Source of the DNA: a virus
Virus record (IMG/VR): IMGVR_UViG_3300040751_004896
Location: 1-28,299 of that record
Strand: one strand, 5' to 3'
DNA: 28,299 nucleotides
In this document: piece after piece, positions 1 through 28,299 of the stretch
Numbering within the stretch: position 1 is the stretch's first letter
Layout of the letters: each line of letters begins with the position of its first letter
Notes under the pieces: generated by a model
What the model saw: the letters and a program-made list of their open reading frames with translations, nothing else
The model's database searches: none
What the model was told of the DNA's origin: nothing
Made by a program: the position numbers and the translations under genes

Positions 1-323
1 TTACCTTTGGTGTAAGACAAATCACCGAAGAAATCGTTGGACAATCTGCTCCATTATGTGAAGATGGTTCACCAATCTATGTTACCGTTGAATCAATCAA
101 AGCACCAACCAAAGGAATTCAAGTTGGACCATTTAAGTTCAAACAAAAGAAAACTTTGGTAACGGTAAAAGTTGTGAAAGATGGTGTTGAAACTATTGGA
201 ATAGGTTCAGCAAAGATGAATGTATCAGCAACGCTTCTTCAACTTCAAGATGAGAACTTACCATTTGAACAAACCGAATTTTCGGTTGCAATGAAAAAAG
301 CAATTGAGGATGCGTTGGATTAG
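1..323 (+). CDS. C-terminal part of an unrecognised protein (5' end outside window)
   Basis: An open frame runs from the left edge (first complete codon at position 3) to a TAG at 321-323, giving 106 codons without an internal stop. The visible part begins TFGVRQITEEIVGQS and ends AMKKAIEDALD. It looks like a mixed beta protein (a Lys/Val-rich stretch around GPFKFKQKKTLVTVKV) followed by a C-terminal amphipathic helix. The codon use resembles the genes downstream. I do not recognise the family and cannot say whether it is a virion component; the start codon lies outside the window. A candidate late promoter follows directly after the stop. Confidence 0.75.
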   Translation, partial: TFGVRQITEEIVGQSAPLCEDGSPIYVTVESIKAPTKGIQVGPFKFKQKKTLVTVKVVKDGVETIGIGSAKMNVSATLLQLQDENLPFEQTEFSVAMKKAIEDALD

Positions 324-324
324 T

Positions 325-332
325 TATTTATA
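325..332 (+). promoter_or_regulatory. Candidate late promoter element TATTTATA
   Basis: An exact TATTTATA octamer lies 26 nt before the ATG at 359, directly after the preceding stop. The same element recurs before most other virion-type genes here. The role is inferred from position and recurrence only. Confidence 0.45.
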
Positions 333-358
333 TAATACTTATTAAAAAATTATAATCT

Positions 359-490
359 ATGGCAAAGGCAACTGGTTCAAGTATTGCAACTCCAAAAAAA
401 AGTAGACCTGGAGTTCACGCAAAAACAAAAACATCTCGTTCTAAGAATTCTACTAATTATAAAAAGAAGTATAGGGGACAGGGTAAATAA
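359..490 (+). CDS. Small highly basic protein (43 aa), function unknown
   Basis: ATG at 359 and TAA at 488-490 give 43 residues: 13 Lys/Arg, one His and no Asp or Glu. The core reads RPGVHAKTKTSRSKNSTNY and the end KKKYRGQGK. From memory, similar tiny proteins with an RPGVHAKTKTS-like core occur in Bacteroidota and their phages, but I cannot verify that here. The charge suggests nucleic-acid binding or a role with packaged DNA; this is inference. It has its own candidate late promoter at 325-332, and a terminator hairpin overlaps its last codons, so it appears to be a single-gene transcription unit. It is short, but the clean promoter, ORF and terminator arrangement supports a real gene. Confidence 0.75.
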   Translation: MAKATGSSIATPKKSRPGVHAKTKTSRSKNSTNYKKKYRGQGK

Positions 491-508
491 CCCTACCCCT
501 TACTTTTT
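473..508 (+). terminator. Rho-independent terminator overlapping the end of the 43-aa gene
   Basis: The arms AGGGG-ACAGGGT (473-484) and ACCCT-A-CCCCT (490-500) form a GC-rich hairpin with one small bulge, in otherwise AT-rich DNA. A T-rich run (TTTTT at 504-508) follows. The 5' arm is coding sequence and the loop contains the TAA stop codon. Confidence 0.75.
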
Positions 509-518
509 AGTTTATTGA

Positions 519-526
519 TATTTATA
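519..526 (+). promoter_or_regulatory. Candidate late promoter element TATTTATA
   Basis: An exact TATTTATA copy lies 25 nt before the ATG at 552, between the upstream terminator and the first gene of the tail block. It is the likely start of the long baseplate operon and favours ATG 552 over the upstream TTG at 540. Confidence 0.5.
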
Positions 527-551
527 TATTGAACAAATATTGATAAACATT

Positions 552-932
552 ATGTCAACAGATTTCGAATTATTTCCTGGTAAGAACCTTAGTGGATTGT
601 TTCAGGATATTTACAACAATCAAATTAACAAAAAGAAACACATTTCTGAAGTAATTCATGAAATGAGAAATGCTATTCGTCATGCGGGTGATATGGCAAT
701 TATTGGACCTATCATTAAAGATTTGATTGATACCTCAGTTCGTAATGATGAGCAATTATTAAAACTGGCAACTATTGCACAGAGAATTGTAGCATCAAAT
801 ACTAAATCCGAGGGAGAAGATGGATTTTTAACTAAAGAAGAAAGAGAACAACTCTTGCAGGAGATTCAACAAGTTGAAGATGAAATCAATGACAATGGTA
901 AAATTGAAGAAATTAAATCTAAAGTAGAATAG
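552..932 (+). CDS. Small helical protein at head of the tail operon, unknown function
   Basis: 126 residues from ATG 552; the frame can be extended to a TTG at 540, but the ATG gives better spacing from the candidate promoter at 519-526. The protein begins MSTDFELFPGKNLSGLF and is predicted almost wholly helical. The C-terminal third is a charged, coiled-coil-like helix rich in Glu/Lys (KEEREQLLQEIQQVEDEI). There is no signal peptide or membrane segment. It lies 1 nt before the spike candidate, so it is probably translated with the tail genes. It may be an assembly chaperone or a small structural protein; I do not recognise the family. Confidence 0.75.
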   Translation: MSTDFELFPGKNLSGLFQDIYNNQINKKKHISEVIHEMRNAIRHAGDMAIIGPIIKDLIDTSVRNDEQLLKLATIAQRIVASNTKSEGEDGFLTKEEREQLLQEIQQVEDEINDNGKIEEIKSKVE

Positions 933-933
933 C

Positions 934-2181
934 ATGCCATTAGGTAATAGTAGAGTAAGTAACGTACAGGGTTCATCTAATTTTTCAGGATTATCATCAT
1001 CTGATATCCAAGTTGGGTATGTCTATGATGTTATCTTAGATGAAAACAACGAAGGTATCTCTACACTCGATAGAAGGGATGAAGCAGCAATTTATGTGGG
1101 TGCGATTAGATTTAGAAGCCAAGGAAACCTAAACTCTGCAGAAGATAAACTTGATATTGCATACCCATCTCTAAATGTAACATCGTTACCAACTCGAAAT
1201 GAGGTAGTAAAAATAATCAGAAACCCATCAGGAGGATATATTTATGAAAGAACGGGTTTCACAGTTTCTCCAAATACAAACGCAGAAGAAGATACTTTAT
1301 CCAGAAACTTTGGAGAAAAAGAATCCGATACTCCAAACGCAGCAAATTACTCAAAAACATCGCAAACAGGAATTGTAAGAAGTTCTGCAGGCAATAGTGG
1401 TGATACCGATGGATATGGTGATTACTTTGAAGCAAACAATGGAATACATAAGTTAAAATTATATGAAGGCGATACGTTAATAGAATCGCGATTTGGTCAA
1501 ACATTGAGATTTTCAGGATATAATAATCCCGAGAATGATTTTTCTCCAACAATAATTTTAAGAAATGGCGAAAACCCAGCAACGATTGATGAAGAAAACT
1601 CGATTAATACAACCGTTGAAGAGGATGTAAATAGAGATGGTAGCATTATATTATTAGGTTCAGGACAATACAAACTTCCATTCCAACCTGGTACAGTTGA
1701 TGATAATGGTAGTTCTGATTTTGAAACCTTACCCGATTCATTTAAAGATTACCCATCCGAATTATTAGGAAATCAACTATTACTTAATTCAGGTAGAATA
1801 ATTCTTTCCGCTAAAAACGGAGAAATGATATTTTATTCTAAAAAGAATTATGGATTTATTTCTGATGGGGGATTATCAATTGATAACGCATTTGGTATTG
1901 ATGTAAATGTAAATGATGATATTAATATCACTACTAACGATAGAGATACTAATATTAATAGTGGTAATGGTAAGATTAATCTTGGTAATACATCATTAGA
2001 ACCGATTGTAAAAGGTGATACTTTAGTTGATTTATTATCGCAATTAATTGATGCAATAACTCAACAAGTTTACCTAACTCCTGCAGGACCAAGTTCAACA
2101 GGACCAACCAATATTGCCACTTTTAACAAGATAAAAAATCAATTAAAGACTGCGTTAAGTGAACTTAATTCTACATCCTAA
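934..2181 (+). CDS. Probable baseplate spike / hub protein (gp5-like, beta-helix)
   Basis: 415 residues. The N-terminal part (about 24-100: QVGYVYDVILDENNEG, then AIYVGAIRFR) fits the OB-fold start of gp5/VgrG-type spike proteins. The middle is low in hydrophobics. Residues about 280-350 are repetitive short beta strands (GRIILSAKNGEMIFYSKKNY, later DINITTNDRDTNINSGNGKI), as in the triple-stranded beta-helix of contractile-tail spikes. A helix (LVDLLSQLIDAI) follows near residues 363-374, a common ending in marine T4-like gp5-type proteins. No lysozyme domain is visible, unlike T4 gp5. Its position upstream of the gp25-like and gp6-like genes supports a baseplate role: puncturing the host envelope. 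The stop and the next start overlap (TAATG). The assignment rests on pattern and context. Confidence 0.6.
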   Translation: MPLGNSRVSNVQGSSNFSGLSSSDIQVGYVYDVILDENNEGISTLDRRDEAAIYVGAIRFRSQGNLNSAEDKLDIAYPSLNVTSLPTRNEVVKIIRNPSGGYIYERTGFTVSPNTNAEEDTLSRNFGEKESDTPNAANYSKTSQTGIVRSSAGNSGDTDGYGDYFEANNGIHKLKLYEGDTLIESRFGQTLRFSGYNNPENDFSPTIILRNGENPATIDEENSINTTVEEDVNRDGSIILLGSGQYKLPFQPGTVDDNGSSDFETLPDSFKDYPSELLGNQLLLNSGRIILSAKNGEMIFYSKKNYGFISDGGLSIDNAFGIDVNVNDDINITTNDRDTNINSGNGKINLGNTSLEPIVKGDTLVDLLSQLIDAITQQVYLTPAGPSSTGPTNIATFNKIKNQLKTALSELNSTS

Positions 2182-2741
2182 TGTCTTGGCAGTTATTCAA
2201 AACAAATATAAAACGAAGATGGGATAGACCCGATACGATTAATGATATCGATGAGGTAGCAGAATTGTGGGCAACTGAATATGAATCTGCAATAAAACGT
2301 GGTAGGGATTCTGCAAATCTTGTAACATTACAAACTGGTAATAAACAAGGAATGCAGACTTTATTTAGATTAGGATTACAAGTGGGTTCATTGAGTAATT
2401 CACCATCGTTTAATTTAATAAATGAATTTGGTAAGGGGGTAATAACGTATTGGACAGGTGGAATTATGAATCCATTTCCTATTCCGTTAGTACCTGCACC
2501 TGGTTCTATACAAAATATAGCAGTAATTAGTAATAATGTAACAATACCAGGTACATGGTCTCCAGCACCACCGATACCACCATCATCTACAACTGATATT
2601 TTTATTGATACATTTATAACATTTGCAACAATACATCTATCAACGGTTCAGGGATTGATAAGTACAACATCACTTTATCCAGCTGCACCAACCCCAATAC
2701 CAGGGCCAGGAGTGATACCTTGGTTTGGTTATACGGTGTAA
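2181..2741 (+). CDS. Tail-block protein with Pro-rich middle, unknown function
   Basis: 186 residues, starting in a TAATG overlap with the spike candidate. The N-terminal half (1-90) is helical (WQLFKTNIKRRWDRP, then DEVAELWATEYESAIKRG). The C-terminal half is rich in Pro, Gly and Thr (NPFPIPLVPAPGSIQN, then APPIPPSSTTDIF) and ends in PWFGYTV. There is no clear signal peptide; the hydrophobic stretch near 140-165 is weak for a membrane helix. The tight coupling to the spike gene suggests a tail-tip or baseplate component. I do not recognise the family. Confidence 0.75.
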   Translation: MSWQLFKTNIKRRWDRPDTINDIDEVAELWATEYESAIKRGRDSANLVTLQTGNKQGMQTLFRLGLQVGSLSNSPSFNLINEFGKGVITYWTGGIMNPFPIPLVPAPGSIQNIAVISNNVTIPGTWSPAPPIPPSSTTDIFIDTFITFATIHLSTVQGLISTTSLYPAAPTPIPGPGVIPWFGYTV

Positions 2742-2763
2742 AGTTAAAAAAACCCAAATCAAA

Positions 2764-2771
2764 TATTTATA
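2764..2771 (+). promoter_or_regulatory. Candidate late promoter element TATTTATA
   Basis: An exact copy lies 24 nt before the ATG at 2796, in the only sizeable gap (54 nt) of this part of the tail block. It would start a transcript covering the gp25-like and gp6-like genes. Confidence 0.45.
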
Positions 2772-2795
2772 GAGAAAGGAAAACAATACAACAAA

Positions 2796-3347
2796 ATGGA
2801 TACTGATAAATTAGTAAAGGCAATTCAAATTATTGTAAAAGAAGAATTAAAGACAATCGTTCCTAAATTGGTAAAGGAAGGTGTAAAAAGAGAAATGAAA
2901 ACTCTCTTACGAGAAAATAAAGAAATAAGAGAAACTCTTAAAAAAACTCGTCAACCTCAACAACCAACTTTTATGAATGAATCTTTAGTTGAAAATACCA
3001 CTCAACAACAAAGACAGTTGAGTAAGAATCCAGCATTAAATGAGGTTCTTAATCAAACAAGGGGATTTAGTGATTCTTCACAAACTCCATCTTATGCTGG
3101 AGCACCAACTGAAGTAAGTTCAGGTACAATGAGTTTAAACTCAAATGTTGCAGCAGGTGGAGTGGATGCAATGAGAGCTCAAATGGCAGCAAAAATGGGA
3201 TTATCCGATATGGGAATGGGTTCTCAACCAACAGGTATGGGAGTTCAAACAGGAAACCCTGGATTAGATAAAGCACTTAATAGAGATTATAGTGGTTTGA
3301 TGAAAGCAATAGATAAAAAGAAAGGTCCGTTTAGACCAGGAATGTAA
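2796..3347 (+). CDS. Coiled-coil and low-complexity structural/assembly protein
   Basis: 183 residues. Residues 1-50 are a strongly charged amphipathic helix (LVKAIQIIVKEELKTIVPKL). A Gln/Asn/Ser-rich linker covers about 50-110, then a Met/Gly-rich stretch (AQMAAKMGLSDMGMGSQP) and a basic C-terminus (KAIDKKKGPFRPGM). The composition suits a scaffold- or chaperone-like protein, or a flexible virion component. It ends 2 nt before the gp25-like gene and is presumably co-transcribed with it. Not recognised; no catalytic motif is seen. Confidence 0.75.
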   Translation: MDTDKLVKAIQIIVKEELKTIVPKLVKEGVKREMKTLLRENKEIRETLKKTRQPQQPTFMNESLVENTTQQQRQLSKNPALNEVLNQTRGFSDSSQTPSYAGAPTEVSSGTMSLNSNVAAGGVDAMRAQMAAKMGLSDMGMGSQPTGMGVQTGNPGLDKALNRDYSGLMKAIDKKKGPFRPGM

Positions 3348-3349
3348 TT

Positions 3350-3772
3350 ATGGCAATAGTATTAGGACAAAAGAATATAAAAGATACCGAATCGTTTAAG
3401 GATTATGCGATTGGGATTACTTTACCTATTCAAATAACTAATACTGCATTTGCTCAATCGTTCACAACAACTGAACAGGTTTCATCGAATATTAAAAACT
3501 TACTTTTAACCAAAAAGGGAGAACGTATTTTACAACCTGAATTTGGTAGTGGTTTACAGGAACTATTATTTGATTTTAATAACGATGAATTACCTACAAG
3601 AATTGAGGATACAATTACCGAAGCATTAGAACAATGGTTACCTTATGTTACAATTGATAGTATTGATGTTGAACAAACTGATTACTTAAAAGATAGAAAC
3701 CGAGCAAATGTTTCGATTAAATTTAAAATCGGAGATGATGTTCAATTAAATGAGGTAACGTTTACTATATAA
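3350..3772 (+). CDS. 25: Baseplate wedge protein, T4 gp25-like
   Basis: 140 residues, close to T4 gp25 (132). It has the gp25/GPW family pattern: a helix before a conserved Glu/Pro turn (NIKNLLLTKKGERILQPEFG at about 47-66, then SGLQELLFDF). After this come the second helix (IEDTITEALEQWLPYV) and paired C-terminal strands (ANVSIKFKI, EVTFTI). In contractile tails this protein bridges the wedge to the first sheath ring and resembles the sheath handshake domain. The gp6-like gene starts 2 nt after it, the same neighbour order as in many T4-like phages. Confidence 0.9.
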   Translation: MAIVLGQKNIKDTESFKDYAIGITLPIQITNTAFAQSFTTTEQVSSNIKNLLLTKKGERILQPEFGSGLQELLFDFNNDELPTRIEDTITEALEQWLPYVTIDSIDVEQTDYLKDRNRANVSIKFKIGDDVQLNEVTFTI

Positions 3773-3773
3773 G

Positions 3774-5807
3774 ATGGCAATAACAAAGATAAATAAAAAC
3801 TTCAAGAATAGGGGAAAGGATATTAAGTATCTTAATAAAGATTTTCAATCTTTTAGAAATAACTTAATTGAGTTTGCTAAAACATATTTCCCACAAACCT
3901 ATTCTGACTTCAATGAATCATCACCAGGTATGATGTTTATTGAAATGGCATCTTACATAGGTGATTCACTATCTTACTATGTTGATGATACTCTTAAAGA
4001 ATCCTTAATGGTTCATGCAGATGATATTGAGAATGTAATATCACTTGCACAATATTTAGGTTACACACCTAAAGTAACATCACCATCGGTAACTACTATT
4101 TCAGTTTATCAATTAGTACCCGCAATAGGTTCAGGTGCAAATAACACTTATGATGAAACTTACTTCTTACGTATTAAAGAAGGAATGCAAGTTGAAGCAG
4201 AAAATGGTACTAACTTTATTACTCAAGATGTAGTAGATTTTTCGGATGATACTGATAGAGAAATTACTGTTTACCAACGAGATGGTGATACGGGAGAAAT
4301 TACATTTTACTTAGTTAAAAAACAAGTCAAAGCAATTTCTGCAACTATCGAAGAGGCAGAATTTGATTTTGGAACATATGAAGCATTTAGAACTATCGAT
4401 TTAGGTGCAACAAATATTATAGATATTTACGATGTAAGAGATGGTAACGGAAACAAATATTATCAAGTTCCATATCTTGCTCAAGAAATGGTATTTACGG
4501 ATTATCCAAATACGGAAGTAAATGACCCCGATTTATATCAATTTAAATCAACCGTACCTTACATTCTTGAAACAATTAAAACATCAAGAAGATTTGTAAG
4601 AAAAGTAAATGGTGATAGTACTACAACAATTCAGTTTGGTGCGGGAGACCCATCTGCAAATGATGAGGTATTAATTCCTAACTTAAAAAATGTAGGTTTA
4701 GGATTACCAAACTCAATTAGTAGATTAGAGGAATCATTTGACCCAACAAACTTTTTAAAAACTAAATCGTATGGTACATCACCTTCAAATACAACAATTA
4801 CTGTTAAGTATTTAGTTGGTGGGGGTATTGAATCAAATGTTGCTAAAAATACGATTACACGTATTACAAACGTAGAATATGATGAGGATACTGTATTATT
4901 TACTCCAGCACAACTTGGAGTGTACAACTCAGTTAAAAACTCAATAGCAGTAGATAACGAAGTTCCTGCAACTGGTGGTAAGGGCGGTGATACCATCGAA
5001 GAAATTAGACAAAATGCTTTGGCAAACTTCGGTTCTCAAAATAGAGCAGTAACCTCCAAAGATTATCAAGTAAGAGTTTTGGCAATGCCATCCAAATATG
5101 GTTCAATTGCAAAAGCATATGCAACTGCAGATGGTACATTAGATAATAATTCACCATCATCAATACTTGCATCCCCGAAAGCATTAAATGAATTTACTGA
5201 TTTAGTTCAATCATTTGTAGATAAACCTGAAAGTGAAGAACCTAATAGAGAAAGTATTCAAGAAGAAATTAGAAAATTCTTAGTTGGTAAAACATCAAAT
5301 GAAAATGAAAAAAATAATCCATTCGCAATTAATCTTTATTTGCTAGGATACGATTCAAATGGTAAGTTAGATGTATTAAATAGAGCAATAAAAGAAAATC
5401 TAAAAACATATCTAAATGAATTTAGAATGTTAACTGATGGTATTAACATCTCAGATGGATTTATTATTAATATTGGAATTGATTTTGAAATTATTACACA
5501 GCGAGATTATAACAAAAGTGAAGTTCTTGTCAATTGTATTCAAGAATTAAAAGATTATTTCCAAATTGATAATTGGACATTTAATCAAACAATTAATATA
5601 AGTGAATTAGAACTTTTAGTTGCAAATGTTGAAGGTGTAAGTTCAGTACCTGAGTTTAAAATTTTAAACAAATGTGGTGGAAACTACTCACCTAATTCAT
5701 ATGATATTAACGCAGCAACAAAGGGTAAAATTTTATATCCTTCATTAGACCCATCGGTCTTTGAGGTTAAATTTCCTGATGCTGATATACGAGGAAAAGC
5801 GAAATAA
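3774..5807 (+). CDS. 6: Baseplate wedge protein, T4 gp6-like (baseplate J family)
   Basis: 677 residues (T4 gp6 has 660). The N-terminus (DIKYLNKDFQSFRNNLIEFA, then NESSPGMMFIEMASYIGDSL around 47-66) is typical of gp6/baseplate-J proteins. The middle carries a segment TGGKGGDTIEEIRQNALANF (about 401-420) followed by NRAVTSKDYQVRVLAMPS, the hallmark of the baseplate J core. The C-terminal part holds alternating helices and strands (INIGIDFEIITQRDYNKSEV). Gp6 dimers link neighbouring wedges into the ring of the baseplate. The stop overlaps the next start (TAATG at 5805-5809), implying translational coupling. Confidence 0.92.
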   Translation: MAITKINKNFKNRGKDIKYLNKDFQSFRNNLIEFAKTYFPQTYSDFNESSPGMMFIEMASYIGDSLSYYVDDTLKESLMVHADDIENVISLAQYLGYTPKVTSPSVTTISVYQLVPAIGSGANNTYDETYFLRIKEGMQVEAENGTNFITQDVVDFSDDTDREITVYQRDGDTGEITFYLVKKQVKAISATIEEAEFDFGTYEAFRTIDLGATNIIDIYDVRDGNGNKYYQVPYLAQEMVFTDYPNTEVNDPDLYQFKSTVPYILETIKTSRRFVRKVNGDSTTTIQFGAGDPSANDEVLIPNLKNVGLGLPNSISRLEESFDPTNFLKTKSYGTSPSNTTITVKYLVGGGIESNVAKNTITRITNVEYDEDTVLFTPAQLGVYNSVKNSIAVDNEVPATGGKGGDTIEEIRQNALANFGSQNRAVTSKDYQVRVLAMPSKYGSIAKAYATADGTLDNNSPSSILASPKALNEFTDLVQSFVDKPESEEPNRESIQEEIRKFLVGKTSNENEKNNPFAINLYLLGYDSNGKLDVLNRAIKENLKTYLNEFRMLTDGINISDGFIINIGIDFEIITQRDYNKSEVLVNCIQELKDYFQIDNWTFNQTINISELELLVANVEGVSSVPEFKILNKCGGNYSPNSYDINAATKGKILYPSLDPSVFEVKFPDADIRGKAK

Positions 5808-6889
5808 TGGGATACTATTTTCTTACAGCATCAAAAGATGCATCGGTTTACCTTCAACAACCTGACCAAAATACAGGATTGGATGAAGTATTAGAAGTGA
5901 GTAAAGTGTACTATGGAAACATCAAAGATGTATCCCGTGCTATTTTACAATTTGATACAACTAATCTTTCATCATCAATTGCATCGGGTGATGTTGAAAT
6001 GGAAGAAGCAACATTAGTATTAAGAGAAACTGAATCAGAAGAGTTACCTCTTGATTTTACTTTATATGCATATCCTATTTCACAATCATGGGAAATGGGT
6101 AAGGGTACCCGTTTTGATAATATTGAAACCGCAGGTGTAACTTGGAATTATCGAGAAGGCGATTCTAACTTACGATGGGTAACTACAATAAATAATGGAA
6201 TCCCTGTATTTGCAGGAACTTCAACAGGTTCATTTGCTGGTAGAGGTGGAGTTTGGTTCTCTGATGTATCGGGTTCTCAAAACTTCTCATACCAATCACG
6301 TGATGTTAATATGAACATACGTGATATTATGTTAGATTGGGTAAGTGGTTCAAAGGAAAACAACGGATTGATTGTAAAACTTGATAATTCCCTCGAAGAC
6401 GATACAAATGATTATGGTATTCTTAAATTCTTTAGTAAAGAAACAAATACAATCCATCAACCAAAGATTAGAATTGGATGGGATGATTCAGTATTTTCAA
6501 CAGGTTCATTATCTGAACTAACGGCAGAAGATATTAAAGTATCATTAACTAACTTTAAAAAAGAATATAAGGTAAATACAACTCAACGAATTAGAGTTAA
6601 AGGTAGAGAACTATATCCTCGAAAGACATTTAGTTCTACATTTAATTATGCAACAACTAATTTTCTACCAACAACAGCATATTATCAAATAAGAGATTAT
6701 CACACCAACGATATAATAGTTCCCTTTAGTAATTATACAAAAATAAGTTGTGATTCTAATGGAAATTATTTTGATTTAAATTTATCGAATTGGGAAACTA
6801 ATAGAACATATAGTGTAGAGATAAAGGTTATCCAATCGGGTAATGAGCAATATTTTGATGATGATTATACTTTTAATGTAATATCCTAA
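5807..6889 (+). CDS. Tail protein with DNRLRE-like domain and C-terminal Ig-like domain
   Basis: 360 residues. Residues about 1-225 match the DNRLRE-type jelly-roll pattern: KDASVYLQQP, then RAILQFDTTNL, EEATLVLRE, and a Trp-containing ISQSWEMGKGTRFDN followed by GVTWNYREG. Residues about 235-360 look like an Ig-like beta sandwich (VNTTQRIRVKGRELY, then NRTYSVEIKVIQSG). Such modules usually occur on secreted or surface proteins and can bind glycans. Here the protein is fused by TAATG overlaps to the gp6-like gene and the next gene, so it is probably a baseplate-peripheral component or fibre-attachment protein. The domain call comes from pattern recognition; the T4 counterpart is unclear. Confidence 0.65.
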   Translation: MGYYFLTASKDASVYLQQPDQNTGLDEVLEVSKVYYGNIKDVSRAILQFDTTNLSSSIASGDVEMEEATLVLRETESEELPLDFTLYAYPISQSWEMGKGTRFDNIETAGVTWNYREGDSNLRWVTTINNGIPVFAGTSTGSFAGRGGVWFSDVSGSQNFSYQSRDVNMNIRDIMLDWVSGSKENNGLIVKLDNSLEDDTNDYGILKFFSKETNTIHQPKIRIGWDDSVFSTGSLSELTAEDIKVSLTNFKKEYKVNTTQRIRVKGRELYPRKTFSSTFNYATTNFLPTTAYYQIRDYHTNDIIVPFSNYTKISCDSNGNYFDLNLSNWETNRTYSVEIKVIQSGNEQYFDDDYTFNVIS

Positions 6890-7926
6890 TGGAGAAGAAA
6901 GGTTTACAAAACGAAAAATTTATTCGGAAGATTAAAAAAGATGGGTCTACTGTATTAAAACCAAAAAATGATGTTGGTATAAATGTAGTGGATAAATCAG
7001 ATACGTCTTCAGGTTTAATTTCGGGTAAACTAATTAGACCAAAGTATAATCAAGAAGAGCTATTAAAATCAGTTGATACTGAGATAAGTGAGTTATTACC
7101 ACGAACAAGACCTGAATTAGCAGATACAGTACTTCGTTCAATATATAATGATGCACTTACTTCGATTGATGACTTAACAGCTCAGGTTGAAACATTGGAA
7201 GGACAAGTTGGAAGTTTAACATCACGAGTTGAATCTTTGAATGCAACAACTGAGAGTTTGAAGAGAGAAATTGATGGATTGATTATTTCTAAAGTATCAT
7301 CAGATGAACAACTTGTAGTTACACAAGAAAGTTTTTCAACTGCTCAAACTGATTTACAAATTGCAATTCAAAACTCAACTCAAGAAGCAATTCAACGAGT
7401 ATCATTAACTGCTAGAAATCAATCGTTATTACAGGAGGTAGATTTACTAAGAGAACAATTATTTGGTAGAACTGCACAAATAGCAGCAGGGGCAGATTCT
7501 TTAAGTGAAACTGTAACCATCAATAACCTAAATAAAGGAGGTGGTAATTTTGATATTTATGCAGAATCATTAAAAGGTACCAATGGATTCCGAGGTTTTA
7601 AATCGGGTGAGAAATTTGAAATTGTAAATAGTGGAGCAGATGCAGTAACTGTTAAGTTTGAAAAAAGTGATGATGGTGATACTGGTTGGTTTAGTATCAG
7701 CATACCAGGTAGTACTAATACTCCAAGAGGTAAACAAGTATCAATTCCCGGAGGTCAGCAGGTTGTAGTTACTATTAAAGAAAACATGAATATTATCGAT
7801 GATAAAAGACCAACTGGGTGGGGTAAAACTCGAAACTATGATGGTAAAGTAGTGGTAACAACACCATCAGGTGAAGTTCAATACACTACACGATTAAGAA
7901 AAGCAAGAAAAGCAAGTAAATTATAA
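6889..7926 (+). CDS. Tail protein with central coiled coil and C-terminal beta domain
   Basis: 345 residues, starting in a TAATG overlap. Residues 1-90 are basic and extended. Residues about 92-135 form a clear heptad coiled coil (SIDDLTAQVETLEGQV, then SLTSRVESLNATTESLKREI), and a second helical stretch (NQSLLQEVDLLREQLFG) lies near 180-200. The C-terminal domain, about 210-345, is beta-rich (SGEKFEIVNSGADAVTVKFE, then PGGQQVVVTIKENM) and ends in a basic tail (LRKARKASKL). The layout, trimerising coiled coil then globular domain, resembles a fibre or whisker-like protein, but the specific role is not recognised. Confidence 0.7.
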   Translation: MEKKGLQNEKFIRKIKKDGSTVLKPKNDVGINVVDKSDTSSGLISGKLIRPKYNQEELLKSVDTEISELLPRTRPELADTVLRSIYNDALTSIDDLTAQVETLEGQVGSLTSRVESLNATTESLKREIDGLIISKVSSDEQLVVTQESFSTAQTDLQIAIQNSTQEAIQRVSLTARNQSLLQEVDLLREQLFGRTAQIAAGADSLSETVTINNLNKGGGNFDIYAESLKGTNGFRGFKSGEKFEIVNSGADAVTVKFEKSDDGDTGWFSISIPGSTNTPRGKQVSIPGGQQVVVTIKENMNIIDDKRPTGWGKTRNYDGKVVVTTPSGEVQYTTRLRKARKASKL

Positions 7927-9194
7927 TGGCAATTAAATCATTTAAAGAAATATTAAATAACAAGGGATATAGGATAGCCAAAAAAGATAGAGAGATTTTT
8001 GAAGAAGGAACTCTCCAATCCTTTTTTGGGTTTTCTGATTCTGATGTAATTGAATTTATTGCATATGATATAAATGATAATCAATTACCCTTACAATTAA
8101 ATCCCGCTGGAGATACTGCATTGGTTAAGTATATTCCACTTACAAGTGAGAATATTAAAAATTATTTTTTAATAGCAGAAGGAACTACTTTACAACTTGG
8201 TAATTTTCCTAAAGAATATTTTATAGATGTAAATCAAATCTTAAATGATTCGGGATATGATGCCGGTATTTTTAAAACTCAAGTAACCCTACTCAATAGA
8301 AGAGTAGGTGATTATCGTCAAAATATAAACGCAAAACTTTGGATAAAGGAAATATCTCCTTCAAGAACTGAAATCAAAGTTCTTCCACAGAGAAATAATG
8401 TTGCAGATTCTACTGATTTAAGAAAACGATTTGGTATGTTGGCCAATGATTCTGATTTCAGAGATGATGTAATACCATTTGTATTTCAATTTATTAATCA
8501 GGTAACGCCAAATGATATCGATACATTTATCAAACAAATATACACTACTAAATGGTTTAATAAATTAACTGAAGAGTTTAGTATAAGAGAGTTTGATAGA
8601 TTTGCAACACGAGTACATAAAAAATATATAGAAGCAGTAACTAATGAGTTTCAAAATAAAATTTCAAATGTAAATGATGCTAACTTTGGTAAAAAGAAGG
8701 GAGGATTGCCTTCATTGGAATTAAGTGTAGAGGCAGTTGAACAAATTTGTTTGAAAATATTAGTTGATGTTGTTGATAGGGAATTACCTAAAAGACAACT
8801 TCAAAAAACTGAAATTGATACTGAGTTAGATAGGAGTATTGATAGAACCACAGCAATATTATCATCAAGAACTTCTGATTTAGTTTTTAATGCACAAGTA
8901 CCTGCAGTAGAAGTTACGATTGAAAAGCCAACAACTATTAAAGAAGTTCAGGTAAATACAAAAATTGATGATGAGGTAAAAACTGTAATTCCTGATTTAG
9001 ATGAGGTTATAGATTTTGTAGACCCCAATCCAATTAAGACAGTTGAGATTGTTTCATCTCCAAATGTAGGTGGGGGCTCCTCGGGTGGCGGTGGAGGTTC
9101 TACGCGAGAATTTATAACTGATGTATTTGATGAAGATAATTTTGAAAATAATAGTTATGTAAATAGACCAATGAATAATATTAATAGATTATAA
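7926..9194 (+). CDS. Tail/baseplate protein with Gly-Ser linker and short C-terminal tail
   Basis: 422 residues, TAATG overlap at both ends. The N-terminal domain (about 1-150) is mixed alpha/beta (KSFKEILNNKGYRIAKKDRE, then FFGFSDSDVIEFIAYDINDN) and looks like a structural domain that recurs in marine T4-like phages. The middle (about 170-300) is helical (VIPFVFQFINQVTPNDID, then EFDRFATRVHKKYIEAVTNE). A Gly/Ser run (GGGSSGGGGGS, about 380-390) separates this from a short acidic and Asn-rich tail. It is probably a baseplate wedge component acting with its coupled neighbours. The family is not identified with confidence. Confidence 0.7.
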   Translation: MAIKSFKEILNNKGYRIAKKDREIFEEGTLQSFFGFSDSDVIEFIAYDINDNQLPLQLNPAGDTALVKYIPLTSENIKNYFLIAEGTTLQLGNFPKEYFIDVNQILNDSGYDAGIFKTQVTLLNRRVGDYRQNINAKLWIKEISPSRTEIKVLPQRNNVADSTDLRKRFGMLANDSDFRDDVIPFVFQFINQVTPNDIDTFIKQIYTTKWFNKLTEEFSIREFDRFATRVHKKYIEAVTNEFQNKISNVNDANFGKKKGGLPSLELSVEAVEQICLKILVDVVDRELPKRQLQKTEIDTELDRSIDRTTAILSSRTSDLVFNAQVPAVEVTIEKPTTIKEVQVNTKIDDEVKTVIPDLDEVIDFVDPNPIKTVEIVSSPNVGGGSSGGGGGSTREFITDVFDEDNFENNSYVNRPMNNINRL

Positions 9195-10594
9195 TGGGGT
9201 ACATAGAAAAATATTATTTAGAAAACCTAAACCAAGGTAATAGTCAAATAGACTTTGATGCGTTTGGACCCCAAGGACCAGGTGGAACTAATGTCTTAAT
9301 GAGAGATGATTCTTCGGGTGGTGGTGGAATCACTCCAAATAAAGATTTAACTCTCGATGAAGATAAAGATATTTCAACTACTTTAGGTAATAATTTAGCA
9401 ACTGCAGATGAATACACTATTAATATTACCACTAGATTTCCTAATGCAATTGAAGTTGGTGCTACTGTATATTTAAACAATATCCCACTTCCAAGTTTAA
9501 CTCCAAAAAATTATAAAGTTAAGTTATCAACTTTATTTAATAGTGGACCCCAAACTATTGAAGTAAGAAAAAGTGGATATAGTAGTAATCAAAAATATAT
9601 TTTAGAAGTTGTAGGTTCTGGTGAAAATAATATTGAAGATGTTACCTTATTAGAAGATAGTGTATCTCAAAAAATATTAGGAGTTAATAAATTAGAATTA
9701 AACATACGATATTTTGAAGATAATGTAGAAACTCCATTTGTGTTTCAACCTAAAGGTAATTTGACAACTATCCCATTTACACTTACTAAAGAACCAAAAG
9801 TTCAGGCACCAAACAATACAAATAGTGTAAGTATAACTTTATCAGGCCCCGATTCATCCGTTGAAATTCAATCGGGCGATGAGACTGATTTATTAGATTC
9901 AGGTGAAGAAACCTTCGTAGAAAATACAGGAACTAAATATCTTATTAAATCACCAAATACTACCTTATATAGAATATCAGAAATTGTTGTAACTGATATT
10001 GATGGTAATAGTGAAAGATTAACTGCAGGAAATTCCGAGTCAATTTCAATGGAACTTGTTTTAAATAGAGATTTAACTGTAACTATTTTATCACACAGAG
10101 TGGTAAAAACAAAAGTACTAAAGCCACTTATCAAATTAAAGAGTCCATCTACAAAAAAATATAATATTAACGAAAAAACTGATATACCATTGATTGTTGA
10201 AAAAAACGATGATGTTCGTGCAATATCAATGATAATTGGAAGTGAGATTTTAGAATTTGATAATCTTAAAAAAGGTAAATATGCTGGTATAAAGATACCA
10301 CATAGATTAATAGAATCAATTGGAAAATATAAAATAAAGTTATTTCCTTATTCAATATCTGAATTACAAAAGGGTCAAAAAGAGGAGAACGTAAAAGAGT
10401 TACCACCTCCACCTAAACCAATACCCAATCCAAATATAGTTAAGGAAACACCAGTTTTAATAGATACACAAAAGGAAACTGATATATCAGTACCTCCTGT
10501 TGATAAGGGTAATTATTCATTACCACCATTACCTATCCAACGAGATAACAATCGTGGTGGCGATTCGTTTGATAGGATTGGGGGAAGAAGTTAA
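9194..10594 (+). CDS. Tail protein with PEGA/Ig-like beta domains and Pro-rich C-terminus
   Basis: 466 residues, starting in a TAATG overlap. After a short N-terminus with a Gly-rich stretch (DDSSGGGGITPN), residues about 80-142 resemble a PEGA-type repeat (GATVYLNNIPLPSLTPKNYK, then QTIEVRKSGYSSNQKY). Further beta-sandwich-like segments follow (VSITLSGPDSSVEIQSGDET near 215-235; an Ig-like stretch near 310-390). The C-terminus is Pro-rich (ELPPPPKPIPNPN) and disordered, ending DRIGGRS. This looks like an elongated string of beta domains on the baseplate surface. No enzyme motif is visible. The next gene starts 10 nt later without an overlap. Confidence 0.7.
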   Translation: MGYIEKYYLENLNQGNSQIDFDAFGPQGPGGTNVLMRDDSSGGGGITPNKDLTLDEDKDISTTLGNNLATADEYTINITTRFPNAIEVGATVYLNNIPLPSLTPKNYKVKLSTLFNSGPQTIEVRKSGYSSNQKYILEVVGSGENNIEDVTLLEDSVSQKILGVNKLELNIRYFEDNVETPFVFQPKGNLTTIPFTLTKEPKVQAPNNTNSVSITLSGPDSSVEIQSGDETDLLDSGEETFVENTGTKYLIKSPNTTLYRISEIVVTDIDGNSERLTAGNSESISMELVLNRDLTVTILSHRVVKTKVLKPLIKLKSPSTKKYNINEKTDIPLIVEKNDDVRAISMIIGSEILEFDNLKKGKYAGIKIPHRLIESIGKYKIKLFPYSISELQKGQKEENVKELPPPPKPIPNPNIVKETPVLIDTQKETDISVPPVDKGNYSLPPLPIQRDNNRGGDSFDRIGGRS

Positions 10595-10604
10595 AAGATA
10601 AAAT

Positions 10605-13600
10605 ATGCCAAAGTTTAATTTTAATAGCGTATTTCAAAGATTGAGAGATAAGGTAGCTACAAATCCTAAATCTCCTATCAATCAACGCCCTAAAATTGTA
10701 AAGTACGATAACTCTACTAAGGCACAACCTTCAAAAAATGAATTAGGGTTACCGAGTATTCTTAGACCTATTGATAAACTACCACCAATATCATTATCAG
10801 ATAGACCATTACCATCGGTAAAGGAAGAGTTTGTTTCAGAGGAGTTTCTTACCAATGAAGCAAAAGATGTACAAGATTCATTTGATATTCTTGATAGTGC
10901 AGTTGATTTTACATTAGATGTAGTTGATGAGGTTTATATTGAAACACCTGATATTCGTAATATCAAATATCCTAAAGAAATTAAGGGTGGTGATTTTATT
11001 GGATTTGATGTTGATTTTGAAGTATCATTTGACACTACTAATTCTACCTCTTATGTTAATGTAGATATCGGTAGAGTTAAGGGTGCATTAAGAAAATCAC
11101 CTGATGAAAAAACACGTTTACGTGGTGAGAGTGCAAAAGGTGGTGGTAGATTTGGTAAACCAAGCGAATCGGTTAATAGATTCCTTTTAAAATTTAATGT
11201 AAAGGAAGTTATTACTAACTATCTTGATTTAGAAGGAACTGAAGATTTAGATATTATTAAGATTCCATTTAGTTTAACTCCTGTTAACGCTAATAGTAAA
11301 AAGCAAGTAAACGGAAAAACGGAATCATTTACCATAGTGTTTGATAAGGGTGATTTAGAAATTCCAAGGTCTGTTGCTGTAAATAGAATTGTTGAAGGAT
11401 TCAAATCACAATTAGATGCGAGTATTTTTTCAAATTCTAAATACCTTACTCACTTAGCACATTTCGGTGATGGTAATAATAAACTAATTAGTAATTGGAT
11501 TGGGATAAATGAAAACCCTGATGCAAAGGATGGTGATACTTCTTTAATAATAAAGTTGTATGAACCATTACCAACTAATATCCAACCAAATCAAAAACTT
11601 TGGATATCTAAATTACAATCAGAACCGATTATTGAAACTATAACTTTGAATAGTGAGGATGATGAATATTGTCCTCCACTTCAAGGTCCTAATTTTTCAT
11701 TAGAGGTAGATAACGGAATCGGATATCAGATATACGATGATTTATTAGCGAGTGGGTCAACATCATCAACTGATTTAGTTAATGAGTACACGAGCACACT
11801 TGGTATTGATACTTCTAAACTATCAATTTTATATGCAACAGGTTCTGATTATACTTTTGATAATTATGTACACTTTGGTTCTGCCGAAGAAAGAATTAAA
11901 AACTTCTGGTATAAAGTTCAATTAATCGAAAGTTATGAGGAAACACTTTCAGGATTAACAGGTGTTCAAGTAGAAGTTGCAAATCTTGAAACCGAAGATG
12001 GGGTTGTACTTCTTACTGAAGATGGTAAAACTTTAAGTATAGATGCACTTTCAATTACTCAACAAACTCAAGTACAAGCACAAAATGTTACTGATAAAAT
12101 AAACGCAGTAATTCGTGGGTTTGATGGATTTGAAAAATTCTTATATACAACTCCTGAAAATCAAGGAGGATATCCAAAGAACGGAAATGTACTTGTTGCT
12201 ACAACAAATTCAAGAGCAATTAGTTGGTATTCAACGAGTATAAATGTTGCATCAAATTACGATAAAAACAATGTAAATTACTTAGTTAATAATTTACCAG
12301 AATATATCCGAGAGAACTACGAGAATGAAGATTTTATGTTGTTCTTAGATATGATAGGGCAACACTTTGATACTATATGGTCATATATAAATGGTATTTC
12401 TAATTCAAAAAGATTAGAACATAAAATAATAAACGGAATTCCTGATACATTGGTATCTCATATGTTAGAATCAATGGGTTGGGATGGAAAACGAGCATAT
12501 GATTCTCAATTTTTATGGGAATATGCATTAGGATTAAATAAAGATGGTAGTCCAAAATATGATAGAAGTTTAAAAGATGCTAATGAAGAAATTTGGAGAA
12601 GAATTCTTAATAATTTACCATATTTACTAAAACACAAAGGTACTAAACGTTCTTTAAAAGCAATTCTTGCAACATATGGTATTCCACAATCACTTCTTAC
12701 TATTATGGAGTTTGGTGGGCCAAAAGACCCAACTAAGGGAAGTAGTACTAACTTTACATTTGAAGATAGAACTGCAGCAATAAAATTAAGTGGTTCACAA
12801 TATGTTCAAGTAGATTGGAATTCTAATACCCCACCAAACTCAGTTGAATTAAATGTTAAGTTTGAAGAACCGGGTAATTATGGATTAATATATAACATAG
12901 ATGATTCACCAATACCAAATATAAGTTGGAAACTTGAAGCAAATCAAACAACAGGTTCATTAGGTAAGATAAAACTTACTGTATCGGGAAGTTCAAATGT
13001 TAACGAATTAGAATCAAGTGAATTAAGATTATTTAATGATACTTACAAGCAAATCGCAATTACACGAGAAGTATCATCTCCATCAGCATCATTCAATCTT
13101 TATGTAAAAGAGGCAAAAGGAGACCGATTAAGAATTAATGATTCTCAAGTTTTAGAGATTGATGAAGATAGTGGATGGAGTACCTTTGCGGGTGAAGTTT
13201 TACAAGTTGGTGGTAGTGGTAGTGCTGGATTAATCGGTTCTATTGATGAATTCCGTTTATGGAGTACTCCACTTGAAGATAATGTAATAACTAATCATGC
13301 AAAAATTCCTGATGCAATTAACGGTAATAACTATACTGCATCTGCAAGTGAACTTTTATTAAGACATGATTTTGAATACCCAAAAAATAGACATACGAGT
13401 GGTGATGTTGAAATTATAAACGTTGCCATAAGTAATGAATATCTTGATATTGATGATAATATTGTTACAAGTTCTATCGCAGTAAATTTTGCTAACTTAG
13501 CATCATATCCATATAATTATGAATCATATGAACGAAGTGTAACTGCACAAGTTCCTTCAATGGGATTCACATCTGCAGATAAGATTAGATTTGAAAATCA

Positions 13601-14813
13601 AACATTAGTTGGTAACTTATCACATAAAACTCGTGCAACAACTAAGTCATTTGACCAATCTCCCGTTGATTCACCAAAATTAGGATTGTTCTTCTCACCA
13701 ACTAAGGAGTTGAATATGGATATCCTAAAATCGTTTGGTAATTTTAACATCGATAATTACATTGGTGACCCACGTGATGAGTATAATGATGAATATACTG
13801 AACTAACTATTCTAAGAGATTATTACTTTGAACGATTAGATAGAAATGTACAGGAATATATTCAATTAGTACGATATATAGATAAATCATTATTTGATGT
13901 TCTCGAGGATTTAGTTCCTGCAAGAGCAAAAGTTGCTAAAGGTTTATTAATTGAACCTCATATTCTTGAAAGAAGTAAGCAGAAATGGGAAAGGCCTACA
14001 TCTGAAAAGAAAGATTATGAAACTGAAATCAATATTGATGCTAATAATGATATTGAATTAACCTATGATACTCAACTAGCAGAAATAAATGTTGATGATG
14101 GTGTAACGTTTAACCCAACATATGATACTTATGATAGTACTATAACTGCAAATGATGATATTGTATTAGACCCAAGTTACGATACTTATGATGGTTTAAT
14201 ATCAGGTTCAGAGGATATTGTTTTAAATGGTGAATATCCAACATATATTGGTGAAGCATCCGCACCAATTGGTGAGGAATTAACAGGATTAGTAGATTTA
14301 ACTGATTTTGCTCAAGTAGGTTTTGATGATGCTGGATTTGGATTATTTGCTAGTGAATCTCATGCTAAAGTAACTACACTTGATATTCTTGGTAATATTA
14401 CTTCAAGTAGAAAGCAGATTTACGAAGTAGATAATCAATTTATTCAACAAGTGTTTACACAAACTGAAGGTTGGCCAGCAACTACAAATAACGAACAAAT
14501 AAAATACGAGTATGTTAACGTTACTAAAACTAAGACAGATGTAACTGTTATCCCGTTCGGAGGTTCCGAACCAAGTGTTAGTGGTAATATTACCAAAGTA
14601 ACTCCATTGGATGGTTATTTACCTACACATTACAAATTTGTAAAAAATCATTCATTAGGTTTTGAAAGAAGTTTTTATAAAGGTTCACAACAAACAACAA
14701 CAACAACTCCTGATGGATTATCACCGGTAGAAACTATTACAACTAATCCAAATATCTTGAAAGTTGCAGATACGGGTAGAGGAAGTGGCGAACCTATATT
14801 GGAAGTTGATTGA
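10605..14813 (+). CDS. Very large baseplate/tail protein with gpI-like core, LamG-like domain and C-terminal repeats
   Basis: 1402 residues, the largest complete gene here. Residues about 563-705 carry a P2 gpI-type core: NLPEYIRENYENEDFMLFLD, then RILNNLPYLLKHKGTKRSL (from Arg666) and ILATYGIP. In that family the KGT segment belongs to the wedge-arm core. Residues about 716-900 look like a concanavalin/LamG sandwich (KLSGSQYVQVDW; IDEFRLWSTPL at 880-890), which may bind glycans. Residues 1141-1216 are four 19-residue tandem repeats, described separately. The N-terminal 500 residues are beta-rich and unrecognised. By place (two-thirds of the way through the wedge block) and size it could correspond functionally to T4 gp7 (1032 aa), but I cannot show homology. 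Confidence 0.7.
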   Translation: MPKFNFNSVFQRLRDKVATNPKSPINQRPKIVKYDNSTKAQPSKNELGLPSILRPIDKLPPISLSDRPLPSVKEEFVSEEFLTNEAKDVQDSFDILDSAVDFTLDVVDEVYIETPDIRNIKYPKEIKGGDFIGFDVDFEVSFDTTNSTSYVNVDIGRVKGALRKSPDEKTRLRGESAKGGGRFGKPSESVNRFLLKFNVKEVITNYLDLEGTEDLDIIKIPFSLTPVNANSKKQVNGKTESFTIVFDKGDLEIPRSVAVNRIVEGFKSQLDASIFSNSKYLTHLAHFGDGNNKLISNWIGINENPDAKDGDTSLIIKLYEPLPTNIQPNQKLWISKLQSEPIIETITLNSEDDEYCPPLQGPNFSLEVDNGIGYQIYDDLLASGSTSSTDLVNEYTSTLGIDTSKLSILYATGSDYTFDNYVHFGSAEERIKNFWYKVQLIESYEETLSGLTGVQVEVANLETEDGVVLLTEDGKTLSIDALSITQQTQVQAQNVTDKINAVIRGFDGFEKFLYTTPENQGGYPKNGNVLVATTNSRAISWYSTSINVASNYDKNNVNYLVNNLPEYIRENYENEDFMLFLDMIGQHFDTIWSYINGISNSKRLEHKIINGIPDTLVSHMLESMGWDGKRAYDSQFLWEYALGLNKDGSPKYDRSLKDANEEIWRRILNNLPYLLKHKGTKRSLKAILATYGIPQSLLTIMEFGGPKDPTKGSSTNFTFEDRTAAIKLSGSQYVQVDWNSNTPPNSVELNVKFEEPGNYGLIYNIDDSPIPNISWKLEANQTTGSLGKIKLTVSGSSNVNELESSELRLFNDTYKQIAITREVSSPSASFNLYVKEAKGDRLRINDSQVLEIDEDSGWSTFAGEVLQVGGSGSAGLIGSIDEFRLWSTPLEDNVITNHAKIPDAINGNNYTASASELLLRHDFEYPKNRHTSGDVEIINVAISNEYLDIDDNIVTSSIAVNFANLASYPYNYESYERSVTAQVPSMGFTSADKIRFENQTLVGNLSHKTRATTKSFDQSPVDSPKLGLFFSPTKELNMDILKSFGNFNIDNYIGDPRDEYNDEYTELTILRDYYFERLDRNVQEYIQLVRYIDKSLFDVLEDLVPARAKVAKGLLIEPHILERSKQKWERPTSEKKDYETEINIDANNDIELTYDTQLAEINVDDGVTFNPTYDTYDSTITANDDIVLDPSYDTYDGLISGSEDIVLNGEYPTYIGEASAPIGEELTGLVDLTDFAQVGFDDAGFGLFASESHAKVTTLDILGNITSSRKQIYEVDNQFIQQVFTQTEGWPATTNNEQIKYEYVNVTKTKTDVTVIPFGGSEPSVSGNITKVTPLDGYLPTHYKFVKNHSLGFERSFYKGSQQTTTTTPDGLSPVETITTNPNILKVADTGRGSGEPILEVD
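14025..14252 (+). repeat. Four tandem 57-bp in-frame repeats (19 aa each)
   Basis: Residues 1141-1159, 1160-1178, 1179-1197 and 1198-1216 of the large tail protein align without gaps. Units 2 and 3 share the TYDTYD / SYDTYD core, and units 3 and 4 share DDIVL / EDIVL. The pattern is roughly I-x4-DDIxLxPxYDTYDG. The DNA copies have diverged, so the repeats are maintained at protein level rather than being a recent expansion. Confidence 0.8.
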
Positions 14814-14832
14814 TGAAATTAAAAAAATTAGA

Positions 14833-14840
14833 TATTTATA
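14833..14840 (+). promoter_or_regulatory. Candidate late promoter element TATTTATA
   Basis: An exact copy lies 26 nt before the ATG at 14867, overlapped by a second near-copy (TATTTATT, 14839-14846). It sits in the 53-nt gap after the large tail gene. Confidence 0.5.
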
Positions 14841-14866
14841 TTTATTAAAAAGAAAAGGAAAAACCC

Positions 14867-15490
14867 ATGGCATATTTAGATAATACATCCATTACGGTTG
14901 ATGCGATACTAACTAAGAAAGGTAGACAGAAGTTAGCATCGGGTCAATCTCTTAACATCACTAAATTCGCATTAGGTGATGATGAGGTAGATTATTCGTT
15001 ATATGAACCAGCACATCCGCTAGGTTCTGCATATTACGATTCAGCGATTACTGCAATTCCAATTTTGGAAGCAACTCCTGATGAAACGCAAGCATTAAGA
15101 TATAAGTTAGTTACTCTTAGTAAGGGTACAACTCAAATTCCGATTGTTTCTCTTGGTGTATCTACCATCGGAGTTTTTCAGGATGAAGGAGAAGTTGCTC
15201 TTTCACCAACAACTTCACCACAGGGAAATCTCAATGCAGGATATACTGCAGTGTTAGCAGACCAAAGAGCGGGAACATTAACAGTTACACAAGGAGCAAC
15301 GGCAGCAGCAACAATTCCGGTTGGATTAGGAGAAGAGGTAACAACTACTGCACAAGTAGTAGCAGGATTAACATTTAACTTTATTCCGAACTCATCTTTA
15401 ACATCTAACGTTTCTACAACTATTACAGTTTATGGAAATGAAACGGGTGGTTCAATTTCGATTCCTGTAACCGTAACATATAGAACATAA
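14867..15490 (+). CDS. Probable virion protein of a marine T4-like family
   Basis: 207 residues. The N-terminus (MAYLDNTSITVDAILTKKGR, then GDDEVDYSLYEPAHPLGSAY) matches a family I recall as common in marine T4-like phages next to tail genes: a DAxLTxxGRxxLAxG start, a KFALGDDEIDY-like stretch and then HPxGSAYYD. Its exact role is unknown. The C-terminal half (about 130-207) is a Thr/Val/Ala-rich Ig-like beta sandwich (TLTVTQGATAAATIPVGLG, then ISIPVTVTYRT). It starts a short operon with the next gene, 12 nt downstream, whose start has an SD-like AAGGATAAGAG before it. Virion location is inferred from neighbourhood. Confidence 0.7.
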   Translation: MAYLDNTSITVDAILTKKGRQKLASGQSLNITKFALGDDEVDYSLYEPAHPLGSAYYDSAITAIPILEATPDETQALRYKLVTLSKGTTQIPIVSLGVSTIGVFQDEGEVALSPTTSPQGNLNAGYTAVLADQRAGTLTVTQGATAAATIPVGLGEEVTTTAQVVAGLTFNFIPNSSLTSNVSTTITVYGNETGGSISIPVTVTYRT

Positions 15491-15502
15491 AAAGGATAAG
15501 AG

Positions 15503-16693
15503 ATGGCAATAATTAATGACTCAGCAATAGCAAATCAGATAGCAAACTTAGTAAATGGGGGAGCATTTGATGTAGCGGAATTAACATCACTCATTAACTC
15601 GGGGTTACCTGCGGGACAACAACTTCAAGTAAGTGCAGGATTGTTAGAAGGTCCTTTCAAAAGATTTGGTTCATTTGATAAAGTTGATGCAAAAACTGAA
15701 GTAGTAACAACAGGTTTATGGACAGGGGATTTGGGTTCCCTAACTTCTTTTTTTACTTCGTCTACACAAACTGCAGCATCAACAGGTGATTACTACTACA
15801 ATGTATATCAGGCAGACCCAAGTGGTGCAGATGCTGAAGTACAATTTGCAGTAGCATATGGACACGTAAATGGTAGTGGTTCAGTATCATTAACAAATGA
15901 TGATACATCTACATTACCAACTAAAGCAACATATAAACAATATGCATCTACACTTTTAAATGATGCAGATAATAACTTCCAATTTGAAAATGGAAGTGGA
16001 GTGGCTTCAGATTCAAATTCAATCTATGCTATAAACTTATCAAGAACTCGATTTAGAGAAAAGATGGACCCGGGAAACTGGTCATTAAGTTTATCAGGTT
16101 CAAACGGATTATTTACTTTCATTGATAATAGTGGTAAGAAATTTGGAGATACATTAGGAAACGCAGGTAGAGTATTTAAAGTAGTGAGTGGTTCACTTAA
16201 CTTAGGTACTGAAAACGAAGCAACTATTAACACTACAACTTCTTCAGGTGATGAGGGATTTGGTTTATTCTATCCTGATAGAGGTGTACTTGTTCTTAAC
16301 CCATCGGCAATTCAAGCAACAGTAGGTTCAGTACCTTATGGAAGTTTGGTTGGAGATGTTGGTATTACTGAAAATACTGAAAATCATAAAAGATTATTCC
16401 AAGCAATTGAATTAGGTGGTGATTTTGAAGCAAGAAGAACTGAAAATGTATCTACACAACATTTCTTTGTAAGAGCAACAAACCGAGAGTTTAATTACTC
16501 CAACAACCCAACATATACAAACACCGATGGTACATTTGTAGAAACATCATTTGAAACAGACCCAAAAACTTACATTACAACCGTAGGATTATTTAATGAT
16601 TCAAATGAAATGATTGCAGTTGCAAAAACTTCACAACCTGTACCAAAATCATTTGATAAAGAAGTATTAATAAAAGTTAAACTTTCATTCTAA
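15503..16693 (+). CDS. Probable virion structural protein, paralogous at its C-terminus to the next gene
   Basis: 396 residues. The N-terminal 50 residues are helical (MAIINDSAIANQIANLVNGG, then GLPAGQQLQVSAG). The rest is beta-rich with Ser/Thr/Gly stretches (TSSTQTAASTGDYYYNVYQ). Residues about 250-396 align with the C-terminal part of the gene at 16784: FYPDRGVLVLNPS here against FYDRGLVVLTKD there, NREFNYSNNP against ESEFNVSQNP, and TTVGLFNDSNEMIAVAKTSQ against TTIGLYDDTNNMVAVAKLPR. A strong terminator lies 32 nt after its stop. It is probably a tail or virion-surface component; the family is not named with certainty. Confidence 0.7.
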   Translation: MAIINDSAIANQIANLVNGGAFDVAELTSLINSGLPAGQQLQVSAGLLEGPFKRFGSFDKVDAKTEVVTTGLWTGDLGSLTSFFTSSTQTAASTGDYYYNVYQADPSGADAEVQFAVAYGHVNGSGSVSLTNDDTSTLPTKATYKQYASTLLNDADNNFQFENGSGVASDSNSIYAINLSRTRFREKMDPGNWSLSLSGSNGLFTFIDNSGKKFGDTLGNAGRVFKVVSGSLNLGTENEATINTTTSSGDEGFGLFYPDRGVLVLNPSAIQATVGSVPYGSLVGDVGITENTENHKRLFQAIELGGDFEARRTENVSTQHFFVRATNREFNYSNNPTYTNTDGTFVETSFETDPKTYITTVGLFNDSNEMIAVAKTSQPVPKSFDKEVLIKVKLSF

Positions 16694-16724
16694 TTAAATT
16701 TCTTTAAAATATAAATTGTAGAGA

Positions 16725-16756
16725 GACCCCACCAAACGTGGGGTTTTTCGTTTTTT
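16725..16756 (+). terminator. Strong rho-independent terminator
   Basis: A perfect 7-bp stem ACCCCAC (16726-16732) / GTGGGGT (16738-16744) with loop CAAAC, extended by a G-U pair, is followed by TTTTTCGTTTTTT. It ends the 14867-16693 transcript. Confidence 0.92.
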
Positions 16757-16758
16757 AA

Positions 16759-16766
16759 TATTTATA
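16759..16766 (+). promoter_or_regulatory. Candidate late promoter element TATTTATA
   Basis: An exact copy immediately follows the terminator's T-tract and lies 17 nt before the ATG at 16784. Because a strong terminator directly precedes it, the downstream gene needs its own promoter, which makes this the best-supported copy. Confidence 0.55.
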
Positions 16767-16783
16767 CAAAAGAATTATTTTAA

Positions 16784-17614
16784 ATGTTCAAGAATATACC
16801 AAAGTCAGATATTAATGTCAATCCCTTTAAAGTTTATAAGGAATGGTCATTAGATGAAAATGATTTAACACCTTATTTCGGAGAGGAGGTAACGGGTTCA
16901 CATTTTGATGCTGATACCGATGAGAAATCAAATGGGGTATATAAGCGAATTTTATTTGATTCAATCAAATCACAATTTTACTTAAATCCAGCAACAGGTT
17001 CAATACTTACTGAAGTGGGTTTAAGAGAATCATATACCTCAACTGATGAAAGAGATATTGAAACCGAGATAGCGGTTCTATCAGTACCTCAGGAGTATTA
17101 TGGGGAAGGTATGAAAGTTGGTTCGGTAGTTCTTAATAATGGTGGAGTTGTTTTAACTGATGATGGTTATTCTAACTTAAGAAACACATCTAATGAAATT
17201 AAGGGAAATGTTTTTTATGATAGAGGATTAGTAGTATTGACGAAAGATATAAATCCAGCATCAACCCTTTCTAATTTTCAATTAGATTTTCGTTCAACCA
17301 TGACAATTTATGAAAACGAAGTATTTTTACAAGTTGGTGAAAGTGAATTTAATGTATCTCAAAATCCAAGTGCACACGTTAATGGATTTATTAAAAATAT
17401 ACCATCATCAATAGATTCAAATATTATTGCTAAGTTTTCTGATTTTGAGTTTTCATCTTCAGTAGACCCAACGGGTTCTTACTTAGCACCATTTGTTACA
17501 ACAATAGGTTTATATGATGATACTAACAATATGGTTGCAGTAGCAAAGTTACCAAGACCAATCAAATCGTTACCAGATTATCCTGTTAACTTTATAGTAC
17601 GTTTTGATACTTAA
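16784..17614 (+). CDS. Probable virion structural protein, paralogue of the preceding gene's C-terminal module
   Basis: 276 residues. The N-terminus (FKNIPKSDINVNPFKVYKEW) differs from its neighbour. From about residue 100 onward it has the shared module: VGSVVLNNGGVVLTDDGY, FYDRGLVVLTKD, SEFNVSQNPSAHVNGF, then TTIGLYDDTNNMVAVAKLPR and a final strand NFIVRFDT. Both genes thus look like different heads on a common attachment or assembly domain. It is expressed as a separate unit, with a terminator before it and candidate late promoters before it and after it. The virion role is inferred from context; no enzymatic motif is visible. Confidence 0.7.
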   Translation: MFKNIPKSDINVNPFKVYKEWSLDENDLTPYFGEEVTGSHFDADTDEKSNGVYKRILFDSIKSQFYLNPATGSILTEVGLRESYTSTDERDIETEIAVLSVPQEYYGEGMKVGSVVLNNGGVVLTDDGYSNLRNTSNEIKGNVFYDRGLVVLTKDINPASTLSNFQLDFRSTMTIYENEVFLQVGESEFNVSQNPSAHVNGFIKNIPSSIDSNIIAKFSDFEFSSSVDPTGSYLAPFVTTIGLYDDTNNMVAVAKLPRPIKSLPDYPVNFIVRFDT

Positions 17615-17618
17615 CTAA

Positions 17619-17626
17619 TATTTATT
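17619..17626 (+). promoter_or_regulatory. Candidate late promoter element, TATTTATT variant
   Basis: TATTTATT lies 14 nt before the ATG at 17641, just after the preceding stop. It differs from the consensus in the last base and has a shorter leader than the other copies. Confidence 0.35.
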
Positions 17627-17640
17627 AAAAAAGAATAATT

Positions 17641-17847
17641 ATGACTTTAGAAGAAAGATTAGCAAAAAATCCACCTGCAACATCAAAAGCAAACACCAAA
17701 GGTGGTGATAAAACTCTAATCGAGGCAGATGGTGGATTAGACCTGATGCTGAACCAAGACCTTATTAAGAGTTCTGGTGGTAGAGAAATCGGACAAGGAG
17801 CTGGTGGATATGCACCATCTAAAACTTATTCCGATATTTTTAAATAA
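17641..17847 (+). CDS. Small Gly/Lys-rich protein (68 aa), unknown function
   Basis: 68 residues beginning MTLEERLAKNPPATSKANTK. The middle is hydrophilic (GGDKTLIEADGGLDLMLNQD) and the end is glycine-rich (GGREIGQGAGGYAPSKTYSD). It is probably largely disordered apart from one short helix. A late-type element precedes it, which groups it with the virion genes rather than with the enzymes downstream. The next gene starts only 5 nt after its stop. Not recognised. Confidence 0.65.
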   Translation: MTLEERLAKNPPATSKANTKGGDKTLIEADGGLDLMLNQDLIKSSGGREIGQGAGGYAPSKTYSDIFK

Positions 17848-17852
17848 ATTTA

Positions 17853-18317
17853 ATGCAAAATTGGTTATACGAAAATAAAGAGGTTACCGAAGAAGTTATA
17901 CCTGAAGATGCCGTAGGATTTGTTTATATGATTGAACACATTCCTACCGGCAAATATTATATTGGTAAGAAATCCTTAGAAAGTGTCCGAAATGTAAAAA
18001 TCGGAGTTAGAGAATTAGCTCGTATCAAAGAAGAACGAAAGTTAAAAGGTATAAGGGGTTCATTACCAAAAAAGAAAAAAGTTAGAAAATCATCTGACTG
18101 GCAGAAATACTATTCATCAAATGATTGGATAAAAGAACAAATCACCGAAGGTAAGGAAGATGAGTTCAAAAGAAAAGTACTACAATTCTGCTATTCTAAA
18201 AAATCATTATCATACTATGAAGTACATTGGATGTTTAAATACGATGTACTCTCAGATGATAATTGTCTAAACGGAAATATATTAGGAAAGTTTTATAGAA
18301 AAGATTTGGATAATTAA
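17853..18317 (+). CDS. GIY-YIG endonuclease, SegE-like
   Basis: 154 residues. The GIY-YIG strand pair is visible as GFVYMIEH (22-29) and YYIGKK (35-40). The first motif is degenerate (FVY instead of GIY), as is common in this phage family. Downstream come a basic segment (LPKKKKVRKSSDWQKYYSSN) and the characteristic C-terminal block FCYSKKSLSYYEVHWMFKYD, then NGNILGKFY, which I associate with putative SegE-type endonucleases of T4-like phages. It presumably nicks or cuts DNA; in T4, Seg proteins are free-standing homing endonucleases. It stands at the boundary between virion genes and the metabolic/replication genes, a typical place for a mobile gene. No intron or repeat flanks it. Confidence 0.8.
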   Translation: MQNWLYENKEVTEEVIPEDAVGFVYMIEHIPTGKYYIGKKSLESVRNVKIGVRELARIKEERKLKGIRGSLPKKKKVRKSSDWQKYYSSNDWIKEQITEGKEDEFKRKVLQFCYSKKSLSYYEVHWMFKYDVLSDDNCLNGNILGKFYRKDLDN

Positions 18318-18336
18318 AATATTATTTGTATATTTG
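18305..18336 (+). promoter_or_regulatory. Bacteroidota-type promoter (TTTG-N20-TATATTTG)
   Basis: TTTG at 18305-18308, a 20-nt spacer and TATATTTG at 18329-18336 match the Bacteroidota primary-sigma consensus TTTG / TAnnTTTG. The -33 box lies within the last codons of the endonuclease gene. It drives the small gene at 18360 with a leader of roughly 20 nt. Confidence 0.8.
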
Positions 18337-18359
18337 TATCTTAACCATATTATATAATT

Positions 18360-18560
18360 ATGAGATTACAAGACATAGCAGTTAAATATCGTATTTCCGA
18401 TGCATTCCTTAATTCAAAAGAAGATGGATTAAAAGTAGCAGCAAAATCAATCGATGATATTATTGCTGAATTAGTACGTAAAAATGAAAGTCCTGATACC
18501 GTTATTAAATTACGTAGATTAAAAGATTTCCTACTCGATGTAAAAAATTCATCATTTTAA
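18360..18560 (+). CDS. Small helical protein (66 aa), unknown function
   Basis: 66 residues beginning MRLQDIAVKYRISDAFLNSK. It is predicted as three amphipathic helices, the second IDDIIAELVRKNESPDTVI and the third LRRLKDFLLDVKN. There is no Cys, membrane segment or signal. It has its own host-type promoter at 18305-18336 and is followed by the separate promoter of the SAM synthetase gene, so it may be an early protein that acts on the host or on early gene expression; this is inference from promoter type only. Not recognised. Confidence 0.7.
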   Translation: MRLQDIAVKYRISDAFLNSKEDGLKVAAKSIDDIIAELVRKNESPDTVIKLRRLKDFLLDVKNSSF

Positions 18561-18592
18561 TTTGGATTATTTAAAAAATATTCGTATATTTG
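18561..18592 (+). promoter_or_regulatory. Bacteroidota-type promoter (TTTG-N20-TATATTTG)
   Basis: TTTG at 18561-18564 directly follows the preceding stop; after a 20-nt spacer comes TATATTTG at 18585-18592. This is the same octamer and spacer as the promoter at 18305. The leader to the ATG at 18621 is about 24 nt. Confidence 0.85.
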
Positions 18593-18620
18593 GAATATTT
18601 TAATAACCAAAAAGAAATAA

Positions 18621-19586
18621 ATGATTAGAACCGCAGAATGTGTATCCCCTATGCACCCCGATAAAATGTGTGATAGAATCTCGGATACTTTATTAGATTT
18701 ACATTTACAACAAGACTCAAATTCCCGATGTGCAATTGAAACTTGTGGAGGTTTGGGTGAAGTCTATATTACGGGTGAAATAACTTCACAAGCAATAGTT
18801 CTTGCTCCTCAAATAGAAGAGGTAGTTAAAGATATCACTAAAGATGAAAATATTAAAGTAATTATCAATCTCAATCAACAATCACCTGAAATCGCTCAAG
18901 GAGTTGATACAGGTGGTGCTGGAGACCAAGGTATCATGATTGGTTATGCTTGTAGAGAAAACGAACAATTTATTCCACAAGAATATTTTCTTGCAAGAGA
19001 ACTAAATAAGTTCATTTTTGAAAAATTTCCATATGATGGTAAAACACAAGTTACTATGAATGGTAATTCGTTAAGGGTTGTTTGCTCTTTCCAAACTGCA
19101 CCAACTAAAATATTAAAAGAGTTAGTTAGTGAATTCTTCAGAAAATTTCCACAATATGGTATTGAAACACTACATTGTAATCCTGCAGGAGATTGGAACA
19201 TTGGTGGATTTACTGCCGATGCGGGATTAACGGGTAGAAAATTAGCAGTTGATAATTATGGTCCAAGAGTTCCACTTGGTGGTGGTGCATTTAGTGGTAA
19301 GGATTGTACTAAGGTTGACAGAAGTGCTGCATATATGGGAAGACGTATTGCAGTAGATATCTTAGAACAAAGACCAGAAGTAAATGAAGTGTTCGTTCAA
19401 CTTGCATATGCTATTGGATACAATCAACCTCTACAAGCAACTGCAATAGTAGATGGAAAACACGAATTTATTAAAGGATATGATTTATCACCTAAGGGAA
19501 TTATTGATTTCTTAGAACTTAAAAAACCTATATTCGGAGAATCTGCTGCGTATGGACATATGGGTGCTGGATTTTCTTGGAAATAA
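18621..19586 (+). CDS. metK: S-adenosylmethionine synthetase (short phage form)
   Basis: 321 residues; cellular MetK is about 380-400. It makes SAM from ATP and methionine. The N-terminal ATP/Mg segment CVSPMHPDKMCDRISD (His12, Asp14) is intact, as are NQQSPEIAQGVDTGGAGDQG (Gly101-Gly104), GLTGRKLAVDNYG, and the phosphate-binding GGGAFSGKD (220-228) followed by KVDRSAAYMGRR. The C-terminus ends IFGESAAYGHMGAGFSWK, stopping about where the usual C-terminal helix would begin. The mobile loop before GGGAFSGKD is shortened. All core catalytic segments are present, so it is probably active. It has its own host-type promoter, suggesting early or middle expression. Likely uses are feeding DNA or RNA methylation during infection, or replacing depleted SAM; no methyltransferase is visible in this window. 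Confidence 0.93.
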   Translation: MIRTAECVSPMHPDKMCDRISDTLLDLHLQQDSNSRCAIETCGGLGEVYITGEITSQAIVLAPQIEEVVKDITKDENIKVIINLNQQSPEIAQGVDTGGAGDQGIMIGYACRENEQFIPQEYFLARELNKFIFEKFPYDGKTQVTMNGNSLRVVCSFQTAPTKILKELVSEFFRKFPQYGIETLHCNPAGDWNIGGFTADAGLTGRKLAVDNYGPRVPLGGGAFSGKDCTKVDRSAAYMGRRIAVDILEQRPEVNEVFVQLAYAIGYNQPLQATAIVDGKHEFIKGYDLSPKGIIDFLELKKPIFGESAAYGHMGAGFSWK

Positions 19587-19587
19587 T

Positions 19588-19618
19588 TTTGATGTTTAAA
19601 AATAATTTTGTATATTTG
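19588..19618 (+). promoter_or_regulatory. Bacteroidota-type promoter (TTTG-N19-TATATTTG), almost leaderless
   Basis: TTTG at 19588-19591, a 19-nt spacer and TATATTTG at 19611-19618. The ATG of the primase gene is only 5 nt after the -7 box, so the predicted transcript starts at or within about 2 nt of the start codon. Confidence 0.8.
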
Positions 19619-19623
19619 ATACA

Positions 19624-20565
19624 ATGATTTCTACGAGGGACAGGTTAAAAGTAATAAATGTACTTGATAGTACATTGGGAGTTGGTACATCCTTAAAGGG
19701 TAATGAGCAGGCTCACCATTGTCCTTTTTGTCATCACCACAAGAAGAAGCTTCAAGTAAACTTAGAAACGCAATATTGGCATTGTTGGGTGTGTAACTCT
19801 AAGGGTAGAAGTATTCATTCTCTTCTTAAACGTCTACACGTAGATTATTCCCAATTAAATGTTATTAATGGAATTTATGGTGACCAACCTAAATCTACTA
19901 AACGAGAAGTAGAGGAAAAGATTCAACTTCGATTACCATCTGAATTTAAATCATTATTAACAAAACCCAAATCAATCAATCCAATTTATAATCAGGCAAT
20001 AGGATACCTAAAGAAACGTGGTATTTCAATGGATGAGGTTAGTAAATATAACATTGGATATTGTGAAGATGGTTTATATGGTGGTAGAATAATCATTCCT
20101 TCATATAATGAAGATAACGAACTCAATTATTTTATCGCAAGAACTTTCTATGAAGATGTGGGAATGAAGTATAAGAATCCACCTGTAAGTAGAGATGTAA
20201 TTGTATTTGATAATCAAATTGATTGGAGTGAACCAATTACTTTAGTAGAGGGTGTGTTTGATTCATTTGCAGTTAAGAGAAATGCAATACCCATGTTGAG
20301 TAAGTTTTTATTATCAACACTAAAAACTAAAATTCTCGAGAAGGGTGTAAAGGAAATTAATATACTAATGGATTCAGATGCAGTAGAAGATTCTACTAAA
20401 CATACTGAGTACTTTATTAAGAATGGAATAACGGTCAAAAACATTATACCTCAGGGTGAATCTGATGCAGCAGATATGGGATTTGATAAGGTAAATATAT
20501 TATTAAAAGAAACTGATGAAAGTGGATGGGATGACCTTGTACTTTCTAAATTAAACAACATATGA
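19624..20565 (+). CDS. DNA primase (zinc ribbon plus TOPRIM), T4 gp61/DnaG-like
   Basis: 313 residues (T4 gp61 has 342). It makes RNA primers for lagging-strand synthesis, normally with a replicative helicase. An N-terminal zinc ribbon is clear: Cys33-x2-Cys36 (HCPFCHHH) and Cys54-x2-Cys57 (HCWVC). A basic/helical linker leads to the catalytic part, with GGRIIIPSYNEDNELNYFIA near 155-174. TOPRIM follows: the Glu motif VEGVFDS (Glu209) and the Asp pair MDSDAVED (Asp250, Asp252). No helicase domain is fused. No other in-frame start precedes the zinc ribbon, so ATG 19624 is firm even though it sits almost on the promoter. Its stop overlaps the start of the recombination gene by 4 nt (ATGA), suggesting coupled translation. 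Confidence 0.9.
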   Translation: MISTRDRLKVINVLDSTLGVGTSLKGNEQAHHCPFCHHHKKKLQVNLETQYWHCWVCNSKGRSIHSLLKRLHVDYSQLNVINGIYGDQPKSTKREVEEKIQLRLPSEFKSLLTKPKSINPIYNQAIGYLKKRGISMDEVSKYNIGYCEDGLYGGRIIIPSYNEDNELNYFIARTFYEDVGMKYKNPPVSRDVIVFDNQIDWSEPITLVEGVFDSFAVKRNAIPMLSKFLLSTLKTKILEKGVKEINILMDSDAVEDSTKHTEYFIKNGITVKNIIPQGESDAADMGFDKVNILLKETDESGWDDLVLSKLNNI

Positions 20566-23500
20566 CGGTAGAAAAAATTTACCACTTAGCGGATTTACAT
20601 ATTCGTAACTTAAAAAGACATAAGGAATATCGTTTGGTATTCGAGAAGTTTTTAGAAAATGTTAAGAACGATGGTATTGAAAATTCAATCATCTATTTAG
20701 CAGGTGATATTGCACATGCTAAAACTGAGATGAGTCCCGAATTAGTAAGGGAAATTAGTTGGTTCTTAACTGAATGTTCAAAATTAAAACATACATTCCT
20801 AATCACAGGTAACCACGATTGTAACCTTAATAATGATTATCGATTAGATGTATTAACACCAATCGTAGAAAACTTAAACAATGATAGAATACATTACTTA
20901 CGAGACACTGGGACTTACAACTTTGGTAATATCACTTTTGTGGTTTATTCGATACTCGATAAAAAGGAGAATTGGCCAAAGGCAGAATTGGTAGATGGGG
21001 AGAATAAAATTTGTTTATTCCACGGACCAGTTAATAAAGCACAAACTGATGTAGGATATACAGTATCATCTAACTCATTTACAGTTGAAATGTTCGATGG
21101 GTTTGATATGGTGATGTTGGGTGATATCCATAAACGTCAAACATTTGGTAAAGGATATGAACACGTTGCATATGCAGGTTCAATGATTCAACAAAATCAT
21201 GGAGAACTCCTTGAGAATCATGGTTACTTAGTATGGGATGTAAAATCTCGTACCTTCGAAGAGTTTCATATTCACAACGATTATGGTTACTTAACCGTTG
21301 ATGTGGTCGAGGGGGAGATTCCTCAATGGGTTTATGATGAAGTTGATACCAAACTACCAAAGTATCCACGATTGCGTCTTAGATTTACTCGTACAGAACC
21401 GAGTGATACTAAACGTTGCGTAACTGAACTTAAAAAACTATTCAAGGTTTCAGAAGTAACGGTTACACGAACTGACACTATTGGTCAATTAAAAACTAAT
21501 CAAAGCATAAACAAGAATATTGTTGGTAATGTTAAGGATGAAACGTTTCAAAATCAACTAATTCGTGATTACTTAGAAAGACAGTTCTTATTGGATGGTG
21601 ATGAGTTGGATAAAATTGGTGAAATCAACAAAGAGATAAACTCTCAGGTTGATGATACTAAGGTTGCAGAAAATGTATTATGGGTACCTAAAACATTTGA
21701 GTTCTCTAATATGTTCTCCTATGGTGAGGGTAATAAGATTAGATTTGATAATGCAAAGGGAATAATAGGTATCTTTGCACCCAATGCATCAGGTAAATCT
21801 TCACTCTTCGATGCACTATCGTTTTGTATCTTTGATAAATCATCCCGTACTTTCCTTGCAAAGAACATTATGAATAACCGAAAGGATTGGTTTAAATGTA
21901 AATTCCATTTCCAAATCAACGATGTGGATTACTACATTGAAAGACGAGCAAAGACGGTTAGTAAAGGAAAGAGTGTTAAAGTTGATGTAGATTTCTGGTC
22001 AGAGAGTGGTGGAGTTGTAACTTCTCTTAATGGAGAACAGCGTAGGGATACTAATCACATGATTCAACAATACTTGGGTAGTTATGATGATTTCGTATTA
22101 ACTGCACTATCCTTACAAGGGAACAATGCATTGTTTATCGATAAATCTCAGACAGAGAGAAAGGAAATCTTATCTCAATTTATTGGAGTAGATATTTTTG
22201 ATAAGTTGTATCAAAAGGCAAGTGAGGAATTTAAAGATACTACCACACTTATCAAAAAATTTAAGAGGGATGATTTCACCACCAAACTTGCCGACATCGA
22301 TACTCGATTAGTTGCAAAGAAAAATGAGTATAAGTTAACTACTACTCAATATGATTCTTTAAAGGATGAAGAAGAAACTCTTAATAAACAAATCATCTCA
22401 TTAAACGAGAAGATTATTAAGTTAAATGCAGATAGTGGAAAATCAATCGATGAATTACAATCAACTCTTAACTCGTTAGAAAGTAGAAAAGCTCAAATAA
22501 TTCAAGGAAAGGAAGAAATTCAAACCCGAATTGAAGAAAAGGAGGGAGTTCAAATTAAATTAGAAGATGAGATTGATTCGTATGATGAAGATGATATCAC
22601 CAAAAGATATAACGAATATAATCAACAAAAGCAAGAATTATCTAAACTTAATATTGAATTAGACAAGTTACAAATTCGTAAAGAATCATTAGAGGAGCGA
22701 GTTAAGCACGTAAAATCACATGAATATAATCCTGATTGTGAAATATGTTTAAAAAATTCTGAAGAGTATATTAATGCGAAAATATCGTTACAATCTGAAC
22801 TATCAATAGTAGTTGAGGAAATGTCTGAGTTTGAAAAATCAAAAGATGTAATTGAAGCATCATTAGAAATCAACTCAGAAGTAAACCAACAGTTTACTAA
22901 TTTAAATAATCTTAAAGTACAAGAAGATAAAGTTAGTAGAGAAATTTCAGGACTTATCAACAAGTTATCAACAACCGAAACTCAAGAAATTCGTTTAGAA
23001 GCACAAGTTACGGAACAAACTAAACTAATTGAAGAATATCTAAAGAACGAACAAACCATTGAAAACAATCGTAAAATTCGTGTAGAAATTAGTGGAGTTC
23101 GAGATAAACTATCCATAATTAAGAATGACCTTAAACAGTCAAATACCTTAGTACTTAAACTTAATGGTGAAGTATCTTCACTTCAGAATCAAAAAGAAAC
23201 TATCGAAGAACGAATTAATGAGGTTAAGGAGTTGGAGGAACAACATCGTTTGTTTGAATACTACCTAAACTCATTGGGTAAAGATGGTGTATCTTACGAA
23301 TTGATTTCTAAAGCACTTCCAATGATTGAGGGAGAGGTAAATAACATCTTAACTCAGATTGTAGAATTTGGAATGCAATTAGAGATGGATGGAAAGAATA
23401 TCAATGCATACATCGTATATGATGACCAGAAATGGAGTTTAGAGATGTGTAGTGGTATGGAACGATTTATTAGTGGTCTTGCAATCAGAATTGCTTTAAT

Positions 23501-23720
23501 CAATGTATGTAACCTACCACGTCCTAACTTCTTAGTGGTAGATGAAGGGTTTGGAACATTAGATAATGAGAATCTAACATCATTGTATATGTTGTTTTCA
23601 TATTTAAAAACACAATTCGATTTTGTAATGATTATTTCACACATCGATTCAATGAGAGATGTGGTGGATTCATTACTTGAAGTTAAAAAAGTAAATGGGT
23701 TTTCAAGTATTAAATTATGA
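20562..23720 (+). CDS. 47-46: Fused recombination nuclease-ATPase (gp47-gp46 / Mre11-Rad50 fusion)
   Basis: 1052 residues combining two proteins that are separate in T4 (gp47, 339 aa; gp46, 560 aa). The nuclease half has all phosphoesterase motifs: DLHIR (Asp11, His13), GDIAH (Asp49, His52), GNHD (84-86), FHGP (His154) and GDIHK (Asp188, His190). A linker of about 350-370 joins the ATPase half: Walker A PNASGKSS (Lys412), a long coiled coil with a zinc hook CEIC (Cys726, Cys729), signature SGME (964-967) and Walker B VVDEGFGTLD (Asp994, Glu995). No stop or frameshift interrupts the join. The complex processes DNA ends for recombination-dependent replication and host DNA breakdown. It overlaps the primase gene at its start and the dehydrogenase gene (ATGA) at its end. 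Confidence 0.93.
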   Translation: MTVEKIYHLADLHIRNLKRHKEYRLVFEKFLENVKNDGIENSIIYLAGDIAHAKTEMSPELVREISWFLTECSKLKHTFLITGNHDCNLNNDYRLDVLTPIVENLNNDRIHYLRDTGTYNFGNITFVVYSILDKKENWPKAELVDGENKICLFHGPVNKAQTDVGYTVSSNSFTVEMFDGFDMVMLGDIHKRQTFGKGYEHVAYAGSMIQQNHGELLENHGYLVWDVKSRTFEEFHIHNDYGYLTVDVVEGEIPQWVYDEVDTKLPKYPRLRLRFTRTEPSDTKRCVTELKKLFKVSEVTVTRTDTIGQLKTNQSINKNIVGNVKDETFQNQLIRDYLERQFLLDGDELDKIGEINKEINSQVDDTKVAENVLWVPKTFEFSNMFSYGEGNKIRFDNAKGIIGIFAPNASGKSSLFDALSFCIFDKSSRTFLAKNIMNNRKDWFKCKFHFQINDVDYYIERRAKTVSKGKSVKVDVDFWSESGGVVTSLNGEQRRDTNHMIQQYLGSYDDFVLTALSLQGNNALFIDKSQTERKEILSQFIGVDIFDKLYQKASEEFKDTTTLIKKFKRDDFTTKLADIDTRLVAKKNEYKLTTTQYDSLKDEEETLNKQIISLNEKIIKLNADSGKSIDELQSTLNSLESRKAQIIQGKEEIQTRIEEKEGVQIKLEDEIDSYDEDDITKRYNEYNQQKQELSKLNIELDKLQIRKESLEERVKHVKSHEYNPDCEICLKNSEEYINAKISLQSELSIVVEEMSEFEKSKDVIEASLEINSEVNQQFTNLNNLKVQEDKVSREISGLINKLSTTETQEIRLEAQVTEQTKLIEEYLKNEQTIENNRKIRVEISGVRDKLSIIKNDLKQSNTLVLKLNGEVSSLQNQKETIEERINEVKELEEQHRLFEYYLNSLGKDGVSYELISKALPMIEGEVNNILTQIVEFGMQLEMDGKNINAYIVYDDQKWSLEMCSGMERFISGLAIRIALINVCNLPRPNFLVVDEGFGTLDNENLTSLYMLFSYLKTQFDFVMIISHIDSMRDVVDSLLEVKKVNGFSSIKL

Positions 23721-24535
23721 AAATAGGAATTATAGGACAGGGGTTTGTTGGTAATGCAGTTTATCAAAAGTTTAAAGAACATTATGATGTATTGACTTAC
23801 GATTTGGATGAAACTAAATGTAACTCTACATTTGAAGATGTATCTAAATGTGATTATGTATTTACCTGCTTACCTACTCCTATGAATTCTGATGGAAGTT
23901 GTAATACTAATATTGTAGAAGATGTAATCAAACAAATTGATGAGATTGGTGTAACTAAAGGTATTGTTGTTAAATCAACTATTACACCTGGCACTACTCA
24001 AAGTTGGAATGATACATATAAAACAAACATTGTATTTAATCCAGAGTTCTTAACCGAACGAAATGCGGTAAAGGATTACGAAAATCAGAATAGGATTATA
24101 TTAGGAGGACCAAGACCAACAACAACTTACCTTAAACGAATATTCTCAAATGTATTCCCAAAAGCACATATAGTAAAAACCGATTCAACTCATGCTGAGA
24201 TGGTAAAGTATTTAACAAATACATTCTTAGCAACTAAAGTATCATTCGCTAATGAGATGTATCAGATTTGTGAGAAGCTGAATATAGATTACGATAAGGT
24301 AGTGGAATACTCAACCTTTGATGATAGGTTAGGTAAAACACATTGGAGTGTACCGGGACCCGATGGTGATTTTGGTTATGGGGGGCATTGTTTCCCAAAG
24401 GATGTTAACGCATTGATTTATTTAGCTGATGAGTTGGGATTATATCCAACTATGTTAATGGCTACTAATCGTAAAAATGATGTAGTACGAAAAAATAGGG
24501 ATTGGGAAGCTATGAAAGGTAGAGCAGTTATTTAA
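23717..24535 (+). CDS. ugd: Short UDP-glucose 6-dehydrogenase-like nucleotide-sugar dehydrogenase
   Basis: 272 residues; usual members have about 390-450. The Rossmann NAD site is at the N-terminus (GIIGQGFVG, Gly7/Gly9/Gly12), then TCLPTPMN, KSTITPGTT, and NPEFLTERNAVKDY. The central domain has KYLTNTFLATKVSFANEM (Lys164, Asn168) and the catalytic-thiol segment GYGGHCFPKD (Cys225). The C-terminal UDP-binding domain is absent: only 47 residues follow Cys225. The family oxidises a nucleotide-sugar C6 hydroxyl to a carboxylate, for example UDP-glucose to UDP-glucuronate. All visible catalytic residues are kept, so it may work in a compact form or on a different substrate. It starts in a 4-nt overlap with the recombination gene and precedes a probable glycosyltransferase, which suggests sugar decoration of virion, DNA or host surface. 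Confidence 0.88.
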   Translation: MKIGIIGQGFVGNAVYQKFKEHYDVLTYDLDETKCNSTFEDVSKCDYVFTCLPTPMNSDGSCNTNIVEDVIKQIDEIGVTKGIVVKSTITPGTTQSWNDTYKTNIVFNPEFLTERNAVKDYENQNRIILGGPRPTTTYLKRIFSNVFPKAHIVKTDSTHAEMVKYLTNTFLATKVSFANEMYQICEKLNIDYDKVVEYSTFDDRLGKTHWSVPGPDGDFGYGGHCFPKDVNALIYLADELGLYPTMLMATNRKNDVVRKNRDWEAMKGRAVI

Positions 24536-24543
24536 TATTTACT
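24536..24543 (+). promoter_or_regulatory. Weak late-type promoter element (TATTTACT)
   Basis: TATTTACT begins directly after the dehydrogenase stop and lies 19 nt before the ATG at 24563. It matches the late-type element at six of eight positions, so the call is tentative. Confidence 0.2.
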
Positions 24544-24562
24544 ACAATAGTATAAAAATGTA

Positions 24563-25459
24563 ATGAAAGAAGTAACTGATAGTGGAAATTTAAAAGTATT
24601 GTATCCAAGTTATACATACTTTTTAGATTTACTAAAAGCTAAAAAACAATTTAACTACACACGAATTCAGCATGGTGTATCTGATGTTTTAATAGAATCA
24701 TATTCTGATATAAATGAATTGTTAAAAGATATTCAATCACAGGATTGGTTAAAGATTTCAACACAGGTAGTTCAAGCAAATCATGGAGTATTACAATTTT
24801 GGCATAAAACCAGTAATCCTATTTTAGAAAAGTTTGCAGCATCATATAGAATCATGTATGAGGGTAATTCCTTAATTCCTAATTTACATCTTGGAGTATC
24901 GGCCGGTATCGGATTTGGAAAAAACGGTCATGGTAGTTTACTCGAAACAAATCCGATGCAACAAAACCGTGCTTTAGTAATGCAAACACTAACACAACGA
25001 GTAGATAAAATATATCACGGTGGTATTCCAAGACATATGTCAGTTATGGGTGAAACCTTTGATTTTTTTGATAAATTAAATCAAATGGAATTTGATGTTG
25101 TCATATACGGGCCAATGTATATGAAAGAATATCGTAATATTTTTAAAATTAATAGTTTTCATCATTTACCCATAGCACCTACCGGTGCAATTGGAGAGAT
25201 TGAAAACATATTTCCACAATTAATTGAATATTGTACTAAGTTAAAAAATCCACTAATATTAAATTGTTCGGGACATATAATTTCTCAACTACTGGCATAC
25301 AATTTAAGAAATACTTCTATTTCTAATTTTGATATTGGTATTGGGTTTAATTGGAATATTCGAGAAATTTTAAGGACCAAATATCCTGATGTGAATAATC
25401 CATGGATTCGGAAGAATGAAAATTTTCTAAAAAAATGTATTTTAAATATACGAAAATAA
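24563..25459 (+). CDS. Probable glycosyltransferase, GT-D / DUF1792-like fold
   Basis: 298 residues, no membrane segment. The N-terminus FNYTRIQHGVSDVL (about 30-43) sits where GT-D enzymes carry their substrate-binding R-x-G-D/E segment, but it has HGVSD instead of the usual GDGE-like acidic motif. The second half gives the better match: DVVIYGPMYMKEY (about 178-190), then a helix ending EYCTKLKNPLILNCSGHIIS, and FDIGIGFNWNI, which resembles the family's 'GP..., S-G, DIG' end. Directly upstream is a nucleotide-sugar dehydrogenase, which fits a donor-making and sugar-transferring pair. It ends at 25459, the base before the convergent regulator gene's stop, and a terminator for this strand lies 30 nt further on. 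The assignment is by pattern; a different Rossmann-like enzyme is possible. Confidence 0.45.
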   Translation: MKEVTDSGNLKVLYPSYTYFLDLLKAKKQFNYTRIQHGVSDVLIESYSDINELLKDIQSQDWLKISTQVVQANHGVLQFWHKTSNPILEKFAASYRIMYEGNSLIPNLHLGVSAGIGFGKNGHGSLLETNPMQQNRALVMQTLTQRVDKIYHGGIPRHMSVMGETFDFFDKLNQMEFDVVIYGPMYMKEYRNIFKINSFHHLPIAPTGAIGEIENIFPQLIEYCTKLKNPLILNCSGHIISQLLAYNLRNTSISNFDIGIGFNWNIREILRTKYPDVNNPWIRKNENFLKKCILNIRK

Positions 25460-25630
25460 TTATTTAGTTTTTAAAACATTATTGGGTAGAGGTTTCACAT
25501 TTGATGAAACCTTTTCTTTTATAAGAGATTCTACCAAGCCATTCATTTTATATCCTCTATCCTTACAAAACTCCTTTAATAATTGATGAACTTCTGCATC
25601 AATTTGTAACATTGCGTATTTTTTATTCAT
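25460..25630 (-). CDS. Small ribbon-helix-helix (Arc/MetJ-type) regulator candidate
   Basis: 56 residues read on the minus strand: it starts MNKKYAMLQIDAEVHQLLKE and continues FCKDRGYKMNGLVESLIKEK. This fits the ribbon-helix-helix plan: a short strand (YAMLQID, 5-11), helix A (AEVHQLLKEFCKDRG), a turn, and helix B (NGLVESLIKEKV); the last 15 residues are a flexible tail. Such proteins dimerise through the strand and bind short tandem operators. It is the only clear minus-strand gene in the window. Three 10-bp repeats end at the base before its ATG, and a host-type -7 box (TAAATTTG, minus strand 25677-25670) lies just beyond them. Both fit an autoregulated repressor. It is convergent with the glycosyltransferase gene (adjacent stops) and divergent from the fibre-like gene. 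Confidence 0.8.
   Translation of the reverse strand: MNKKYAMLQIDAEVHQLLKEFCKDRGYKMNGLVESLIKEKVSSNVKPLPNNVLKTK
25490..25520 (+). terminator. Rho-independent terminator inside the convergent regulator gene
   Basis: A perfect 8-bp stem AGGTTTCA (25490-25497) / TGAAACCT (25505-25512) with a 7-nt loop is followed by TTTCTTTT. The T-tract follows only in the + direction, so it should stop transcription coming from the glycosyltransferase gene. The same bases encode residues near the C-terminus of the regulator on the other strand. Confidence 0.8.
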
Positions 25631-25660
25631 TTCTTTAGAACTCTTTAGTTTTCTTTAGAA
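25631..25660. promoter_or_regulatory. Operator-like array: three tandem 10-bp repeats
   Basis: Units are TTCTTTAGAA (25631-25640), CTCTTTAGTT (25641-25650) and TTCTTTAGAA (25651-25660). Units 1 and 3 are identical and each is itself an interrupted palindrome (TTCT-TT-AGAA); the middle one keeps TCTTTAG. The 10-bp period puts all copies on one face of the helix. The array touches the regulator's start codon and lies just downstream of its predicted -7 box. Confidence 0.75.
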
Positions 25661-25669
25661 TAAATATTA

Positions 25670-25705
25670 CAAATTTAAAATCTAATATATTTATGATGGA
25701 ACAAA
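25670..25705 (-). promoter_or_regulatory. Bacteroidota-type promoter for the regulator gene (weaker match)
   Basis: On the minus strand TAAATTTG (25677-25670) matches TAnnTTTG exactly. A TTTG lies upstream (25705-25702) with a 24-nt spacer, longer than the 19-20 nt seen at the other three promoters, so the match is weaker. The predicted start would fall at the edge of the repeat array. Confidence 0.5.
25688..25695 (+). promoter_or_regulatory. Candidate late promoter element, TATTTATG variant
   Basis: TATATTTATG includes a 7/8 match to TATTTATA, 20 nt before the ATG at 25716. It lies inside the regulator's minus-strand promoter, between its -7 and -33 boxes. Confidence 0.4.
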
Positions 25706-25715
25706 GGATTACTAC

Positions 25716-28299
25716 ATGGCAAGAATCAAAAAATTTTCACCGAAAGAAAATCTAACTTCTTTCAATACATTTATTGTAGATACAGGAAATAACTCCGATT
25801 ATTTCAGAATTACAGAATTTAAAGACACCTTTACCGGTGGTAAGAATGGATTCCTTATTGAAGGTTCTCCATACCTTAAAGAATCTACTGAAATCAAAAT
25901 GGAAATTCTTGATGTAGAGGGTAATCCTATATACTTTGAACCAGGTAATGGTATTCCCGAATACTATGAAGGTATATCAAAGTTAATTGCAGTTTATGTT
26001 TATGAAGATACACCAATTGGTAATGCTAAAATATCAATTCTTGGAGAATTAAAGGAATATATAGATGAGACAGGTGTTGTCAGACAAATACCATCTGAAT
26101 GGCAAGGTGTATATAATGTTAAGTGGGAACGAGAATTTAAGGTCAATAGACTTATAGCCAATGAAGATAGAGTTCGTTTTTACAGAAGACCCCAAGTTAA
26201 TATTGATGAAATTGTTAAACCTATTTTTAGCGGTAATCCACCAACAACAACTCAAGTAGGAACTGTCAATGGTCTTCCATTAGTACCAACCGAAAATACC
26301 AATTTATCAAACTTTACGTTACCAACATCATATCGATTAAAGGTAGATAGTGGAAATGGGTGGACTGGTTCCATGCAGAATCAAACGGTTTTATTTGATA
26401 ACCTAAACTACTCACCAAGAATCGATGAGGTAATCAATGAAACCGAAATAGTAGTATCACCACCATATTCTGAAAATAATATTGTAAAATCTTTTAGTGG
26501 TGAAGATTACTCGGTAACGTTTACACATCTTGAAGGGTTTAGTGATTTAGCAACTGCACTAACGGGTTCTTTTGCTAAAATTAAGATTACCGATATGAAA
26601 ACTTTTGTAGGTGATGCTGCAAGAGTTAAGGTATTTAGACGTTCACAATCTCAAATAACTGATTATGAGTTTGTGCAAGAAATTCAATTAGAATCAAATG
26701 AATTATTAAGAGATATTGAAACTCGTCAAAAGACTGAGGAAACTTATGGAATTTTTACTCAAAATATTTTAAATGAGTATTGGGATGTATCCGATTCAGA
26801 GTTAACCACAACCTTTAATCAAGATTTCTTATACAATTCGGTAAAACTAAGTGGTTCAACTGGCCAATACTTTTTTACAACCCAAAGTTTTGATATACAG
26901 GATGGTGTAGAATATACATTAGATTTAAATGTAAGAAAGGAAACAACTAATCCGAATCATTCTCTTAGAGTATTTTTAAGTGGGTCTTATAATGGTAGTG
27001 GAAAATCACAAGATATAGTTTCCATAGATTCTTCTAACTTTATATTACAAAAAACTAATTTTAATGAGAATATAATTGCAGAGAATTTTGATTCTGCTTC
27101 TTTATATATAGAACCAAATGGTAGCGATTGGTACATTAACAATGTTAGTTTAAAAGCATCACAAGAAACTTCATTTTCACCAGATGAAATAACCTTTATT
27201 CAACAGGTGCCAAAAACATTAGAAGCTGAAACATTTGATTATCGTTTTGAGTTTTATGATATTAATAATAATTTTATACCTGTAAATGTAGAAGAATCAA
27301 AAACATTTGTAGGTGGTAATTTAAATCTATTTCAAAAAAGTATTGATGTAACTCCCGATAGTTTGTATTTTGCATTTGATTCTGCATCAAATCCTGCAAA
27401 TCCCCTACCTCCAACTGTAATTAACTTTGATGTAGAAACAAACGTAATCACAGGTTCAATTAACTACACTTCAGGTGCGTTTGATTTTTTTGGAAATGAA
27501 ATACCATCATCTGAATATGTAGGCGGTCAATATCCTGGTCTATTAAGTAATATTGAGGATAGAAGTGGTAGATTTCCATTTCTGACTGTACAAAACTTTA
27601 CAGGTTCACGTGATGATTTAACCGTACAATTTATTCGATATACTGCAGAAGTAGAGGGTGTATCTGATACATTTGTTATTACTCGAGTAGAAGATGGTAA
27701 GGGTGGTGTAAACTTTGAAATAGTTCCTTATCGTGGTACTATTATAAAAAATAAAGAAAGTAAAACACTTGAGGTTCAAGCAATACGAGTTGATGGGATT
27801 AATCGAATTGAATTAAAAGATGGATTAACAAGAAACTTCTCCGATGCGAAATTACATTTAGCATCTGCATCACTTGATGGTGTGAATGAAGTTACTACAT
27901 ATGTATCACTTTCTCAAGCGATAACTAATCCTGATTTTATTACAGGTATTTCGGCTGGTACAACGGGCAGTGGTGAGATAGATTACAATGCAGAGTTTAC
28001 ACGAGATGCAATTGATAATGAGTTGATTGTTTACTTAATGGATGGTCCCACCTCTCAATCAATTTTAACTTCGTTAATTCTCACCGATTTAAAAGATGGT
28101 TTAAATAATGGAGTAGTTACTTCATTGTCAGACCAATTCAATATAAAATACATACCAAGGGAAACCGGTAACTTTAATCCATCATCAAGTCCCGTAACCG
28201 CATCATTCCAACGAAGAGGTACTACATTAAATCCCGTATCTGCAAGTTTGGATATAATTCCATCATCATCCATAGAACCAAAAACAGAAATTCCACATT
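25716..28299 (+). CDS. Very large tail-fibre / virion adhesin-like protein (3' end outside window)
   Basis: The frame opens with ATG 25716 (MARIKKFSPKENLTSFNTFI) and stays open for 861 codons to the right edge. The N-terminal domain (about 1-160) reads YRITEFKDTFTGG-like beta segments, then VYNVKWEREFKVNRLIANED. Around 250-330 a jelly-roll-like stretch appears (SGEDYSVTFTHLEGFSDLAT, then AARVKVFRRSQSQI), and around 370-490 a carbohydrate-binding-like sandwich (QYFFTTQSFDIQDGVEYTLD, then GSDWYINNVSLKA). The rest is a string of Ig-like segments (LEVQAIRVDGINRIELKDGL). There is no coiled coil or enzyme motif in view. Composition, size and late-type promoter suggest a tail fibre or receptor-binding virion protein; the specific role is inferred. 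Confidence 0.75.
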   Translation, partial: MARIKKFSPKENLTSFNTFIVDTGNNSDYFRITEFKDTFTGGKNGFLIEGSPYLKESTEIKMEILDVEGNPIYFEPGNGIPEYYEGISKLIAVYVYEDTPIGNAKISILGELKEYIDETGVVRQIPSEWQGVYNVKWEREFKVNRLIANEDRVRFYRRPQVNIDEIVKPIFSGNPPTTTQVGTVNGLPLVPTENTNLSNFTLPTSYRLKVDSGNGWTGSMQNQTVLFDNLNYSPRIDEVINETEIVVSPPYSENNIVKSFSGEDYSVTFTHLEGFSDLATALTGSFAKIKITDMKTFVGDAARVKVFRRSQSQITDYEFVQEIQLESNELLRDIETRQKTEETYGIFTQNILNEYWDVSDSELTTTFNQDFLYNSVKLSGSTGQYFFTTQSFDIQDGVEYTLDLNVRKETTNPNHSLRVFLSGSYNGSGKSQDIVSIDSSNFILQKTNFNENIIAENFDSASLYIEPNGSDWYINNVSLKASQETSFSPDEITFIQQVPKTLEAETFDYRFEFYDINNNFIPVNVEESKTFVGGNLNLFQKSIDVTPDSLYFAFDSASNPANPLPPTVINFDVETNVITGSINYTSGAFDFFGNEIPSSEYVGGQYPGLLSNIEDRSGRFPFLTVQNFTGSRDDLTVQFIRYTAEVEGVSDTFVITRVEDGKGGVNFEIVPYRGTIIKNKESKTLEVQAIRVDGINRIELKDGLTRNFSDAKLHLASASLDGVNEVTTYVSLSQAITNPDFITGISAGTTGSGEIDYNAEFTRDAIDNELIVYLMDGPTSQSILTSLILTDLKDGLNNGVVTSLSDQFNIKYIPRETGNFNPSSSPVTASFQRRGTTLNPVSASLDIIPSSSIEPKTEIPH

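Follow-up and report, generated by a model that had tools for sequence, protein, structure and literature searches.

The window analyzed here is an IMG/VR virus record of 28,299 bases. Toward its right end, a small gene for a ribbon-helix-helix (RHH) protein and a large gene lie divergently, with a repeat array and two promoter-like octamers in the interval between them:

25460 to 25630, minus strand: RHH (Arc-like) regulator gene, 56 aa, from the ORF call and a PHROG match
25631 to 25640, minus strand: putative operator unit 3, TTCTAAAGAA, its last base directly before the RHH ATG
25641 to 25650, minus strand: putative operator unit 2, AACTAAAGAG
25651 to 25660, minus strand: putative operator unit 1, TTCTAAAGAA, sharing one base with the RHH octamer; near edge predicted at about -40 relative to the large gene
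25660 to 25667, minus strand: late-promoter-like octamer ATATTTAT of the RHH gene, 29 nt before its ATG; directional in a 270-kb relative
25661 to 25686, no strand: spacer between the array and the large-gene octamer, 26 bp, length kept and sequence free
25687 to 25694, plus strand: late-promoter octamer ATATTTAT, 21 nt ahead of the large gene's ATG
25716 to 28299, plus strand: divergent large gene, putative virion protein, at least 861 aa before it leaves the window and more than 1,500 aa in relatives

The RHH gene and its neighborhood

The ORF at 25460 to 25630 starts with ATG and encodes the product MNKKYAMLQIDAEVHQLLKEFCKDRGYKMNGLVESLIKEKVSSNVKPLPNNVLKTK; among the ORFs of 80 aa or more retained for the window, all others lie on the plus strand. 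An earlier note, made from the letters alone, had proposed a small minus-strand RHH gene here, and profile searches agree with it. The protein matched PHROG 3180 (E=1.6e-7) and PHROG 582 (E=8e-4), both annotated as Arc-like repressor, and all 38 of its 38 distinct homologs matched a PHROG Arc-like repressor, the best with an E value of 7.8e-9. Pfam matches were weak and below the gathering cutoffs (RepB-RCR_reg, RHH_4, Omega_Repress, and RHH_5), several of them to RHH families. An AlphaFold monomer of low confidence (pLDDT 60 to 63) has helices at residues 12 to 25 and 29 to 41/45 and an unpaired N terminus, and Foldseek searches with this model gave weak hits, none below E=1, mostly to RHH proteins, among them Arc, VapB, CdbA, TacA, and MatP. 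A PDB sequence search gave only SinR matches, which we judged spurious. By these sequence matches, the protein is related to RHH regulators of the Arc/MetJ/CopG type, and it presumably adopts the strand-helix-helix fold and dimerizes. Residues Y5, M7, and Q9 of the predicted strand are invariant among 38 close homologs and, by analogy with CopG and Arc, are predicted to face the DNA. Neither INPHARED phages nor 84,980 genomes of bacteria and archaea yielded a homolog. The homologs sit in uncultivated viral contigs, some of them 100 to 290 kb long; most relative contigs are partial.

The large protein had no significant family match. The earlier note had called this neighbor large and fiber-like, and its size stands while nothing in the family searches shows a fiber. 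Two distant homologs of the large gene are present in INPHARED, and the divergent RHH gene is absent beside both. To the left of the RHH gene, a single plus-strand ORF of 1,052 aa (20562 to 23720) has a metallophosphoesterase domain at residues 5 to 191 and, from about residue 380 on, an SbcC/Rad50-type AAA domain, apparently a fusion of SbcD and SbcC (T4 gp47 and gp46); an ORF of similar length exists in relatives. It is followed at 23717 to 24535 (plus strand) by a 272-aa UDP-glucose/GDP-mannose dehydrogenase homolog with the N-terminal and central domains only, which in several relatives is oriented convergently to the RHH gene. The cargo genes beside the RHH gene differ between phages: a 298-aa ORF of no recognized family in the window (24563 to 25459), an O-fucosyltransferase-like gene at L101:1887-2954, a GDSL-lipase-like gene at L323:1716-2417, and an unnamed 234-aa ORF at L295:1705-2406. 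Because of this variety, the RHH-adjacent positions are, as far as gene content tells, a local insertion hot spot.

A three-unit array fixed to a late-type octamer

Read on the minus strand from 25660 to 25631, the interval is TTCTAAAGAA AACTAAAGAG TTCTAAAGAA, followed by the ATG of the RHH gene. The three 10-bp units and their core TCTTTAG (on the plus strand), running up to the base before the ATG with units 1 and 3 identical, are thus as the earlier note described them. Exact TTCTAAAGAA occurs twice in the window, both copies in the array. All 47 of the distinct regions upstream of close RHH homologs had the three-unit array, with scores of 18 to 24 out of 24, and 940 shuffles gave a maximum of 17, so the lowest real score was never reached. 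The 10-bp phase was kept in all 47, with the first or third unit sometimes degenerate (forms TWWAGA); the unit consensus is NNCTAAAGAA. Autocorrelation over 41 distinct upstream regions reached 0.61 (lag 10) and 0.53 (lag 20), over a background of 0.31 to 0.41 at the other lags from 4 to 24; shuffles gave no more than 0.41 at lag 10. Across eight divergent loci, array identity was 97%; the figures for third codon positions and the gap-aligned flank were 69% and 73%. On these comparisons, we regard the array as real and selected.

In an exact scan of IMG/VR, the array was found only in contigs with RHH loci, one per contig. Homologs that keep the protein and lose the array, the case named in the earlier note as refuting an operator, were not found in close relatives with the start region covered; two diverged loci, L296 and L305, are the only ones where the units are hard to recognize. 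The RHH gene would accordingly have, as RHH regulators do, a tandem operator (putative) near its own promoter. The array-to-ATG distance, on the other hand, drifts from 0 to 23 nt or spans a whole inserted gene: in L002 to L009, a DUF2452 gene separates the two, leaving the array ahead of the first gene. The location at the start codon is right for the window and does not hold throughout the relatives; what stays fixed is the distance of the array from the large-gene promoter. Immediately after the array, L011 to L018 have a six-codon frame (ATGGTTAGTTTAATACGATAA) that stops 3 nt ahead of the RHH ATG.

The octamer ATATTTAT resembles the T4 late box TATAAATA read as its reverse complement. In the 270-kb relative (L128 to L141), it occurs 26 times in the forward and never in the reverse orientation in 109 codirectional gaps, mostly 20 to 50 nt before an ATG. 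It also lies upstream of the window genes at 2796, 14867, 16784, and 17641. The T4-type octamer TATAAATA was not enriched in orientation toward genes, and reading TATAAATA toward the RHH gene was rejected since such matches are part of the promoter on the other side, that of the large gene. A check of Immutovirus promoters was small, with three octamers. Among the open-access papers searched, we found no report of the ATATTTAT late element or of the RHH module. T4 late promoters consist of a single octamer about one helical turn upstream of the start (PMC2988020). With T4 geometry, the RHH transcript is predicted to start near 25654, inside unit 1, and the large-gene transcript near 25700, relative to which the array would occupy about -40 to -69. 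Across distinct loci, the large-gene octamer lies 6 to 32 nt before its ATG. A second motif, TAnnTTTG, is also directional in the 270-kb relative (25 versus 7). It is the promoter element of Bacteroidota hosts, and homologs of the window are found in Flavobacterium phages; on both grounds, a Bacteroidota host is likely. The ATATTTAT element also offers a handle on the promoters of a large, almost unstudied phage group that probably infects Bacteroidota.

Over 72 distinct loci, the spacer between the array and the large-gene octamer is 26 bp in 62, 25 bp in 6, 27 bp in 3, and 36 bp in 1, the last being L101 with 26+10. Its sequence is nearly randomized (identity of 0.47, versus 0.40 when shuffled), and while the large-gene octamer holds at 26, the RHH octamer shifts relative to the array from -3 to +13. 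In shuffled regions, the best match fell at 26 bp in 38 of 1,800. The loose array rule used for the 72 loci fits 1,526 of the 1,800 shuffles somewhere (71 strong, 38 at 26 bp), so the count over these loci supports the spacing, and the existence of the array rests on the score test in the 47 upstream regions. The fixed length could partly reflect overlapping promoter elements. Rearranged loci bear on the same point. In L101, the O-fucosyltransferase-like gene sits between both promoters, two units stand before the large gene at 26+10 bp, and two others remain with the RHH gene. A different gene is inserted between both promoters in L295, with the array kept on both sides, and in L282 the array stands at 26 bp with another gene upstream and no RHH gene within the 1.7 kb covered. 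The locus had been proposed as a complete switch of gene, operator, and promoter. Candidates for these parts are there, yet the switch is not self-contained, the array being locked 26 bp from the large gene's octamer.

A search for further TTCTTTAGAA targets, as the earlier note had suggested, gave background only. In ten related contigs, TTCTAAAGAA counts were about those of a reversed control, as were two-unit patterns with at most two mismatches. We therefore rejected a genome-wide regulon, and by these counts the array is a single-locus site. Of the 105 octamer matches in the 270-kb relative, just one comes with a strong array, and it is this locus, with a spacing of 26.

Joint change of protein and putative operator

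Operator cores change together with residue 7 of the predicted strand. Where the RHH protein has M at this position, the cores are AAAG/TTAG in 42 of 43 cases; where it has T, they are so in 0 of 20 and nearly all are ATAG. The M-class arrays (the window and L309) carry CTAAAGAA and the T-class array of L310 carries CATAGAA; L305 and L296 fit neither operator class. On a tree of the large gene, the residue class changes five times and the operator class four times. Three to four of the four supported independent pairs are concordant and none is discordant (sign-test p of 0.125 at best), the pairs being too few for significance.

The exchange can be followed in one pair of loci. Starting near the octamer and extending over at least 2.8 kb of the large gene, L309 and L310 share 92 to 99% identity. 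Upstream of the octamer, they differ in RHH class, operator core, and spacer sequence, with the spacer still 26 bp long in both. The break between shared and swapped DNA, around 2370 to 2500 in these loci, lies at the late octamer of the large gene. Since protein and operator are physically linked in one module, their joint change supports binding and does not prove it; the covariation is partly linkage. At least two natural protein-operator classes would provide a natural set for the recognition rules of RHH proteins.

Regulatory readings and known systems

From the observed gene, array, phase, promoter octamers, fixed spacing, and joint class change, we infer the binding, dimer stoichiometry, start sites, and sign of regulation as follows. 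The array sits between two divergent late-type promoters, and RHH dimers would bind it cooperatively, one on each 10-bp unit and all on one side of the helix. With the octamers at about -13 to -6, as in T4, the array would span about -6 to +24 of the RHH promoter, so that bound dimers would occlude it and repress their own gene. Relative to the large-gene promoter, the same dimers would sit at about -40 to -69, a typical place for an activator that touches polymerase. The RHH protein would thereby limit its own synthesis and tune the level or timing of the neighboring late gene. We consider it probable, by a modest measure, that the protein is an autorepressor and a local regulator, possibly an activator, of the divergent late gene. 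Position and fixed distance favor polymerase contact and hence activation, which we slightly favor over repression of the large gene; repression of a contact type is possible.

An array acting on the RHH gene alone, its fixed distance a by-product of a compact intergenic region, would fit the overlap with the RHH promoter octamer, the commonest mode of RHH proteins (autoregulation; PMC5569661), and the 270-kb relative without any other array. It sits poorly with an RHH octamer that moves while the neighbor's stays, and with L101, L295, and L282, which retain the array at the large gene despite an intervening gene or no adjacent RHH gene; we think it unlikely. A repressor of both genes, which when bound would hold back the large gene until late infection, has a precedent in SvtR, which acts on the gp30 tail-fiber gene (PMC5569661), and an array between both promoters would suit it. 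The array, however, stops about 26 bp before the octamer, at about -40, which under T4 geometry falls outside the core promoter, and simple occlusion needs no fixed distance, which makes this reading rather improbable, if a serious one. We give very little credence to a cis element independent of the RHH protein, that is, phased A-tracts (curved or UP-like DNA) boosting the large gene or Shine-Dalgarno-like purine repeats serving the RHH gene. The array is A-rich in 10-bp phase and upstream of a promoter, and the window's last unit occupies the ribosome-binding-site position, but conserved positions include C, T, and G beyond the A runs and the cores vary with RHH class. The Shine-Dalgarno version was rejected on the variable distance to the ATG (up to 23 nt or a whole gene); moreover, in a relative only 23 of 248 ORF starts have AAAGA no more than 18 nt away, and with the expected start inside unit 1, the mRNA would carry just part of that unit.

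A bolder reading has a dedicated RHH activator/autorepressor of one late virion gene that binds at about -40 to -69, always equally far from an octamer-only late promoter, and is exchanged with its operator between phages as a module. We put this forward tentatively, with the chances somewhat against it. Late transcription in T4-type phages is usually regarded as global, and a local regulator on one large virion gene would mean gene-level tuning of late expression.

Among known systems, P22 Arc and its relatives in PHROG 3180 and 582 are likewise small RHH proteins of tailed phages, with short operator sites near their own promoter, and our protein is predicted to have the strand and two helices too. 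The locus here differs in its three direct-repeat 10-bp units beside late-type promoters of a large T4-related phage. RHH repressors that overlap their own start sites are on record, and archaeal viruses provide several RHH regulators: SvtR of SIRV1 acts on a fiber gene, AvtR of AFV6 represses itself and acts both ways on a neighboring gene, and F55 of SSV1 binds tandem repeats, so that both activation and repression have precedents (PMC5569661). Our protein would share with these three the RHH fold and the proposed autoregulation, and differs in belonging to a bacterial phage, with T4-type late octamers, a fixed 26-bp spacing, and an operator code that varies with the protein. The ParR/parC centromere has RHH dimers on 10-bp direct repeats (PMC5016525), as proposed here, but there are only three units in our array and the protein is too short for the extra domain of ParR. 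No motor gene as in ParMRC was recognized in the flanks, where the neighbors are the large gene and the UDP-glucose-dehydrogenase and SbcCD-like genes. With T4 late promoters (PMC2988020), the locus appears to share a single octamer near late genes and no fixed upstream box; it departs from them in its octamer, ATATTTAT rather than TATAAATA, and in the RHH array added at one promoter only.
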